Assembly (NCBI RefSeq): GCF_001636055.1
Contig: NZ_CP011789.1
Coordinates: 620,001 to 684,000, forward strand
DNA length: 64,000 nt
Source of the DNA: Pseudomonas putida
Lineage (GTDB): Bacteria; Pseudomonadota; Gammaproteobacteria; Pseudomonadales; Pseudomonadaceae
Direction: 5' to 3'
In this document: positions 1 through 64,000 of the stretch, one piece after another
Numbering within the stretch: position 1 is the first letter of the stretch
Layout: every line of letters begins with the position of its first letter
Position numbers and translations under genes: made by a program
Notes under the pieces: generated by a model
Told to the model about the DNA's origin: nothing
What the model saw: the letters and a program-made list of their open reading frames with translations, nothing else
Database searches by the model: none

Positions 1-1086
1 GCACCGCTTGCCATCAAGCTGACCGGTGACGTCGACCAGTACCTGTGGATGGCGCAGATGCTGCGCAACTGCACCGCCAATCGCTATGCGGTGAACAAGG
101 AGCGCATGGTGCGCCTGTCCGAGTACAGCCGCGACTGCCTCGACGAGCTGCGCGCCGAAACCGGCATCGCCTACGAGAGCCGCACCCTGGGCACCACCCA
201 ACTGTTCCGCACCCAGGCCCAGGTCGATGCCGCAGCCAAGGATATTGCCGTGCTCGAGCAGTCTGGCGTGCCTTACGAATTGCTCGACCGCGACGGCATC
301 GCCCGCGTGGAGCCTGCGCTGGCGGGCGTGAAGGACATCCTTGCTGGCGCCCTGCGCCTGCCCAACGACCAGACCGGCGACTGCCAGCTGTTCACCACCA
401 AGCTGGCCGACATGGCCATCAAGCTGGGCGTCGAGTTCCGCTTCGGCCAGAACATCCAGCGCCTGGACCATGCCGGTGACCGTATCAATGGCGTGTGGAT
501 CGACGGCAAGCTGGAGACAGCCGATCGCTACGTGCTGGCGCTGGGCAGCTATTCGCCGCAACTGCTCAAGCCGCTGGGCATCAAGGCACCGGTGTATCCG
601 CTCAAGGGCTACTCGCTGACCGTGCCGATCACCGATGCCGACATGGCGCCGACGTCGACCATTCTCGACGAAACCTACAAAGTCGCCATCACCCGTTTCG
701 ACAACCGTATCCGTGTCGGTGGCATGGCTGAAATCGCCGGTTTTGACTTGTCGCTGAACCCGCGTCGACGCGAAACGCTGGAGATGATCGTCAACGACCT
801 TTATCCTCGCGGCGGCGACCTGAGCCAGGCCAGTTTCTGGACCGGCCTGCGCCCGGCCACTCCGGATGGCACCCCGATCGTCGGTGGCACCGCGTTCCGC
901 AACCTGTTCCTCAATACAGGTCACGGCACCCTGGGCTGGACCATGGCTTGCGGTTCCGGTCGCCTGCTGGCCGACCTGATCGCGCGCAAGAAGCCGCAGA
1001 TCAGTGCCGAAGGGCTGGATATCTCGCGCTACGGCAACAGCCGCGAGAGTGCTGGCCACGGTAGCCCGGTATCGGCTCACCAGTAA
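1..1086 (+). CDS. dadA: D-amino acid dehydrogenase small subunit, 5' end outside window
   Basis: The reading frame is open from base 1 and gives the C-terminal 361 residues of a protein that is usually about 432 long, so only the N-terminal FAD-binding Rossmann segment is missing. The family (DAO fold) oxidises D-alanine and other D-amino acids at the inner membrane and passes electrons to the quinone pool. The C-terminal segment [15 protein letters not shown], which closes over the FAD in this family, is intact. dadX follows on the same strand after 131 bp, as expected for the alanine catabolic dad operon. In P. aeruginosa a RidA-type gene lies between the two (from memory); none is present here. 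Confidence 0.96.
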
Positions 1087-1093
1087 TTGCAGC

Positions 1094-1173
1094 GCTGGCC
1101 TCTTCGCGGGAAAGCCCGCTCCCACGGCAGGATGAGGACTTGTGGGAGCGGGCTTGCCCGCGAAAAGGCCAGC
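1094..1173. repeat. Inverted pair of REP elements
   Basis: Two P. putida type REP sequences face each other (GCTGGCC at 1094-1100, GGCCAGC at the other end, each with the core GCGGGAAAGCCCGC or GCGGGCTTGCCCGC). They fill the dadA-dadX gap and can form a long hairpin, which could attenuate transcription or protect the upstream mRNA. Confidence 0.85.
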
Positions 1174-1217
1174 ACCGTTCCTCCGTCATAAACAGATCCA
1201 CCAGAAGGCTGCCCTCC

Positions 1218-2291
1218 ATGCGCCCCGCCCGTGCCCTGATCGACCTCCAAGCCCTCCGTCACAACTACCGCCTGGCCCGTGAATTGTCCGGCGCCAAGGC
1301 CCTTGCCGTGGTCAAGGCCGATGCCTACGGCCACGGTGCGGTACGTTGCGCCCTGGCGCTGGAGACCGAGGCTGACGGTTTCGCCGTTGCCTGCATCGAA
1401 GAGGCCCTGGAGCTGCGTGCCGCAGGGATCAAGGCTCCGGTGCTGCTGCTCGAAGGCTTCTTCGAGGCCAGCGAGCTGGCGCTGATCGCCGAGCACGACC
1501 TGTGGTGCGTGGTGCACTCGCTGTGGCAGCTCGAAGCGATCGAGCAGACCGCTGTGCGCAAGCCGCTGAACATCTGGCTCAAGCTCGACAGCGGCATGCA
1601 CCGCGTGGGCCTGCACCCCAAGGACTACCACGAGGCCTACCAGCGCCTGCTGGCCAGCGGCAAGGTCGCGCGCATCGTGCTGATGACCCACTTCGCCCGT
1701 GCCGACGAGCTCGATGCCTCGACCACCGAGCAGCAGGTCGCCGTGTTCCAGGCCGCCCGCCAGGGGCTGGCCGCCGAGTGCAGCCTGCGCAACTCCCCCG
1801 GTGTGCTGGGCTGGCCGCAGGTGCCGAGTGATTGGGTGCGTCCGGGCATCATGCTGTACGGGGCCACGCCGTTCGAAGTCGAGCAGGCCGCAGCTGCGCG
1901 CCTGCAACCGGTAATGACCCTGCAATCGCGGATCATCAGCGTGCGCGAACTGCCGACCGGTGAGCCAGTCGGCTACGGTGCCAAGTTCACCAGCCCGCGC
2001 CCGACCCGGGTTGGCGTGGTCGCGATGGGTTACGCCGATGGCTACCCACGCCACGCGCCCACCGGCACCCCGGTGGTGGTCGCCGGCAAGCGTACTCAAC
2101 TGATTGGTCGGGTCTCGATGGACATGCTCTGCGTCGACCTCACCGAAGTGCCCGAAGCGGGTATCGGCAGCCCGGTCGAGCTGTGGGGCAAGCAGGTCCT
2201 GGCCAGTGACGTGGCGCAACAGGCGGGCACCATTCCCTACCAGATCTTCTGCAACCTGCGGCGCGTGCCATTGGATTATTACGGCGAATGA
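1218..2291 (+). CDS. dadX: Catabolic alanine racemase
   Basis: The protein has 357 residues, the normal length for DadX. It is a PLP enzyme that interconverts L- and D-alanine and so feeds DadA. The PLP lysine is Lys33 in [10 protein letters not shown], and the second catalytic base is Tyr253 in [10 protein letters not shown]; these are the positions expected for Pseudomonas DadX. The C-terminal SMDMLCVDL motif is present. I chose the ATG at 1218 ([10 protein letters not shown]), because the longer frame from 1140 would translate the REP element. It is cytoplasmic and works with dadA in alanine catabolism. Confidence 0.97.
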
Positions 2292-2400
2292 GGCGCTGAA
2301 GCGGACAGGCTGGGGTCTTGCGTGTTGTAAATACTGAACGGCATTGCCATGATATCGTTCACATTTGACCCCATCTCGACCGTTTCTGGAGGCGCAAGCT

Positions 2401-2949
2401 TTGGACGTCGGCGAACGACTGCAAGCCATCCGCAAGCTCAAGGGCCTGTCCCAGCGCGAACTCGCCAAACGGGCGGGCGTAACCAACAGCACCATCTCGA
2501 TGATCGAGAAGAACAGCGTGAGCCCGTCGATCAGCTCCCTGCGCAAGGTGCTGAGCGGCATTCCCATGTCGATGGTCGAGTTCTTTTCCGTCGAGCTTGC
2601 GCCGGAAAGCCCCACCCAGATCGTCTACAAGGCCCACGAGCTGATCGACATTTCCGACGGCGCGGTGACCATGAAGCTGGTCGGCAAATCGCACCCCAAC
2701 CGTGCCATCGCCTTTCTCAACGAGGTTTATCCGCCGGGGGCCGACACGGGTGAAGAGATGCTCACACACGATGGCGAAGAGACCGGAATCCTCCTCGAAG
2801 GCCGTCTTGAACTGGTGGTCGGCGCCGAAACCTTCATCCTCGAAGCGGGCGACAGCTACTACTTCGAGAGCACCCGTCCGCACCGTTTCCGCAACCCTTT
2901 CGACGAACCTGCCCGCCTGATCAGTGCTGCCACGCCTTCGAACTTTTGA
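2401..2949 (+). CDS. XRE-family regulator with cupin domain (PuuR-like)
   Basis: This 182-residue protein has an N-terminal Cro/CI helix-turn-helix (about residues 4-58, with LSQRELAKRAGVTNSTISMI) and a C-terminal cupin sensor domain (about 105-178). That is the architecture of regulators of polyamine and amino-acid catabolism. The start is TTG at 2401, preceded by GGAGG at 2388-2392 with 8 bp spacing. An upstream TTG at 2365 is in frame but has no Shine-Dalgarno sequence. It lies downstream of dadX on the same strand after 109 bp. The target genes cannot be deduced from the sequence. Confidence 0.9.
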   Translation: MDVGERLQAIRKLKGLSQRELAKRAGVTNSTISMIEKNSVSPSISSLRKVLSGIPMSMVEFFSVELAPESPTQIVYKAHELIDISDGAVTMKLVGKSHPNRAIAFLNEVYPPGADTGEEMLTHDGEETGILLEGRLELVVGAETFILEAGDSYYFESTRPHRFRNPFDEPARLISAATPSNF

Positions 2950-3084
2950 TCCAGCGCAGCGTATTGTTTCGCCAATACCCCTTTCCTGTGTGGGGTCGTT
3001 TCACGCCTTCCGGGTAGCCGCTATACTTTTCAACGCTCGCCAACCGTGGCGGCGGGCGTGATTAGCCACCATGAGGGTGTACGC

Positions 3085-3507
3085 GTGAACCAAATCAAGA
3101 AAATGCTGGCCGTACCAGCAGCCGTATTCGCCCTCTGGGCACTCAATGCAAGCGCTGCGACCAACGACGACATCGCCAAGCGCCTGGAGCCGGTGGGGCA
3201 GGTGTGCGTCCAGGGCCAGGAGTGCAAAGGCATGGAAGTGGCCGTATCGGCCGGTGGCGGTGGCGCCAAGACACCCGACGAAATCATCGCCAAGCACTGC
3301 AATGCCTGCCATGGCACGGGCCTGCTGAACGCGCCGAAGATCGGCGACACGGCGGCCTGGAAAGAGCGCGCCGATCACCAGGGCGGCCTCGACGGGATTC
3401 TGGCCAAGGCCATCACCGGCATCAACGCCATGCCGCCCAAGGGCACCTGCGCCGACTGCTCGGATGAGGAGCTCAAGGGGGCGATCAAGAAGATGTCCGG
3501 GCTGTAG
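3085..3507 (+). CDS. Cytochrome c5, secreted monohaem
   Basis: The 140-residue precursor has a signal peptide of about 24 residues ending ASA, then one haem site CNACH (Cys72, Cys75, His76). Met116 is the likely sixth iron ligand. The pair Cys122/Cys125 (CADC) is the disulfide typical of cytochrome c5. It is a periplasmic or membrane-tethered electron carrier. The start is GTG at 3085, with GAGGG about 7 bp upstream. A strong hairpin terminator follows directly, so the gene is probably transcribed alone. Confidence 0.93.
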   Translation: MNQIKKMLAVPAAVFALWALNASAATNDDIAKRLEPVGQVCVQGQECKGMEVAVSAGGGGAKTPDEIIAKHCNACHGTGLLNAPKIGDTAAWKERADHQGGLDGILAKAITGINAMPPKGTCADCSDEELKGAIKKMSGL

Positions 3508-3525
3508 ACCGGACTGGATTTGCGT

Positions 3526-3553
3526 AAAGCCCGCCATTGATGGCGGGCTTTTG
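3526..3553 (+). terminator. Terminator of cytochrome c5 gene
   Basis: AAGCCCGCC and GGCGGGCTT form a 9-bp perfect stem with a short loop (ATTGAT), followed by TTTG. It begins 18 bp after the stop codon. Confidence 0.85.
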
Positions 3554-3580
3554 CATTTATGGGTAGGTGCCGGTCCCGGG

Positions 3581-3774
3581 AAAAGGTCGGCCCGGTCAGC
3601 AAATCAGCTAGGGTAATGATCACAACCTGTAGGAGCGGGCTTGCCCGCGAAAGGGCCGGCCTGTTCAGCAAATCAGCCAGGGCAATGGTCCCAACCTGTA
3701 GGAGCGGGCTTGCCCGCGAAAGGGCCGGTCTGGTCAGCAAATCAGCCAGGGTAATGGTCACAGCCTGCAAGCCC
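3581..3774. repeat. Tandem array of a 69-bp unit, 2.8 copies, each full unit carrying a REP
   Basis: Three units start at 3581, 3650 and 3719, exactly 69 bp apart. Each begins A-AAGG-CGG and holds CAGCAAATCAG (at 3597, 3666 and 3735). The first two end with the REP core GTAGGAGCGGGCTTGCCCGCG; the third is cut before its REP. Copies differ at only a few bases. The array fills the gap between the cytochrome terminator and the acetyl-CoA hydrolase family gene. Confidence 0.9.
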
Positions 3775-3797
3775 CCACAAAGCCACAGGAGCCCCCG

Positions 3798-5660
3798 ATG
3801 CCCCATCGCTGCTCGATCGACCAGGCCGTCGACCAGGTCCTGGCCCGCCTCCCGGCCCATATCCACATGGGCCTGCCCCTGGGCCTGGGCAAACCCAATG
3901 CCTTCGTCAACGCCCTCTATGCCCGCATCCGCAGCCTGCCCGAGCGGCGCCTGACAATCTACACCGCCCTCAGCCTGGGCAGACCGCCGCTGGGTGACGG
4001 CCTGCAGCGGCGCTTCCTCGAACCCTTCGTCGAGCGCGTCTTCGCCGACTACGAAGAGCTCGACTACCTCGCCGACCTGCGCAACGACACCCTCCCGGCC
4101 AACATCCGTGTCGAGCAGTTCTTCATGCAGCCCGGTTCGCTGCTGCACAGCGAGACCGCCCAGCAGGACTACGTCAGTAGCAACTACAGCCACGCTGCGC
4201 GCGATATCAACGCCAAGGGCTTGAACCTCATCGCCCAGATCGTTGCCGCTACGCCCGAGCGTCCGGATCACCTGAGCCTAGCCTGCAACCCCGACATTAC
4301 CCTCGACCTGCTGCCAATGATCGCCAAACGCCGTGCCGCAGGCGAAACCATCCTCATGCTCGGCCAGGTGCATGCCGAACTGCCCTACATGCCGGGCGAC
4401 GCCGAACTGCCTGCACAGGATTTCGACCTGCTGATCGATACCCCCGAGCAGCGTCGACTGTTCTGCACCCCGAACATGCCGGTCACCCTCCAGGACCACT
4501 GCATCGGCCTGTACGCCAGCACCCTGGTGCGTGATGGCGGCACCCTGCAGATCGGCATCGGCGCCATGGGCGATGCCGTGGCCGCAGCGCTGCTCGCGCG
4601 CCAGGACGACAACGACGCCTACCGCGCGTTGCTCGAAGACCTGGACCTGAACCCCTGGAAAACGCTGATCGAGCGTGAGGGTGGTATGGATGCCTTCGCC
4701 CAAGGGCTCTACGGCTGCAGCGAGATGTTCGTCAACGGCCTGCTGGCGCTGGCCGAAGCAGGCGTGGTGCGGCGCCCGGCCGACGAGCAGGGCGTGCTGG
4801 TGCATGGCGGGTTCTTTCTCGGCACCGCAGATTTCTACCAGCGCTTGCGGCAGATGCCTCTTGAGCAGCGCAAACGCTTCGCCATGACCGCCATCAGCTT
4901 CATTAACGAGCTGTATGGCGACGAAGCACTCAAGCGTCGCCAGCGCCGCGATGCGCGCTTCGTCAACACGGTGTTTGGCATGACCCTGCTCGGTGCCGGG
5001 GTGGCCGATCAGCTGGAAGATGGCCGGGTGCTCAGCGGTGTGGGCGGGCAGTACAACTTCGTCGCCCAGGGCCATGCACTGGAGGGCGGGCGCTCGATCC
5101 TGCTGCTGCGTAGCTGGCGCGAGGCGGGTGGCGAGGTGACGTCGAATGTGTTCTGGCAGTATGGACATTGCACCATTCCCCGGCACCTGCGTGACATCGT
5201 GATCACCGAATACGGCATCGCCGATCTGCGTGGGCAGACCGACAGCGAGGTGATCGCACGGTTGCTGGCAATCAGTGACTCACGTTTTCAGAAACCTTTG
5301 ATGGAGCAGGCCAAGAAGGCCGGCAAGCTGGCGCGGGACTTCGAGCTATCGGCACGCTTCACCGACAACACGCCCGAGCGCCTGGAAGCGATCAGGGCGC
5401 GGTATGCGGGGTTGTTCCCCGAGTACCCGCTGGGCAGCGACTTCACGCCTGAGGAGCAGGACCTGCTGCGGGCGCTGAACTGGCTCAAGAGCAAGTTCAA
5501 GCTGAGCGAGGTGCTGGAGCTGGGCAAGGCGGCGCTGGATGCGCCAGAACCTCAGGCCTATACGGCGCATCTGGTGCGGATGGGGCTGAGTGAACCGCAG
5601 GGGCTGAAGGAGGAGCTGTACCAGCGGTTGCTGCTGGCGGGGTTGCAGGCTGCAAAATAA
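3798..5660 (+). CDS. Acetyl-CoA hydrolase/CoA-transferase family protein
   Basis: The 620-residue protein belongs to the acetyl-CoA hydrolase/transferase (Cat1) family. These enzymes move CoA between short acyl groups through a glutamyl-CoA intermediate, or hydrolyse the thioester. The C-terminal half has the conserved ITEYGIADLRGQ block and GGQYNFVAQGHAL, typical of the CoA-transferase domain. At 620 residues it is longer than the usual 430-500, with extra sequence between the two halves. The start is ATG at 3798 with AGGAG at 3787-3791. No signal peptide is seen, so it should be cytosolic. The natural acyl substrate cannot be told from the sequence. Confidence 0.85.
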   Translation: MPHRCSIDQAVDQVLARLPAHIHMGLPLGLGKPNAFVNALYARIRSLPERRLTIYTALSLGRPPLGDGLQRRFLEPFVERVFADYEELDYLADLRNDTLPANIRVEQFFMQPGSLLHSETAQQDYVSSNYSHAARDINAKGLNLIAQIVAATPERPDHLSLACNPDITLDLLPMIAKRRAAGETILMLGQVHAELPYMPGDAELPAQDFDLLIDTPEQRRLFCTPNMPVTLQDHCIGLYASTLVRDGGTLQIGIGAMGDAVAAALLARQDDNDAYRALLEDLDLNPWKTLIEREGGMDAFAQGLYGCSEMFVNGLLALAEAGVVRRPADEQGVLVHGGFFLGTADFYQRLRQMPLEQRKRFAMTAISFINELYGDEALKRRQRRDARFVNTVFGMTLLGAGVADQLEDGRVLSGVGGQYNFVAQGHALEGGRSILLLRSWREAGGEVTSNVFWQYGHCTIPRHLRDIVITEYGIADLRGQTDSEVIARLLAISDSRFQKPLMEQAKKAGKLARDFELSARFTDNTPERLEAIRARYAGLFPEYPLGSDFTPEEQDLLRALNWLKSKFKLSEVLELGKAALDAPEPQAYTAHLVRMGLSEPQGLKEELYQRLLLAGLQAAK

Positions 5661-5680
5661 ACGCTCGGACATGCTGGCCC

Positions 5681-5710
5681 CTGTGGGAGCGGGTAAACCC
5701 GCTCCCACAG
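5681..5710. repeat. Perfect inverted repeat (REP variant) between convergent genes
   Basis: CTGTGGGAGCGGG and CCCGCTCCCACAG form a 13-bp perfect stem with a TAAA loop. It lies between the ends of the CoA-transferase gene and xpt, and could act as a transcription barrier in both directions. Confidence 0.85.
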
Positions 5711-5726
5711 AGCTCGCGTAGCGGCC

Positions 5727-8382
<2,656 letters not shown>

Positions 8383-8558
8383 GCTAGAAACCGGGAGTAA
8401 CCAGAAAATAGCCGCGCATTCTAGCAGGCATGGGTCGGTTATGGCGCGACCGTCTGACAGTGTGATGCAGCGCACCATTCAGATTTGCGGGCGTTGCGAC
8501 TTTCGCGCAGGATGCACGGCAAAATCCGTCGAGATGCGGGGCAGGGAACGCCACATAT

Positions 8559-8577
8559 AAAAGTGAGAATCATTTCC
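8559..8577 (+). promoter_or_regulatory. Fur-box-like sequence
   Basis: AAAAGTGAGAATCATTTCC matches 13 of 19 positions of the Fur consensus GATAATGATAATCATTATC, by my count. It lies about 60 bp before the start of the GGDEF-EAL gene. Iron control is only an inference. Confidence 0.35.
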
Positions 8578-8637
8578 ACTTGTCGGTTAGGATACGGCAC
8601 ATCCTCGGTCACACTGTTCGAGCCCTAAGGAGCCCGC

Positions 8638-10302
8638 TTGTCCACGCCCGTCGAACCGTTGCGCTTGCTGCTGTTGGCCGATGAGCCGGAATGGGCTGCG
8701 TTGCTGCGCGAATGTGTCCAGCCGCTGGCTGGCAGCGCGGTACTGCTGACTGCGCCGAACTGGGAGGCGGTGGACAGCCTGTTCGTTCACGATCGCCAAG
8801 CCGTGGTACTGGCCACGCCCGACCTGCAGCCGACACCCGGACGCTGCGACCTGCCGACCATCCTGCTGCTGGAGCACGAGCCCGAGACGCCTCCGGTGGG
8901 CGTAAGTGACTGGCTGGTGCGTGGGCAACTGAGCAGTGACGCGCTGCGCCGCTCGTTGCGTCATGTGCGTGAACGCGGTGTGCTGGTCGCCACCTTGCAA
9001 CGCCTGGCCGAGCAGGACCCGCTCACCGGCATCGCCAATCGCCAGGGCTTCCAGGCACTGCTCAGCGCACGCCTGGCGGAGAACGCAGGCCGCGGCCTGG
9101 CCCTCGGTCACCTGGACCTGGACAACTTCCGTCACGTCAACGACGCCCTGGGGCACCAGGGCGGTGATCGCCTGATCCTGCAGGTGGTCAACCGACTCAA
9201 GCAGCAGCTGGAGGCCGGTGATCAGTTGGCGCGCCTGGGCAGCGATGAGTTCGCGCTGCTGATCGACACCCGCCGCGACCCCAGCCGCGCCGAGCGCACC
9301 GCCGAGCGTATCGTCGAAGCCCTGGCCGAGCCGTACTGGATCGATGGCGAAAGCCTGCTGCTTGGTTGCAGCCTGGGCCTGGCCCATGCCCGTGCGCAAG
9401 CGGGCGCCGATCCGTTGATGTGGCATGCGCACATCGCCATGCGCCAGGCCAAGGGCAGCCAAGGCTGCACGTATTACGTGTTCAACGAGCGAATAAACAG
9501 CAACGCCCGCAGCCTCGCCGACCTGGAAAGCGAGCTGCGTCGGGCCCTGCGTCGTGACGAGCTGGAGCTGCACTACCAGCCGCGCTTGAACCTCAAGGAC
9601 GGCACCATCGTCGGCCTCGAGGCACTGGTGCGCTGGCGGCATGCCGAGCGTGGCCTGCTGCCGCCGAGCGAGTTCGTGCCGCTGGCCGAGCAGAGCGGGC
9701 TGATCGTACCGCTGGGCTACTGGGTGATCTCCCGCGCCCTGCGTGACATGCAGGCCCTGGGCGAGCACGGCCTGGCGCCGCTGCACATGGCGGTGAACCT
9801 GAGCTTCCGCCAGTTCCAGGACAGCCAGCTGTTGGCGACCCTGAGCCGGCTGATCGTCGAACACGGCGTCGATGCGCGTTGGCTGGAGTTCGAGCTGACC
9901 GAGACCGCGGTGATGCGCCGCAACGAAGTGGTGCGCCAGACCATGGATGCACTGGGGCGCCTGGGTGTGCGTTTCTCGCTGGATGACTTTGGCACTGGTT
10001 TTTCGTCGTTCGTGCACCTGAACAGCCTGCCCATCACCTTGCTCAAGGTCGATCGCAGCTTCGTCGCCGGCATGGAACAGCGCGAAGAAAACCGCAAGCT
10101 GGTGCACGCGATGATCAACCTGGCGCACAACCTCAACCTGGAAGTGGTGGCCGAAGGGGTGGAAAGCGATGAGCAACTGGGTCTGCTGCGTGATTTCGGT
10201 TGCGACCAGGTGCAAGGGTTCCTGGTGAGCCGGCCGCTGCCGATCGATGAGCTGATCGTCTACCTGTTCCAGGCGGCCAAGCCGCAGTTGGTGAGTGTTT
10301 AG
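8638..10302 (+). CDS. GGDEF-EAL cyclic-di-GMP protein with degenerate receiver-like N-terminus
   Basis: The 554-residue protein has a receiver-like N-terminal region (about 1-115, without a clear phospho-acceptor Asp), a diguanylate cyclase domain (about 125-285) and an EAL phosphodiesterase domain (about 305-545). The cyclase signature reads GSDEF (residues 201-205) instead of GGDEF, and no RxxD inhibitory site precedes it. The EAL domain keeps EALVRW (Glu328), FELTET, DDFGTGFSS and VAEGVES. I infer that it mainly degrades c-di-GMP, with the GGDEF half regulatory or weak. No membrane segment is seen. The start is TTG at 8638 with AAGGAG at 8627-8632. Confidence 0.92.
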   Translation: MSTPVEPLRLLLLADEPEWAALLRECVQPLAGSAVLLTAPNWEAVDSLFVHDRQAVVLATPDLQPTPGRCDLPTILLLEHEPETPPVGVSDWLVRGQLSSDALRRSLRHVRERGVLVATLQRLAEQDPLTGIANRQGFQALLSARLAENAGRGLALGHLDLDNFRHVNDALGHQGGDRLILQVVNRLKQQLEAGDQLARLGSDEFALLIDTRRDPSRAERTAERIVEALAEPYWIDGESLLLGCSLGLAHARAQAGADPLMWHAHIAMRQAKGSQGCTYYVFNERINSNARSLADLESELRRALRRDELELHYQPRLNLKDGTIVGLEALVRWRHAERGLLPPSEFVPLAEQSGLIVPLGYWVISRALRDMQALGEHGLAPLHMAVNLSFRQFQDSQLLATLSRLIVEHGVDARWLEFELTETAVMRRNEVVRQTMDALGRLGVRFSLDDFGTGFSSFVHLNSLPITLLKVDRSFVAGMEQREENRKLVHAMINLAHNLNLEVVAEGVESDEQLGLLRDFGCDQVQGFLVSRPLPIDELIVYLFQAAKPQLVSV

Positions 10303-10308
10303 CCGGTA

Positions 10309-10328
10309 GCGGCCCGCGATAGGGCCGC
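10309..10328. terminator. Hairpin between convergent genes
   Basis: GCGGCCC and GGGCCGC pair around a 6-base loop, just after the stop of the GGDEF-EAL gene and just before the end of the MATE gene. There is no T-tract on the plus strand. Confidence 0.5.
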
Positions 10329-10336
10329 CACTGATT

Positions 10337-11719
10337 TCAGGCCGAAACCGCCGCCCCCACGGCCGCCTTGCCCAGCAACCGCTTCATCCGCCATTCGAAT
10401 GCCAGCGTCAGCGCCACCGCCGCACACGCCAGCCCCAGCGCCAAGCCCCACCAGATACCCACCGCACCCCCGCCGAGCGTGAAGGCGAACACCCAGGCGC
10501 ATGGCGCGCCCACCAGCCAGTAGCACAGCAGACCGATCACGAACGTGGTCTTGGCGTCCTTCAGGCCGCGGATCGAGCCCATGGCGATGGTCTGCGTGCC
10601 GTCGAACAGCTCGAACCAGGCGGCCACCATCACCAGCTGCACGGCGAGCGCGAAGATGGCGGCGAACGCCGGATCATTGCGGTCGACCAGCAGCCCCACG
10701 AAGGTCTCCGGGAACAGCCAGAACAGCACCGCGAAGGTGAACATCACCACCGCGCCCAGGCCGATCCCGATGCGCCCGGCGCTGCGCGCGGCCAGCAGGT
10801 TGCCTGCGCCGTAGTACAGCCCGACTCGCATGGTCACCGCATAGGACAGCCCGGTCGGCACCATGAACGCTGCCGAAATGATCGGCAGGGCGATCTGGTG
10901 GGCGGCCAGCTCGGTATCGCCCAGTACACCCATGCACAGGGCGGCGAAGGCGAACAAGCCGACTTCCACGATGTAGGTACCGCCGATCGGCAGGCCCAGC
11001 CGCCACAACTCGCGAAGTGCATCGAGCGATGGGTGTGACAGGCCCTTGCGCAGCGGATAGGCGTCGTATGCACGGTGCCAGTGGATGTATAGAGCCAGGG
11101 CGATGGCCATGCCCAGCGACACCACGGCCGTGACCAGGCCGATGCCCATGAGGCCCAGCTTGGGCAGGCCGAACATGCCTTCGATCAACGCGTGGTTGAA
11201 CAGGTAGTTGAGTACCGTGCCCACCAGGCTGATGACCATCACCGGGGTCGAATGGCCCAGTGCGCTGGTGAAGCCGCGCAGGGCCATGAAGGTCAGGTAG
11301 CCGGGCAGCGCCAGGGGTAGCAGGGTAAGGAACTGCATGGCCATGTCGACGTTGTCGGGACGCTGGCCGAACAGCAGCAGCAAAGGTTTGAGGTTCCACA
11401 ACACCAGGGCCGCGCCCAGCGCCAGGCCCCAGGCCAACCACAGGCCGTTCTGCGCCAGGCGCGTGGCACCGGCGATGTCACCTGCGCCTTTGCGGAAGGC
11501 CACCAGGGTGCCGACCGCGGCGATCACGCCCAGGCAGAAGATCGACACGAACGAATAGCTCGCCGCGCCCAGGCCGCCCCCTGCCAGCGCCTGTGGACTG
11601 ATGCGCGCCATCATCAGGGTGTCGGTGAGCACCATCAGCATGTGCGCCAATTGCGAGGCGACCAGGGGGCCGGCCAGGCGCAGCAGAGCCTTGAGTTCGG
11701 TGGTGGGCGCGACATGCAT
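10337..11719 (-). CDS. MATE-family multidrug exporter (NorM-like)
   Basis: The 460-residue polytopic membrane protein has about 12 hydrophobic segments and the two-fold MATE arrangement (LAGPLVASQLAHMLMVLTDTLM near the N-terminus, LPIGGTYIVEVGLFAFAAL in the second half). This family exports cationic drugs in exchange for Na+ or H+. The start ATG at 11719 has AAGGA 8 bp upstream; the longer frame to 11815 reads through the promoter region. It is divergent from a LysR gene, and a 17-bp palindrome lies between them, so LysR control is likely. The substrate is not deducible. Confidence 0.93.
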   Translation of the reverse strand: MHVAPTTELKALLRLAGPLVASQLAHMLMVLTDTLMMARISPQALAGGGLGAASYSFVSIFCLGVIAAVGTLVAFRKGAGDIAGATRLAQNGLWLAWGLALGAALVLWNLKPLLLLFGQRPDNVDMAMQFLTLLPLALPGYLTFMALRGFTSALGHSTPVMVISLVGTVLNYLFNHALIEGMFGLPKLGLMGIGLVTAVVSLGMAIALALYIHWHRAYDAYPLRKGLSHPSLDALRELWRLGLPIGGTYIVEVGLFAFAALCMGVLGDTELAAHQIALPIISAAFMVPTGLSYAVTMRVGLYYGAGNLLAARSAGRIGIGLGAVVMFTFAVLFWLFPETFVGLLVDRNDPAFAAIFALAVQLVMVAAWFELFDGTQTIAMGSIRGLKDAKTTFVIGLLCYWLVGAPCAWVFAFTLGGGAVGIWWGLALGLACAAVALTLAFEWRMKRLLGKAAVGAAVSA

Positions 11720-11812
11720 GGGGGGAAGTCCTTGGGTGTGGGTCCTACACAAAGAGCTCACGATTCTGAGGCTTCGGTCAACATTGCACAAAAAGATAAA
11801 AGCGATCATTGG

Positions 11813-11829
11813 CATGAGTTGAACTCATG
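11813..11829. promoter_or_regulatory. 17-bp perfect palindrome, probable LysR operator
   Basis: CATGAGTTGAACTCATG is a perfect palindrome around a central G and contains the LysR-type T-N11-A motif (T11815, A11827). It lies in the divergent MATE/LysR gap, 50 bp before the LysR start and 93 bp before the MATE start. Confidence 0.65.
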
Positions 11830-11879
11830 GATGTATGCTTCTGCCGAATTGCCTCATGCGCCCGTATGACAGGTGCCCC

Positions 11880-12806
11880 ATGTCTCGTCAGCTACCACCG
11901 TTGTATGCCCTGCGCGCATTTGAAGCCGCCGCGCGGCTGAGCTCCTTCACCCGCGCCGGTGAGGAGCTGTCCATCACCCAGAGCGCGGTCAGCCGCCACA
12001 TCCGCACGCTTGAAGATCACTTCGGCTGCCGCCTGTTCGTGCGCAACGGTCGTAATCTGCAGCCCACCGAGGCGGCGCGGATGCTGTTGCCCGGTGTGCG
12101 CGACGGGTTCTCGTCACTGGAGCGGGCCTGCAATACCTTGCGCGGCGAAGACGACATCCTGCGCATGAAAGCCCCCTCGACCTTGACCATGCGCTGGCTG
12201 CTGGCGCGCCTGAGCCGCTTTCGCCACCTGCAGCCGGGCAACGAGGTGCAACTGACGAGCGCCTGGATGGACGTCGACCATGTGGATTTCAATCAAGAGC
12301 CTTTCGATTGCGCCGTGCTGCTCAGCGACGGCAACTTTCCGGTGGACTGGGAGGTGCGCCGGCTGTTCGCCGAGCTGCTGATCCCGGTTGGCGCTCCGGA
12401 CCTGCAGGCCGAAGCGCCGTGGGATGCGCGCAGGCTGGCCAGTGTCGAACTGTTGCACCCGACGCCCGATCGTCGCGACTGGCGCAGTTGGCTGGCGCGC
12501 ATGGGCCTGAGCGAAACGGTGTCGCTCAAGGGCGGGCAGGTGTTCGATACCCTGGAGCTGGGCATGATCGCAGCTGCTCGGGGTTATGGGGTGTCGATGG
12601 GTGACCTGCTGATGGTCGCCGAAGACGTCGCCCAGGGGCGACTGAGTCTGCCATGGCCGACGGCGGTGGCCAGCGGCCTGGACTATTACCTCGTATGGCC
12701 GCGCACCCGCCCGGGCGGCGAGCGGTTGCGGCGTTTGAGTGCCTTCTTGCAGGAGGAGGCGGCGGCGATGGACTTGCCTGAGGTGGAGATCCTGGGAGCG
12801 TCTTGA
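11880..12806 (+). CDS. LysR-family regulator (GcvA-like)
   Basis: The 308-residue protein has an N-terminal winged helix-turn-helix (about residues 5-65; FTRAGEELSITQSAVSRHIRTLEDHFG) and a C-terminal effector domain. The start MSRQLPPLYALRAFEAAAR resembles the GcvA/AmpR subfamily. It is divergent from the MATE exporter, and the palindrome between them fits LysR autoregulation plus control of the exporter. The ATG at 11880 is chosen because the family normally begins a few residues before the first helix; the ribosome site is weak (AGGTG). Confidence 0.92.
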   Translation: MSRQLPPLYALRAFEAAARLSSFTRAGEELSITQSAVSRHIRTLEDHFGCRLFVRNGRNLQPTEAARMLLPGVRDGFSSLERACNTLRGEDDILRMKAPSTLTMRWLLARLSRFRHLQPGNEVQLTSAWMDVDHVDFNQEPFDCAVLLSDGNFPVDWEVRRLFAELLIPVGAPDLQAEAPWDARRLASVELLHPTPDRRDWRSWLARMGLSETVSLKGGQVFDTLELGMIAAARGYGVSMGDLLMVAEDVAQGRLSLPWPTAVASGLDYYLVWPRTRPGGERLRRLSAFLQEEAAAMDLPEVEILGAS

Positions 12807-12924
12807 GCGGGCCGATCAGGACGTATTCGTTGCAAGATTTTTCATGAAATCCGCCCGCGAACCTTGAGCAAGTCGAAGTGGAAGTGAACAATGTTCGCTT
12901 TCGTATTCTCGCCGAGATCGCCCC

Positions 12925-14835
12925 ATGATTCCCCGTTCCCGTCCGCTCGCGTGGTTGCCGGCCTTGTTGCTCGGTCCGGTGCTGGCGCTGTGCAGCACCC
13001 TGGCGCAGGCCGAAGCCCCCGCCGAGGCCATCAAGGCGTTGCACCTGCTGGACTATATCGGTGCCGACTACCCGCCGACCGTAGAGGGCGGCAAGGTGGT
13101 GGATGAGGGTGAATACCGCGAACAGCAGGAGTTCAGCGGGGTGCTGGCCGAGCTGGTCAATGGCTTGCCGGCCAACCCCGAACGCGACGCTCTCGAGCAG
13201 GGTGTGCAGGCGCTGCGCCAGGCCATCGAGCAACGCCATGACGGCAGCGCCGTGGCGCACCAGGCTCGGCAGTTGGGCGCGCGGCTGGCGGTGGCCTATG
13301 AGGTCAGCCAGGCGCCGGTGATCACGCCGGATCCGGCACGCGGTGCTGCGTTGTACGCGCAGAACTGCTCGATCTGCCACGGTGACACCGGTGCCGGTGA
13401 CGGCCCTGCGGGTGTCGGCCTGGAGCCTGCGCCGGCCAACCTGCGCGACGCCCAGCGCCTTGACCAGCTGAGCCTGTTCGACTTGTACAACACCCTCGGC
13501 CTGGGTATCGAGGGCACCGAGATGCCGTCGTTCGCCGACCAGCTCGACGAACGCCAGCGCTGGGATGTGGCGGCCTACATTGCCAGCTTCACCGCCGACC
13601 CGCAGGCGGCCAAGGGTGACAAAACCTGGAACATCGCCGACCTGGCCCGCCAGACTCCGGCCGAAGTCGCCGCCAACGAAGGCGCCGACGCCGTTGCCGC
13701 ATTCCGTGCCCAGCGCGCCCAGCCACCGCAGGTCAAGCGTGGCCCGGCACAGTTGCTCGAATACACCTCCAGCACCCTGGACAAGAGCCTGGCGGCCTAC
13801 CGCGAGGGCGATCACGACCAGGCCTACGACCTGTCGGTGGCCGCATATCTCGAAGGCTTCGAGCTGGTGGAGAGCTCGCTCGACAACATCGACGCGCAGG
13901 TGCGCAAGGATACCGAGAAGTCGTTGATGGCCTACCGGCAGTCGCTGCAGGATGGCCTGCCCGCCGAGCAGGCTGCGCAGCGCCTGGCCGAGGCCAAGGT
14001 CAAGCTGGAGCAGGCGGCGAAACTGCTGGGCAGCGATGGTCTGAGTTGGTCGCTGAGCTACATCTCCGGGCTGCTGATCCTGCTGCGCGAGGGCCTGGAG
14101 GCGATCCTGGTGCTGGCCGCGATCCTCGCCTTCCTGCGCAATACCGGGCAGCAGTCGGCGGTACGCAGCGTCAACATTGGCTGGGGCCTGGCATTGGTGG
14201 CAGGTTTCGCCACCTGGGCCCTGGCGGCCTATGTGATCGATGTCGGCGGCGCCCAGCGCGAGTTGCTCGAGGGCTGCACGGCGCTGTTCGCTGCGGTCAT
14301 GGTGCTGTGGCTGGGGGTGTGGATGCATGACCGGCGCCACGCCGCAGCCTGGCAGGACTACATCAAGAGCAGCCTGCTCAGTGGTGGCGGGCGCTTCGGC
14401 TTTGCCATGCTGGCGTTTTTCTCGGTGTACCGCGAGCTGTTCGAGGTGATCCTGTTCTACGAAACCCTGTGGCTGCAGGCCGGGCCTGCCGGGCACCAGG
14501 CGGTGCTGGCCGGTGGCGCTACCGCGCTGGTGTTGCTGGTGGGATTGGCCTGGGTGATTCTGCGTGGATCGGCGAAGCTGCCACTGTCGCTGTTCTTCAG
14601 CATCAACGCTGCGTTGTTGTGCGCGCTGTCGGTGGTGTTCGCCGGGCACGGCGTCAAGGCGCTGCAGGAGGCTGGGGTACTGGGCACGCGACCGGTGCCG
14701 TTCTTCGAGTTCGATTGGCTGGGGATTCATGCCGACGCTTATTCGTTGAGTGCGCAGGCGGTGGCATTGCTGGCTATCGTGGTGCTTTACGGACGCTCGC
14801 GCATTGCCGAAAAACGCAGGGCTGCAGCGAACTGA
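12925..14835 (+). CDS. Cytochrome c/FTR1-family iron permease
   Basis: The 636-residue protein joins three parts. First is a signal peptide (to about residue 30) and a periplasmic region with one haem c site CSICH (148-152). Next comes a helical linker (about 260-375). Last is an FTR1-type permease domain (about 378-630) with seven hydrophobic segments. The permease carries both REXXE iron motifs: REGLE at 388-392 and RELFE at 503-507. FTR1 imports iron that is oxidised during transport, so the attached cytochrome could accept or relay those electrons (inference). The start is ATG at 12925. No clear Fur box is seen upstream. Confidence 0.92.
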   Translation: MIPRSRPLAWLPALLLGPVLALCSTLAQAEAPAEAIKALHLLDYIGADYPPTVEGGKVVDEGEYREQQEFSGVLAELVNGLPANPERDALEQGVQALRQAIEQRHDGSAVAHQARQLGARLAVAYEVSQAPVITPDPARGAALYAQNCSICHGDTGAGDGPAGVGLEPAPANLRDAQRLDQLSLFDLYNTLGLGIEGTEMPSFADQLDERQRWDVAAYIASFTADPQAAKGDKTWNIADLARQTPAEVAANEGADAVAAFRAQRAQPPQVKRGPAQLLEYTSSTLDKSLAAYREGDHDQAYDLSVAAYLEGFELVESSLDNIDAQVRKDTEKSLMAYRQSLQDGLPAEQAAQRLAEAKVKLEQAAKLLGSDGLSWSLSYISGLLILLREGLEAILVLAAILAFLRNTGQQSAVRSVNIGWGLALVAGFATWALAAYVIDVGGAQRELLEGCTALFAAVMVLWLGVWMHDRRHAAAWQDYIKSSLLSGGGRFGFAMLAFFSVYRELFEVILFYETLWLQAGPAGHQAVLAGGATALVLLVGLAWVILRGSAKLPLSLFFSINAALLCALSVVFAGHGVKALQEAGVLGTRPVPFFEFDWLGIHADAYSLSAQAVALLAIVVLYGRSRIAEKRRAAAN

Positions 14836-14882
14836 GGCCGGGGCTGGCACACTATTGCTTTTCGAATCACGGAAACATCGTC

Positions 14883-15332
14883 ATGCGCATATGGATCGAC
14901 GCCGACGCCTGCCCCAAGGCGGCCAAGGACCTGATCGTCAAATTCGCCCTCAAGCGCAAGCTGGAAGTGGTAATGGTGGCCGGCCAGGCCGTGGCCAAAC
15001 CGGCCTTCGCGATCGTGCGGCTGATCGTGGTGCCCAGCGGCATGGATGCCGCCGACGACTACCTGGTGGAGCATACAGAGCCCGGCGAGCTGGTGATCTG
15101 CAGCGACGTACCGCTGGCCGATCGTCTGATCAAGAAGGGTGTGGCGGCGCTGGACCCGCGTGGTCGCGAGTTCGACGAGCGCAACATGGGCGATCGACTG
15201 GCGGTGCGCAACCTGTTCACCGAGTTGCGTGAACAGGGGCAGGTCGGCGGCGGGCAGGCGCCCTATGGCGAGCGGGAGAAGCAGGCGTTTGCCAATTCGC
15301 TGGATCGAATCCTCACGCGGTTGACGCGTTGA
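14883..15332 (+). CDS. DUF188/YaiI-family protein
   Basis: The 149-residue protein begins MRIWIDADACP, the signature of the YaiI/YqxD (UPF0178) family, and contains ICSDVPLADRLIKKG and DPRGREF. The fold is thought to be PIN-like with conserved Asp residues (Asp6, Asp8), but its biochemical role is not established. It lies 47 bp after the iron permease gene and may be co-transcribed with it. The longer frame upstream overlaps the permease and is not used. Confidence 0.9.
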   Translation: MRIWIDADACPKAAKDLIVKFALKRKLEVVMVAGQAVAKPAFAIVRLIVVPSGMDAADDYLVEHTEPGELVICSDVPLADRLIKKGVAALDPRGREFDERNMGDRLAVRNLFTELREQGQVGGGQAPYGEREKQAFANSLDRILTRLTR

Positions 15333-15375
15333 CCTTTTCGCGGCGGTTCGGCGCTCCGACTTGCCCGCGAAAAGG
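15333..15375. repeat. REP-like inverted repeat
   Basis: CCTTTTCGCGG (15333-15343) and CCGCGAAAAGG (15365-15375) form an 11-bp perfect stem between the convergent DUF188 and elbB genes. It may end transcription from either side. Confidence 0.7.
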
Positions 15376-15391
15376 CCCGCCCTGATGCGCT

Positions 15392-16057
15392 TCAGTCCTT
15401 CTCGTGAGTCAGCTCCAGCACCCGGTCCACCAGTTTGTAGATCCCGCCCGCCGCTTCGCTGATCGACTTGGCCAGCATGTAGGCCGGGGTGGTCACCAGC
15501 TTGCGCTGGGTGTCTTCGACGATGTCATGCACATCGCATTCTTCATGGGTGCCGCCCATCTTCACCACGGCTGCGCTGGTGTCGGCATCGTTGCCGATGG
15601 TGCAGACCACGCCTGGGCCGTAGATCTTCGCGGCCAACGCCGGCGAGATGCAGATCAGGCCGACCGGCTTGCACGCCGCGGCGAAGGCCTCGGCCAGTGC
15701 CAGTACCTCGGGGTTCACGCTGCAACTGGTCCCTTCGACGGCGAAATTGGACAGGTTCTTCGCAGCGCCAAAGCCGCCAGGGACGATCAGCGCGTCGAAG
15801 TCCTCGGCCTTGGCTTCGCGAATATCCTTCACTTCACCGCGGGCGATGCGCGCCGACTCCACCAGTACATTGCGCGACTCGGGCATTTCCTCGCCGGTCA
15901 GGTGGTTGATCACGTGCATCTGCGCGATGTTCGGCGCGAAACACTGCACCTGGGCGCCGCGCTGGTCGAGGCGCAGCAGGGTGATCACGCTTTCGTGGAT
16001 TTCGGCGCCGTCATACACGCCACAGCCGGAAAGAATCACCGCTACCTTTTTCGTCAT
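15392..16057 (-). CDS. elbB: Isoprenoid biosynthesis glyoxalase ElbB
   Basis: The 221-residue protein is of the DJ-1/PfpI superfamily. It has the ElbB markers KKVAVILSGCGVYDGAEIHE at the start, IVPGGFGAAKNLS, and the nucleophile cysteine in GLICISPALAAK. E. coli ElbB has glyoxalase activity and is loosely linked to isoprenoid synthesis. Two ATGs lie close together; the second (16057) has GGAG at 8 bp and gives the family length, while the first (16063) is only 2 bp from it. Confidence 0.93.
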   Translation of the reverse strand: MTKKVAVILSGCGVYDGAEIHESVITLLRLDQRGAQVQCFAPNIAQMHVINHLTGEEMPESRNVLVESARIARGEVKDIREAKAEDFDALIVPGGFGAAKNLSNFAVEGTSCSVNPEVLALAEAFAAACKPVGLICISPALAAKIYGPGVVCTIGNDADTSAAVVKMGGTHEECDVHDIVEDTQRKLVTTPAYMLAKSISEAAGGIYKLVDRVLELTHEKD

Positions 16058-16169
16058 GCTCATTACTCCAGTGTCGAGGCGCTAAATGTCCTCTAGTTTG
16101 GCAGATGTGGCCATAAGGGTTGTGCCCGACGCGGCCTAATCTCTGTGGATAACGCTTGGGATCGTCACC

Positions 16170-17465
16170 ATGGACCTGATTCTGCTGGCCGTGCCGTTCT
16201 TCTTCGTGCTGATTGCTGTGGAGCTGGTCACCGACCGGCTGCGCGGGCAGCGCAACTATCGCCTGGCCGATTCGATCAACAGCCTGAGCACCGGGGCGCT
16301 GTCGACCAGCACGGGGCTGCTGACCAAGGGCGTCGGGCTTGTAAGCTACGCGCTGGCCTGGGAGCACCTGGCCCTGCTGCGCCTGCCGGACGGTGCGCTC
16401 TGGGTCTGGTTGCTGGCGTTCGTGCTCTACGACTTCTGCTACTACTGGCTGCACCGCCTCGGCCATGAACGCAACGTGTTGTGGGCGGCGCATTCGGTGC
16501 ATCACCAGAGCGAGGAGTACAACCTCACCACCGCCCTGCGCCAGACCAGCAGCGGCTTTCTCTTCTCGTGGATCTTCTATCTGCCGCTGGCCCTGATCGG
16601 CGTGCCGCCGCTGGTATTCGTCACCGTGGCATCGTTGAACCTGCTGTACCAGTTCTGGGTGCATACCCGGCACGTGCCCAAGCTGGGCTGGCTCGAATGG
16701 GTACTGATCACGCCGTCCAACCATCGCGTCCACCATGCGCAGAATCCTTTGTACTTGGATCGCAACTACGGCGGCGTGTTCATTCTCTGGGACCGCCTGT
16801 TCGGCACTTTCCAGGAGGAGGACCCGCGCGAGCCCGTGGTGTTCGGCGTGACCACACCGCTGGCGAGCTGGAATCCGCTGTGGGCCAACCTGCAGTTCTA
16901 TGCCCAGCTCTGGCGCGATGCGCGGCGCACTCGCAGTCTGTGGGACAAGCTGCGGATCTGGTTCATGCCCACCGGATGGCGACCGGCGGATGTGGAGGCG
17001 GGTTATCCACAGGCCAAGGTTGATCTGGCGCAGTTTCGCAAGTTCGAGATACCGCTGGGGCGAGCCCAGCAGTTGTACGTGGCGCTGCAGTTCGCCGTGT
17101 ACGCAGGGTTGGGGAGTTACCTGATGGAGGTGGCCGAGCGCGTGCCGCCAGCGGCGCTGGTGCTTGGCTGGACACTGATGGCGTTTGGCTTGTTCGTGCT
17201 TGGGGTGGCGCTGGAGAACCGGCCTTGGGCCGCGCGCCTCGAGCTGCTGCGGCTGGCGTCCAACGGGCCGGCGCTTTATCTGGGTGGGGTGTTGGGCCTA
17301 GGGGCGGTCACGCCCTTGGCCTGGCTCCTGCTCGGGCTCTACAGCCTGTTCAGCCTGTGCGGCCTGGCTTTCTGCCGCCGCCTTGCGCTCGGCACGCAGG
17401 TTGCGGAAACGTCGGCGCAGCCAGAGCAGCCCGCCCAGCACCAGCAGGCCGCCGAGCACCCATAG
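16170..17465 (+). CDS. Sterol desaturase/fatty acid hydroxylase superfamily membrane protein
   Basis: The 431-residue protein has several transmembrane segments and the three histidine clusters of the di-iron hydroxylases: HRLGH, HSVHH and HRVHH (all within about residues 95-195). This superfamily hydroxylates or desaturates lipid chains at the membrane. A C-terminal extension adds further hydrophobic segments and a Gln/Ala-rich tail (AETSAQPEQPAQHQQAAEHP). The last 168 bp overlap the 3' end of the dedA gene on the other strand, so that tail is antisense to the DedA C-terminus. The start is ATG at 16170. The lipid substrate is unknown. Confidence 0.88.
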   Translation: MDLILLAVPFFFVLIAVELVTDRLRGQRNYRLADSINSLSTGALSTSTGLLTKGVGLVSYALAWEHLALLRLPDGALWVWLLAFVLYDFCYYWLHRLGHERNVLWAAHSVHHQSEEYNLTTALRQTSSGFLFSWIFYLPLALIGVPPLVFVTVASLNLLYQFWVHTRHVPKLGWLEWVLITPSNHRVHHAQNPLYLDRNYGGVFILWDRLFGTFQEEDPREPVVFGVTTPLASWNPLWANLQFYAQLWRDARRTRSLWDKLRIWFMPTGWRPADVEAGYPQAKVDLAQFRKFEIPLGRAQQLYVALQFAVYAGLGSYLMEVAERVPPAALVLGWTLMAFGLFVLGVALENRPWAARLELLRLASNGPALYLGGVLGLGAVTPLAWLLLGLYSLFSLCGLAFCRRLALGTQVAETSAQPEQPAQHQQAAEHP

Positions 17466-17942
17466 CTCGTATTTCTTCACGTTGCCCAGCAGGCCTTCGA
17501 GGATGGCGCCGAAGTGATAGGCCGCTGCGCCCAGGGCCAGGGCCCAGATCGCCGCGCCAATACCGTTGAGCAGCAGGTAGCGCCGCGGGGGATAGCCGGA
17601 CAGGCCGATGGCCACCGGCATCACGGTGCGCAGGCCATAGACGAAACGGAAGCTCAGCACCCAGATGTCGGGGTGGCGGCGGATATGTTCCAGCGCGCGG
17701 TCGCCCATGGCCTGCCAGCGCGGTTTGCGCGCGAGGATCTTGCGCCCGTGGCGACGGCCCATGAAATACCAGAGTTGGTCACCGGCATAGCTGCCGAAGA
17801 ACGCCACCACCACGACCAGGCTGATGTCCATGTATCCACGGAACGCGAGAAATCCTGCAAGTACCAGGATGGTCTCGCCTTCGAAGAAGGTGCCTAGAAA
17901 GAGGGCGAAATAGCCGAAATCCTGCAGGAATTGTTGAAGCAT
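17298..17942 (-). CDS. DedA/SNARE-associated-family membrane protein
   Basis: The 214-residue protein shows the DedA core: MLQQFLQDFGYFALFLGTFFEGE, then FFGSYAGDQLWYFMGRRHGRK, FRFVYGLRT and GLSGYPPRRYLLLNGIGAAIWA. This covers the re-entrant loop and the conserved Glu and Arg residues. DedA proteins flip lipids such as undecaprenyl phosphate or phosphatidylethanolamine, or support the proton motive force. The Lys/Glu/Gln-rich tail after about residue 175 is soluble. The start ATG at 17942 is preferred to a longer frame whose extra residues are not membrane-like. It overlaps the preceding plus-strand gene tail to tail by 168 bp. Confidence 0.9.
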   Translation of the reverse strand: MLQQFLQDFGYFALFLGTFFEGETILVLAGFLAFRGYMDISLVVVVAFFGSYAGDQLWYFMGRRHGRKILARKPRWQAMGDRALEHIRRHPDIWVLSFRFVYGLRTVMPVAIGLSGYPPRRYLLLNGIGAAIWALALGAAAYHFGAILEGLLGNVKKYELWVLGGLLVLGGLLWLRRRFRNLRAERKAAAESQAAQAEQAVEPEQEPGQGRDRP

Positions 17943-18024
17943 TTTCTGAGGTGCTGGCGAAATGAACGCGCAGCCTACCCCTTCGCGCGCCTGGGGGAAA
18001 GTGTCCAAATGTGTCTCGACGTGA

Positions 18025-19161
<1,137 letters not shown>

Positions 19162-19181
19162 CGCCCTCACAGGAACGTCAG

Positions 19182-21413
19182 ATGAATAACGAAGTGCTCA
19201 CTGCTGTCGAGATCAAGGAAGCCAAGGCCCTCCCGGAGGAACTGCTGCAGACCCCACCGGACCTGCCGGCGGCACCGGAGCCTGCGCCTGTCGTCGAGGC
19301 CGCCGCCCCGGCGCCGGCCCCGGCGATTCCGGTGCCGGGCCTGGACGACAGCAGCCTGTACATTCATCGTGAGCTCTCGCAGCTGCAGTTCAACATCCGC
19401 GTGCTGGAGCAGGCGCTGGATGAGTCCTACCCGCTGCTTGAGCGTCTGAAGTTCCTGCTGATCTTCTCCAGCAACCTCGATGAGTTCTTCGAGATCCGCG
19501 TCGCGGGGCTGAAGAAGCAGATCAATTTCGCCCGGGAACAGGCCGGTGCCGACGGCCTGCAGCCGCATCAGGCGCTGGCGCGGATCAGCGAGCTGGTGCA
19601 CCTGGAGGTGGACCGCCAGTACGCGATCCTCAACGACGTGTTGCTGCCGGAGCTGGAGAAGCATGCGATTCGCTTCATCCGACGCCGCTACTGGACGCCC
19701 AAGCTCAAGACCTGGGTGCGTCGCTACTTCCGCGACGAGATCGCCCCGATCATCACCCCGATCGGCCTCGACCCGACCCACCCGTTCCCGCTGCTGGTGA
19801 ACAAGAGCCTGAACTTCATCGTCGAGCTCGAGGGCGTCGATGCCTTCGGTCGCGACTCGGGCCTGGCGATCATCCCGGCGCCGCGTCTGCTGCCACGGGT
19901 GATCCGTGTGCCGGAAGAGGTTGGCGGCCCCGGCGACAACTATGTCTTCCTGTCGTCGATGATCCACGCCCATGCCGACGACCTGTTCCAGGGCATGAAG
20001 GTCAAGGGCTGCTACCAGTTCCGCCTGACCCGAAACGCCGACCTGGCGCTGGACTCCGAAGAGGTCGACGACCTTGCCCGTGCCCTGCGTGGCGAGCTGT
20101 TCTCGCGCCGCTACGGCGACGCCGTGCGCCTGGAGGTTGCCGACACCTGTCCGAAGCACCTCTCCGACTACCTGCTCAAGCAGTTCAGCCTGAGCGAGAG
20201 CGAGCTTTACCAGGTCAATGGCCCGGTCAACCTGACTCGTCTGTTCAGCATCACTAGCCTGGACAGCCACCCGGAGCTGCAGTACACGCCGTTCACCCCG
20301 GCGATCCCTAAGATCCTGCAGAACGCCGACAACATTTTCAGCGTCATCAGCAAGCAGGATGTGTTGCTGATGCACCCGTTCGAATCCTTCACTCCGGTGG
20401 TCGACCTGCTGCGCCAGGCCGCCAAGGACCCGCACGTGCTCGCCGTGCGCCAGACCCTGTACCGCTCCGGGGCCAACTCGGAGATCGTCGACGCGTTGGT
20501 CGATGCCGCGCGTAACGGCAAGGAGGTCACTGCGGTGATCGAGCTGCGCGCGCGTTTCGACGAAGAGTCCAACCTGCAGATGGCCAGCCGACTGCAGGCG
20601 GCCGGTGCGGTGGTGATCTATGGCGTGGTCGGCTTCAAGACCCACGCCAAGATGATGCTGATCCTGCGCCGCGAGCAGGGCGAGATCGTCCGCTACGCGC
20701 ACCTGGGTACCGGCAACTACCACGCCGGCAACGCTCGCCTGTACACCGACTACAGCCTGCTGACCTCCGATGATGCGCTCACCGAGGACGTCGGCAAACT
20801 GTTCAGCCAGTTGATCGGCATGGGCAAGACCCTGCGCATGAAGAAGCTGCTGCATGCGCCCTTCACCCTCAAGAAGGGCATGCTCGACATGATCGCCCGC
20901 GAGACGCAATTCGCGCTCGACGGCAAGCCGGCGCACATCATCGCCAAGTTCAACTCGCTGACCGATGCCAAGGTCATCAAGGCCCTGTACAAGGCGAGCC
21001 AGTCGGGCGTGCGCATCGACCTGGTGGTGCGTGGCATGTGCTGCCTGCGTCCGGGCATCCCGGGGGTTTCGCACAATATCAATGTGCGCTCGATCATCGG
21101 CCGCTTCCTTGAGCACACGCGGGTGTTCTACTTCCTCAACGGCGGCGAGGAGCAGATCTACCTGTCCAGCGCCGACTGGATGGAGCGCAACCTCGACAAG
21201 CGCGTCGAGACCTGCTTCCCGGTGGAGGGCAAGAAGTTGCTGCTGCGGGTGAAGAAGGAGCTTGAGGGCTACCTGACCGACAACACCCAGGCCTGGACCC
21301 TGCAGCCTGACGGTCGTTATGTGCGCAGTACCCCGACCGGCAACCAGAACCCGCGCAGCGCCCAGGCGACCCTGCTGGAGCGCCTGAGCAACCCGGTGCT
21401 GAACGTACGCTAG
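19182..21413 (+). CDS. ppk: Polyphosphate kinase 1
   Basis: The 743-residue enzyme makes polyphosphate from ATP. It has the PPK1 N-domain ([26 protein letters not shown]), the phospholipase-D-like C-domains and the catalytic histidines His488 (FKTHAK) and His507 (AHLGTGNYH). The 19-residue spacing matches His435 and His454 of the E. coli enzyme; the second is the one autophosphorylated. The first 50 residues are an Ala/Pro-rich extension. The start is ATG at 19182 with AGGAA upstream. It is convergent with ppx, the degrading enzyme. Confidence 0.97.
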
Positions 21414-21420
21414 ACACGCT

Positions 21421-21447
21421 GTAGGCGCGGCACAAGGCCGCGCCTAC
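21421..21447. terminator. Hairpin between convergent ppk and ppx
   Basis: GTAGGCGCGG and CCGCGCCTAC form a perfect 10-bp stem with a 7-base loop, 7 bp after the ppk stop. It may terminate both genes. Confidence 0.65.
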
Positions 21448-21466
21448 ATAGGGTCAGCGTCGGGGT

Positions 21467-22969
21467 TCAGCGCACGCTCAGCACGAACCCGACCCGCGCC
21501 AGCCACTCCGCCTCGTTGGCGAAGTCGGCCTGGGTAAGCGGATGCTGCTCGAGCCAGCCCTCAGGGAACACCACTTCCAGACTGTCGTCGGCAGCCTTGA
21601 GCTCGACCTTGGGCATTTGCTGGGTGCCGCGGATGTGGTGGAAGAGGATGGCGAAGCGCAGCAGCACGCACAGGCGGATCAGCTTGACGCCTTCGTCGCC
21701 GAACTCGGCGAACTTGTCCTTGGGAATGTTGCGGCGATGGCCGCGTACCAGCAGGGCCAGCATTTGCTGGTCCTCGCGGGAGAAGCCCGACAAGTCGGAG
21801 TGTTCGATCAGGTAGGCGCCGTGCTTGTGGTAGTGATAGTGGGCGATGTCCAGCCCGACTTCATGCACCTTCGCCGCCCAGCCCAGCAGATCGCGCCAGT
21901 TGCCGTTTTCCAGATCCCACGCCTTGGCCACCTGGTCGAAGGCGTGCAGCGCCTTGCGCTCCACGCGCGCGGCCTGGCCCTGGTCGACGTGATAGCGCTC
22001 CATCAGCGAATTCAGTGTGCGCTCACGCACGTCCTCGTGATGATGGCGGCCGAGCAGGTCGAACAATACGCCCTCACGCAGGGCGCCGTCACAGTGGTCC
22101 ATGCGCTGCAGTTCGAGGGCGTCGAAGATCGCCTCGAGAATCGCCAACCCCGCAGGGAAAATGGTGCGCCGGTCCGGTTTGACGCCGTCGAAGTCGATCT
22201 TGTCGACTTCGCCCAGCTTGAACAGCTTGCGCTTGATCACGGCCAGGCCTTCGGCATTGACCTCGCCGTTGCCATGGCCGCTGGCCTTGATCGCGGCGCC
22301 GATGGCGCGGATGGTGCCCGACGAGCCGATGGCTTCGTCCCAGGTCAGGCGGTGCAGGGCGTTCTCGATGCTCATCAGCTCAAGGCGCGCGGCGGTGTAG
22401 GCCTGGGCGTAGCGTGCCGGCGTGATCTTGCCGTCGCGGAAATAGCGCTGGGTGAAGCTTACGCAGCCCATCTGCAGGCTTTCGCGCAGCAGTGGCTCGA
22501 AACGTTGACCGATGATGAACTCGGTACTGCCACCGCCGATGTCGGCGACCAGGCGTTTGCCGGGGGTGTCGGCGAGGGTGTGCGACACGCCCAGGTAGAT
22601 GAGGCGCGCCTCTTCACGACCTGAAATGACCTCGACCGGATGGCCGAGAATGGCTTCGGCACGCAGGATGAAGTCATTGCGGTTGCGAGCTTCACGCAGG
22701 GCGTTGGTGCCGACGATGCGCACAGCGCCGGCCGGCATGCCATTGATCAGCTGGGCGAAACGCTTGAGGCATTCGAGGCCCCGCTGCATGGCTTCTTCGC
22801 TGAGCTGGCGATCTTCGCTGATGCCCGCAGCCAGCTGAACCTTCTCCCCCTGCCGTTCGAGAATGCGGATCTCGGTATGGTGGGCCTTGGCCACGACCAT
22901 GTGGAAACTGTTGGAGCCAAGGTCGATGGCGGCGATCAGAGACAGGTTCTTCGCGGTGGTTTGCGGCAT
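21467..22969 (-). CDS. ppx: Exopolyphosphatase
   Basis: The 500-residue protein of the Ppx/GppA family removes terminal phosphates from polyphosphate or pppGpp. It starts with the phosphate-binding [16 protein letters not shown] loop, has [14 protein letters not shown], and a C-terminal HD-like helical domain with [25 protein letters not shown]. The ATG at 22969 ([10 protein letters not shown]) gives the usual length; the longer frame to 23215 runs into the trxA promoter region and is rejected. The ribosome site is weak. Confidence 0.96.
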
Positions 22970-23246
22970 GATCTGGATGTTCTCGGTCGATAACCCGGCA
23001 ATCCTGCCATGATCGCGGGCATACGCCAACGCGCGACATGGCGAGGATTGATGCAGGGCAATGTGCGGGTGGCCTGGATGACTGATCAACAAAGGCCTCG
23101 GACAAATCCTATGACGCTTGTATGACAGTTTCGATTCGTGGCGTCTTGCACAACTATAGTTACACTCAATCGGCCGTGGCTTCCTGTAGGGCGTGGGTGC
23201 GGCTATGATGGGCAACGTTTTTTATGCTTACGACCTGGAGAACTCC

Positions 23247-23576
23247 ATGAGCAGCGATCTGATCAAACACGTCACCGACGCCACCTTCGAAGCCGAAGTG
23301 CTGCAGGCTCAAGGCCCGGTGCTGGTCGACTATTGGGCTGAATGGTGCGGTCCATGCAAGATGATCGCTCCGGTCCTGGACGACATCGCCTCCACCTACG
23401 AAGGCAAGCTGACCGTCGCCAAGCTGAACATCGACGACAACCAGGAAACCCCGGCCAAGCACGGCGTGCGCGGTATCCCGACGCTGATGCTGTTCAAGAA
23501 CGGCAACGTCGAGGCGACCAAGGTTGGTGCGCTGTCCAAGTCCCAGCTGGCTGCGTTCCTCGACGCCCACCTGTGA
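23247..23576 (+). CDS. trxA: Thioredoxin 1
   Basis: The 109-residue protein is a standard cytosolic thioredoxin with active site WAEWCGPCK and cis-proline segment GIPTLMLF. It reduces disulfides in ribonucleotide reductase and many other proteins. The start is ATG at 23247 with CTGGAG at 23235-23240. A strong terminator follows, so it is transcribed separately from rho, as in many gammaproteobacteria. Confidence 0.98.
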
Positions 23577-23584
23577 TGTGAAAG

Positions 23585-23610
23585 AGCCCCGCAAATGCGG
23601 GGCTTTTTTT
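23585..23610 (+). terminator. Rho-independent terminator of trxA
   Basis: GCCCCGC and GCGGGGC pair around AAAT, followed by seven Ts. It begins 9 bp after the trxA stop. Confidence 0.93.
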
Positions 23611-23830
23611 GCCCCCGAGGCTCGATTTCCCCTGTCAAAACCACTAGACGCCGAAAAAAGCAAGTGTTACATTCGGCCTCGCACTGCTTCTCCAGTGCCC
23701 TTCGCACGCCGTCGCCGACGCACTCCCAATTCGAATCAGTACGCGATCCTGTCGCCAGTCTAGCGGCGCGGCCTCATTAAGCCAGAAGCTTAATTCTCCC
23801 CCCTTCTTACATGATTACGTCACTCCCCTT

Positions 23831-25090
23831 ATGAACCTGACAGAACTCAAGCAAAAGCCGATTACCGATCTGCTGGAAATGGCCGAACAGATGGGCATCG
23901 AAAACATGGCCCGTTCGCGCAAGCAGGACGTGATTTTCGCCCTGTTGAAAAAACACGCGAAGAGCGGCGAAGAGATCTCGGGTGACGGCGTGCTGGAGAT
24001 TCTCCAGGATGGATTCGGTTTCCTGCGTTCGGCAGATGCCTCGTATCTGGCCGGCCCTGACGATATCTACGTCTCGCCCAGCCAGATCCGCCGCTTCAAC
24101 CTGCGCACCGGCGACACCATCGTCGGCAAGATCCGCCCGCCGAAGGAAGGGGAGCGTTACTTCGCCCTGCTGAAGGTCGACACCATCAACTTCGACCGTC
24201 CGGAAAACGCGAAGAACAAGATCCTGTTCGAGAACCTGACGCCGCTGTTCCCGAACCATCGCCTGAAGATGGAAGCCGGTAACGGTTCCACCGAAGACCT
24301 CACCGGTCGTGTCATCGACCTGTGCGCACCTATCGGCAAGGGCCAGCGCGGCCTGATCGTCGCTCCGCCGAAAGCGGGCAAGACCATCATGCTGCAGAAC
24401 ATCGCGGCCAACATCACTCGCAACAACCCCGAGTGCCACCTGATTGTCCTGCTGATCGACGAGCGCCCGGAAGAAGTGACCGAGATGCAGCGCACCGTGC
24501 GCGGCGAAGTGGTCGCCTCGACCTTCGACGAGCCACCGACCCGCCACGTGCAGGTTGCCGAAATGGTGATCGAAAAGGCCAAGCGCCTGGTCGAGCACAA
24601 GAAGGACGTGGTCATCCTGCTCGACTCCATCACCCGTCTGGCGCGTGCCTACAACACCGTGATCCCGAGCTCCGGCAAGGTCCTGACCGGTGGTGTCGAC
24701 GCCCACGCCCTGGAAAAGCCCAAGCGTTTCTTCGGCGCTGCCCGTAACATCGAGGAAGGCGGCTCGCTGACCATCATCGCCACCGCGCTGGTCGAGACCG
24801 GCTCGAAGATGGACGAGGTCATCTACGAAGAGTTCAAGGGTACCGGCAACATGGAGCTGCCGCTGGACCGCCGCATCGCTGAAAAGCGCGTATTCCCGGC
24901 CATCAACATCAACAAGTCCGGTACCCGCCGCGAAGAGCTGCTGACTGCCGACGACGAGCTGCAGCGCATGTGGATCCTGCGCAAGCTGCTGCATCCGATG
25001 GATGAAGTGGCGGCCATCGAGTTCCTCATCGACAAGCTCAAGCAGACCAAGACCAACGATGAGTTCTTCCTGTCGATGAAGCGCAAGTAA
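23831..25090 (+). CDS. rho: Transcription termination factor Rho
   Basis: The 419-residue hexameric RNA-dependent ATPase has the N-terminal helical domain ([20 protein letters not shown]), the RNA-binding cold-shock-like domain ([15 protein letters not shown]), Walker A APPKAGKT, Walker [17 protein letters not shown] and the Q-loop region [12 protein letters not shown]. It ends untranslated transcripts genome-wide. The gap to trxA leaves a leader of up to 220 bp, a position where rho mRNAs in other bacteria carry autoregulatory termination sites; I see no simple structure that proves it here. Confidence 0.98.
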
Positions 25091-25112
25091 GCGTTTCAAG
25101 CTGGAAATGATT

Positions 25113-25210
25113 GGGGCCGCTTCGCGTCCCTTCGCGGGCAAGCCCGCTCCCACAGATATCGCACAGATCCTGTAGGAGCGGGCTTGCCCGCGAAGGGCGC
25201 GAACGGCCCC
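25113..25210. repeat. Inverted pair of REP elements
   Basis: The outer arms GGGGCCG and CGGCCCC enclose two facing REPs with cores GCGGGCAAGCCCGC and GCGGGCTTGCCCGC. The pair fills the rho-ubiD gap. Confidence 0.88.
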
Positions 25211-25325
25211 AAGTCATTGATGCGCCCTACGAACGAGCGCATTGCACTCTGCCATTTGGCTATCAAAGCCCGATCGGCGCTACACTCTGCACCCCCGACC
25301 GATACAGCCAACACGAGGCTCACGC

Positions 25326-26792
25326 ATGCAGTATCGCGATTTGCGCGACTTTATCCGTGGCCTGGAGCAGCGCGGCGAACTCAAGCGCATCCAGGTTCCG
25401 ATCTCGCCCGTCCTGGAAATGACCGAAGTCTGCGACCGCACCCTGCGGGCCAAGGGCCCGGCGCTGCTGTTCGAGAAGCCCACCGGCTTCGACATCCCGG
25501 TGTTGGGCAACCTGTTCGGTACCCCCGAGCGTGTGGCCATGGGCATGGGCGCCGAGTCGGTTGGCGAGCTGCGTGAAATCGGCAAGCTGCTGGCCTTCCT
25601 CAAGGAGCCCGAGCCGCCGAAGGGCCTGAAGGATGCCTGGTCGAAGCTACCGATCTTCAAGAAAGTCGTGTCCATGGCGCCCAAGGTGGTCAAGGACGCG
25701 GTGTGCCAGGAGGTGGTGGTCGAGGGTGAGGATGTCGACCTGTCTCAGTTGCCGATCCAGCACTGCTGGCCGGGTGACGTGGCGCCACTGATCACCTGGG
25801 GCCTGACGGTGACTCGCGGGCCGAACAAGGACCGCCAGAACCTCGGCATCTACCGCCAGCAGGTCATCGGTCGCAACAAGGTCATCATGCGCTGGCTGAG
25901 CCATCGTGGCGGCGCGCTGGATTACCGCGAATGGTGCGAGAAGCACCCCGGCCAGCCGTTCCCGGTGGCCGTCGCACTCGGCGCGGATCCGGCCACCATC
26001 CTGGGCGCCGTGACGCCAGTGCCCGACACCCTCTCCGAGTACGCTTTCGCAGGGCTGCTGCGCGGCAACCGCACCGAGCTGGTCAAGTGCCGCGGCAGCG
26101 ATCTGCAGGTGCCGGCCACCGCCGAAATCATCCTCGAAGGTGTGATCCATCCGGGTGAAATGGCCCCGGAAGGCCCTTACGGCGACCACACTGGCTACTA
26201 CAACGAGGTGGACAGCTTCCCGGTGTTCACCATCGAACGCATCACCCATCGGCAGAAGCCGATCTACCACAGCACCTACACCGGCCGGCCGCCAGATGAG
26301 CCGGCGATCCTGGGCGTTGCGCTGAACGAAGTGTTCGTGCCGATCCTGCAGAAGCAGTTCCCCGAGATCGTCGACTTCTACCTGCCACCGGAAGGCTGTT
26401 CCTACCGCATGGCGGTAGTGACGATGAAAAAGCAATATCCGGGGCACGCCAAGCGCGTGATGCTGGGTGTGTGGTCGTTCCTGCGACAGTTCATGTACAC
26501 CAAGTTCGTTATCGTCACCGACGACGACGTCAACGCCCGCGACTGGAACGACGTGATCTGGGCCATCACCACGCGCATGGATCCCAAGCGTGATACGGTG
26601 ATGATCGACAACACGCCGATCGACTACCTCGACTTCGCGTCGCCGGTATCGGGCCTGGGGTCGAAGATGGGCCTGGACGCCACGCACAAGTGGCCGGGCG
26701 AGACTACACGCGAATGGGGCCGGGTCATCGTCAAGGACGAGGCCGTCACCCGCCGTATCGATGAGCTGTGGGACCAGTTGGGAATAGATTGA
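25326..26792 (+). CDS. ubiD: 4-hydroxy-3-polyprenylbenzoate decarboxylase
   Basis: The 488-residue enzyme decarboxylates polyprenyl-hydroxybenzoate in ubiquinone synthesis, using prenylated FMN. UbiD markers are visible: [18 protein letters not shown], the catalytic region [15 protein letters not shown], and [20 protein letters not shown] with the conserved E-G-P-x-G-(D/E)-H. The ATG at 25326 ([10 protein letters not shown]) is chosen, with GAGG 7 bp upstream. Its stop overlaps the start of the next gene by one base, so the reductase downstream is translationally coupled. Confidence 0.97.
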
Positions 26793-27760
26793 TGCAGGTG
26801 ACCTTGCAGCCGTCCGGCGCGGTGCTGTCCATCGAGCCGGGCGAGAGGATTCTGGATGCAGCGCGGCGCCTGGGCTACGAGTGCCCGAGCAGCTGTCGCA
26901 ACGGCAATTGCCATGTGTGTGCGGCGTTGCTGGTGGAAGGGCGGGTGCGGCAGGACGGTGAGGTCCGCGATCACGGTGAACTGTTCACCTGCATCGCCGA
27001 ACCGCTGGAAGATTGCGTGCTGCTGTGGGATGGCGTGCTGGCCTTGGGCGAGTTGCCCGTGCGCAAGCTGGCCTGCACCGTGAGCGAGTGCGTCGAGGTA
27101 GGCGGGGATGTCTGGCGGGTGCGTCTGCGCGCGCCCGCCGGCAAGCCGCCGCGCTACCACGCTGGGCAATACCTGATGATCGAGCGGGAGGGGGCCGACA
27201 AGGCTGCCTTCTCGCTGGCGTCTGCCCCGCATGCAGGTCGCGATCTCGAGCTGCATGTGCTGGCCCGTGAAAGCAGTGCGGTAAAGCTGATCGAGCAGTT
27301 GCAACGCAACGGCATGGCCCGCATCGAACTGCCATTCGGTGACGCACACCTGGCCGAGCTGCCGGACGGACCGCTGGTGCTGATCGCTGCCGGGACCGGC
27401 ATGGGCCAGATGCACAGCCTGGTCGAGCATTGCCGCGCCAACGGCTTCGAGCATCCGGTGCACCTGTACTGGGGTGTACGTCGGCCCGAGGAGTTCTACA
27501 CCCTCGAGCACTGGGCCGAATGGGAGCGTCTGCCCAACCTGTTCCTGCACAAGGTGGTCAGCGACCTGTGTGGCTGGGAGGGGCGTTGCGGCCTTTTGCA
27601 CGAGGCAGTGTGCGAGGATATCGCCGACCTGAACAGTGTGCATGTCTATGCCAGCGGTTCACCGAACATGGTCTATGGCACGCTCGATGCGCTGGTCGAG
27701 GCGGGCATGGATGCGCACCGCATGCGCGCCGACGTGTTTGCCTACGCTCCACGCGGCTGA
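26792..27760 (+). CDS. Flavin reductase with N-terminal [2Fe-2S] ferredoxin domain (AscD-like)
   Basis: The 322-residue protein has a plant-type ferredoxin domain (about 1-90, with CPSSCRNGNCHVCA and a fourth Cys in LFTCIA), then an FAD-binding barrel (about 95-190) and an NAD(P)-binding domain (about 195-320, with LIAAGTGMGQMHSLVEH). It is often annotated as CDP-6-deoxyglucoseen reductase-like. The start codon shares one base with the ubiD stop. In E. coli the flavin reductase Fre is next to ubiD, so I infer a role in supplying reduced flavin or electrons for the prenyl-FMN/UbiD step rather than in sugar metabolism. Confidence 0.9.
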   Translation: MQVTLQPSGAVLSIEPGERILDAARRLGYECPSSCRNGNCHVCAALLVEGRVRQDGEVRDHGELFTCIAEPLEDCVLLWDGVLALGELPVRKLACTVSECVEVGGDVWRVRLRAPAGKPPRYHAGQYLMIEREGADKAAFSLASAPHAGRDLELHVLARESSAVKLIEQLQRNGMARIELPFGDAHLAELPDGPLVLIAAGTGMGQMHSLVEHCRANGFEHPVHLYWGVRRPEEFYTLEHWAEWERLPNLFLHKVVSDLCGWEGRCGLLHEAVCEDIADLNSVHVYASGSPNMVYGTLDALVEAGMDAHRMRADVFAYAPRG

Positions 27761-28093
27761 GTAATTAGGTCTTCATGAGAGCCTACGGCGCGCTGCAATG
27801 GCGCGCCGTGATTAATAACCAAAGTTATCGTCGTCGATTATAAGCAGTGAATTATTACCCGCCGGGTTAATAACTTTTACTATGCTTATAACAACACTTT
27901 CCAGTCGTCGGTATCGCGCGTGAAACTTTGCCAAAAGGGGTTGAGGTTTCGCCGTCATATGTCTTACGGTAGGCACATCGTCATCAACCTCTTGCGGTAC
28001 AGGCCCCGCAGCATTGGGTGCGGGCTCGCAGGTGAATGCGTCGATCGCAATACAGCACTCCGGTAGTTACACAGGAAATAATGGCGGCAGCCT
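27761..28093. other. 333-bp AT-rich intergenic region with hairpins and a mini-ORF
   Basis: No gene of normal size is seen. A 9-bp perfect stem (ACGGCGCGC/GCGCGCCGT, 27785-27809) follows the reductase and may end its transcript, although it has no T-tract. TTAATAAC occurs twice (27812 and 27867), and a near-perfect 22-bp palindrome with arms TTATTACCCG and CGGGTTAATAA lies at 27852-27873. Bases 27890-28070 hold no further structure I can name. An 8-codon ORF with a good ribosome site starts at 28081 and runs into the next gene. Confidence 0.6.
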
Positions 28094-28744
28094 ATGTCGG
28101 CACTTGAAAGTTCTTCGTGGCAGGTTTCTTATCCTCCGTCGCTCGACTTCGGTCAACAACTGACCCCTGAGCAATTGCAGCACTCCATGACAACGACCAT
28201 GTCCCGTCATGACGGTGGGCCTGTGTGGTTGTTCGCCTACGGTTCGTTGATCTGGCGTCCGGAGTGCAACTCGGTAGAGCGTCAGCGTGCACGGGTGCAC
28301 GGTTATCATCGTGGGCTTTACCTGTGGTCCCATGAGCACCGCGGTACACCAGAATGCCCAGGGCTGGTGTTCGGCCTGGATCGCGGTGGTTCGTGCAGCG
28401 GCTTTGCCTATCGCCTGGACGAGAGCTGCCTGGACGACTCGCTGATGGCCCTGTGGCAGCGGGAGATGCCTTATCCGGCCTATCGTCCGCATTGGCTGAC
28501 CTGCCGACTCGATGACGGCAGCAAGGTGCAGGCCTTGGGTTTCGTGCTGGAGCGTCACTTGCCGTGCTATGCCGGCAACCTGCCGGACACCCTGTTCAGC
28601 CAGATTCTGGCCAGCGCCAAGGGGCGTTACGGCACCACGCGGGAGTACGTGGAGCAGACGCTGAATGCCCTGCGCAGCCACCAGATGCCTGTTCGGGAGC
28701 TGGAAGCGCGGTTTCAGCGCTGCCACAACCTGCGCGAGGTTTGA
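28094..28744 (+). CDS. ChaC-like gamma-glutamylcyclotransferase
   Basis: The protein has up to 216 residues and the ChaC signature VWLFAYGSLIWRPE, followed by RVHGYHRGLYLWSHEHRGTPE, CSGFAYRL, and a C-terminal TTREYVEQT. ChaC enzymes cleave glutathione to 5-oxoproline and Cys-Gly. The start is uncertain: ATG at 28094 is the first in frame, but the nearest AGGA (28072-28075) better serves an out-of-frame ATG at 28081. A later ATG at 28187 (MTTTMSRHDGG) would remove a tail that is not part of the fold. Confidence 0.88.
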   Translation: MSALESSSWQVSYPPSLDFGQQLTPEQLQHSMTTTMSRHDGGPVWLFAYGSLIWRPECNSVERQRARVHGYHRGLYLWSHEHRGTPECPGLVFGLDRGGSCSGFAYRLDESCLDDSLMALWQREMPYPAYRPHWLTCRLDDGSKVQALGFVLERHLPCYAGNLPDTLFSQILASAKGRYGTTREYVEQTLNALRSHQMPVRELEARFQRCHNLREV

Positions 28745-28755
28745 CCGCGCCGGCT

Positions 28756-28818
28756 CTTCGCAGCAAGCCCGCTCCTACAGAGACGGTACAGTTTGCAGGA
28801 GCGGGCTTGCCCGCGAAG
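28756..28818. repeat. Inverted pair of REP elements
   Basis: CTTCGCAGCAAGCCCGCTCC and GGAGCGGGCTTGCCCGCGAAG face each other between the convergent chaC-like and quinone reductase genes. Confidence 0.85.
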
Positions 28819-28832
28819 AAGTCATCACCGAA

Positions 28833-29810
28833 TCACCTGGCCAACACCACCAGCTTGCCCACTGCCTGCCGCTGCCCCAGCCGTTCGATAGCCGCACCCG
28901 CCTCGCCCAGCGCGTAGGTCTGCGACACCAGCGGTTTCAACTTGCCCTCGGAGTGCCACGCAAACAGCTGGCGGAAGTTGGCAGCGTTGTCTTCGGGTTG
29001 GCGCTGGGCGAACGCGCCCCAGAACACCCCCAGCACCGCCGCGCCCTTGAGCAGCACCAGGTTGGCCGCCATCTGCGGGATGGTTCCGCTGGCGAATCCC
29101 ACCACCAGCAGCCGGCCGTTCCAGGCCAGGCCTCGTACGGCCTGGTCGAACAACTCGCCGCCGACCGGGTCGTAGATCACATCCACACCCTGGCCGTTGG
29201 TCAGGCGCTTGATCTCTTCCTTGAGGCTGGCCTGGCTGTAGTCGATCAACTCATCCGCCCCGGCTGCCTTGGCCACGGCGAGCTTCTCGGTGCTGCTGGC
29301 CGCCGCGATGACCCGTGCACCCAGTGCCTTGCCGATCTCCACCGCTGCCAGACCCACGCCCCCTGACGCGCCGAGCACCAGCAGGGTTTCTCCTGCCTTG
29401 AGTTGGCCACGCTGGGTAAGTGCGTGCATCGAGGTGCCGTAGGTCATGCCGAAGGCGGCCGCCGTGGTGAAATCCATGCCTGCCGGGATGGGTAGCACAT
29501 TGTAATAAGGCACCGCGACCTGCTCGGCGAAGGCGCCCCAGCCGGTGAGGGCCATGACCCGGTCGCCGACCTTGAAAGCCCCGGCCTTCTCGCCGACTGC
29601 CGCCACCACGCCAGCTGCTTCGCCGCCGGGCGAGAAGGGCAGAGGTGGTTGGAACTGGTACTTGCCTTCGATGATCAGGGTGTCGGGGAAGTTGACCCCG
29701 GCGGCATGCACCTCGAGGAGGATCTCGTTCTTTTTCGGCACGGGGCCTGCGACCTCTTCCAGCACCAGGTCCCGTGCCGGGCCCAGGGTTTTGCACAACA
29801 CAGCTTTCAT
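28833..29810 (-). CDS. NADPH:quinone oxidoreductase, zinc-free MDR family
   Basis: The 325-residue protein belongs to the medium-chain dehydrogenase/reductase superfamily without the zinc ligands. It has a GroES-like N-domain (AAGVNFPDTLIIEGKYQ) and a Rossmann domain with VLGASGGVGLAAVEIGKALGA, which prefers NADPH. Likely activity is reduction of quinones or enones. The ATG at 29810 has AAGGA 8 bp upstream. It is divergent from the FliL-like gene. Confidence 0.93.
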   Translation of the reverse strand: MKAVLCKTLGPARDLVLEEVAGPVPKKNEILLEVHAAGVNFPDTLIIEGKYQFQPPLPFSPGGEAAGVVAAVGEKAGAFKVGDRVMALTGWGAFAEQVAVPYYNVLPIPAGMDFTTAAAFGMTYGTSMHALTQRGQLKAGETLLVLGASGGVGLAAVEIGKALGARVIAAASSTEKLAVAKAAGADELIDYSQASLKEEIKRLTNGQGVDVIYDPVGGELFDQAVRGLAWNGRLLVVGFASGTIPQMAANLVLLKGAAVLGVFWGAFAQRQPEDNAANFRQLFAWHSEGKLKPLVSQTYALGEAGAAIERLGQRQAVGKLVVLAR

Positions 29811-29966
29811 CGGGCTATTCCTTTGCGGGTGATGGCCGATAAGTGTAGGAGGACGAAGGGGTGGGTCAACGAGCATGGCCTGCTCTGATGAGTCGGCATA
29901 AGCCTGGGCTTGGGTTTGAGCGATGCGCTGGGTAAGCTGGCGTCAATTGTATTGAGGAGCGATTTC

Positions 29967-30371
29967 GTGAAAGCGTGGATCTTGATGGTGCTGGCCCTGA
30001 TGCTGCCCGTGGCGGCCATGGCCGAAGAGAGCAAGGAAGGCCAGCCGAAGGTTGCCTACATCAACCTGAGCCCGCCTCTGGTCGGCAACTACGCCCTGGA
30101 TGGCGGCCCCAAGCTGCGCGTCTACAAGGCCGACGTGGCCCTGCGCGTGACTGGCGATGCCGCTGCCGCGGCGGTCAAGCACCATGAGCCGCTGATTCGC
30201 AACCAACTGGTGGCGCTGTTCACCCAGCAAGGTGTGGATAACATGAGCAATGTCGAGGCCAAGGAGGCGTTGCGTCAGGAAGCCTTGAAGCAGGTCCAGC
30301 AGGTGATGGAAACCGAAGAAGGCAAGCCAATCGTCGAGGACCTGCTGTTCAACAACCTGATCGTGCAGTGA
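29967..30371 (+). CDS. FliL-family protein with cleavable signal peptide
   Basis: The 134-residue protein has a signal peptide (MKAWILMVLALMLPVAAMA) followed by a FliL-like domain (VAYINLSPPLVGNYALDGGPKLRVYKADVALRV, then NQLVALFTQQGV). Flagellar FliL is anchored by a transmembrane helix; here the AMA site suggests cleavage and a periplasmic product. No flagellar genes are nearby, so a stator role is not supported. The start is GTG at 29967 with GAGGAG 7 bp upstream. Confidence 0.85.
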   Translation: MKAWILMVLALMLPVAAMAEESKEGQPKVAYINLSPPLVGNYALDGGPKLRVYKADVALRVTGDAAAAAVKHHEPLIRNQLVALFTQQGVDNMSNVEAKEALRQEALKQVQQVMETEEGKPIVEDLLFNNLIVQ

Positions 30372-30407
30372 GTTCCCTGGTGGGCGCCCACACATCGGCT
30401 GCCTGGA

Positions 30408-30860
30408 TCACCTCGCCAGTGCGCAGATTGCCTGCCATTGCTCCGGGGTCACCGGCATTACCGACAAGCGGCTGCCCTTCTGTACCAGTGCAAGCGCTTC
30501 CAGCGCCGTCTGCTGCTTGAGCAAGCCGAGGCCAAGCACCTGGCCGAACGTGCGCACATGCTCGACATCCACTGCGCTCCAGGGGTTCTTGTCGGCACTG
30601 GCCTTGGCGTCGAAGTAGTGGCTTTGCGGGTCCAGCGCCGTCGGGTCGGGGTAGGCGCCGGCCTTGATCCGGGCGATCCCGGCGATGCCCGGTTGCGGGC
30701 AACTGGAGTGGTAGAAGAAGAATTCGTCGCCTACGCTCATGTTCCGCAGGAAATTGCGTGCCTGGTAGTTGCGCACCCCGTCCCAGCGCGCCTGGCCGAG
30801 ACGGGCCAAGCCTTCGATGGAAAGTTCGTCGGGCTCGGATTTCATCAGCCAGTAGGCCAT
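30408..30860 (-). CDS. EVE-domain protein
   Basis: The 150-residue protein is a single EVE domain (YWLMKSEPDELSIEGL, WDGVRNYQARNFLRNM, FFYHSSCPQPGIAGIARI). The fold is related to PUA and YTH domains and is thought to bind modified nucleotides or RNA. The ATG at 30860 has AGGAG 9 bp upstream. It is conserved near ygfA and zapA in pseudomonads, as far as I recall; its role is unknown. Confidence 0.92.
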   Translation of the reverse strand: MAYWLMKSEPDELSIEGLARLGQARWDGVRNYQARNFLRNMSVGDEFFFYHSSCPQPGIAGIARIKAGAYPDPTALDPQSHYFDAKASADKNPWSAVDVEHVRTFGQVLGLGLLKQQTALEALALVQKGSRLSVMPVTPEQWQAICALAR

Positions 30861-31035
30861 GGGTGCTGCTCCTGACAAGGTTTGAAATAAGATGTTGCAT
30901 CAAACCGACAGCCGGTTGGCGTCAACATTTGCGTGCCGCGTCACGTTGTCGGAAAATGCGCCGATTTTAAAGCTATACGCTCCGGTAGCACCAAGAAGGC
31001 TGCCGAGCCTGAACAGTTTGCCTAGGGGGGCAACG

Positions 31036-31185
31036 ATGAACAAACGCAAACCGGACCTGCTGTGGATCCTGGCCTTCATTTTCGGTCTGGGTGTCGTCAC
31101 CACGGGTTATGCGCAGGGTCTGTGGGAGCGAAAGCTGGACGCCGCCTATCAGGCGCCGGCCGTATCCGCCCAACAGCAACGCTGA
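31036..31185 (+). CDS. Small single-span membrane protein, 49 residues
   Basis: The ORF starts at ATG 31036 with a strong G-rich ribosome site (AGGGGGG, 5 bp). The protein has a short basic N-terminus (MNKRKPD), one hydrophobic helix (LLWILAFIFGLGVVTTGYA) and a polar tail ending in AQQQR. The layout predicts an N-in, C-out inner-membrane peptide. I do not recognise a named family. It lies between the EVE gene and ygfA, both on the other strand. Confidence 0.72.
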   Translation: MNKRKPDLLWILAFIFGLGVVTTGYAQGLWERKLDAAYQAPAVSAQQQR

Positions 31186-31210
31186 AGTTCTGCGGCGCGC
31201 GGCCTGACGT

Positions 31211-31819
31211 TCAGGCCGGCGCCAGGTACCAGTCACGGTCCGAGACCGTTCCGCGCAAGGGTACGTCCCAACTGGCCTGCGCCAGTCGTTCCACCTTCTG
31301 GCATTCATGTGCCAGCCCCAGCAGCAGCGGTTTCTTCCACGCCTTGCGCCGCCCCTGATAGGCCAGGCTGCGATCATAGAAGCCGCCGCCCATCCCCAGC
31401 CGTCCGCCCACTTCATCGAAACCCACCAGTGGCAGCAGGATCAGGTCGAGCGACCAGACCGGCCGCTGACGCTTGCGCTCGATGACCGGTTCAGGAATAC
31501 GGAAGCGATTGCGTCGCAGTTTTTCGCCCTGTTCGAAGCGTTGGAACACCATGCGCGTGCGCGGCCAGGCATGCAGCACTGGCAGGTAGGTGCGCTTGCC
31601 GCGCCGCTGGGCTTCGCGCAGTAGCAGGCGTGGGTCGATCTCGCCGTCGTTGGGCAGATACAGGGCGATATGTCGCGCGCGGCGAAACAGCGGGTGCTGG
31701 GCGAGTTGCCGGTACAGTCCGACGGCGGCCTGGCGTTGCTGGGCGGGCGTCAGCGCGCGTCGTGCGTTGCGCAGCACGCGGCGAAGTTGTGGACGGGTGA
31801 GCGGCACGGTGTCGGTCAT
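31211..31819 (-). CDS. ygfA: 5-formyltetrahydrofolate cyclo-ligase
   Basis: The 202-residue protein converts 5-formyl-THF to 5,10-methenyl-THF. The family motifs are present: LYLPNDGEIDPRLLL, LILLPLVGFDEVGGRLGMGGGFYDR and LLGLAHECQ. The ATG at 31819 (MTDTVPLTRPQ) fits the family length. It is directly downstream of the 6S RNA gene on the same strand, the arrangement conserved across gammaproteobacteria (ssrS-ygfA), and it is probably partly expressed by read-through from 6S. Confidence 0.94.
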   Translation of the reverse strand: MTDTVPLTRPQLRRVLRNARRALTPAQQRQAAVGLYRQLAQHPLFRRARHIALYLPNDGEIDPRLLLREAQRRGKRTYLPVLHAWPRTRMVFQRFEQGEKLRRNRFRIPEPVIERKRQRPVWSLDLILLPLVGFDEVGGRLGMGGGFYDRSLAYQGRRKAWKKPLLLGLAHECQKVERLAQASWDVPLRGTVSDRDWYLAPA

Positions 31820-31868
31820 GGCACAGGCGATCCCGGATGCTGGCCGCCGATGGCGGCGGCACAAACGA

Positions 31869-31894
31869 AATGCCCGCCGGTAAAGGCGGGCATT
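31869..31894 (-). terminator. Hairpin downstream of 6S RNA
   Basis: AATGCCCGCC and GGCGGGCATT form a perfect 10-bp stem with a 6-base loop; on the minus strand it is followed by TTTCG, a weak T-tract. It separates 6S RNA from ygfA and may let part of transcription through. Confidence 0.65.
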
Positions 31895-31902
31895 GAGAAT
31901 TC

Positions 31903-32081
31903 AGGCTCCCCGACAAGACCGCTATCGGTGTAGCCCTTGAACCCGAAAGTTCAAGGTGGAGATTGCAGGAGGCGTTAAGGCTTTCCGTCGAGCGGACATG
32001 CACACCTGCCCCACGTGCAACCCCCGTGGTTGTGCGTATCGGCTCAGGGACATAACCGACTGGCGCATCCCCCAGGGAGTG
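31903..32081 (-). ncRNA. ssrS: 6S RNA
   Basis: The minus strand reads the Pseudomonas 6S RNA sequence, including GCCACTCCCTGGGGGATG near the 5' end, GTCCCTGAGCCGATACGC, ACGGAAAGCCTTAACG and TTGAACTTTCGGGTTCAAGG near the 3' end. The closing stem (ACTCCC with GGGGAG) sets the ends to within a few bases and gives about 179 nt, the usual length. 6S RNA binds sigma-70 RNA polymerase in stationary phase. It sits between zapA and ygfA as in other gammaproteobacteria. Confidence 0.95.
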
Positions 32082-32086
32082 GCGCC

Positions 32087-32115
32087 AGTATACCAATCTC
32101 AATCGTTTTTGCTAA
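32087..32115 (-). promoter_or_regulatory. Sigma-70 promoter of 6S RNA
   Basis: On the minus strand TTAGCA (32115-32110) and TATACT (32092-32087) are 17 bp apart, about 6 bp before the expected 6S 5' end. The -35 box lies inside the last codons of zapA. Confidence 0.75.
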
Positions 32116-32416
32116 CCGCGTCGTCGGACAGTGCCTGGTCGACACGCTCGAGCAGGTCGCGCACTTGCTCGCGGGTGGTGCCGCCGCTGGCGACGTCAGG
32201 GCGCTCCTGGCGGTGCAGCAGTTCATGGGTGATGTTCAGCGCTGCCATTACCGCGATGCGGTCGGCACCGATCACCTTGCCGCTGCTGCGGATCTCGCGC
32301 ATCTTGCCGTCCAGGTAGCGCGCGGCACCGACCAGGTTATTGCGTTCTTCCGGCGGGCAGATGATCGAGTATTCCTTGTCGAGAATCTGGACGGTGACGC
32401 TATTGCTTGAACTCAT
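32099..32416 (-). CDS. zapA: Cell division protein ZapA
   Basis: The 105-residue protein has the ZapA core (VTVQILDKEYSIICPPEERNNLVGAARYLDGKM, then DRIAVMAALNITHELL) and a C-terminal coiled coil. It bundles FtsZ filaments at midcell. The ATG at 32416 has GGAG 8 bp upstream and overlaps the stop of the preceding small gene by four bases (ATGA), so the two are translationally coupled. Confidence 0.95.
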   Translation of the reverse strand: MSSSNSVTVQILDKEYSIICPPEERNNLVGAARYLDGKMREIRSSGKVIGADRIAVMAALNITHELLHRQERPDVASGGTTREQVRDLLERVDQALSDDAVSKND

Positions 32417-32622
32417 GAGTCTTGCTCCAGGGCCTTCAGACGCAAGATCATCGACTCGATCTTGTGCCGGGCGATCTCGTTCTTTTCGATGAGGTGGGCG
32501 CGCTCTTCGCGCCAGGATTTTTCCTGAGCTACTAGGAGTGCATTTTGCCGTTTTAGTTGCTCGACGCGCTCGATCAGCAACTCGAAACGGCTCATCAGCG
32601 CTTGCAGGTCATTGTCTTGCAT
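32413..32622 (-). CDS. TIGR02449-family small coiled-coil protein (ZapB-like)
   Basis: The protein has 69 residues from the ATG at 32622 (72 from a GTG at 32631) and is almost entirely coiled coil (LMSRFELLIERVEQLKRQNALLVAQ, then HKIESMILRLKALEQDS). The family is found directly upstream of zapA and resembles ZapB in size and shape, so a division role is inferred. It overlaps zapA by ATGA. Confidence 0.87.
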   Translation of the reverse strand: MQDNDLQALMSRFELLIERVEQLKRQNALLVAQEKSWREERAHLIEKNEIARHKIESMILRLKALEQDS

Positions 32623-32776
32623 GGGTTGCACTCGATCCGCTCCTTCGTCGATCGCCTGGCGATCATGCCTCTGCCCGAGCCGCGACGGCCAGCGCAGATG
32701 GTCTTGGCGCGCCTGCCGGTGCTAGGATACAAGGTCTTCATTCTAGTCATATGCGCCGTCTGGCGCCTAGCCGCCC

Positions 32777-33331
32777 ATGCCCAATACCCAATCGCCTTAC
32801 ACCGCCTTCGCCATGCTGCTCTCCAGCAATGGCCATCCCGCCACCCCTGCCGAGCTGCACGGCCTGCTGATCGGCCGCAGCTGCGCCGGTGCCGGCTTCG
32901 ATGCCGACGGCTGGCTGGCCGACGCCGCCCAACTGCTTGAAACCGAGCCCGGTGACAACGTCCGCAACGCCCTGATCGGCCTGCAGGAGATGGTCAAGGC
33001 CGAGCTGACCGGCGAAGACGTCGCCATCGTGCTGCTGCTGCCGACCGATGATGCCGCCCTGAGCGATCGCGCCACCGCCCTGGGCCAATGGTGCCAGGGC
33101 TTCATTACCGGTTTTGGCCTGAACGCCGGCGGCAAGGACCTGTCCACCGATGCCAAGGAAGTGCTCCAGGACCTGGTCGCCATCTCGCAAGTGCAAGAAG
33201 CGCTGGAAGAGTCCGAGGACGGCGAGAGCGACTACATGGAAGTCATGGAGTACCTGCGCGTCGCCCCGCTGCTGCTGTACACGGAGCTGGCCGCGCCTGT
33301 TGCGCCGGCACCAAAACCATCGCTGCATTGA
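32777..33331 (+). CDS. ygfB: UPF0149/YgfB-family protein
   Basis: The 184-residue protein is of the YgfB family ([14 protein letters not shown] near the start, [11 protein letters not shown] in the middle, [19 protein letters not shown] near the end). From memory, P. aeruginosa YgfB affects ampD expression and beta-lactam resistance; I did not verify this. It is the first gene of the pepP-ubiH operon here and is divergent from the zapA genes. The start is ATG at 32777. Confidence 0.93.
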
Positions 33332-33353
33332 TCGACCCGGGGGTCGTTTGCCC

Positions 33354-34688
33354 ATGAGCCACATACCCAAGGCGGAGTACGCCCGTCGGCGCAAGGCGCT
33401 GATGGCGCAGATGGTCCCCGACAGCATCGCCATCCTGCCGGCGGCGGCGGTCGCAATCCGTAATCGCGATGTCGAGCACGTCTATCGCCAGGACAGCGAT
33501 TTCCAGTACCTGAGCGGTTTCCCGGAACCCGAGTCGGTGATCGCCCTGATCCCCGGTCGCGAGCACGGCGAGTACGTGCTGTTCTGCCGCGAGCGCAATC
33601 CCGAGCGCGAGCTCTGGGACGGCCTGCGTGCCGGCCAGGAGGGCGCGATACGCGACTTCGGCGCCGACGATGCCTTCCCGATCACCGATATCGACGAGAT
33701 CCTCCCTGGCCTGATCGAAGGTCGCGAGCGGGTCTACAGCGCCATGGGCAGCAACCCCGAGTTCGACCGCCGGCTGATGGACTGGATCAATGTGATCCGT
33801 TCCAAGGCACGCCTTGGCGCGCAGCCGCCGAACGAGTTCGTTGCCCTGGATCATCTGCTGCACGACATGCGCCTGTATAAATCGGCAGCGGAAGTGAAGG
33901 TGATGCGTGAGGCTGCGGCGATTTCCGCGCGCGCCCATGTACGAGCCATGCAGGCCTGCCGCGCCGGTCTGCACGAATACAGCCTGGAGGCCGAGCTGGA
34001 CTACGAGTTCCGCAAGGGTGGCGCGAAGATGCCGGCCTACGGCTCGATCGTCGCCGCCGGGCGCAATGCCTGCATCCTGCACTATCAGCAGAACGATGCG
34101 CCCCTCAAGGACGGTGACCTCGTGCTGATCGACGCCGGTTGCGAGATCGACTGCTACGCCAGTGACATCACCCGTACCTTCCCGGTCAGCGGGCGGTTCT
34201 CGCCCGAGCAGAAGGCGATCTATGAACTGGTGCTCAAGGCCCAGGAAGCCGCCTTTGCCGAGATTGCGCCAGGCAAACACTGGAATCACGCCCATGAAGC
34301 GACGGTGCGGGTGATCACCCAGGGCCTGGTCGAACTGGGGCTGCTCAAGGGTGAGGTGCAGGCGCTGATCGACAGCGAAGCCTACCGCGCGTTCTACATG
34401 CACCGCGCCGGACACTGGCTCGGCATGGATGTGCACGATGTGGGTGAATACAAGGTCGGCGGTCAGTGGCGGGTGCTCGAACCGGGCATGGCGCTGACTG
34501 TCGAGCCAGGTATCTACATCGCAGCCGACAACCAGAGCGTGGCGAAGAAGTGGCGCGGCATCGGGGTGCGGATCGAGGACGACGTAGTGGTCACCAGAAA
34601 GGGCTGTGAAATTCTCACTTCGGGTGTGCCGAAGACAGTCGACGAAATCGAGGCACTGATGCTCGACGCGCGCAAGGACGTGGCATGA
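33354..34688 (+). CDS. pepP: Xaa-Pro aminopeptidase
   Basis: The 444-residue metalloprotease removes N-terminal residues before proline. The pita-bread catalytic domain carries the dimetal ligands in LVLIDAGCEIDCYASDITRTFP, HRAGHWLGMDVHD, EPGMALTVEPGIYI and GVRIEDDVVVT. The N-terminal creatinase-like domain precedes it. The ATG at 33354 is chosen; a longer frame runs back through ygfB. The stop overlaps ubiH by ATGA, as in the E. coli pepP-ubiH operon. Confidence 0.96.
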   Translation: MSHIPKAEYARRRKALMAQMVPDSIAILPAAAVAIRNRDVEHVYRQDSDFQYLSGFPEPESVIALIPGREHGEYVLFCRERNPERELWDGLRAGQEGAIRDFGADDAFPITDIDEILPGLIEGRERVYSAMGSNPEFDRRLMDWINVIRSKARLGAQPPNEFVALDHLLHDMRLYKSAAEVKVMREAAAISARAHVRAMQACRAGLHEYSLEAELDYEFRKGGAKMPAYGSIVAAGRNACILHYQQNDAPLKDGDLVLIDAGCEIDCYASDITRTFPVSGRFSPEQKAIYELVLKAQEAAFAEIAPGKHWNHAHEATVRVITQGLVELGLLKGEVQALIDSEAYRAFYMHRAGHWLGMDVHDVGEYKVGGQWRVLEPGMALTVEPGIYIAADNQSVAKKWRGIGVRIEDDVVVTRKGCEILTSGVPKTVDEIEALMLDARKDVA

Positions 34689-35884
34689 GCCGGGTCAACC
34701 TGGCGATCATCGGCGGCGGCCTGGTCGGTGCCAGCCTGGCGCTGGCGCTGCAGGCCGGGGCCAAGGCGCGCGGCTGGAAGATCCTGCTGATCGAGCCGTT
34801 CGCCCCCGGCGACAGCTTCCAGCCCAGCTACGATGCACGCTCCTCGGCGCTGTCCTTCGGCACTCGGCAGATCTACGACCAGCTTGGCCTGTGGCAGGGC
34901 ATCGAGCGCCGTGCCGAACCGATCCGGCAGATCCAGGTGTCCGACCGCGGCCGCTTTGGCGCCACCCGCCTGGATGCCCAGGAAGAAGGTGTGCCTGCGC
35001 TGGGTTATGTGGTGGAAAACGCCTGGCTTGGCCAGTGCCTGTGGCAGGGGCTGGACAGCGAGGTGGTGAGCTGGCGCTGCCCGGCCGAAGTCAGGGCCAT
35101 GCAGCCTGTCGAGGGCGGTTATCGCCTGCAACTCGACGATGACACCAGCCTTGAATGCGACCTGGCGATTCTCGCCGACGGCGGCCGCTCCGGCCTGCGC
35201 GAGCAGTTGGGCATTCATGTGCGCCGCACGCCCTATGACCAGAGCGCGCTGATCGCCAACATCTCTCCAGGCGAGGCCCATCGTGGCCAGGCCTTCGAAC
35301 GATTCACCGAGCAAGGCCCGATGGCCTTGCTGCCACTGCCGGAAAACCGCTGCGCGCTGGTCTGGACGCGGCAGGGCATGGACGCACGGCGTCTGGCCGA
35401 TATCGACGAGCGCGCCTTCCTGCGCGAACTGCAGGACGCGTTCGGCTACCGCCTCGGCGCTCTGCGCCAGGTCGGCGCACGGCATCTCTACCCGCTGGCG
35501 CTGGTCGAAGCCGAGGAGCAGGTACGCCCGCACCTGGTGGTGCTGGGCAACGCGGCGCACAGCCTGCACCCGATCGCAGGTCAGGGGTTCAACCTGTCGC
35601 TGCGCGACGTGCAGGCACTGGCCGAGGCCCTGCTCGCAGGCCCGCAGCAGCCGGGCGACCTGGCAACACTGCAGGGGTATCGCCAGCGCCAACGTCTGGA
35701 CCAGAGCCTGACCATCGGCTTTTCCGACCAGGTCACCCGCCTGTTCGGCAGCGCCCAACCGCTGCTCGCCGCCGGGCGCAACCTCGGCCTGCTGGGCCTG
35801 GACCTGCTGCCACCGGCCAAGAGCTGGTTCGCCCGCCAGGCCATGGGCCTGGGAACCCGCCCCGACCCGCGGGGCCGCGCATGA
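34685..35884 (+). CDS. ubiH: 2-octaprenyl-6-methoxyphenol hydroxylase
   Basis: The 399-residue flavoprotein of the UbiH/COQ6 family has FAD motifs NLAIIGGGLVGASLALAL near the N-terminus, the middle DG motif (LAILADGGRSGLR) and VLGNAAHSLHPIAGQGFNL in the C-terminal part. It hydroxylates the ubiquinone ring. It overlaps pepP upstream and the DUF4442 gene downstream by four bases each, so the operon is tightly coupled. Confidence 0.94.
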   Translation: MSRVNLAIIGGGLVGASLALALQAGAKARGWKILLIEPFAPGDSFQPSYDARSSALSFGTRQIYDQLGLWQGIERRAEPIRQIQVSDRGRFGATRLDAQEEGVPALGYVVENAWLGQCLWQGLDSEVVSWRCPAEVRAMQPVEGGYRLQLDDDTSLECDLAILADGGRSGLREQLGIHVRRTPYDQSALIANISPGEAHRGQAFERFTEQGPMALLPLPENRCALVWTRQGMDARRLADIDERAFLRELQDAFGYRLGALRQVGARHLYPLALVEAEEQVRPHLVVLGNAAHSLHPIAGQGFNLSLRDVQALAEALLAGPQQPGDLATLQGYRQRQRLDQSLTIGFSDQVTRLFGSAQPLLAAGRNLGLLGLDLLPPAKSWFARQAMGLGTRPDPRGRA

Positions 35885-36363
35885 AGGACGCCCGCAAGCT
35901 CGCCCGTCGGGCCCGCATGTTGCGCTGGTTGCTGAATTTCTACCCGCCCTACCTGGGGGCGGGTATCCGCGTGCAGCACATCAGCCCCGACATGCGCAGC
36001 GTCAAGGTGCGCATGAACCTGACCCGCTGGAACCGCAACTATGTCGGCACCCAGTTCGGTGGCAGCCTCTACTCGATGGTCGACCCGTTCTACATGCTGT
36101 TGCTGATCGAGCAACTGGGCCGCGAGTACATCGTCTGGGACAAGGCCGCCAGCATCGACTTCATCGCACCGGGCAAGGGCCCGGTGTTCGCCGAATTCCA
36201 CATCGATGACGCACTGCTGGACGACATCCGCCAGCAGACGGCCGGTGGCAAGAAGTGCCTGCCGCGTCTGCAGGTCGATATCCGCGATGGCGCCGGCGAG
36301 CTGGTGGCGCGGGTCGACAAAACCCTATACGTGCGGCTCAAGCCGCAAGCGAGGCAGGCGTAA
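35881..36363 (+). CDS. DUF4442 hotdog-fold protein
   Basis: The 160-residue protein is a predicted hotdog-fold thioesterase-like protein (MNLTRWNRNYVGTQFGGSLYSMVDPFYMLLL). No enzymatic activity is established for this family as far as I know. It is embedded between two ubiquinone hydroxylase genes, with an ATGA overlap to ubiH and 3 bp to the next gene, which suggests a lipid-related role in the same pathway or at the same membrane. Confidence 0.87.
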   Translation: MKDARKLARRARMLRWLLNFYPPYLGAGIRVQHISPDMRSVKVRMNLTRWNRNYVGTQFGGSLYSMVDPFYMLLLIEQLGREYIVWDKAASIDFIAPGKGPVFAEFHIDDALLDDIRQQTAGGKKCLPRLQVDIRDGAGELVARVDKTLYVRLKPQARQA

Positions 36364-36366
36364 GGC

Positions 36367-37590
36367 ATGGACATGCGCGCGGATCTGTTGATTGTCGGTG
36401 CCGGTATGGTCGGCAGCGCCCTGGCCCTGGCGTTGCGCCACAGTGGCCTGGAGGTGCTGCTGCTCGATGGCGGGCCGCTGTCGGTCAAGCCTTTCGATGA
36501 CGCCGCGCCCTTCGAGCCGCGGGTCAGTGCCCTGTCGGCGGCCAGCCAGCGCATTCTCGAGCGTCTTGGCGCCTGGGAGGGCATTGTCGGGCGCCGTGTG
36601 ACGCCCTATTCGGACATGCAGGTCTGGGACGGCAGCGGTACCGGTCAGATTCATTTCTCGGCCGCCAGTGTGCATGCCCAGGTGCTCGGCCACATCGTCG
36701 AGAATCGTGTGGTTCAGGACGGCCTGCTGGACCGTCTGCACGACAGTGACGTCGGGCTGCTGCCCAATGCTCGCCTGGAGCAGTTGCGCCGCTCCGGCGA
36801 TGAGTGGCTGGTGACCCTGTCCGATGGCCGTCGCCTGCGTGCGCCGCTGGTGGTCGCCGCCGACGGCGCCAATTCGGCCGTGCGGCGCCTGGCGGGCTGC
36901 GAGACGCGCGAGTGGGATTACCTGCATCACGCCATCGTCACCAGCGTGCGCTGCAGCGAGGCGCACCGCGCCACGGCCTGGCAACGCTTCACCGACGAAG
37001 GGCCGCTGGCTTTCCTGCCGTTGTCGCGCGATGACGGGCAGCACTGGTGCTCGATCGTCTGGTCCACTACCCCGGAGCAGGCCGAGCAGGCCATGGCGTT
37101 GGATGACGCGGCGTTCTGCCAGGCGCTGGAGCGCGCCTTCGAAGGCCGCCTGGGCCAGGTGCTGCATGCCGACCGCCGTGTCTGCGTACCGCTGCGCCAG
37201 CGCCATGCCAAGCGCTATGTGGATGAAGGCCTGGTGCTGATCGGCGATGCTGCCCACACCATCCACCCCCTGGCGGGGCAGGGCGTCAACCTGGGCTTTC
37301 TCGATGCGGCAGTGCTGGCCGAGGAGCTGATGCACGCGTGCGAGCGTGGCGAGCGCCTGGCGGATATGAAGGTGCTGAGTCGCTACGAGCGTCGACGTAT
37401 GCCGCACAACCTTGCCCTGATGGCGGCGATGGAGGGCTTCGAACGCCTGTTCCAGGCCAATCCTCTGCCGCTGCGCTGGCTGCGCAACACGGGCTTGAAA
37501 CTGGTGGAAGGGATGCCCGAGGCCAAGGCAGTGTTCGTGCGCCAGGCCTTGGGGTTGAGCGGCGACCTTCCAGACCTGGCCAAGGCGTGA
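36367..37590 (+). CDS. ubiI: UbiH/UbiF/VisC-family ubiquinone hydroxylase
   Basis: The 407-residue FAD monooxygenase has DLLIVGAGMVGSALALALRH at the N-terminus, VVAADGANSAVRR, and LVLIGDAAHTIHPLAGQGVNLG. Its position after ubiH matches the visC/ubiI gene of E. coli, which hydroxylates C5 of the ring; assignment to UbiI rather than UbiF rests on context. It is the last gene of the ygfB-pepP-ubiH-DUF4442 operon and is followed by a REP pair. Confidence 0.86.
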   Translation: MDMRADLLIVGAGMVGSALALALRHSGLEVLLLDGGPLSVKPFDDAAPFEPRVSALSAASQRILERLGAWEGIVGRRVTPYSDMQVWDGSGTGQIHFSAASVHAQVLGHIVENRVVQDGLLDRLHDSDVGLLPNARLEQLRRSGDEWLVTLSDGRRLRAPLVVAADGANSAVRRLAGCETREWDYLHHAIVTSVRCSEAHRATAWQRFTDEGPLAFLPLSRDDGQHWCSIVWSTTPEQAEQAMALDDAAFCQALERAFEGRLGQVLHADRRVCVPLRQRHAKRYVDEGLVLIGDAAHTIHPLAGQGVNLGFLDAAVLAEELMHACERGERLADMKVLSRYERRRMPHNLALMAAMEGFERLFQANPLPLRWLRNTGLKLVEGMPEAKAVFVRQALGLSGDLPDLAKA

Positions 37591-37595
37591 GGGCC

Positions 37596-37681
37596 CTATC
37601 GCGGGGCAAGCCCGCTCCTACAGGTACGCCACCTGCCTGAAGAACGGGGTGGTTCTGTAGGCGCGGGCGTGCCCCGCGATT
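37596..37681. repeat. Inverted pair of REP elements
   Basis: ATCGCGGGGCAAGCCCGCTCC and GGCGCGGGCGTGCCCCGCGAT face each other across about 35 bp, after ubiI and before the iron ABC gene. Confidence 0.82.
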
Positions 37682-37723
37682 GCTTTGCAACATCCGGTAA
37701 CTGCTTCCAGGGTGAGTGGGAAA

Positions 37724-37742
37724 ATGGGATTCACTACCATTT
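37724..37742 (+). promoter_or_regulatory. Fur-box-like sequence upstream of iron-binding protein gene
   Basis: ATGGGATTCACTACCATTT matches 14 of 19 positions of a Fur site read in the ATGATAATCATTATCATTT register, by my count. AATGG and CCATT form an inverted repeat within it. It lies 30 bp upstream of the start codon, where it could block a promoter. Confidence 0.4.
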
Positions 37743-37772
37743 GCATCTCTTTAACCCCGAGGAGCATCCACC

Positions 37773-38777
37773 ATGTCGCCCCGCAAGCCCCTACTGGCCG
37801 CCCTGGCCCTGACCCTGTTCGCCGGTTCCGTCCAGGCGGCGGATGATGAAGTGGTGGTGTACTCCTCGCGCATCGACGAACTGATCAAACCGGTATTCGA
37901 TGCCTACACCGCCAAGACCGGGGTGAAGATCAAGTTCATCACCGACAAGGAAGCGCCGCTGATGCAGCGCATCAAGGCCGAGGGCCAGAACGGCGTCGCC
38001 GACCTGCTGCTCACCGTTGATGCCGGCAACCTCTGGCAGGCCGAGCAGATGGGCATCCTGCAGCCGATCAAGTCGGACGTCATCGACAAGAACATTCCGC
38101 CGCAGTACCGCGCCTCTTCCCACGACTGGACAGGTCTGAGCCTGCGTGCGCGGACCATCATCTACTCCACCGAGCGGGTCAAACCCTCGGAACTGAGCAC
38201 CTACGAAGGCCTGGCCGACAAACAGTGGGAAGGCCGCCTGTGCCTGCGCACCGCAAAGAAGGTCTACAACCAGTCGCTGACCGCCACCCTGATCGAGACC
38301 CATGGCGAGGCCGAGACCGAGAAGCTGGTCAAGGGCTGGGTCAACAACCTGTCCACCGACGTGTTCTCCGACGACAACGCAGTGATCCAGGCCGTGGCCG
38401 CGGGCCAGTGTGACGTGGGCGTGGTCAACACCTATTACTACGGGCGCCTGCACAAGGCCGACCCGAAGCTGCCGGTGAAGATCTTCTGGCCCAACCAGGG
38501 CGACCGTGGCGTGCACGTCAACCTCTCGGGTATCGGCCTGACCAAGCATGCCCCGCACCCGGAAGCGGCGAAGAAGCTGGTCGAGTGGATGACGGGCGAG
38601 GAAGCGCAGAAGCTGTTCGCCGACATCAACCAGGAATTCCCGGCCAACCCCAAGGTCAAGCCATCGGATGAAGTCGCGGCCTGGGGCAGTTTCAAGGCCG
38701 ACAGTCTGCCGGTGGAAGTGGCCGGCAAGCGCCAGGCCGAAGCCATTCGCCTGATGGATCGGGCTGGCTGGAACTGA
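37773..38777 (+). CDS. fbpA: Iron(III) ABC transporter, periplasmic binding protein
   Basis: The 334-residue precursor has a signal peptide ending VQAA and the FbpA/AfuA-type fold ([28 protein letters not shown]). The NTYYYGRLH segment supplies the paired tyrosines that bind ferric iron in this family. It delivers Fe3+ to the permease encoded next. A ribosome site GAGGAG precedes the ATG. Expression is probably iron-repressed, given the upstream Fur-like site. Confidence 0.92.
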
Positions 38778-38797
38778 GTTTCACAGCTTATCCTCTC

Positions 38798-38852
38798 GGG
38801 GCCTTCCTGGGCCCCTTCGCCTGAAGCCGCTCCCACAGGTTGGAAGCGGCTT
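38798..38852 (+). terminator. Two hairpins between the binding protein and permease genes
   Basis: GGGGCC/GGCCCC (38798-38815) and AAGCCGCT/AGCGGCTT (38824-38852) are consecutive stems after the fbpA stop. Neither has a strong T-tract. They could reduce permease expression relative to the binding protein, as is common in such operons. Confidence 0.45.
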
Positions 38853-38903
38853 TAGCTGCGAACGACTGCACAGCGGTCGCAACCTGCAACCGAGATACCT
38901 GCC

Positions 38904-40526
38904 TTGCCCCACTCCCCCCAACGCCGTTGGTACCTTCCGGTCAGCCTTGTCGCCGCCCTGGTGCTCCTGCCCCTGAGCGTACTGGTGCTGTCATGGCAGT
39001 CGATCGACACGCAGATCTGGTCGCACCTGCTCGACACCCAGATGAGCCGCCTGCTGGGCAACACCTTGACCCTGGTGCTGGGCGTGGGTGTCGGCGTCAC
39101 CGTGCTGGGCGTCAGCCTGGCCTGGCTCACCAGCCTCTGTGAGTTCCCCGGCCGGCGCTGGCTCGACTGGGCGCTGATGCTGCCCTTTGCCATCCCGGCC
39201 TACGTGCTGGCCTTCGTCTTCGTCGGCCTGCTGGATTTCTCCGGCCCGGTGCAGAGTGCCTTGCGCGAGCTGTTCGGGCCGATGCGCCTGCCCCGGGTAC
39301 GTTCGACCGGCGGGGTCATCATCGTGCTGGTGCTGGTGTTCTACCCCTATGTCTACCTGTTGGCGCGCACCGCCTTTCTGGCCCAGGGCAAGGGCCTGAT
39401 GGAGGCCGCGAGGGTGCTGGGGCTGTCGCCGTTGCAGGCGTTCTGGCGGGTGGCGCTACCGATGGCGCGGCCGGCCATTGGCGCGGGCATCGCCCTGGCG
39501 TTGATGGAGACGCTGGCGGACTTCGGTGCGGTCTCGGTGTTCAACTTCGACACCTTCACCACCGCCATCTACAAGACCTGGTACGGATTCTTCAGCCTGT
39601 CCGGTGCGGCGCAACTGGCCAGCCTGTTGCTGCTGGCCGTGATGCTGGTGCTCTATGGAGAACGCCGCGCCCGTGGCGCCAGCCGTAGCGGCAACGAGCG
39701 CCCGCGCGGGCAGGCGCTCTATCATCTGCGCGGGCTCAAGGCGCTGGCGGCCAGTGGTTGGTGCCTGCTGGTGTTCGCCTGCGCCTTCGTCATCCCGCTG
39801 CTGCAGTTGCTGGCGTGGTTCTGGCAGCGGGGCCGACATGATCTGGACGAGCGCTATGGCGCGTTGATCCTGCACACCCTGTACCTGGGCGCGATGGCGG
39901 CGTTGATCACCGTCAGCGTGGCGCTGCTGCTGGCCTTTGCCCGGCGTCAGGCGCCCACGCCATCGATTCGTGCCGGCGTCGGCTTGGCCAACCTGGGCTA
40001 CGCCTTGCCTGGCTCGGTGCTCGCGGTGTCGATCATGCTGGCGTTCAGCTATCTGGACAATCAACTGGTGATTCCGCTTTCCACCTGGCTGGGCGGCGCC
40101 GGCAAGCCGCTGTTGCTGGGCAGTGTGTCTGCGCTGTTGCTGGCCTATCTGGTGCGCTTCATCGCGGTGGCCTACGGGCCGCTGGAAAGCAGCCTGGAGC
40201 GGATCCGCCCGTCGCTGCCGGAGGCTTCGCGCAGCCTCGGCGTGGCGGGGCCGAGATTGTTTTTCAAGGTGTATCTACCGCTGCTGGTGCCGGGTGCGCT
40301 CAGTGCCGCGCTATTGGTGTTCGTCGATGTGCTGAAGGAGATGCCGGCCACGCTTCTGATGCGGCCGTTCGGCTGGGACACCCTGGCCGTGCGGGTGTTC
40401 GAGATGACCAGCGAGGGCGAATGGGCGCGCGCTTCGTTGCCGGCCCTGACCCTGGTGCTGGTGGGGCTTTTGCCGGTCATCGGCCTGATCCGCCGCTCTG
40501 CCTCTCGTCCTGGGCATCCTCGCTGA
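38904..40526 (+). CDS. fbpB: Iron(III) ABC transporter permease
   Basis: The 540-residue membrane protein has about 12 hydrophobic segments and two binding-protein-dependent permease repeats. The EAA-type loops are visible in MEAARVLGLSPLQAFWRVALPMARPA and PEASRSLGVAGPRLFFKVYLPLLVP. This is the fused FbpB type. The start is TTG at 38904. No ATP-binding subunit (FbpC) follows, so the ATPase must be encoded elsewhere. Confidence 0.92.
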   Translation: MPHSPQRRWYLPVSLVAALVLLPLSVLVLSWQSIDTQIWSHLLDTQMSRLLGNTLTLVLGVGVGVTVLGVSLAWLTSLCEFPGRRWLDWALMLPFAIPAYVLAFVFVGLLDFSGPVQSALRELFGPMRLPRVRSTGGVIIVLVLVFYPYVYLLARTAFLAQGKGLMEAARVLGLSPLQAFWRVALPMARPAIGAGIALALMETLADFGAVSVFNFDTFTTAIYKTWYGFFSLSGAAQLASLLLLAVMLVLYGERRARGASRSGNERPRGQALYHLRGLKALAASGWCLLVFACAFVIPLLQLLAWFWQRGRHDLDERYGALILHTLYLGAMAALITVSVALLLAFARRQAPTPSIRAGVGLANLGYALPGSVLAVSIMLAFSYLDNQLVIPLSTWLGGAGKPLLLGSVSALLLAYLVRFIAVAYGPLESSLERIRPSLPEASRSLGVAGPRLFFKVYLPLLVPGALSAALLVFVDVLKEMPATLLMRPFGWDTLAVRVFEMTSEGEWARASLPALTLVLVGLLPVIGLIRRSASRPGHPR

Positions 40527-40570
40527 GGGTGCCAGTCCCCGCCCTTGCGGCTACAATGCGCGGCATTCGT

Positions 40571-40622
40571 AGAGGTGGGTCCTACAAGATCAGGTGTTGA
40601 TTCAACAGCACCGACCGCCTCT
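40571..40622 (+). promoter_or_regulatory. Structured leader of gcvT
   Basis: AGAGGTGG (40571-40578) can pair with CCGCCTCT (40615-40622), enclosing a second stem GGTGTTG/CAGCACC (40593-40612) with a 6-base loop. It ends 28 bp before the gcvT start. It does not match the glycine riboswitch consensus; the function is unknown. Confidence 0.4.
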
Positions 40623-40650
40623 GCTTCGCCACGCCCGGAAGGAGAAACCC

Positions 40651-41733
40651 ATGGGACAGCGCACGCCCCTGTACGACCTGCATCTGGCGCTTGGCGCCAA
40701 GACGGTCGATTTCGGCGGTTGGGACATGCCCCTGCATTACGGCTCTCAGGTCGAAGAACATCATCAGGTCCGCAGTGATTGCGGCGTCTTCGACGTTTCC
40801 CACATGACAGTCATCGACATCGACGGTGCCGACGCCACCCCCTGGCTACGGCGCCTGCTGGCCAACGACGTGGCCCGCCTCGAAAGCCCCGGCAAAGCCC
40901 TCTACAGCCCGTTGCTCAATGAGCAGGGCGGGGTCATCGACGACCTGATCGCCTACCGCACCGAAGACGGCTATCGACTGGTGGCCAATGCTGCCACCCG
41001 CGACAAGGTACTGGCCTGGCTGAAGGCCCAGAGCGAAGGCTTTGCCGTCTGCATCGAGGTACGCCCCGAGCTTGCGATCCTCGCCATCCAGGGGCCCCAC
41101 GCCCGTGAGAAGGTCGCCGCATTGCTCAGTGTTGCGCGTGCGGCGCTGATTCGCGAGCTGCGCCCGTTCGAGGGTGTCGCCGAAGGCGACTGGTTCGTCG
41201 CCCGCACCGGCTACACCGGCGAAGATGGGCTGGAAATCATCCTGCCGGGCGATCAGGCCGCAAGCTTCTTCTACGACCTGGTCGGCGCCGGCATCGCCCC
41301 CAGCGGCCTTGGCGCTCGTGACACGCTGCGCCTGGAGGCCGGCATGAACCTGTACGGCCAGGATATCGACGAAGCCCACACACCGCTGACCTCCAACCTG
41401 GGTTGGAGCGTTGCCTGGGAGCCTGCTGAACGCGATTTCATCGGCCGCAGCGGCCTGCTGGCGGAAATCGAGCGTGGTGTGCAGGACAAACTGGTCGGCC
41501 TGGTACTGGAGGAGCGCGGCGTTCTGCGTGCCCACCAGACAGTTCGTGTTGCCGGTATTGGCGAAGGAGAGATCACCAGTGGTAGTTTCTCCCCTACGCT
41601 GAGCAAGTCCATTGCCTTGGCGCGCGTGCCCATCGCCACTGGCGACCGCGCCGAAGTAGAGATTCGTGGCAAGTGGTATCCGGTGCGGGTGGTCAAACCG
41701 ACCTTCGTGCGCCACGGCAAGACCCTGATCTGA
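40651..41733 (+). CDS. gcvT: Aminomethyltransferase (glycine cleavage T protein)
   Basis: The 360-residue protein transfers the methylene group from the H-protein-bound intermediate to tetrahydrofolate and releases ammonia. It carries TPLYDLHLALGAKTVDFGGWDMP near the start, the folate-binding FDVSHMT region, ARTGYTGEDGLEI and LGARDTLRLEAGMNLYG. The ATG at 40651 has GGAAGGAG upstream. gcvH follows 50 bp later. Confidence 0.96.
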   Translation: MGQRTPLYDLHLALGAKTVDFGGWDMPLHYGSQVEEHHQVRSDCGVFDVSHMTVIDIDGADATPWLRRLLANDVARLESPGKALYSPLLNEQGGVIDDLIAYRTEDGYRLVANAATRDKVLAWLKAQSEGFAVCIEVRPELAILAIQGPHAREKVAALLSVARAALIRELRPFEGVAEGDWFVARTGYTGEDGLEIILPGDQAASFFYDLVGAGIAPSGLGARDTLRLEAGMNLYGQDIDEAHTPLTSNLGWSVAWEPAERDFIGRSGLLAEIERGVQDKLVGLVLEERGVLRAHQTVRVAGIGEGEITSGSFSPTLSKSIALARVPIATGDRAEVEIRGKWYPVRVVKPTFVRHGKTLI

Positions 41734-41783
41734 ACACTCAATTACCGGCGGTAGACCGCTGAGCCAACCGAGGAATACGACAC

Positions 41784-42167
41784 ATGAGCAATATCCCCGC
41801 CGACCTGCGTTTTGCTGAAAGTCATGAATGGGCGCGCCTGGAAGCCGACGGCACCGTGACCGTGGGTATCAGCGATCACGCCCAGGAAGCTCTGGGTGAT
41901 GTAGTGTTCGTCGAACTGGCCGAAGTCGGCAAGGTGTTCGCCGCGGGCGACGCTGCGGGGGTGGTCGAGTCGGTCAAGGCCGCATCCGACATCTACGCCC
42001 CGGTCGGCGGCGAAGTCATCGCCGTCAACGAGGAGCTGGCCGACAGCCCTGAGCTGCTCAATGAAGAGCCCTACGAATCGTGGATCTTCAAGCTCAAGCC
42101 GAGCGACAAGGCCGAGCTGGACAAACTGCTGGACGCGGCAGGCTACAAGGCTGCCATCGGCGAGTGA
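41784..42167 (+). CDS. gcvH: Glycine cleavage system H protein
   Basis: The 127-residue protein carries the lipoyl group that shuttles the aminomethyl moiety between the P, T and L proteins. The lipoylated lysine lies in [15 protein letters not shown] ribosome site GAGG precedes the ATG. No gcvP follows; the next gene is hglS on the opposite strand. Confidence 0.97.
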
Positions 42168-42209
42168 TGGCGTGCGGCCGAGGCCGCACACAGGGGCTGC
42201 CTGGCAGCC

Positions 42210-43595
42210 CTATGCCAGCGTAACGCCCAAGGCCTGTGCACAGGCTTGCAGCGAACGTCGTTCGCTCTGGGCGTACAGCGCAAGTTCGTCCTGCACTTTG
42301 AGTCCCAGCGCTGCCTCGAAGGCGTCGCGGTTGGCATTGCTGCCATAGTCGGCCTGGGCATCGTCGCCCAGATTCGACTGGAAGATCCCTGCGGCACTGA
42401 CCGGCAGGAAATCCTCGTACACCAGCGCCTCGAAATGCACATGCCCAGCGTCGATCAGGCCTTGCAGCGTGGACGGTCGATCCTGGCGACCTCGCTCGGC
42501 CAGGCCTTTTTCGGTGGCGAAGTAACGGAAGTACGCCAGCCCCTGCTCGCGCATCTGCGTCAGATCATCCGGGAATTCGGCAAAGTGTTGCGCCAGCAGC
42601 GTCTTGTAGTGCTCGGCATTGGTTTCGGCCGGTACGCCGTTGAGGGCGGCCCGGGTCGCGTCGAGCAGGCGGTCGTAGAGCGCCCGGCCTTTCGGCGTCA
42701 GCGCCGCCCCGCGTTGCTCGATCTCGCCGAAGCGCGCGGTGTGGCTGCCCTGGGCATCGCTGAACGCGACCTTTTCCTGCAACGCCTTGAAGCTGGTCTG
42801 ACGCAGCAGTATCGGGTGACGCCGAGTGGGCGGGCCTTCGACCACGGCCTTGGGCGGAATGCCCTTGGCCGGCATGCCGACCTGGATTGCATCGATGTCC
42901 AGCGTGCGCGGGGTCAGGTGATTGATATGCGGGCCCTTGAAGGCCACCACATCGGCGATCAGGCGGTGCTGATCGTGCAGTTGCTGGTACTGTTCGGCGG
43001 TGACCGTGGCTTGCTGGTGCCAGCGGAAAGTGTGCAGCGCCTCCTGTACGAAGGTTTCGGCATCGGCTGCGTTCAGGCCGCCGTCGCGTTCGCGCTGGGC
43101 GATCAGTTCGAGCACGCGCGGGGTGAAGATCTGGCGTTTGGCCAGGATGTCTTGGGCCAATGCGCGCAGGGGCGGGTTATCGATCAGTTCCAGGCGCAGC
43201 AGCGAGGTGAACACGCGGAACGGGCTGATGTGCAGCGCCTGTTCGTGCACCGCGCGAAAGGCGGTGGAGTGCACCGGGACGCCGGCCGAGCTCAGGTCGT
43301 AGTAGCCAACCGGCTCCATGCCCATGACGGCGAACAGGCGGGCGATGGTCGCCAGCTCTTCGGCGGTGCCGACGCGGATCGCGCCATGGCGCTCCTGATC
43401 CAGGCGTTCGACTTCACCGGTCCAGCGCAGGGCCTGGGCGACCTCAGGCTGCTGGGCCATGACCTGCTGGTTGATTTCGCTCACCAGCGCCAGCAGCGTG
43501 CCGTACAGCGGCACTTCCTGTTTGTACATGAGCGACATGGCGGCAGAGAACTGCGCGCGGATGTTGTCGGGGCTGACGAAATCGTGGGCGGGCAT
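42210..43595 (-). CDS. hglS: 2-oxoadipate dioxygenase/decarboxylase (D-2-hydroxyglutarate synthase)
   Basis: The 461-residue DUF1338/YdcJ-family protein matches HglS, the Fe(II) enzyme of P. putida that converts 2-oxoadipate to D-2-hydroxyglutarate in D-lysine catabolism. His70 and Arg74 (RHGAIR) and His226 (GPHINHLTP) fall at the positions I recall for the metal and substrate ligands; the third ligand should be a Glu in GEIEQRG (291 or 293). The ATG at 43595 has AGGAA upstream. With amaB and amaA it completes the route from pipecolate to a C5 acid. Confidence 0.93.
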   Translation of the reverse strand: MPAHDFVSPDNIRAQFSAAMSLMYKQEVPLYGTLLALVSEINQQVMAQQPEVAQALRWTGEVERLDQERHGAIRVGTAEELATIARLFAVMGMEPVGYYDLSSAGVPVHSTAFRAVHEQALHISPFRVFTSLLRLELIDNPPLRALAQDILAKRQIFTPRVLELIAQRERDGGLNAADAETFVQEALHTFRWHQQATVTAEQYQQLHDQHRLIADVVAFKGPHINHLTPRTLDIDAIQVGMPAKGIPPKAVVEGPPTRRHPILLRQTSFKALQEKVAFSDAQGSHTARFGEIEQRGAALTPKGRALYDRLLDATRAALNGVPAETNAEHYKTLLAQHFAEFPDDLTQMREQGLAYFRYFATEKGLAERGRQDRPSTLQGLIDAGHVHFEALVYEDFLPVSAAGIFQSNLGDDAQADYGSNANRDAFEAALGLKVQDELALYAQSERRSLQACAQALGVTLA

Positions 43596-43701
43596 CGCTA
43601 GCTTCCTGAAGGTCAGTAGATACCCTTACATGAAAGCGGGGAATGGACTTTGTCCACAAGCGAAAAAAAGTGTGAGGGTCATTCCTTTTGCTATTGAATT
43701 T

Positions 43702-43818
43702 GCCGGCCCTATCGCGGGGCCAGTCGCAGCGGCGAACCGCCGCTCCCACAGGCACCCCGCAGGTCTCAGAGTCGGCGGGGTGCCTGTGGGAGCGGGCTTG
43801 TCCCGCGATAGGGCCGGC
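43702..43818. repeat. Nested long inverted repeat (REP pair)
   Basis: The outer arms GCCGGCCCTATCGCGGG (43702-43718) and their complement (43802-43818) form a 17-bp perfect stem. The inner arms, 43742-43760 and 43775-43793, form a 19-bp perfect stem. It separates hglS from the LysR gene on the same strand. Confidence 0.9.
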
Positions 43819-43830
43819 CGCTCCAGCGCA

Positions 43831-44721
43831 TCACCCAGGCAACTGCGCCCGAATCCACTCCACCAACGCCCGCACCTTGGGCACCTCCGCGGCATGTTCG
43901 GCGAACGCCAGGTAGTGCTTGCCGTTGCTCGGCATGGCATGGTTCCAGGCCACCACCAGGCTACCCTCGGCCAACTCCTTGGCCGCCAGGTAGCGCGGCA
44001 CCAGGGCCACGCCGCAGCCGGACTGCGCGGCACTGAGGGCCATGTAGAAGGTATCGAAGCGCGGGCCATGGTAGCTGTTGTCGGTGTGCAGCCCCTGTTC
44101 CAGGAACCATTCATGCCAGGCCTCCGGCCGCGAAGTGCTTTGCAGCAGCACCTGCCCGGCCAGCGCGCCGGGGCTGTCCAGCACTTGTCCGGCCAGTAGC
44201 TCCGGGGCGCATACCGGCACCACTTCTTCGCCGAACAGTTCCACGCAGGTCGCACCCGGCCAGGTGCCCTGGCCGAAGAAGAACACCACGTCGGCCGAAC
44301 CCTGCAGCAGGGCGAAGGGCTCCATTTCGTTGCGGATGTCCAGGTGGATGTTCGGGTGGCGTTTGCCAAAGCCCTTGAGCCTAGGAATCAACCAGCGCAC
44401 GCCAAAACTCGGTTGAGTGGCTACTTTCAATACTTCGGTCTGCTCGCCATAGGTGAGGACATAGCGGCTGGACATGTCCACCTGGGTGAGGATCTTGTTG
44501 ACCTCGGCCAGGTACAGCGAGCCCGCCGGCGTGAGCTGCAGGCGCCGGCGGATGCGCAGGAACAGGTGGTGACGCAGCATCTCTTCGAGCTGTGCCACCT
44601 GCTTGCTGACAGCGCTCTGGGTCAGGTGCAGCTCTTCGGCGGCGCGGGTGAAGTTCAGGTGGCGGGCGGCAGCCTCGAAGCACTGCAAGGCCGTCATCGA
44701 CGGAACCAGGCGTTTGGACAT
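43831..44721 (-). CDS. LysR-family regulator of the lysine (pipecolate) catabolic genes
   Basis: The 296-residue protein has an N-terminal winged helix-turn-helix (FTRAAEELHLTQSAVSKQVAQLEEML) and a GcvA-like effector domain. The ATG at 44721 (MSKRLVPSMTALQCF) is chosen because the longer frame crosses the operator region. It is divergent from amaB, with a T-N11-A palindrome between them, so it probably controls amaB-amaA and itself. The inducer is likely a lysine-pathway intermediate (inference). Confidence 0.9.
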   Translation of the reverse strand: MSKRLVPSMTALQCFEAAARHLNFTRAAEELHLTQSAVSKQVAQLEEMLRHHLFLRIRRRLQLTPAGSLYLAEVNKILTQVDMSSRYVLTYGEQTEVLKVATQPSFGVRWLIPRLKGFGKRHPNIHLDIRNEMEPFALLQGSADVVFFFGQGTWPGATCVELFGEEVVPVCAPELLAGQVLDSPGALAGQVLLQSTSRPEAWHEWFLEQGLHTDNSYHGPRFDTFYMALSAAQSGCGVALVPRYLAAKELAEGSLVVAWNHAMPSNGKHYLAFAEHAAEVPKVRALVEWIRAQLPG

Positions 44722-44744
44722 GGCACTCTCTACGGCAGCGATAC

Positions 44745-44761
44745 CATTCCGCAGGGGAATG
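44745..44761. promoter_or_regulatory. Palindrome, probable LysR operator for amaB
   Basis: CATTCC and GGAATG are perfect inverted arms 5 bp apart and contain a T-N11-A motif. It lies 23 bp from the LysR start codon and about 98 bp before amaB, the usual position for a LysR recognition site. Confidence 0.6.
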
Positions 44762-44858
44762 ATAAGAGGAATAAAGGTCGTTTGTTGCAGCAATGTAATC
44801 GGATTAATACTGATCCCCATCACCTTTTCAACCCTTCACCCGATGTAGGAGAAGCACA

Positions 44859-46349
44859 ATGGTTGCTGCATTGCTCGAGCGCCTCGGCGTCGCCGCCGCG
44901 GATCACACCCAGGGCGACTACCCTGTCCACACGCCGATCGACGGCAGCCAGATCGCCTCGGTGAAATTGCTCGGCAAGGCCGAGACCATCGCCCGCATCG
45001 ACCAGGCGCAAACAGCCTTCGAAGCCTGGCGCAACGTACCGGCCCCGCGACGCGGCGAGCTGGTGCGTCTGTTTGGTGAAGTGCTGCGTGCGCACAAGGC
45101 TGACCTTGGCGAGCTGGTGTCCATCGAAGCCGGCAAGATCACCCAGGAAGGGCTGGGCGAAGTGCAGGAGATGATCGACATCTGCGACTTCGCTGTCGGC
45201 CTGTCACGTCAGCTCTACGGCCTGACCATCGCCTCCGAGCGTCCGGGCCACCACATGCGTGAATCCTGGCACCCGCTGGGCGTGGTTGGGGTGATCAGCG
45301 CCTTCAACTTCCCGGTTGCGGTATGGGCATGGAACACCACGCTGGCGCTGGTAGCTGGCAACTCGGTGGTGTGGAAACCTTCGGAAAAGACCCCGCTGAC
45401 CGCACTGGCCTGCCAGGCGCTGTTCGAGAAGGCCCTGAAAGCCTTTGGTGAGGCGCCGCAGGGGCTCAGCCAACTGGTGATCGGCGGGCGTGAAGCCGGT
45501 GAAGCCTTGGTCGATGATCCGCGTGTACCGCTGGTCAGCGCCACCGGCAGCACCCGCATGGGCCGCGAAGTAGGCCCACGGGTTGCGGCGCGCTTCGGCC
45601 GCAGCATCCTCGAACTGGGCGGTAACAACGCCATGATCCTTGCCCCGAGCGCCGACCTCGACCTGGCCGTGCGCGGCATCCTGTTCTCGGCCGTGGGTAC
45701 TGCTGGTCAACGCTGCACCACGCTGCGCCGCCTGATCGTCCACCGTTCGATCAAGGACGAAGTGGTCGCCCGCGTCAAAGCCGCCTACGGCAAGGTGCGC
45801 ATCGGCGACCCGCGCAAGGACAACCTGGTCGGCCCGCTGATCGACAAGCTGTCGTTCGACGCCATGCAGGGCGCGCTGGCCAAGGCACGCGACGAGGGTG
45901 GGCAGGTCTTCGGTGGCGAGCGCCAATTGGCCGACCAGTACCCCAATGCCTATTACGTATCGCCTGCCATTGCCGAGATGCCGGCGCAGAGCGAGGTGGT
46001 GCGCCACGAAACCTTCGCGCCGATTCTCTACGTGCTGGCCTACGATGATTTCGAAGAGGCGCTGCGCCTGAACAACGAAGTGCCACAGGGCCTGTCGTCG
46101 TGCATCTTCACCACCGACATCCGCGAGGCCGAGCGCTTCCAGAGCGCCTCGGGCAGTGATTGCGGTATCGCCAACGTCAACATCGGCACCAGCGGCGCGG
46201 AAATCGGCGGCGCCTTCGGTGGTGAGAAAGAGACGGGTGGTGGCCGTGAGTCCGGTTCGGATGCGTGGAAGGGCTACATGCGCCGTCAGACCAATACCGT
46301 GAACTACTCGCGTGAGCTGCCGCTGGCGCAGGGTATCGTGTTCGACTGA
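44859..46349 (+). CDS. amaB: L-2-aminoadipate semialdehyde (piperideine-6-carboxylate) dehydrogenase
   Basis: The 496-residue protein is an ALDH7-family aldehyde dehydrogenase. The catalytic cysteine lies in GTAGQRCTTLRRL and the general-base glutamate in ILELGGNNAM. It oxidises the semialdehyde to 2-aminoadipate in lysine catabolism. A ribosome site GTAGGAG precedes the ATG. A tight hairpin follows and separates it from amaA. Confidence 0.94.
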   Translation: MVAALLERLGVAAADHTQGDYPVHTPIDGSQIASVKLLGKAETIARIDQAQTAFEAWRNVPAPRRGELVRLFGEVLRAHKADLGELVSIEAGKITQEGLGEVQEMIDICDFAVGLSRQLYGLTIASERPGHHMRESWHPLGVVGVISAFNFPVAVWAWNTTLALVAGNSVVWKPSEKTPLTALACQALFEKALKAFGEAPQGLSQLVIGGREAGEALVDDPRVPLVSATGSTRMGREVGPRVAARFGRSILELGGNNAMILAPSADLDLAVRGILFSAVGTAGQRCTTLRRLIVHRSIKDEVVARVKAAYGKVRIGDPRKDNLVGPLIDKLSFDAMQGALAKARDEGGQVFGGERQLADQYPNAYYVSPAIAEMPAQSEVVRHETFAPILYVLAYDDFEEALRLNNEVPQGLSSCIFTTDIREAERFQSASGSDCGIANVNIGTSGAEIGGAFGGEKETGGGRESGSDAWKGYMRRQTNTVNYSRELPLAQGIVFD

Positions 46350-46357
46350 TGTAATGG

Positions 46358-46377
46358 CCGGGGGCCTTGGCCCCCGG
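46358..46377 (+). terminator. Hairpin after amaB
   Basis: CCGGGGGCC and GGCCCCCGG form a 9-bp perfect stem with almost no loop, 9 bp after the amaB stop, followed by TTCG. Confidence 0.6.
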
Positions 46378-46378
46378 T

Positions 46379-46453
46379 TCGCGGGGCAAGCCCGCTCCTA
46401 CAAGGATCGCGCAGGCGATGGGGATCCCTGTAGGAGCGAGCTTGTCCCGCGAT
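46379..46453. repeat. Inverted pair of REP elements
   Basis: TCGCGGGGCAAGCCCGCTCC and GTAGGAGCGAGCTTGTCCCGC lie head to head between amaB and amaA. Confidence 0.82.
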
Positions 46454-46506
46454 TGGGCGATACGCCGCCCTAACCGCAACAAGAATAATATTGCTGGAGC
46501 CGGGCC

Positions 46507-47793
46507 ATGTCCGAACTGCGTCAAGAATGTCTGTGGGAATCGATCACCCAACCGACCGTTGCTTCACAGGCCCTGGCCGGTGAATACAAGGCCGATGTCT
46601 GCGTGATCGGCGCAGGAATCACCGGGCTGTCGACGGCGATCCACCTGCTCGAACAAGGCAAGTCGGTCGTCCTGCTGGAGGCGTGGAAGGTTGGGCATGG
46701 CGGTTCCGGGCGCAATGTCGGGCTGGTCAATGCCGGGACCTGGATTCGCCCTGACGACGTCGAGGCAACCCTGGGCGTCGAGCAGGGCGGGCGCCTGAAC
46801 AAGGTGCTGGGCGAGGCGCCCGGTGAAGTCTTCGCCATGATCGAACGCCTGGGCATCGACTGCCAGGCTCAGCACAAAGGCAACCTGCACATGGCGCACA
46901 ACGCCACGGGCTTCGCCGACCTCGAAGCACGCCACGAGCAATGGCGCCGCCGTGGTGCCGACGTGGAACTGCTGCGGGGGGCCGAGTGCCAGGAATACTG
47001 CGGTACCGACAAGATTTCCGCCGCGCTGCTCGACCGCCGCGCTGGCACCATCAACCCCATGGGCTACACCCAGGGCCTGGCCGCCGCAGTGCAGCGTCTG
47101 GGGGGTAAGCTGTTCCAGCAATCGCCGGTCGAAGGCCTGACGCGTGATGGCGACGGCTGGCGAGTCGCCACCGACCGTGGAAGCGTGCGCGCCGACAAGG
47201 TGGTGATTTCCACGGGCGCCTACACCGAGGGCGACTGGAGCCATTTGCAGAAGCACTTCTTCCGCGGCTACTACTACCAGGTCGCCTCCAAGCCACTGCA
47301 GGGGGCGGCGGCCGACAGGATCCTGCCCCATGGCCAGGGCTCGTGGGATACCCGCACCGTACTCAGCAGCATCCGCCGCGATGATCAAGGTCGCCTGCTG
47401 CTCGGCAGCCTGGGCCGGGTCGACAACAAGCCGGCGTGGTTCGTGCGCAGTTGGGCCGATCGAATCCAGAGCCATTACTTCCCCGAGCTGGGCAAGGTCG
47501 AGTGGGAGGTGCACTGGACCGGTTGCATCGACTTCACCCCCGACCATCTGATGCGCCTGTTCGAGCCGGCGTCGGGGGTGGTGGCGGTGACGGGCTACAA
47601 CGGTCGTGGCAATACCACGGGCACGGTGATTGGGCGGGCCCTTGCGGAGTTTCTGCTCAAGGATGATCCCGACCACCTGCCGATCCCGTTCTCGCCGATG
47701 AAACCGGTGAGTGCGCCTTCGTTGCGCACGGCCTTCTACGAGTCGGGCTTCTCGCTGTATCACGCTGGGCAGTGCTTGCGCGTGGTGTTGTGA
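46507..47793 (+). CDS. amaA: L-pipecolate oxidase
   Basis: The 428-residue FAD oxidoreductase of the DAO family has ADVCVIGAGITGLSTAIHLLEQG at the N-terminus, a GHGGSGRNVGLVNAGTW block, and GYNGRGNTTGTVIGRALAE at the C-terminus. In P. putida this enzyme oxidises L-pipecolate to piperideine-6-carboxylate, which AmaB then processes. The start ATG at 46507 has GGAG upstream. It is convergent with the MscS-like gene. Confidence 0.93.
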   Translation: MSELRQECLWESITQPTVASQALAGEYKADVCVIGAGITGLSTAIHLLEQGKSVVLLEAWKVGHGGSGRNVGLVNAGTWIRPDDVEATLGVEQGGRLNKVLGEAPGEVFAMIERLGIDCQAQHKGNLHMAHNATGFADLEARHEQWRRRGADVELLRGAECQEYCGTDKISAALLDRRAGTINPMGYTQGLAAAVQRLGGKLFQQSPVEGLTRDGDGWRVATDRGSVRADKVVISTGAYTEGDWSHLQKHFFRGYYYQVASKPLQGAAADRILPHGQGSWDTRTVLSSIRRDDQGRLLLGSLGRVDNKPAWFVRSWADRIQSHYFPELGKVEWEVHWTGCIDFTPDHLMRLFEPASGVVAVTGYNGRGNTTGTVIGRALAEFLLKDDPDHLPIPFSPMKPVSAPSLRTAFYESGFSLYHAGQCLRVVL

Positions 47794-47800
47794 TTGCGCT

Positions 47801-47832
47801 GGCCCTTTCGCGGATAAGCCCGCGAAAGGGCC
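47801..47832. repeat. REP-like inverted repeat between convergent genes
   Basis: GGCCCTTTCGCG and CGCGAAAGGGCC form a 12-bp perfect stem with an 8-base loop, in the 42-bp gap between amaA and the channel gene. It could terminate both. Confidence 0.75.
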
Positions 47833-47835
47833 CGT

Positions 47836-49263
47836 TTATTTGTGCAGCCAGCTCAGGAAGCCACCCTTCTTCACCGCTGCCGGTTTCTGCAGCAGCAGTG
47901 ACTCCCGGCTCTGCAGCCTGAAGCGCTGCAGCTTGTTCAACGCCTGCACCACGTCGCCGCGCTCGGCCAGGCAACTGCGCACCTGCTCCTTGTCGATCCG
48001 GTACAGCAGGCAGCCAGTCAGGGTGCGGAACTCGGCGAACGAGCTGTCCTCGTCCATGATGCCCTCGATCCCCAGCACTTCCCCCGGCCCCATGCGCCCG
48101 GCCTCCACCCGCTTGTCGCCATTGCGGATCGATGCCTGGACCACGCCGCTGCCGATCACCAGCAGGTGATCGGACTGTTCGCCGACATCCAGGATCACCT
48201 GGTCGGCCAGATACTCCACCGCCATCATGCGCTGGCTGAGGGCATCGCGCTCCTCGCTGCTCAGGGAACGGAACACCCGCACTTCGTCGAGCAGCTCACG
48301 CTGTCGGCTGCGTGGGGTCACGGCGAGGTCGAGGTTCCACATCACGCCGCTGGCCTCGAGATGGCGGTGGGCGAGGTCGAACAGCTGGTTGCGTACTTCG
48401 GTCTTGTGCGCCGCGTCGGCGATAAAGCCGCTGGCCTCGTATTCCACCGATTCCAGTGTCGAGGCTTTCACCGACACCTTCGCTGCGGGTGACGGGAGCA
48501 GGGCGCTGGTGCCTTGCAGGGCCTTTTCCAGCGCATCGAACACCCGCTTGGGGCGGATCCTGGCGGGTACCACCACACTGATCGAAATTCCGTGGCGGTC
48601 GGCAGGCCGGCTGTGGTTGAGCAGGCGCGCCTTGGCTGCCACCGAGTTGGGAATCACCGCCAGGCTGCCGCTGCCGGTGATCAGCCGCGTGGCGCGCCAG
48701 TCGATATCCACCACCTTGCCCTCGGTGCCGTCGATGGAGATCGAGTCACCGATCTGGTAGGGCCGCGTGGTGTTGAGCACGATGCCGGAGAACACGTCGG
48801 CCAGGGTGCTCTGCAGCGCCAGGCCGATGACGATGGCCATCACCCCGGAGGTCGCCAGCAACCCCTTGACCGGCAGTTGCAGGACATAGGCCGCCGCTGC
48901 CACGGCCGCGGCGAGAAAGATCAGCGCCCCCACGACATCCTGCAGCAGGCGTCCGCCGTGACTGCCGCGGGCGATCATCAGCAGGCCGAACACCACCGTC
49001 ACCGTGCGCGCGCCGAACAGCCACCAGCCGATGGTCAGCACCGTGGCGATCAGGTTGCGCGCGACATCGTCCGCCCATGGCGGCGGTTGCAGTGGGCTCA
49101 TGCCGGCAGCCAGCAGAACCGCGCTGAAGATGACGAAGATGCCCAGGCGCGTGACGATACGCCAGGCGCGGCGCTCCAGCGGGATCAGTTGCCAGAGCAG
49201 CAGGTCGAGGAAGATCAGGCAGGTACCCAGCAGCAGGGGATAAGACTGGATGAAGGCCAGCAT
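47836..49263 (-). CDS. MscS-like channel with C-terminal cyclic-nucleotide-binding-type domain
   Basis: The 475-residue protein has four or five hydrophobic N-terminal segments, an MscS pore and beta domain (LPVKGLLATSGVMAIVIGLALQST, then IGDSISIDGTEGKVVDIDWRATRL), and a C-terminal cNMP-binding fold (about 345-450, with DQVILDVGEQSDHLLVIGSGVVQ and MGPGEVLGIEGIM). This places it with the ligand-gated bCNG-type MscS relatives. The ligand is not known; the phosphate-binding Arg of cAMP sites is not obvious. The start is ATG at 49263. Confidence 0.9.
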   Translation of the reverse strand: MLAFIQSYPLLLGTCLIFLDLLLWQLIPLERRAWRIVTRLGIFVIFSAVLLAAGMSPLQPPPWADDVARNLIATVLTIGWWLFGARTVTVVFGLLMIARGSHGGRLLQDVVGALIFLAAAVAAAAYVLQLPVKGLLATSGVMAIVIGLALQSTLADVFSGIVLNTTRPYQIGDSISIDGTEGKVVDIDWRATRLITGSGSLAVIPNSVAAKARLLNHSRPADRHGISISVVVPARIRPKRVFDALEKALQGTSALLPSPAAKVSVKASTLESVEYEASGFIADAAHKTEVRNQLFDLAHRHLEASGVMWNLDLAVTPRSRQRELLDEVRVFRSLSSEERDALSQRMMAVEYLADQVILDVGEQSDHLLVIGSGVVQASIRNGDKRVEAGRMGPGEVLGIEGIMDEDSSFAEFRTLTGCLLYRIDKEQVRSCLAERGDVVQALNKLQRFRLQSRESLLLQKPAAVKKGGFLSWLHK

Positions 49264-49381
49264 GGTGGTCTCGGGGGGCTAGGGGAGGGCTGAGGGGTAG
49301 TAAAGAGCAGGTTGGTTGCCCAGGCAATGGGGCATCTGTGGGAGTGGGTTTGCCCGCGAACAAGACCGCACCGATTTCATC

Positions 49382-49397
49382 GTTCCAAAAAAGGAAC
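49382..49397. promoter_or_regulatory. Palindrome upstream of first ycaC-like gene
   Basis: GTTCC and GGAAC arms 6 bp apart contain a T-N11-A motif (T49384, A49396). The same arrangement occurs before the second ycaC-like gene beside its LysR gene, so both are candidate sites for that regulator. Confidence 0.55.
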
Positions 49398-49498
49398 GCT
49401 AAGGCTGTTTTTCACTATCTACCGCAAGAAATGCAATGTTTTTAATCTGTGCCCATGCAGTCGAGACAACAACCCAACCCATCCGAAGGAGCACGACC

Positions 49499-50128
49499 AT
49501 GAGCCAATTCACCTACAACCGCCTGAACAAAGACGACGCCGCCGTACTGCTGGTCGACCACCAGGCAGGCCTGCTGTCGCTGGTCCGCGACATCGAACCG
49601 GACAAGTTCAAGAACAACGTGCTGGCGCTGGCCGACCTGGCCAAGTTCTTCAACCTGCCGACCATCCTCACCACCAGCTTCGAGCAAGGCCCCAACGGCC
49701 CGCTGGTGCCAGAGCTCAAGGCGCTGTTCCCGGACGCGCCCTACATCGCCCGCCCTGGCCAGATCAATGCCTGGGACAACGAAGATTTCGTCAAGGCGGT
49801 GAAGGCCACCGGCAAGAAGCAGCTGATCATCGCCGGTGTCGTGACTGAAGTGTGCGTGGCCTTCCCGGCACTGTCGGCCCTGGCCGAGGACTTCGAAGTG
49901 TTCGTGGTGGCCGATGCCTCCGGCACCTTCAACGAGATGACCCGCGATGCCGCCTGGCGCCGGATGGAAGCTGCCGGTGCGCAACTGATGACCTGGTTCG
50001 GCGTGGCCTGCGAGCTGCACCGCGACTGGCGCAACGACGTCGAAGGCCTGGCCGCGCTGTGCTCCAACCACATCCCCGACTACCGCAACCTGATCACCAG
50101 CTACAACGCCCTCACCGCAGGCAAGTGA
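49499..50128 (+). CDS. YcaC-family cysteine hydrolase, copy 1
   Basis: The 209-residue protein is of the isochorismatase-like (YcaC) family. The catalytic triad is Asp in LLVDHQAG, Lys in KQLIIAG and Cys in VVTEVCVAFPAL. It is cytoplasmic; substrate unknown. A ribosome site AAGGAG precedes the ATG at 49499. The protein is residue-for-residue the same as the one at 53823-54452; I count eight base differences, all silent. Part of the promoter region is shared too. Confidence 0.93.
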   Translation: MSQFTYNRLNKDDAAVLLVDHQAGLLSLVRDIEPDKFKNNVLALADLAKFFNLPTILTTSFEQGPNGPLVPELKALFPDAPYIARPGQINAWDNEDFVKAVKATGKKQLIIAGVVTEVCVAFPALSALAEDFEVFVVADASGTFNEMTRDAAWRRMEAAGAQLMTWFGVACELHRDWRNDVEGLAALCSNHIPDYRNLITSYNALTAGK

Positions 50129-50186
50129 GCCGCCCCGCCAGGCGCCCTCTGCGGCGCCTGGTCAACTTTTGCTCAGGTATTCAGCA

Positions 50187-50738
50187 ATGAACAACAGCAG
50201 CGTGGTCACCCTGGTGATCCAGCACAAGGTCCGGGCCGATGCCCTGGCGCACTACGAGACCTGGTTGCGTCATACCGTCGGGGTTGCCCGCCGCCAACCG
50301 GGTCATCTGGACGTGAACGTGATCCGCCCGGACGCCAATGGCGGTCAGTTCACCACCGTGGTGCGTTTTGCCGATGCAGGACAACTGCGTGCCTGGGTCG
50401 ATTCACCGGAGCGCCAGCGCCTGGTCGCCGAAGTGCTGCCGCTGCTGGAGGAGGGTGACCAGACCCGTATCCACGATGACCCGGAGTTCTGGTTCACCCC
50501 ATCCAGCACGGCAGCGACACAGCCTGCGCGCTGGAAGCAGGCGGTGCTGACTTATCTGGTTATCTGCCCGATGACCTTGCTGGTGCCCCTGTTGCTGGCG
50601 CCGCTGTTCGCAAAGGTGCCGCCGCTGGGCGGGCCGTTGGCGAGCAACTTGCTGGTCAACCTGTGCGTCATCCTCCCGGTGGTGTTCTTCATCATGCCGT
50701 GGGTGACGCGCCGCTGCGCCGGATGGCTGCGCCGTTGA
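50187..50738 (+). CDS. Antibiotic biosynthesis monooxygenase (ABM) domain membrane protein
   Basis: The 183-residue protein has an ABM-type ferredoxin-like domain (about 5-95; VTLVIQHKVRADALAHYETW) and two C-terminal transmembrane helices (about 118-170). ABM domains are found in small quinol monooxygenases and haem-degrading enzymes; this membrane-linked form has no assigned function. It lies 58 bp after the first ycaC-like gene and 66 bp before the amidohydrolase gene, in one probable operon. Confidence 0.85.
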   Translation: MNNSSVVTLVIQHKVRADALAHYETWLRHTVGVARRQPGHLDVNVIRPDANGGQFTTVVRFADAGQLRAWVDSPERQRLVAEVLPLLEEGDQTRIHDDPEFWFTPSSTAATQPARWKQAVLTYLVICPMTLLVPLLLAPLFAKVPPLGGPLASNLLVNLCVILPVVFFIMPWVTRRCAGWLRR

Positions 50739-50804
50739 GCGCACGCCCGACGATCCACTGCTAGCGTTCAATCGCCCGATCATCACCACCGGACGGAGAG
50801 CACC

Positions 50805-52775
50805 ATGAACCAGGACCCCACCGACAAGAGCCGCCGCCGTTTCCTCGCCAACAGTACCCTGCTCGGTGCGGCCGGCGCGCTCTGGTCCGCACTGCCCTTC
50901 ACCGATTCCGCCCATGCCGACATTTCAGGAGATCCCATGACCGCCGACCTCATTCTGTTCAACGGCAAGCTGCACACCGTCGACCGTGAAAAACCGACCG
51001 CCACTGCCGTGGCCATCAAGGACGGGCGCTTCGTCGCCGTGGGCAGCGATGCCGAGGCCATGGCCCACAAGGGCAACAGCACGCAGATCATCGACCTGAA
51101 GCAGCGCACGGTGATCCCGGGTCTGAACGACTCGCACCTGCACCTGATCCGCGGCGGCCTCAACTACAACCTCGAACTGCGCTGGGAAGGCGTGCCATCG
51201 CTGGCCGATGCCCTGCGCATGCTCAAGGAGCAGGCCCTGCGTACACCAACGCCGCAATGGGTGCGAGTGGTGGGTGGCTGGAACGAATTCCAGTTCGCCG
51301 AAAAACGCATGCCTACCCTTGAAGAAATCAACCAGGCTGCGCCTGACACGCCGGTGTTCATCCTTCACCTGTACGATCGGGCGCTGCTCAACCGTGCGGC
51401 GTTGCGTGCTGTCGGCTACACCAAGGACACGCCCAACCCGCCCGGTGGCGAAATCCAGCGCGACAAGTTCGGCAACCCGACCGGCATGCTCATAGCCCGT
51501 CCCAACGCGACCATCCTCTACGCCACCTTGGCCAAGGGGCCGAAGTTGCCGTTGGAGTACCAGGTCAACTCGACCCGTCAGTTCATGCGTGAGCTCAACC
51601 GCCTCGGCTTGACCAGCGCCATCGACGCAGGTGGCGGCTACCAGAACTTCCCGGACGACTATTCGGTGATCCAGCAACTGGCCGACAACGACCAGCTGAC
51701 CGTGCGCATCGCCTACAATCTGTTCACCCAGAAACCCAAGGAAGAGCTGGACGACTTCAAGAAGTGGACCTCCAGCGTGAAAGTTCACAGCGGCACCGAC
51801 TTCCTGCGCCACAACGGCGCTGGCGAGATGCTGGTGTTCTCCGCGGCCGACTTCGAGGACTTCCTCGAGCCGCGTCCGGACCTGCCGCAGACCATGGAAG
51901 AAGAGCTGGAGCCGGTGATCCGTCACCTGGTCGAGCAGCGCTGGCCGTTCCGCCTGCATGCCACCTACGACGAGTCCATCTCGCGCATGCTCGATGTGTT
52001 CGAGAAGGTCAACCGCGACATCCCGTTCAACAACCTGCCGTGGTTCTTCGACCACGCCGAAACCATCTCGCCGAAGAACATCGAGCGGGTGCGGGCGTTG
52101 AATGGCGGGATTGCCATCCAGGACCGCATGGCCTTCCAGGGTGAGTATTTCGTCGACCGCTACGGCGCCAAGGCCGCCGAGAAGACCCCGCCGATCCAGC
52201 GCATGCTCGCCGAGGGTGTGCCGGTCGGTGCCGGCACCGATGCCACCCGAGTATCGAGCTACAACCCGTGGACGTCGCTGTACTGGATGGTCAGCGGCAA
52301 GACCGTTGGCGGCCTGGAGCTGTATCCGGAAGGCCTGAGTCGCGCCACGGCGCTTGAGCTGTTCACCCATGGCAGCGCCTGGTTCTCCAGCGAGCAGGGC
52401 AAGAAGGGGCAGATCAAGGTCGGGCAATTGGCTGACCTGGCGGCGCTGTCGCTGGACTTCTTCAGCGTCGAGGAAGAGGCGATCAAGAGCATCGAGTCGG
52501 TGCTGACGGTGGTGGATGGCAAGGTGGTGTACGGCGCGGCGGAGTTCGACAAGCTCGGCCCGGCGCAGATTCCGGTGGTGCCCGAGTGGTCGCCGGTGGC
52601 CAAGGTGCCGGGCCACTGGCGGGCCGGTGCGCCGCTGGCGGCGGCGGTACACCAGTGCGTCGGGCCGTGCGGGGTGCATGCGCACAGCCATGAGAAGGCA
52701 CGCCATTCCAGCGTGCCGGTGAGCGACTATCAGGGCTTCTGGGGAGCGCTGGGCTGTTCCTGCTTCGCGTTCTGA
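50805..52775 (+). CDS. Tat-exported YtcJ-like amidohydrolase
   Basis: The 656-residue protein starts with a Tat signal (KSRRRFLANSTLLGAAGALWSALP) and ends its leader near AHA-D. The body is an amidohydrolase-superfamily TIM barrel of the YtcJ type: VIPGLNDSHLHLI (metal ligands), FRLHATYDES, WFFDHAETIS and VPVGAGTDATR. A Cys/His-rich tail (HQCVGPCGVHAHSHEK) is unusual. It is predicted to act in the periplasm; substrate unknown. A ribosome site GGAG precedes the ATG. It lies between the duplicate ycaC-like genes. Confidence 0.9.
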   Translation: MNQDPTDKSRRRFLANSTLLGAAGALWSALPFTDSAHADISGDPMTADLILFNGKLHTVDREKPTATAVAIKDGRFVAVGSDAEAMAHKGNSTQIIDLKQRTVIPGLNDSHLHLIRGGLNYNLELRWEGVPSLADALRMLKEQALRTPTPQWVRVVGGWNEFQFAEKRMPTLEEINQAAPDTPVFILHLYDRALLNRAALRAVGYTKDTPNPPGGEIQRDKFGNPTGMLIARPNATILYATLAKGPKLPLEYQVNSTRQFMRELNRLGLTSAIDAGGGYQNFPDDYSVIQQLADNDQLTVRIAYNLFTQKPKEELDDFKKWTSSVKVHSGTDFLRHNGAGEMLVFSAADFEDFLEPRPDLPQTMEEELEPVIRHLVEQRWPFRLHATYDESISRMLDVFEKVNRDIPFNNLPWFFDHAETISPKNIERVRALNGGIAIQDRMAFQGEYFVDRYGAKAAEKTPPIQRMLAEGVPVGAGTDATRVSSYNPWTSLYWMVSGKTVGGLELYPEGLSRATALELFTHGSAWFSSEQGKKGQIKVGQLADLAALSLDFFSVEEEAIKSIESVLTVVDGKVVYGAAEFDKLGPAQIPVVPEWSPVAKVPGHWRAGAPLAAAVHQCVGPCGVHAHSHEKARHSSVPVSDYQGFWGALGCSCFAF

Positions 52776-52778
52776 AAC

Positions 52779-53690
52779 TCAAGCCATATCACTGACCGCA
52801 AACTCCTCGGCCAGATGGTCGATCAGCGAGCGTACCGAAGGCAGCAGCCCGCGCCGCGACGGGAAGATCGCATGGACGATCCCGCAGCGCGGCTGCCACG
52901 CCGGCAACATCTCCACCAGGCGCCCCTGGGCCAGGTCCTCGCGCACCGCCACCCGCGGCAAGTGCGCGATGCCCACCCCCGCCACCACGAAATGCCGCAG
53001 CGCGAACAGATCATCGGTGACCATGCGCGGCGTGTGCGTGATCACCAGCTTGCGCGCCATGTCCTCCCCCTGGAACAACTCCCATTGATACTTCTGCTGC
53101 GCCGCGCCCCAGTGCAGGCTCGGCAGCGAGCTCAGCACCTGCGGTTCGAAACCTTCGGGCAGCTGGGCGAGAAACGATGGATGGCCCACCAGGCATTGGG
53201 TGCTATTGCTCAGCACCTTCATCACCATGTCAGTGTTCTCCAGCGGCGGGAAGCGCACCCGTAGCGCCACATCGAAGCCTTCATGCAACAGGTCGACGCG
53301 ACGGTTGGTGCTCTCGATGAACAGCTCCACCTGCGGGTACTTGAGCATGTAGCGCGTGAGCATCGGCCCGACCCACGAGTTGAGCAGGGTGGTGGGGCAA
53401 CTGATTCGCACCAGACCACGTGGTTCGCTGCGGTTGCGCTCGATGATCTCTGCCGCGCCCTCGGCTTCCACACGCATGGCCAGGCAACGGTTGTAGTAGG
53501 CCTGGCCGATCTCGGTCAGCGAACAGTGGCGGCTGGTACGGTGCAGCAGGCGAACGCCAAGACGGTCTTCCAGGTCGGCGATGCGCCGACTGAGTTTCGA
53601 CTTGGGCATGTCCAGCGCCCGGCCCGCCGGGGCGAAGCCGCCATGCTCGACGACCTGGGTGAAGAAATAGAGGGAATTCAGGTCTTCCAA
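52779..53690 (-). CDS. LysR-family regulator divergent from second ycaC-like gene
   Basis: The 303-residue protein has an N-terminal winged helix-turn-helix (FAPAGRALDMPKSKLSRRIADLEDRLG) and a LysR effector domain. The ATG at 53690 has GGAGA about 6 bp upstream. A T-N11-A palindrome overlaps its own ribosome site. I infer that it represses itself and controls both ycaC-like genes. It is convergent with the amidohydrolase gene. Confidence 0.92.
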   Translation of the reverse strand: MEDLNSLYFFTQVVEHGGFAPAGRALDMPKSKLSRRIADLEDRLGVRLLHRTSRHCSLTEIGQAYYNRCLAMRVEAEGAAEIIERNRSEPRGLVRISCPTTLLNSWVGPMLTRYMLKYPQVELFIESTNRRVDLLHEGFDVALRVRFPPLENTDMVMKVLSNSTQCLVGHPSFLAQLPEGFEPQVLSSLPSLHWGAAQQKYQWELFQGEDMARKLVITHTPRMVTDDLFALRHFVVAGVGIAHLPRVAVREDLAQGRLVEMLPAWQPRCGIVHAIFPSRRGLLPSVRSLIDHLAEEFAVSDMA

Positions 53691-53694
53691 GATC

Positions 53695-53710
53695 GTTCTC
53701 CAAACAGAAC
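53695..53710. promoter_or_regulatory. Palindrome upstream of LysR and second ycaC-like gene
   Basis: GTTCT and AGAAC arms 6 bp apart contain a T-N11-A motif (T53697, A53709). The site overlaps the LysR ribosome site and lies 113 bp before the hydrolase start. Downstream sequence such as ATGTTTTTAATCTGT is also shared with the copy-1 promoter. Confidence 0.58.
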
Positions 53711-53822
53711 GCTACAGACAATTTTTGCAGTCTACCGCATCAAAGGTGATGTTTTTAATCTGTACTCATCAACGCGCAACACCCACTTACCGCACATCAA
53801 AGACACATTGGGAGTACAGACC

Positions 53823-54452
53823 ATGAGCCAATTCACCTACAACCGCCTGAACAAAGACGATGCCGCCGTACTGCTGGTCGACCACCAGGCAGGCCTGCTG
53901 TCGCTGGTCCGTGACATCGAGCCGGACAAGTTCAAGAACAACGTGCTGGCGCTGGCCGACCTGGCCAAGTTCTTCAACCTGCCGACCATCCTCACCACCA
54001 GCTTCGAGCAAGGCCCGAACGGCCCGCTGGTGCCAGAGCTCAAGGCGCTGTTCCCGGACGCGCCCTACATCGCCCGCCCTGGCCAGATCAATGCCTGGGA
54101 CAACGAAGATTTCGTCAAGGCGGTGAAGGCCACCGGCAAGAAGCAGCTGATCATCGCCGGTGTGGTGACAGAAGTGTGCGTGGCCTTCCCGGCACTGTCG
54201 GCCCTGGCCGAGGACTTCGAAGTGTTCGTGGTGGCCGATGCCTCCGGCACCTTCAACGAGATGACCCGCGATGCCGCCTGGCGCCGGATGGAAGCTGCCG
54301 GTGCGCAACTGATGACCTGGTTCGGCGTGGCCTGCGAGCTGCACCGTGACTGGCGCAACGACGTCGAAGGCCTGGCCGCGCTGTGCTCCAACCACATCCC
54401 CGACTACCGCAACCTGATCACCAGCTACAACGCCCTCACCGCGGGCAAGTGA
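53823..54452 (+). CDS. YcaC-family cysteine hydrolase, copy 2
   Basis: This 209-residue protein is the same as copy 1 at every residue (catalytic Asp, Lys and Cys in LLVDHQAG, KQLIIAG and VVTEVCVAFPAL). The start ATG is at 53823. It is followed by an alpha/beta hydrolase gene on the same strand, whereas copy 1 is followed by the ABM and amidohydrolase genes. Confidence 0.93.
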   Translation: MSQFTYNRLNKDDAAVLLVDHQAGLLSLVRDIEPDKFKNNVLALADLAKFFNLPTILTTSFEQGPNGPLVPELKALFPDAPYIARPGQINAWDNEDFVKAVKATGKKQLIIAGVVTEVCVAFPALSALAEDFEVFVVADASGTFNEMTRDAAWRRMEAAGAQLMTWFGVACELHRDWRNDVEGLAALCSNHIPDYRNLITSYNALTAGK

Positions 54453-54567
54453 CCCAGCCAATGGCCGGTCGGTACGCCTCGTGAGCGACCGGCCAGCCGC
54501 GCGATGGAATGTTCCTCGCGCCCCGCACTCAAGATCCAGACCTACCCGACTTTCAGGAGATTCCGAC

Positions 54568-55386
54568 ATGAGCACACTAGTTACCCGCGATGGCACCGCG
54601 ATCTATTACAAGGACTGGGGCAGCGGCAAGCCCGTGCTGTTCAGCCACGGCTGGCCGCTGGACGCCGACATGTGGGATGGCCAGATGGAGTTCCTGGCCA
54701 GCCGCGGCTACCGCACCATCGCCTTCGACCGCCGCGGCTTCGGGCGTTCCAGCCAGCCGTGGAACGGTTACGACTACGACACCTTTGCCGATGACATCGC
54801 CCAGTTGATCGAGCACCTGGACCTGCGTGACGTCACCCTGGTCGGCTTCTCCATGGGCGGTGGCGATGTCACCCGCTACATCGCCAAGCATGGTAGCGAG
54901 CGCGTGGCCGGGCTGGTGCTGCTGGGTGCGGTGACGCCACTGTTCATCAAGACCGCCGACAACCCCGAGGGCGTCGACAAGTCGGTATTCGACGGTATTC
55001 GCGACGGCCTGCGTGCCGACCGTGCGCAGTTCATTTCCGACTTCGCCGCGCCGTTCTATGGCATCAACCATGGGCAGAAAGTCTCCCAGGGCGTGCAGGC
55101 CCAGACCCTGAACATTGCCCTGCTGGCCTCGCTCAAAGGCACCATCGACTGCGTGACGGCGTTCTCCGAAACGGACTTCCGCCCGGACATGGCGAGGATC
55201 GATGTACCGACACTGGTGATCCACGGCGATGACGACCAGATCGTGCCGTTCGAGACCACCGGCAAGAAAGCCGCCGAGATGATCAAGGGGGCGCAGTTGA
55301 AGGTGTATCAGGGTGCACCACACGGCTTTGCCGTGACCCACGCGCAGCAATTGAACGACGACTTGCTGGCGTTTCTGGCGAAGTGA
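54568..55386 (+). CDS. Alpha/beta hydrolase (non-haem chloroperoxidase/arylesterase type)
   Basis: The 272-residue protein resembles the cofactor-free perhydrolase/arylesterase group. The nucleophile serine lies in VGFSMGGGDVTRYI, the acid in VIHGDDDQIVPF and the histidine in QGAPHGFAVTH. The oxyanion region reads SHGWPLDADMW. The ATG at 54568 (MSTLVTRDGT) has AGGAGA upstream and is the family start; an in-frame start further up is not supported. Probably co-transcribed with ycaC copy 2. Confidence 0.92.
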   Translation: MSTLVTRDGTAIYYKDWGSGKPVLFSHGWPLDADMWDGQMEFLASRGYRTIAFDRRGFGRSSQPWNGYDYDTFADDIAQLIEHLDLRDVTLVGFSMGGGDVTRYIAKHGSERVAGLVLLGAVTPLFIKTADNPEGVDKSVFDGIRDGLRADRAQFISDFAAPFYGINHGQKVSQGVQAQTLNIALLASLKGTIDCVTAFSETDFRPDMARIDVPTLVIHGDDDQIVPFETTGKKAAEMIKGAQLKVYQGAPHGFAVTHAQQLNDDLLAFLAK

Positions 55387-55422
55387 CCGGCTGAGGCCTG
55401 GCCTGCGCAACTGCGGCATTGA

Positions 55423-55449
55423 GGGCGACTGGAGACAGTCGCCCTTTTT
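55423..55449 (+). terminator. Rho-independent terminator of the alpha/beta hydrolase gene
   Basis: GGGCGACT and AGTCGCCC form an 8-bp perfect stem with a 6-base loop, followed by five Ts. Confidence 0.93.
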
Positions 55450-55593
55450 GCTGTTTGTGTGGTGGGTTTTCGCAGGTATCAGATCACGCCAGTGGATCGG
55501 AAGGCTCTCACGCCTTAGGCGGAAAGCTGAAACTCCCTCCCGGAACGCCTTCCCTCCAGAATTGTGCATTCTGTGTAGAGGAGCAACGTTCAA

Positions 55594-55650
55594 ATGAGCT
55601 CGATGTGCTTGAGGTGTGTAAGGTACGGCCTTACACTTTGGCGACCATGA
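55594..55650 (+). CDS. Possible 18-codon leader ORF before higB
   Basis: ATG at 55594 with AGAGGAG 10 bp upstream opens an 18-residue ORF (MSSMCLRCVRYGLTLWRP) whose stop overlaps the higB start as ATGA. If transcribed from upstream, it would couple higB translation. The higBA operator lies inside it. It may be fortuitous. Confidence 0.3.
   Translation: MSSMCLRCVRYGLTLWRP
55609..55637 (+). promoter_or_regulatory. higBA promoter
   Basis: TTGAGG (55609-55614) and TACACT (55632-55637) are 17 bp apart, a good sigma-70 fit. The start site would fall only a few bases before the higB ATG, so the mRNA would be almost leaderless. Confidence 0.6.
55616..55636. promoter_or_regulatory. HigA operator, perfect inverted repeat
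   Basis: GTGTAAGG and CCTTACAC are perfect arms 5 bp apart. They lie between and over the -35 and -10 boxes, so binding of HigA would block RNA polymerase. Confidence 0.75.
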
Positions 55651-55925
55651 TACGAAGCTTCAGGCACAAGGGCCTCAAGGCTTTGTACCAGCGTGACGAC
55701 AGGTCGGGTGTTCGTGCCGATCATGTACCGCGCTTACGAAGACTCTTGGCCTCACTCGAGATCGCGAAGGGCCCGCACGATATGGAGCGTCCGGGAAACC
55801 GTATTCATCCCCTGCGCGGACATTTGGAGGGGTATTGGGCTGTCAACGTATCGGGAAATTGGCGGCTGGTGTTTCGCTTTGTCGGCACTGATGCAGAGCT
55901 TGTGGACTATCTGGACTATCACTAG
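55647..55925 (+). CDS. higB: HigB/GraT-family toxin
   Basis: The 92-residue protein is a RelE-superfamily HigB toxin (MIRSFRHKGLKALYQRDD, PGNRIHPLRG, YWAVNVSGNWRLVFRF, DYH at the end). These cleave mRNA on the ribosome. The order toxin-then-antitoxin is typical of higBA and of graTA in P. putida. The start is ATG at 55647; there is no clear ribosome site, in keeping with a leaderless or coupled start. Only 11 bp separate it from higA. Confidence 0.9.
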   Translation: MIRSFRHKGLKALYQRDDRSGVRADHVPRLRRLLASLEIAKGPHDMERPGNRIHPLRGHLEGYWAVNVSGNWRLVFRFVGTDAELVDYLDYH

Positions 55926-55936
55926 GAGGCACTGTC

Positions 55937-56221
55937 ATGCCCATGCATAACCCCCCCCATCCGGGTGAAGCGTTGCGCGAGGATGTCCTGCCGGCGATTG
56001 GCCTGAGTGTCTCTGCGCTTGCTCGTCATCTCGGTTATTCCCGAGGTCAACTGTCCACTGTGATGAACGGGCGCGCAGCTATCTCCGCCGATCTTGCGTA
56101 CCGGCTTGAATTGGCTGGTCTGGGCAGTGCCCGCCAATATCTGGCAGAGCAGGCGGCGTATGATCTATGGCAGGCTGCTCATCGTGAGCACCCGCCTATC
56201 GCGCGGCTGGGATTTGCTTGA
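55937..56221 (+). CDS. higA: HigA/GraA-family antitoxin
   Basis: The 94-residue protein has an XRE helix-turn-helix (PHPGEALREDVLPAIGLSVSALARHLGYSRGQLSTVMNGRAAIS), the standard HigA form. It neutralises the toxin and represses the operon through the palindrome at 55616-55636. AGGAGG precedes the ATG at 55937, a far stronger ribosome site than that of the toxin, which favours excess antitoxin. Confidence 0.92.
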   Translation: MPMHNPPHPGEALREDVLPAIGLSVSALARHLGYSRGQLSTVMNGRAAISADLAYRLELAGLGSARQYLAEQAAYDLWQAAHREHPPIARLGFA

Positions 56222-56311
56222 GCCGAAGCTGATTTTGACCCTTCCTGGCACGGCGTCGAGCAGGTGCCGTGTCGCCGCAGGGGCGGCATGGAGGCCCCTG
56301 CGGCATACAGC

Positions 56312-58099
56312 TCAGTCGCTATCCGATTCGAACAACCGCTCCAGCTCCACCCTGGCCTCCTTGGCCGTCTGCATCACCTTCGCCCGGTCATCGCGAACCC
56401 GTCCCTGTGCTTCCAGCACCTGCTGGTCATGCTCGGTGAAGCGCTGGATGCGGTCTGCCGCCTGGGACTCGCTCAGGCCAAGGCCGATCAAGGTCAGGCG
56501 GGTCATCTCCAGGCTCGAGTAGAAGGTCTCGCGAATCGGCTCGGCGCCGACGTCGAGCAACTTGTGCACGTGCTGGCGGTTACGCGCCCGGGCGATCACC
56601 TTCAGGTGCGGATACTCATGCTTGACCCGCTCGGCGATGCGGATGGTCGCTTCCGGATCGTCGGTGGTGATGACGAAGTACTCGGCCTCGCCGACCTTGG
56701 CCGCATGCAGCACCTCGGGGCGCATCGGGTCGCCGTAGAACACCGGGGCCTGTTCGAAGGTGCGGGTCATCTCGATGGCATCGACCGAGGTGTCCAGGGC
56801 GATGAAGGAGACTTTCTGGGCCCGCAGGATACGCGCCACGATCTGCCCCATGCGGCCCATGCCGATGATCACCACGCGCGGGGCGTCGGCCTGGATCGTG
56901 CGGTATTGCTCTGGCACTTCGCGGGTTGGCGCCGGGCGCTTGATCAGGCGCGAGCTGGCCAGCAGCAACATCGGCGTCAGGGCCATCGACAGGGTGATGG
57001 TCATCAGCAGCAGGTCGTAGGTGTAGGTGTCGAACAGGTTCTGGTCCTTGCCCAGCTTGAACACCACGAAAGCGAACTCACCGCCCGCCGCCAGCACAAG
57101 CCCCAGGCGCAGCGCGCTCAGGTTGCTCAGGCCGCCCACCGCACGGCCGACCAGCATCAGCAGTGGCAGTTTCACCGCTACCAGCAGCAAGGTCAGGCCC
57201 AGCAACAGCGCGGGTGCCTCCAGCAGCAGGCCAAGGTTGGCGCCCATGCCAACGCTGATGAAGAACAGCCCCAGCAGCAGGCCCTTGAACGGCTCGATCT
57301 GCGACTCCAGCTCGTGCCGGTATTCCGAGTCGGCCAGCAGCAGGCCCGCGAGGAACGCGCCCAGTGCCATGGAAATGCCGGCTTCCTCCATCAGCCAGGC
57401 GGTGCCGATCACCACCAGCAGCGCGGTGGCCGTGGACACCTCCGGCAGGCCGGTACGGGCGACGATGCGGAACAGCGGGCGCAGCAGGTAGCGCCCGCCG
57501 ACGATGACGATGGCGATGCTGCCGAACACCCGCAGGCCATGTTCGATGCTGTCACCGTGGCTGGTGTCCGGGCCGCTGGCCGCCAGCAAGGGCACCAGCG
57601 CGATCAGCGGGATTGCCGCGATGTCCTGGAACAACAGGATCGCAAAGGCCAGGCGCCCATGGGGGGCGTTCAGTTGCTTGCTTTCGGCCAGGCTCTGCAG
57701 GCCCAGCGCGGTGGATGACAACGCCAGGCCCAGGCCGAGCACCACGGCTGCTGGCAGGGACTGGGCAAAGCCGAACAGGGCGATGGCACCGATGATCGCG
57801 CCAGTCAGCACCACTTGTGCCAGGCCTACGCCGAACACCGCCTTGCGCATCAGCCACAGGCGTCGTGGGGAAAGTTCGAGGCCGATGATGAACAGCAGCA
57901 GGACTACGCCCAGTTCAGAAATGTGCGCCACGCTCTCGGTGTCGCGGATCAGGCCCAGTGCTTGTGGTCCGATGGCCACGCCGGCGAGCAGGTAGCCGAT
58001 GACGGCACCCAGTTGCAGGCGCTTGGCAAGGGGCACGGCGACGACGGCGGCAAGCAGGAAGATCACTGCGGTCTGCAGGATGCTGCCTTCATGTGGCAT
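56312..58099 (-). CDS. Kef-type monovalent cation:proton antiporter with TrkA-N domain
   Basis: The 595-residue protein (CPA2 family) has about 12 hydrophobic segments (residues 1-380; YLLAGVAIGPQALGL, ILLFQDIAAIPLIAL) and a cytosolic Rossmann TrkA-N domain (about 405-530; RVVIIGMGRMGQIVARIL). A C-terminal coiled helix follows. It resembles KefB/KefC, which export K+ during electrophile stress under glutathione control. The ATG at 58099 has GGAG 8 bp upstream. No KefF/KefG partner is adjacent. Confidence 0.92.
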   Translation of the reverse strand: MPHEGSILQTAVIFLLAAVVAVPLAKRLQLGAVIGYLLAGVAIGPQALGLIRDTESVAHISELGVVLLLFIIGLELSPRRLWLMRKAVFGVGLAQVVLTGAIIGAIALFGFAQSLPAAVVLGLGLALSSTALGLQSLAESKQLNAPHGRLAFAILLFQDIAAIPLIALVPLLAASGPDTSHGDSIEHGLRVFGSIAIVIVGGRYLLRPLFRIVARTGLPEVSTATALLVVIGTAWLMEEAGISMALGAFLAGLLLADSEYRHELESQIEPFKGLLLGLFFISVGMGANLGLLLEAPALLLGLTLLLVAVKLPLLMLVGRAVGGLSNLSALRLGLVLAAGGEFAFVVFKLGKDQNLFDTYTYDLLLMTITLSMALTPMLLLASSRLIKRPAPTREVPEQYRTIQADAPRVVIIGMGRMGQIVARILRAQKVSFIALDTSVDAIEMTRTFEQAPVFYGDPMRPEVLHAAKVGEAEYFVITTDDPEATIRIAERVKHEYPHLKVIARARNRQHVHKLLDVGAEPIRETFYSSLEMTRLTLIGLGLSESQAADRIQRFTEHDQQVLEAQGRVRDDRAKVMQTAKEARVELERLFESDSD

Positions 58100-58236
58100 G
58101 GGTAGAACTCCAGGAGGCTTGGATGAAGCGCTGTGTGAGCAGGCGCCGGGGACGGTAGGCATTTTCGTCTCGGCGGGGGGAGGGGGCAACCGTCGGGGGT
58201 GGGAAGCAGCGTTCAGGATCTGGAGCCTTTGTAGCC

Positions 58237-58309
58237 CTCACGAGCCTCTTCGCGGGCAAGCCCGCTCCTACAAATGGGAGCGGGCTTGCCCACGAAGAGG
58301 CCCGTGAGG
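58237..58309. repeat. Inverted pair of REP elements
   Basis: The arms CCTCACGAGCCTCTTCGCGG and CACGAAGAGGCCCGTGAGG enclose facing cores GCGGGCAAGCCCGCTCC and GGAGCGGGCTTGCCC. The pair lies between the Kef-type gene and the esterase gene. Confidence 0.88.
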
Positions 58310-58318
58310 CCACCATCG

Positions 58319-59335
58319 TTATTGCAGATGTTCCTTCAGCGCCTGCGCCGCCTGGCCCATCGCGCTACGAGTTCCGGGCACCTGTCCCAGCACGTTCAGC
58401 AATCCGAAGTCATGGATCATGCCGTTGTAACGCACGGCAGTCACCGGCACACCGGCAGCATCGAGCTTGCGGGCGTAGGCTTCGCCTTCGTCACGCAGTA
58501 CATCCATCTCGGCAGTCTGCACCAGTGCTGGTGGCAGGCCTTTGAGTTGATCCAGGCTGGCCCGCAGCGGCGAAGCATGGATATCGTCACGCTGGCGCGG
58601 GTCGGTGGTGTAGCTGTCCCAGAACCACTGCATCATGTTGCGGGTCAGGAAGTGCCCTTCGGCAAACTGGTTGTACGACGCATTGTTGAAGTTGGCATCG
58701 GTGACCGGCCACAACAGCGCCTGGAACCGCAACTTGGGCGTACCTGCTTCCTTGGCCTTGATCGCCACCACCGCCGCCATGTTGCCGCCGACGCTGTTGC
58801 CGGCCACGGCCAGTCGGCTGCCATCCACACCGATTTCCTTGCCGTGCTCGGCTACCCAGCGGGTTGCGGCGTAGGCCTGGTTGATCGCGGTGGGGAACTT
58901 GGCGTCTGGCGATGGCGTGTAGTCGACATAGACCGCCGCCGCGCCGGAGCCAACCACCAGATCATGGATCAGGCGCTCGTGGGTCGGGTAGTCGCCCAGC
59001 ACCCAGCCGCCGCCGTGGAAGAACATGAACACTGGCAGCTCACCCTTCGCGCCTTGCGGGCGCACCACGCGGATGTCCAGCGGCTTGCCGTCGATCTGCA
59101 GGGTGCGACGCTCGACCTCGATACCCGAGAGGTCGACCTTGACGCTGGCCTGCGCACCGCTGAGCACGGCCCGTGCGTCTTTGGGCGCCAAGGTTTCCAG
59201 CGGCTTGCCGCCACCGGCGGCCAGGGCGTCGAGGAAGCCCTGGGTGGTGTGCTCGACGCCGGGGCTACCGGCGGCGAAGGCGCTGTTGACGGCGAGGGCC
59301 AGCAGGCCGGTGGTCAGGGTGCAGGACAGTTTCAT
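58319..59335 (-). CDS. Secreted alpha/beta hydrolase of the hormone-sensitive lipase family
   Basis: The 338-residue precursor has a signal peptide (MKLSCTLTTGLLALAVNSAFAA). The HSL oxyanion motif is MFFHGGGWVLGDY, the nucleophile serine is in AVAGNSVGGNMAAVV, the acid in AEMDVLRDEG and the histidine in YNGMIHDFGLL. It is predicted to be a periplasmic or exported esterase on short acyl esters. The DUF2790 gene lies 33 bp upstream on the same strand and may share its promoter. Confidence 0.92.
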   Translation of the reverse strand: MKLSCTLTTGLLALAVNSAFAAGSPGVEHTTQGFLDALAAGGGKPLETLAPKDARAVLSGAQASVKVDLSGIEVERRTLQIDGKPLDIRVVRPQGAKGELPVFMFFHGGGWVLGDYPTHERLIHDLVVGSGAAAVYVDYTPSPDAKFPTAINQAYAATRWVAEHGKEIGVDGSRLAVAGNSVGGNMAAVVAIKAKEAGTPKLRFQALLWPVTDANFNNASYNQFAEGHFLTRNMMQWFWDSYTTDPRQRDDIHASPLRASLDQLKGLPPALVQTAEMDVLRDEGEAYARKLDAAGVPVTAVRYNGMIHDFGLLNVLGQVPGTRSAMGQAAQALKEHLQ

Positions 59336-59368
59336 GGTTCAAGCTCCTCTGGTGTCGGGCCGTGGGGT

Positions 59369-59623
59369 TCAGTTCTGGTTGGCGGCGGTGGTGGGGTGGA
59401 TGTAGCTGACCTTCTGCACCTGGCCGCTGCTGTCGCGGTAGGTGAGGGTGGCGGCCGAGGCATGGCTGCGGGTGCTGTTCGGGGCATCGACCGCGATGAC
59501 CTGGGCGATGTCCAGGTTCATGCCGTAGTGGTACGGCGTGGCCTCGATGGACTGGGCGAAGGCGCCTGCAGTGGTGCACAGGGTCAGGGTGGCGATGGCG
59601 AAGGCTTTGCGAAGAGTGGTCAT
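59369..59623 (-). CDS. DUF2790 small periplasmic protein
   Basis: The 84-residue precursor has a signal peptide (MTTLRKAFAIATLTLCTTAGAFA) and a DUF2790 domain (YGMNLDIAQVIAVD, then TLTYRDSSGQVQKVSYIHP). Pseudomonads carry several paralogues; some are induced by copper or other stress as far as I recall. The function is unknown. It is the first gene of a likely two-gene unit with the esterase. Confidence 0.85.
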   Translation of the reverse strand: MTTLRKAFAIATLTLCTTAGAFAQSIEATPYHYGMNLDIAQVIAVDAPNSTRSHASAATLTYRDSSGQVQKVSYIHPTTAANQN

Positions 59624-59687
59624 GATCGTTCTCCAAGGGTTCGGTAAGGGGTCAGCGACTGCTTGCTGCTTGAGGTGAATATTGCTC

Positions 59688-59715
59688 GCAAATATTTAGC
59701 GCGCAAAATATATTT
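59688..59715. promoter_or_regulatory. AT-rich direct repeat upstream of DUF2790 gene
   Basis: CGCAAATATTT and GCGCAAAATATATTT occur as near-direct repeats in the gap between the DUF2790 gene and comM. They may form its promoter or a regulator site; nothing more specific can be said. Confidence 0.3.
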
Positions 59716-59766
59716 CCGCTATGGAGAAGATTGAGAGGGGTAATCGGTGGTTGTGCGGACGTTGGG

Positions 59767-61019
59767 TCAACTGCCGGGGCGGTATTGCAGTGCCTCAGCC
59801 AGATGGGGGCGGTCGATGTGATCGGCTTGTTCAAGGTCGGCCAGGGTGCGGGCGACCTTGAGCAGACGGTGAGCGGCGCGCAACGAAAGGTTGAGTCGCT
59901 CGCACGCGCCCTCCAGCCATGACTGGTCGGCGGCTTTCAGGTCGCAATGCTTGCGCAGGCCTGGCATATCGAGAAACGCGTTGGCACAACCCTGGCGGCG
60001 CTGTTGCCGCTCGCGGGTCTGGGCGACCTGGGCGGCGACGCTGGCGCTGGTCTCGCCACTGGGCTGGTGGCTGAGGGTGGTGCTTTCGCGTGCGACGGTC
60101 AGGTGCAGGTCGATGCGGTCGAGCAGCGGGCCCGAGAGCTTGTTGCGGTAGCGCTGGATCTGCTCAGGGCTGCACCGGCAGCGGGCTGCCGGGTCGCCCA
60201 GGTAGCCGCAGGGGCAGGGGTTCATCGCCGCTACAAGCTGAAAGCGCGCAGGAAAGCGCACCCGGTCCCGGGCCCGTGAAATCACGATCTCGCCAGACTC
60301 CAGCGGCTCGCGCAGCACCTCCAGCACACGCCGTTCGAACTCGGGCAGTTCGTCGAGAAACAGCACCCCATGATGGGCCAGGGTGATTTCCCCAGGCTGT
60401 GGCCGACTGCCGCCACCGACCAGTGCCGGGCCCGACGCGCTGTGATGAGGATGGCGAAACGGCCGCTGTGGCCAGCAGTCGATCGGTGCCTTGCCGCTGA
60501 CCGACTGGATGGCCGCAACCTCCAGCGCCTCGTGCTCGTCCAGCGGCGGCAGCAAGCCCGGCAGGCGGCTGGCAAGCAAGGTCTTGCCAGTGCCGGGTGG
60601 CCCGGTAAACAGCAGATTGTGCGCCCCCGCCGCCGCGACCAGAAGGGCGCGCTTGGCCGCGATCTGCCCCTGTACTTCGCTGAGGTCCGGATAGGGGCGC
60701 GCGCGTAGCATCAAGCCGTTGGCGGCATAGGCTGGCAGCGGTGCCTGGCCATTGAGGTGCGCCACCAGCTCCTGCAGATGCCCGACCGCATACACCACCA
60801 GCCCACTGGCCAAACTCGCCTCCTCGGCATTCTCCCGCGGCACCACTAGTGCCCGCCCGGCCTCCCGCGCCGCCAGCGCCGCTGGCAGCACGCCCTGCAC
60901 TGGGCGCAATGCCCCGGATAGCGCCAACTCGCCCAGGCATTCGAAATCGACCAAGGTCGCCACCGGCACCTGGCCGTTGGCGGCGAGGATGCCCAGGGCG
61001 ATGGCAAGGTCGTAGCGGC
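59767..61019 (-). pseudogene. comM: comM, 5' part removed by insertion
   Basis: The remaining frame encodes about 416 residues of a Mg-chelatase-like AAA+ ATPase, the ComM branch-migration helicase for natural transformation. It keeps Walker A FTGPPGTGKTLLA, Walker B GVLFLDELPEF, the MNPCPCGYLGD zinc-like segment and the C-terminal domain. A full ComM has about 497 residues, so about 81 N-terminal ones are missing. The frame is homologous from RYDLAIALGIL and meets foreign sequence at 61019/61020; a stop codon follows at 61030-61032. No native start remains. A GTG at 60969 could start only a truncated protein. Confidence 0.9.
61015..61019. repeat. Presumed 5-bp target duplication at transposon end
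   Basis: The comM bases GCGGC lie directly before the TGT end of the element. Tn7-like elements duplicate 5 bp, but the other end is outside the window, so this cannot be confirmed here. Confidence 0.35.
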
Positions 61020-61041
61020 TGTCTACGGGTTAGTTTGCAAT

Positions 61042-61190
61042 CATGGACGCTCTATAACTCCTTGTTTTCCATCCTGAAATAGTTAGTGCTACGTCCATGC
61101 CTTAGAGCTTGCTGTGCGGTTTCAAATATCGGTGTACGTCCATGCTAACCGCGTGTCTGCGAGAGAGAAATTCTAGTTACGGACGTACAC
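61042..61190. repeat. Four copies of a CATGGACGTA-like motif near element end
   Basis: The copies are CATGGACGC at 61042 (plus), ACGTCCATGC at 61091 (minus orientation), TGTACGTCCATGC at 61133 (minus) and TACGGACGTACAC at 61178 (plus). They lie in the noncoding gap between the comM break and the first element gene, and are candidate TnsB/TniA-binding sites. Confidence 0.6.
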
Positions 61191-61307
61191 AGAACCATGA
61201 GCGGTGGACAGAAAAATATCGCATGACAGATTTTCTAGGACCACGCAGTGAGGTATCTTTAGGGTAACAATTTCTGAATACAACCATATCTAGGGACTGG
61301 AGTCTGA

Positions 61308-63149
61308 ATGCATATTACAAGGGTACAAATAGAAGAAGGTTTTTTGGATGGCCTGGATGTAAGCTTCACTCCGGGGTTGAATGCAATAATAGGTGCGCGT
61401 GGAACTGGCAAGACTTCATTGATTGAGATAATTAGGTTTTGCCTTGACGTCACTAGTACCTCGGCAGAAACCACGAGAAAAAGTAAGGATCATGCGCTGT
61501 CGATACTTGGATCTGGGCAAGTGACAGTTACTATAGCAGATAATGAGCAACTAATATTAGTGACTCGAACTGCTATGGATGATGTTCCCAGAGCGACATC
61601 GAATTATCGTAAACCTGTAATTTTTTCGCAGACTGAAATCGAAACCGTTGGGCTCGAGGCTACAGGCAGGCTTAGGTTATTGGATGGTTTTGTAAAATTA
61701 AAGCAAGATACCGATCTGGACGAACGAGATATCATAAGTGAGTGCCGCAACCTGACGCGGCAGGTAGAATCCTGCCGCAGAGAAATTGATGAGCTCGAGC
61801 AAACGCAAAAAGGGCTGCCTAGTCTCCATGAGGAGCTAAAGAAAATAGCCTATGCAGAGCAGGAGGTATCTAAAAGCTCCCTCGCTTTGCAGGAGAAAGC
61901 CCAGCATCTAAACCAGAGATCTAACGAAATCTCAAACATCAGTGTCGTTCTCCAACAGGTGAACAGGCTCAGGGATGGCGTGGCTGGATGGAGTCATGAG
62001 GTAAAAAAGAGTGCCGAGTATTCACTGCCCGATGACTTAGATTCTGCGCTAACGGCGTCCATAGCACCGTCAGCATTACCGTTAGTGCAAAAAATAAAAG
62101 AAATGAGAAAGCGGATGAATGCAGAGCTTGGGAACGTAATCGCTACATATCATGAATTAGACGCCATCGTAAAAAAATGCACCGCGGATAAAATAGCACA
62201 GGAAGATGTTGCGAGGCAGTTGAGGATCGAGATTGAGGGTGTGCAATCTGGTTCAGGCGCAGTTCTAAGAAAAGGGCAAGAGCTTAGAGAGAATATCGCT
62301 AAGCTGGAGTCTATAACTGCCTACCTGACTCAGCGCAAAGATATGCTGAAGGCTCTGATAGATAGAAGAGCAATCGCCTTGGATCAGCTTGACACAATAC
62401 GCTCTGCTCGTTTCCAAGCCAGGCAAGAGGCAGCGAATTGGCTGAATAAGTTAGTGGGCCCAAATATAAGAGTTTCGATTTATAGAAACGGGCAAGTAAA
62501 AAAATTCTCAGCTTCTATTTCTGAGAGTTTGAGGGGGAGTGGGCTGCGGTACGCTGAAGTTGCTGACGATATCGCTGAAAATTTAAGCCCGAGGGCGCTG
62601 ATGGAAGCAGTTGATAATTTTGATACTGAGGCCATAGCTGACGCAGCTAATATTACATTGGATCGCGCTTCGAGAATCCTCTCGCATCTGAAGGGCTGCG
62701 ATTTGGGGGAGCTGTGTACTATAAATATTGAAGACGAAGTTTCGCTTCAGCTTTTAGATGGTACCGACTATAAAGATATATCGGAGCTATCTACTGGGCA
62801 GCGGTGTACAGTTGTATTGCCCCTCATCCTTTCCCACATGAACCGAATGTTGATTGTAGATCAGCCTGAAGATCATATTGACAACGCGTTTATTGCAGAA
62901 ACACTGATAAAGGTTATCGTTTCAAGAGGGGGGAAGGGGCAAATAATATTTTCTACTCATAATCCCAACATTCCGGTATTAGGGAATGCTGATATGGTAC
63001 TACACCTAGGATCTGACGGTCGTCGTGGATTTAGGATGTCAGCTGGACCGCTTCAAGAGCAAGATATAGTATCGGCTATCAGTACCGTTATGGAAGGAGG
63101 CGCAGCAGCCTTCTCCAAACGTGCGGAATTCTACAACGGGAATTCTTGA
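61308..63149 (+). CDS. SMC/Rad50-like ATPase of a putative two-gene system
   Basis: The 613-residue protein has an N-terminal ATPase half with Walker A GARGTGKTS (29-37), a coiled-coil middle (about 125-365) and a C-terminal half with ABC signature LSTGQR (494-499), Walker B LIVDQPED (Asp518, Glu521), D-loop HIDN and H-loop STHNPNIP. The order and DQPED motif resemble the ATPase part of TrlF/Ppl and RecF/Rad50-type proteins; no PHP, TOPRIM or nuclease domain is seen. The ATG at 61308 has GGAG 5 bp upstream. Only one base separates it from the next gene. Codon use is AT-rich and foreign. A defence role is inferred from the mobile setting. Confidence 0.85.
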   Translation: MHITRVQIEEGFLDGLDVSFTPGLNAIIGARGTGKTSLIEIIRFCLDVTSTSAETTRKSKDHALSILGSGQVTVTIADNEQLILVTRTAMDDVPRATSNYRKPVIFSQTEIETVGLEATGRLRLLDGFVKLKQDTDLDERDIISECRNLTRQVESCRREIDELEQTQKGLPSLHEELKKIAYAEQEVSKSSLALQEKAQHLNQRSNEISNISVVLQQVNRLRDGVAGWSHEVKKSAEYSLPDDLDSALTASIAPSALPLVQKIKEMRKRMNAELGNVIATYHELDAIVKKCTADKIAQEDVARQLRIEIEGVQSGSGAVLRKGQELRENIAKLESITAYLTQRKDMLKALIDRRAIALDQLDTIRSARFQARQEAANWLNKLVGPNIRVSIYRNGQVKKFSASISESLRGSGLRYAEVADDIAENLSPRALMEAVDNFDTEAIADAANITLDRASRILSHLKGCDLGELCTINIEDEVSLQLLDGTDYKDISELSTGQRCTVVLPLILSHMNRMLIVDQPEDHIDNAFIAETLIKVIVSRGGKGQIIFSTHNPNIPVLGNADMVLHLGSDGRRGFRMSAGPLQEQDIVSAISTVMEGGAAAFSKRAEFYNGNS

Positions 63150-63150
63150 G

Positions 63151-64000
63151 ATGACTCGTGAAGAAGCCCTTTATGCGATAGCTAACGGAACATCACATAG
63201 CAGGTTTACCGCTTTAGGGGTTTTGGAACGAGTTGCCCTCCCTACAGATATAGAGTTGCTGATGAAGCTTCAGACGACCGAGGCTGACTTGTACGTTAAA
63301 AAACGTATCGAGAGAGTCGTATCGAAACTTCACAAAAATTTGCCTGAGAAAACTGAAGTAGATGACGATATAGTACCTGCTGAGGTGAAAAGAAAGGTAA
63401 GAGCGGACGCAATTGAGTGGGTGGCAGGACTATTGCTCCATGAGATAGGTTCAAAGCTAGGGCTTTTGGCGAGCGAAATTTCACAGGATGTTCCAAATTT
63501 TGAAAGCTCCAACTCAATGCGACGAATTGAACAGCTGCAGGATACATTCGATGGAATTGAGCAGTTAAAAAAGGCAACCTCATCTCCTAAACCAATAGAA
63601 ATGGATCTTTCCGAGTTCATTCGTGATTCGGTTGAAGTGGAGCGAATTGGTAGAGATGTGGAGGCGTCCTATGTTGGGATTTCACCACTTATTATATTCT
63701 GCGACCGAGGTTTATTAGGCCTTGCGTTGTGCAATGGTATAAAAAATGCCATGGAGGCTGCAATGTCAGTGCGTTCTGAGGTTCGTGCTCCGATGATTGT
63801 GGTTAGCTGGGGGCAGACCGACAAAGACAACTGGATAACAATTATTGACAATGGTCCTGGGTTACCTAGTAGCTCAGCTAGATCGTTTGTTCTTGGAGAG
63901 TCTTCTAAGTCTGGGCATTTAGGCTTTGGTCTCGGAATTGCCAGGCAGGCAATTGAAACACTTCACGGCTCTGTCGAACTCCGAAACTCTGGGGCTGATG
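63151..64000 (+). CDS. HEAT-like/GHKL ATPase (histidine-kinase-like) partner, 3' end outside window
   Basis: The frame is open from ATG 63151 to the window end (283 codons). Residues about 1-65 look like HEAT-type helical repeats (ALGVLERVALPTDIELLMKL, YVKKRIERVVSKL). An H-box-like segment follows (LLLHEIGSKLGLLASEI, His97), then a GHKL ATPase domain with N-box NGIKNAMEA (Asn199), D-box DNGPGLP (Asp233) and G2 loop SGHLGFGLGIARQAIE (255-270). There is no transmembrane or sensor domain. It could be a soluble histidine kinase or a MORC/MutL-like ATPase. It begins one base after the SMC-like gene and must be co-translated with it. Confidence 0.82.
   Translation, partial: MTREEALYAIANGTSHSRFTALGVLERVALPTDIELLMKLQTTEADLYVKKRIERVVSKLHKNLPEKTEVDDDIVPAEVKRKVRADAIEWVAGLLLHEIGSKLGLLASEISQDVPNFESSNSMRRIEQLQDTFDGIEQLKKATSSPKPIEMDLSEFIRDSVEVERIGRDVEASYVGISPLIIFCDRGLLGLALCNGIKNAMEAAMSVRSEVRAPMIVVSWGQTDKDNWITIIDNGPGLPSSSARSFVLGESSKSGHLGFGLGIARQAIETLHGSVELRNSGAD

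Follow-up and report, generated by a model that had tools for sequence, protein, structure and literature searches.

A mobile three-gene operon of a TrlF-like ATPase, a histidine kinase and a REC-fused kinase as a candidate defence system in Bacteria

We have found in Pseudomonas putida a three-gene operon which encodes an SMC/ABC-type ATPase, a histidine kinase and a kinase fused to a REC domain. The analysis establishes its domain make-up, its residues, its gene order, its co-inheritance and its mobility. It is probably a compact, horizontally mobile, anti-phage or anti-mobile-element system, which arrests or kills the infected cell. For its wiring, part of which we infer, an infection-sensing growth-arrest system running from the ATPase through a His-Asp relay to the kinase is the reading that we favour, at somewhat better than an even chance. 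The window is the whole stretch of 64,000 nucleotides that was analysed (G000:C1:620001-684000); DNA beyond its end was also examined and is numbered here as a continuation of the window. The initial annotation had described a unit of two genes separated by one base, with the possibility of more subunits beyond base 64000. Both open reading frames are confirmed, and the suspicion was right: the unit has three genes instead of two. The third one begins with TTG and overlaps gene 2 by 4 bases. All features are given in Table 1.

Table 1. Position of the trio and of the element which carries it. Positions beyond 64000 are window-equivalent.
Feature	Position	Other coordinates	Strand	Basis
Mobile element inserted in comM	61020..64000 in the window, continues to ~71235	G000:C1:681020-691235		Flank alignments, G+C
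Interrupted comM, larger downstream part	59767..61019		-	ORF 59767-60969 and flank alignments
comM N-terminal part, beyond the element	~71236-71470			Flank alignments
Gene 1, 613-aa SMC/ABC-type ATPase with central coiled coil	61308..63149		+	Pfam, NCBIfam, residue conservation, tree
Gene 2, 295-aa histidine kinase	63151..64000 in the window, true end 64038		+	Domain scan, structure, residues
Gene 3, 469-aa REC and TCAD9/APH-fold kinase, wholly past the window	64035-65444	L002:8035-9444	+	ORF, Pfam, structure, residues
Four element genes after gene 3	65612-71095	L002:9612-15095	-	163, 711, 574 and 423 aa by longest ORF

The product of gene 1 is above the Pfam cut-offs for AAA_21, AAA_23 and AAA_15, and the Walker A, signature and Walker B of an SMC-type ATPase are present in it. 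Domains and conserved residues agree with the coiled-coil ABC-type ATPase proposed at first, and the kinship with TrlF and Ppl, also proposed, is borne out. With the NCBIfam model of TrlF it has a score of 263.4 bits over positions 290-943 of 944, which is the whole ATPase part, although it falls below the cut-off of 350 bits. Its match to Ppl is partial (108 bits in NCBIfam, 80 bits in PADLOC), while LmuB (74 bits) and AriA (43 bits) of PADLOC cover only parts of the ATPase. The Pfam scan found no PHP family in gene 1; the TrlF match begins at model position 289-290 of 944. In a tree of ATPases the 28 which belong to trios fall on one side of a 100/100 branch and 15 TrlF proteins fall on the other. 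Judged by its sequence, gene 1 is a predicted TrlF-like SMC/ABC ATPase without a PHP domain. Of 7997 candidates scored, 1069 protein clusters fall in its family at E<=1e-20, a number which may include ATPases from outside the trio. A sequence search of solved structures gave general ABC/Rad50/AriA and REC matches and, besides these, a few coiled-coil chains, AriA being a weak match.

Gene 2 codes for a helical HEAT-like N-terminus of residues 1-63, followed by a DHp domain with H97 and a CA domain; its fold is that of a DHp-CA kinase of the HK853 type. The HEAT-like part, the H-box and the GHKL domain of the initial annotation are all there, but the generic GHKL ATPase is not: the protein looks like a true histidine kinase. 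The pairing of an ATPase with a GHKL protein has to be replaced as a unit by a His-Asp phosphorelay whose output is the REC-fused kinase. A membrane segment is customarily accepted above a hydropathy of 1.6. Over 19 residues the hydropathy peaks at 1.33 for the product of gene 1, at 1.38 for that of gene 3 and at 1.69, just above the limit, for that of gene 2, where the peak corresponds to residues 175-193. Since this last peak sits inside the modelled CA domain, we take all three proteins as soluble.

In gene 3 the REC residues are D8, D53, T90 and K125, and those of the kinase K209, E219, D340, N345 and D358. It matches the Pfam family TCAD9 (PF19974) with 60.1 bits for a cut-off of 40, and APH with 21.6 bits, just under the cut-off of 23.2. 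Foldseek ranks APH(3')-Ia chains first for the kinase domain; kinases of metabolites and of peptides fit it no less well, with Z differing by about 1 unit at most. The domain shows the APH/choline-kinase fold and the catalytic residues; such a fold does not by itself indicate the substrate. In a gammaproteobacterial MAG (L029:6526-10428) the REC-kinase follows a HATPase_c_3 protein, which takes the place of the ATPase and the histidine kinase; its REC looks degenerate by eye, and it could represent an alternative wiring of the same effector. In an Anaerolineales MAG (L049:4294-11558) several proteins which appear REC-like by eye cluster round a distant relative of the REC-kinase, together with a protein of 1107 aa whose similarity to the kinase profile is weak.

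The genes are conserved together, which supports the initial annotation. A single scan of GTDB genomes gave 57 loci, 43 of them with a gene-3 profile score above 100 bits. In 37 of these 43 the trio is adjacent, in the same strand and order, with no extra gene between its members. Among these 37 the ATPase or the REC-kinase is split over two ORFs in L011, L017 and L027, and the kinase is weak (65 bits) in L047. The six exceptions are two broken loci of one strain (L023 and L024), two fragments (L025 and L028), L029 and L039. The remaining 14 loci are weak gene-3 matches without the trio. We have compared residues in 34 complete trios, i.e. 33 relatives and the present one. All 34 keep the phosphoryl-acceptor His (H97) and Asp (D53). 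Identical throughout are also K35, S495, G497, Q498, D518, E521 and H551 in the ATPase, N199, D233, G235, G237, G258 and G260 in the histidine kinase, and K125, H338, D340, N345 and D358 in the REC-kinase. Other positions vary a little: T90 of the REC is T or S (S in 3), T36 of the ATPase is S in 3, E98 of the histidine kinase differs in 2, D8 of the REC is missing in 1, E219 of gene 3 is found in 31 (D in 3) and K209 in 33 (R in L026). The pairwise distances of the three proteins correlate with values of 0.86–0.88, and for each pair none of 2000 permutations was as high.

The trio is the sole cargo of the element in comM. That it is carried by such an element, as first annotated, is confirmed by the flanks of the insertion, which align to an uninterrupted comM in the four relatives examined: they join at one base in two of them and within 6 bases in the other two. 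The element has a length of about 10,216 bp, its ends being uncertain by about 2 bases, and its G+C content is 45.8%, to be compared with 63.4% in the window and 68.8% in the left comM flank. The Phage_integrase scores of its other four proteins (163, 711, 574 and 423 aa) in the Pfam scan are none, 11.6, 27.9 and 27.0 bits, which for a cut-off of 27.1 places the third one over it, the fourth just under and the second far under. Its genes code for proteins resembling recombinases and for a fourth, small one. By eye, words of the type ACGTCCATG are found near both of its ends, and the left end has a pair of 11-base copies. The recombinase trio led us to consider a Gamma-Mobile-Trio. Models with the name GMT exist in NCBIfam, and none of them was among the NCBIfam matches listed for the element genes; the element is designated here only as a multi-recombinase comM element. 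Transposition of the AbaR type was also rejected, as Pfam gives no DDE transposase domain in the four genes. No tRNA which could provide an attachment site was found in the 54 kb scanned. Promoter-like sites number 3 (7.2 expected) and terminator-like sites 4 (3.3 expected). Elsewhere in the window there are two near-identical copies of a gene which by eye is isochorismatase-like (49488-50134 and 53811-54459, 98.2% over 649 bases); they enclose two genes also named by eye, an amidohydrolase-like one and one for a LysR-type regulator, and look like a recent duplication.

Trios are found in at least five phyla: the ATPase tree includes Pseudomonadota, Campylobacterota, Acidobacteriota, Chloroflexota and Actinomycetota. 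Phytobacter appears in it within Pseudomonas, Enterobacter beside Agrobacterium and Erwinia beside a Campylobacteraceae MAG, placements which indicate transfer between distant hosts as far as sequences can tell. The distribution is sporadic and the trio rare, which counts against the reading preferred here. In the genus of the window 4 of 149 genomes match, among them the present one and one in which the trio is broken; in a sample of the phylum, where a few candidates were scored in each genome, the present genome is the only match among 398. Plasmid records gave 47 matches in 72,556, 36 of the 47 in Piscirickettsia. Six plasmids were inspected, and by annotation and order five have the trio. 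VapBC flanks it on both sides in one, and others have replication, partition or relaxase genes some kilobases away. A plasmid of Piscirickettsia salmonis (L067) has a short histidine kinase and a REC-kinase with no annotated ATPase. Gene 3 occurs without gene 1 in some relatives (L029, L039 and a Piscirickettsia plasmid), so that the ATPase is perhaps dispensable at times. Of the eight loci from viral contigs two are strong, each with the trio: one, which appears to be the same as L006, lies near tail-fibre and UmuD-like genes, and the other has genes which by eye are of replication and repressor type. In Rheinheimera (L012:561-6047) genes of the TnsA, TnsB, TniB and TniQ types are found directly upstream of the trio, in a Tn7-like element of which the trio is apparently the cargo. 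A relaxase and a coupling protein precede it in L014, and a phage-integrase protein is upstream in L046. A single-sequence tblastn of 50,697 phage records gave no match, and for two genes of the Phytobacter relative, those of the kinase and the REC-kinase, the E. coli genomes had no DNA match.

We have also compared with PADLOC (E<=1e-20) the 369 ORFs which are neighbours of 41 gene-3 loci, 36 with the trio and 5 without it. There were 44, 179 and 2 matching families, counts which refer to families of redundant models, not to proteins, and which imply no rate. Among the matches listed are restriction of types I, II, IIG and III, CBASS cyclase and phospholipase, DRT and SoFic, as well as a candidate system, dCTPase, ZorC, DrmMII, mad3 and AriAB. 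The helicase matches (ZorD, DpdE, DrmD, GajB) correspond to many models and few proteins, at least two of which are in L023, where the trio is broken; the strongest repeated ones (ZorD, DpdE, DrmD) stem at least partly from a single helicase of that locus. As a control, 285 random ORFs gave 3 and 7 families, including mad2, mad3 and one REase_II; they are chromosomal, mostly from the window's own genus, and do not separate defence from any other island gene. When 20 large neighbours were scanned singly, 11 gave nothing at E<=1e-20, and for another 2 only transposition or RecD models came up, which counts against a defence role. In the same scans a type III restriction gene was found in L008, at 48 bases from the trio, and restriction genes of types I and IIG close to it in L035 and L036. 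Such a neighbourhood suggests that the trio probably has a role in anti-phage defence.

The infection-sensing system could work as follows. The SMC/TrlF-like ATPase would recognise that the cell is infected. Its trigger is most likely a phage protein or a nucleic acid of unusual structure, as relatives such as Ppl and PARIS AriA suggest. Binding or hydrolysis of ATP may then alter how the ATPase holds the histidine kinase by its HEAT-like N-terminus. The histidine kinase would autophosphorylate on H97 and hand the phosphoryl to D53 of the REC; the residues and folds of this step are present, the chemistry is what they would predict. Phosphorylated REC would release or align the fused APH/choline-kinase-fold domain and switch it on. 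The activated kinase would phosphorylate a small molecule, a peptide or another essential substrate, and growth would stop. A cytoplasmic, non-transcriptional relay is favoured because the Pfam scan matched no DNA-binding domain and the three proteins are taken as soluble. A more general version is a widespread immune phosphorelay: an ATPase sensor, a soluble kinase transmitter and a REC-fused metabolite/peptide-kinase executioner which phosphorylates an essential component with no transcription. This version is tentative, and we place it a little short of an even chance.

No named counterpart of the whole trio was found. As the initial annotation supposed, no PADLOC, NCBIfam or Pfam model scanned covers the whole unit; nor did we find a description of it in the open-licence literature searched, an earlier mention elsewhere being possible. 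TrlF and Ppl consist of a PHP domain fused to an SMC-type ATPase. Gene 1 aligns to the whole ATPase part of TrlF and partly to Ppl, but it has no PHP domain and is below the TrlF cut-off, and the output of the trio, unlike theirs, is a phosphorelay and a kinase. More distant are LmuB of Lamassu and AriA of PARIS, with an SMC/OLD-like ABC ATPase as the likely sensor (passages of PMC12839542 for PARIS); in contrast, the ATPase of the trio has no visible nuclease partner and adjoins a kinase cascade. A legend in PMC10910872 calls TCAD9 associated with vWA-MoxR-VMAP conflict systems. Passages of PMC7159879 describe an APH-like kinase with small molecules as possible substrates, and they report no histidine kinase among the vWA-associated effectors. 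The effector domain TCAD9 is common to gene 3, but in the trio it is fused to a REC and a histidine kinase stands alongside; Pfam found no vWA, MoxR or VMAP gene in the comM element (the trio and the four element genes). With HK853/RR468 the trio has in common the DHp-CA kinase fold and the canonical REC residues; it differs by having no DNA-binding output, no clear membrane segment and an ATPase gene upstream. A legend of the DefensePredictor paper (PMC13092281) names HATPase and REC as domains which occur in systems that are predicted and unvalidated.

Detocs systems have two REC proteins, including a separate lone one, DtcB. They are a three-gene family of defensive two-component systems, the best-described form of which has a PNP effector, according to passages of PMC11249213 (PNP also in PMC10952713). 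The trio might be a subtype of Detocs and so fall under this name. A histidine kinase and a REC in one operon, coupled to an enzymatic REC-fused effector and not to a DNA-binding domain, follow the logic of Detocs (PMC11249213 in part, the exact wiring being taken from general knowledge). However, its effector is a TCAD9/APH-fold kinase with no PNP, it has one REC protein, and it has an extra SMC/ABC ATPase; it is set apart by domains and gene content. No lone REC gene is found in the comM element or between the three genes in the 37 of 43 loci, and the PADLOC matches of gene 3 to REC models are partial (PDC-M60B 37 bits, PDC-M60C 23 bits). We consider a Detocs subtype very improbable. The Foldseek and Pfam likeness of gene 3 to APH could also mean an antibiotic-resistance operon, in which this domain would phosphorylate an aminoglycoside-like drug under the control of the ATPase and the histidine kinase. 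Yet metabolite and peptide kinases fit equally well, and we know of no resistance operon with a REC fusion and an SMC ATPase: we give very little credence to this explanation.

Stress sensing is the usual task of His-Asp relays, and DNA ends are what SMC-like ATPases detect; both would suit a switch of the host for its response to DNA damage, temperature or envelope stress, where the kinase tunes metabolism and immunity has no part. The TrlF model of NCBIfam presumably takes its name from the trlF of Photorhabdus. In that genus a temperature-restriction locus includes a gene of the name trlF (PMC7554251), which is also in favour of such a switch; in passages of the same paper, however, the authors found no trlF mutations and consider that trlF may play no role. 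The sporadic distribution, the transfer between distant hosts and the many mobile carriers are unlike a core stress response, and we find a host switch quite improbable. The same relay could instead serve the competition or maintenance of mobile elements, sensing rival plasmids or the loss of the carrier and not a phage, with the kinase arresting the cell. Carriage on plasmids, next to VapBC or near replication, partition and relaxase genes, on prophage-type DNA and in a self-contained comM element agrees with it; it would yield the same pattern as defence, and the two readings overlap. The restriction and CBASS-type neighbours point instead to anti-phage islands, and no antitoxin-like partner is seen within the trio; such a role appears unlikely.

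The infection-sensing relay remains the reading that we prefer. The trio joins SMC/ABC infection-sensing ATPases and two-component signalling, which are usually separate lines. If the reading is true, a whole His-Asp relay, from ATPase to toxic enzyme, would operate within the cytoplasm, and its invariant residues would make each step testable by single substitutions. It also suggests that sensors of the TrlF type may be pluggable into different outputs, a PHP domain in cis or a phosphorelay in trans.
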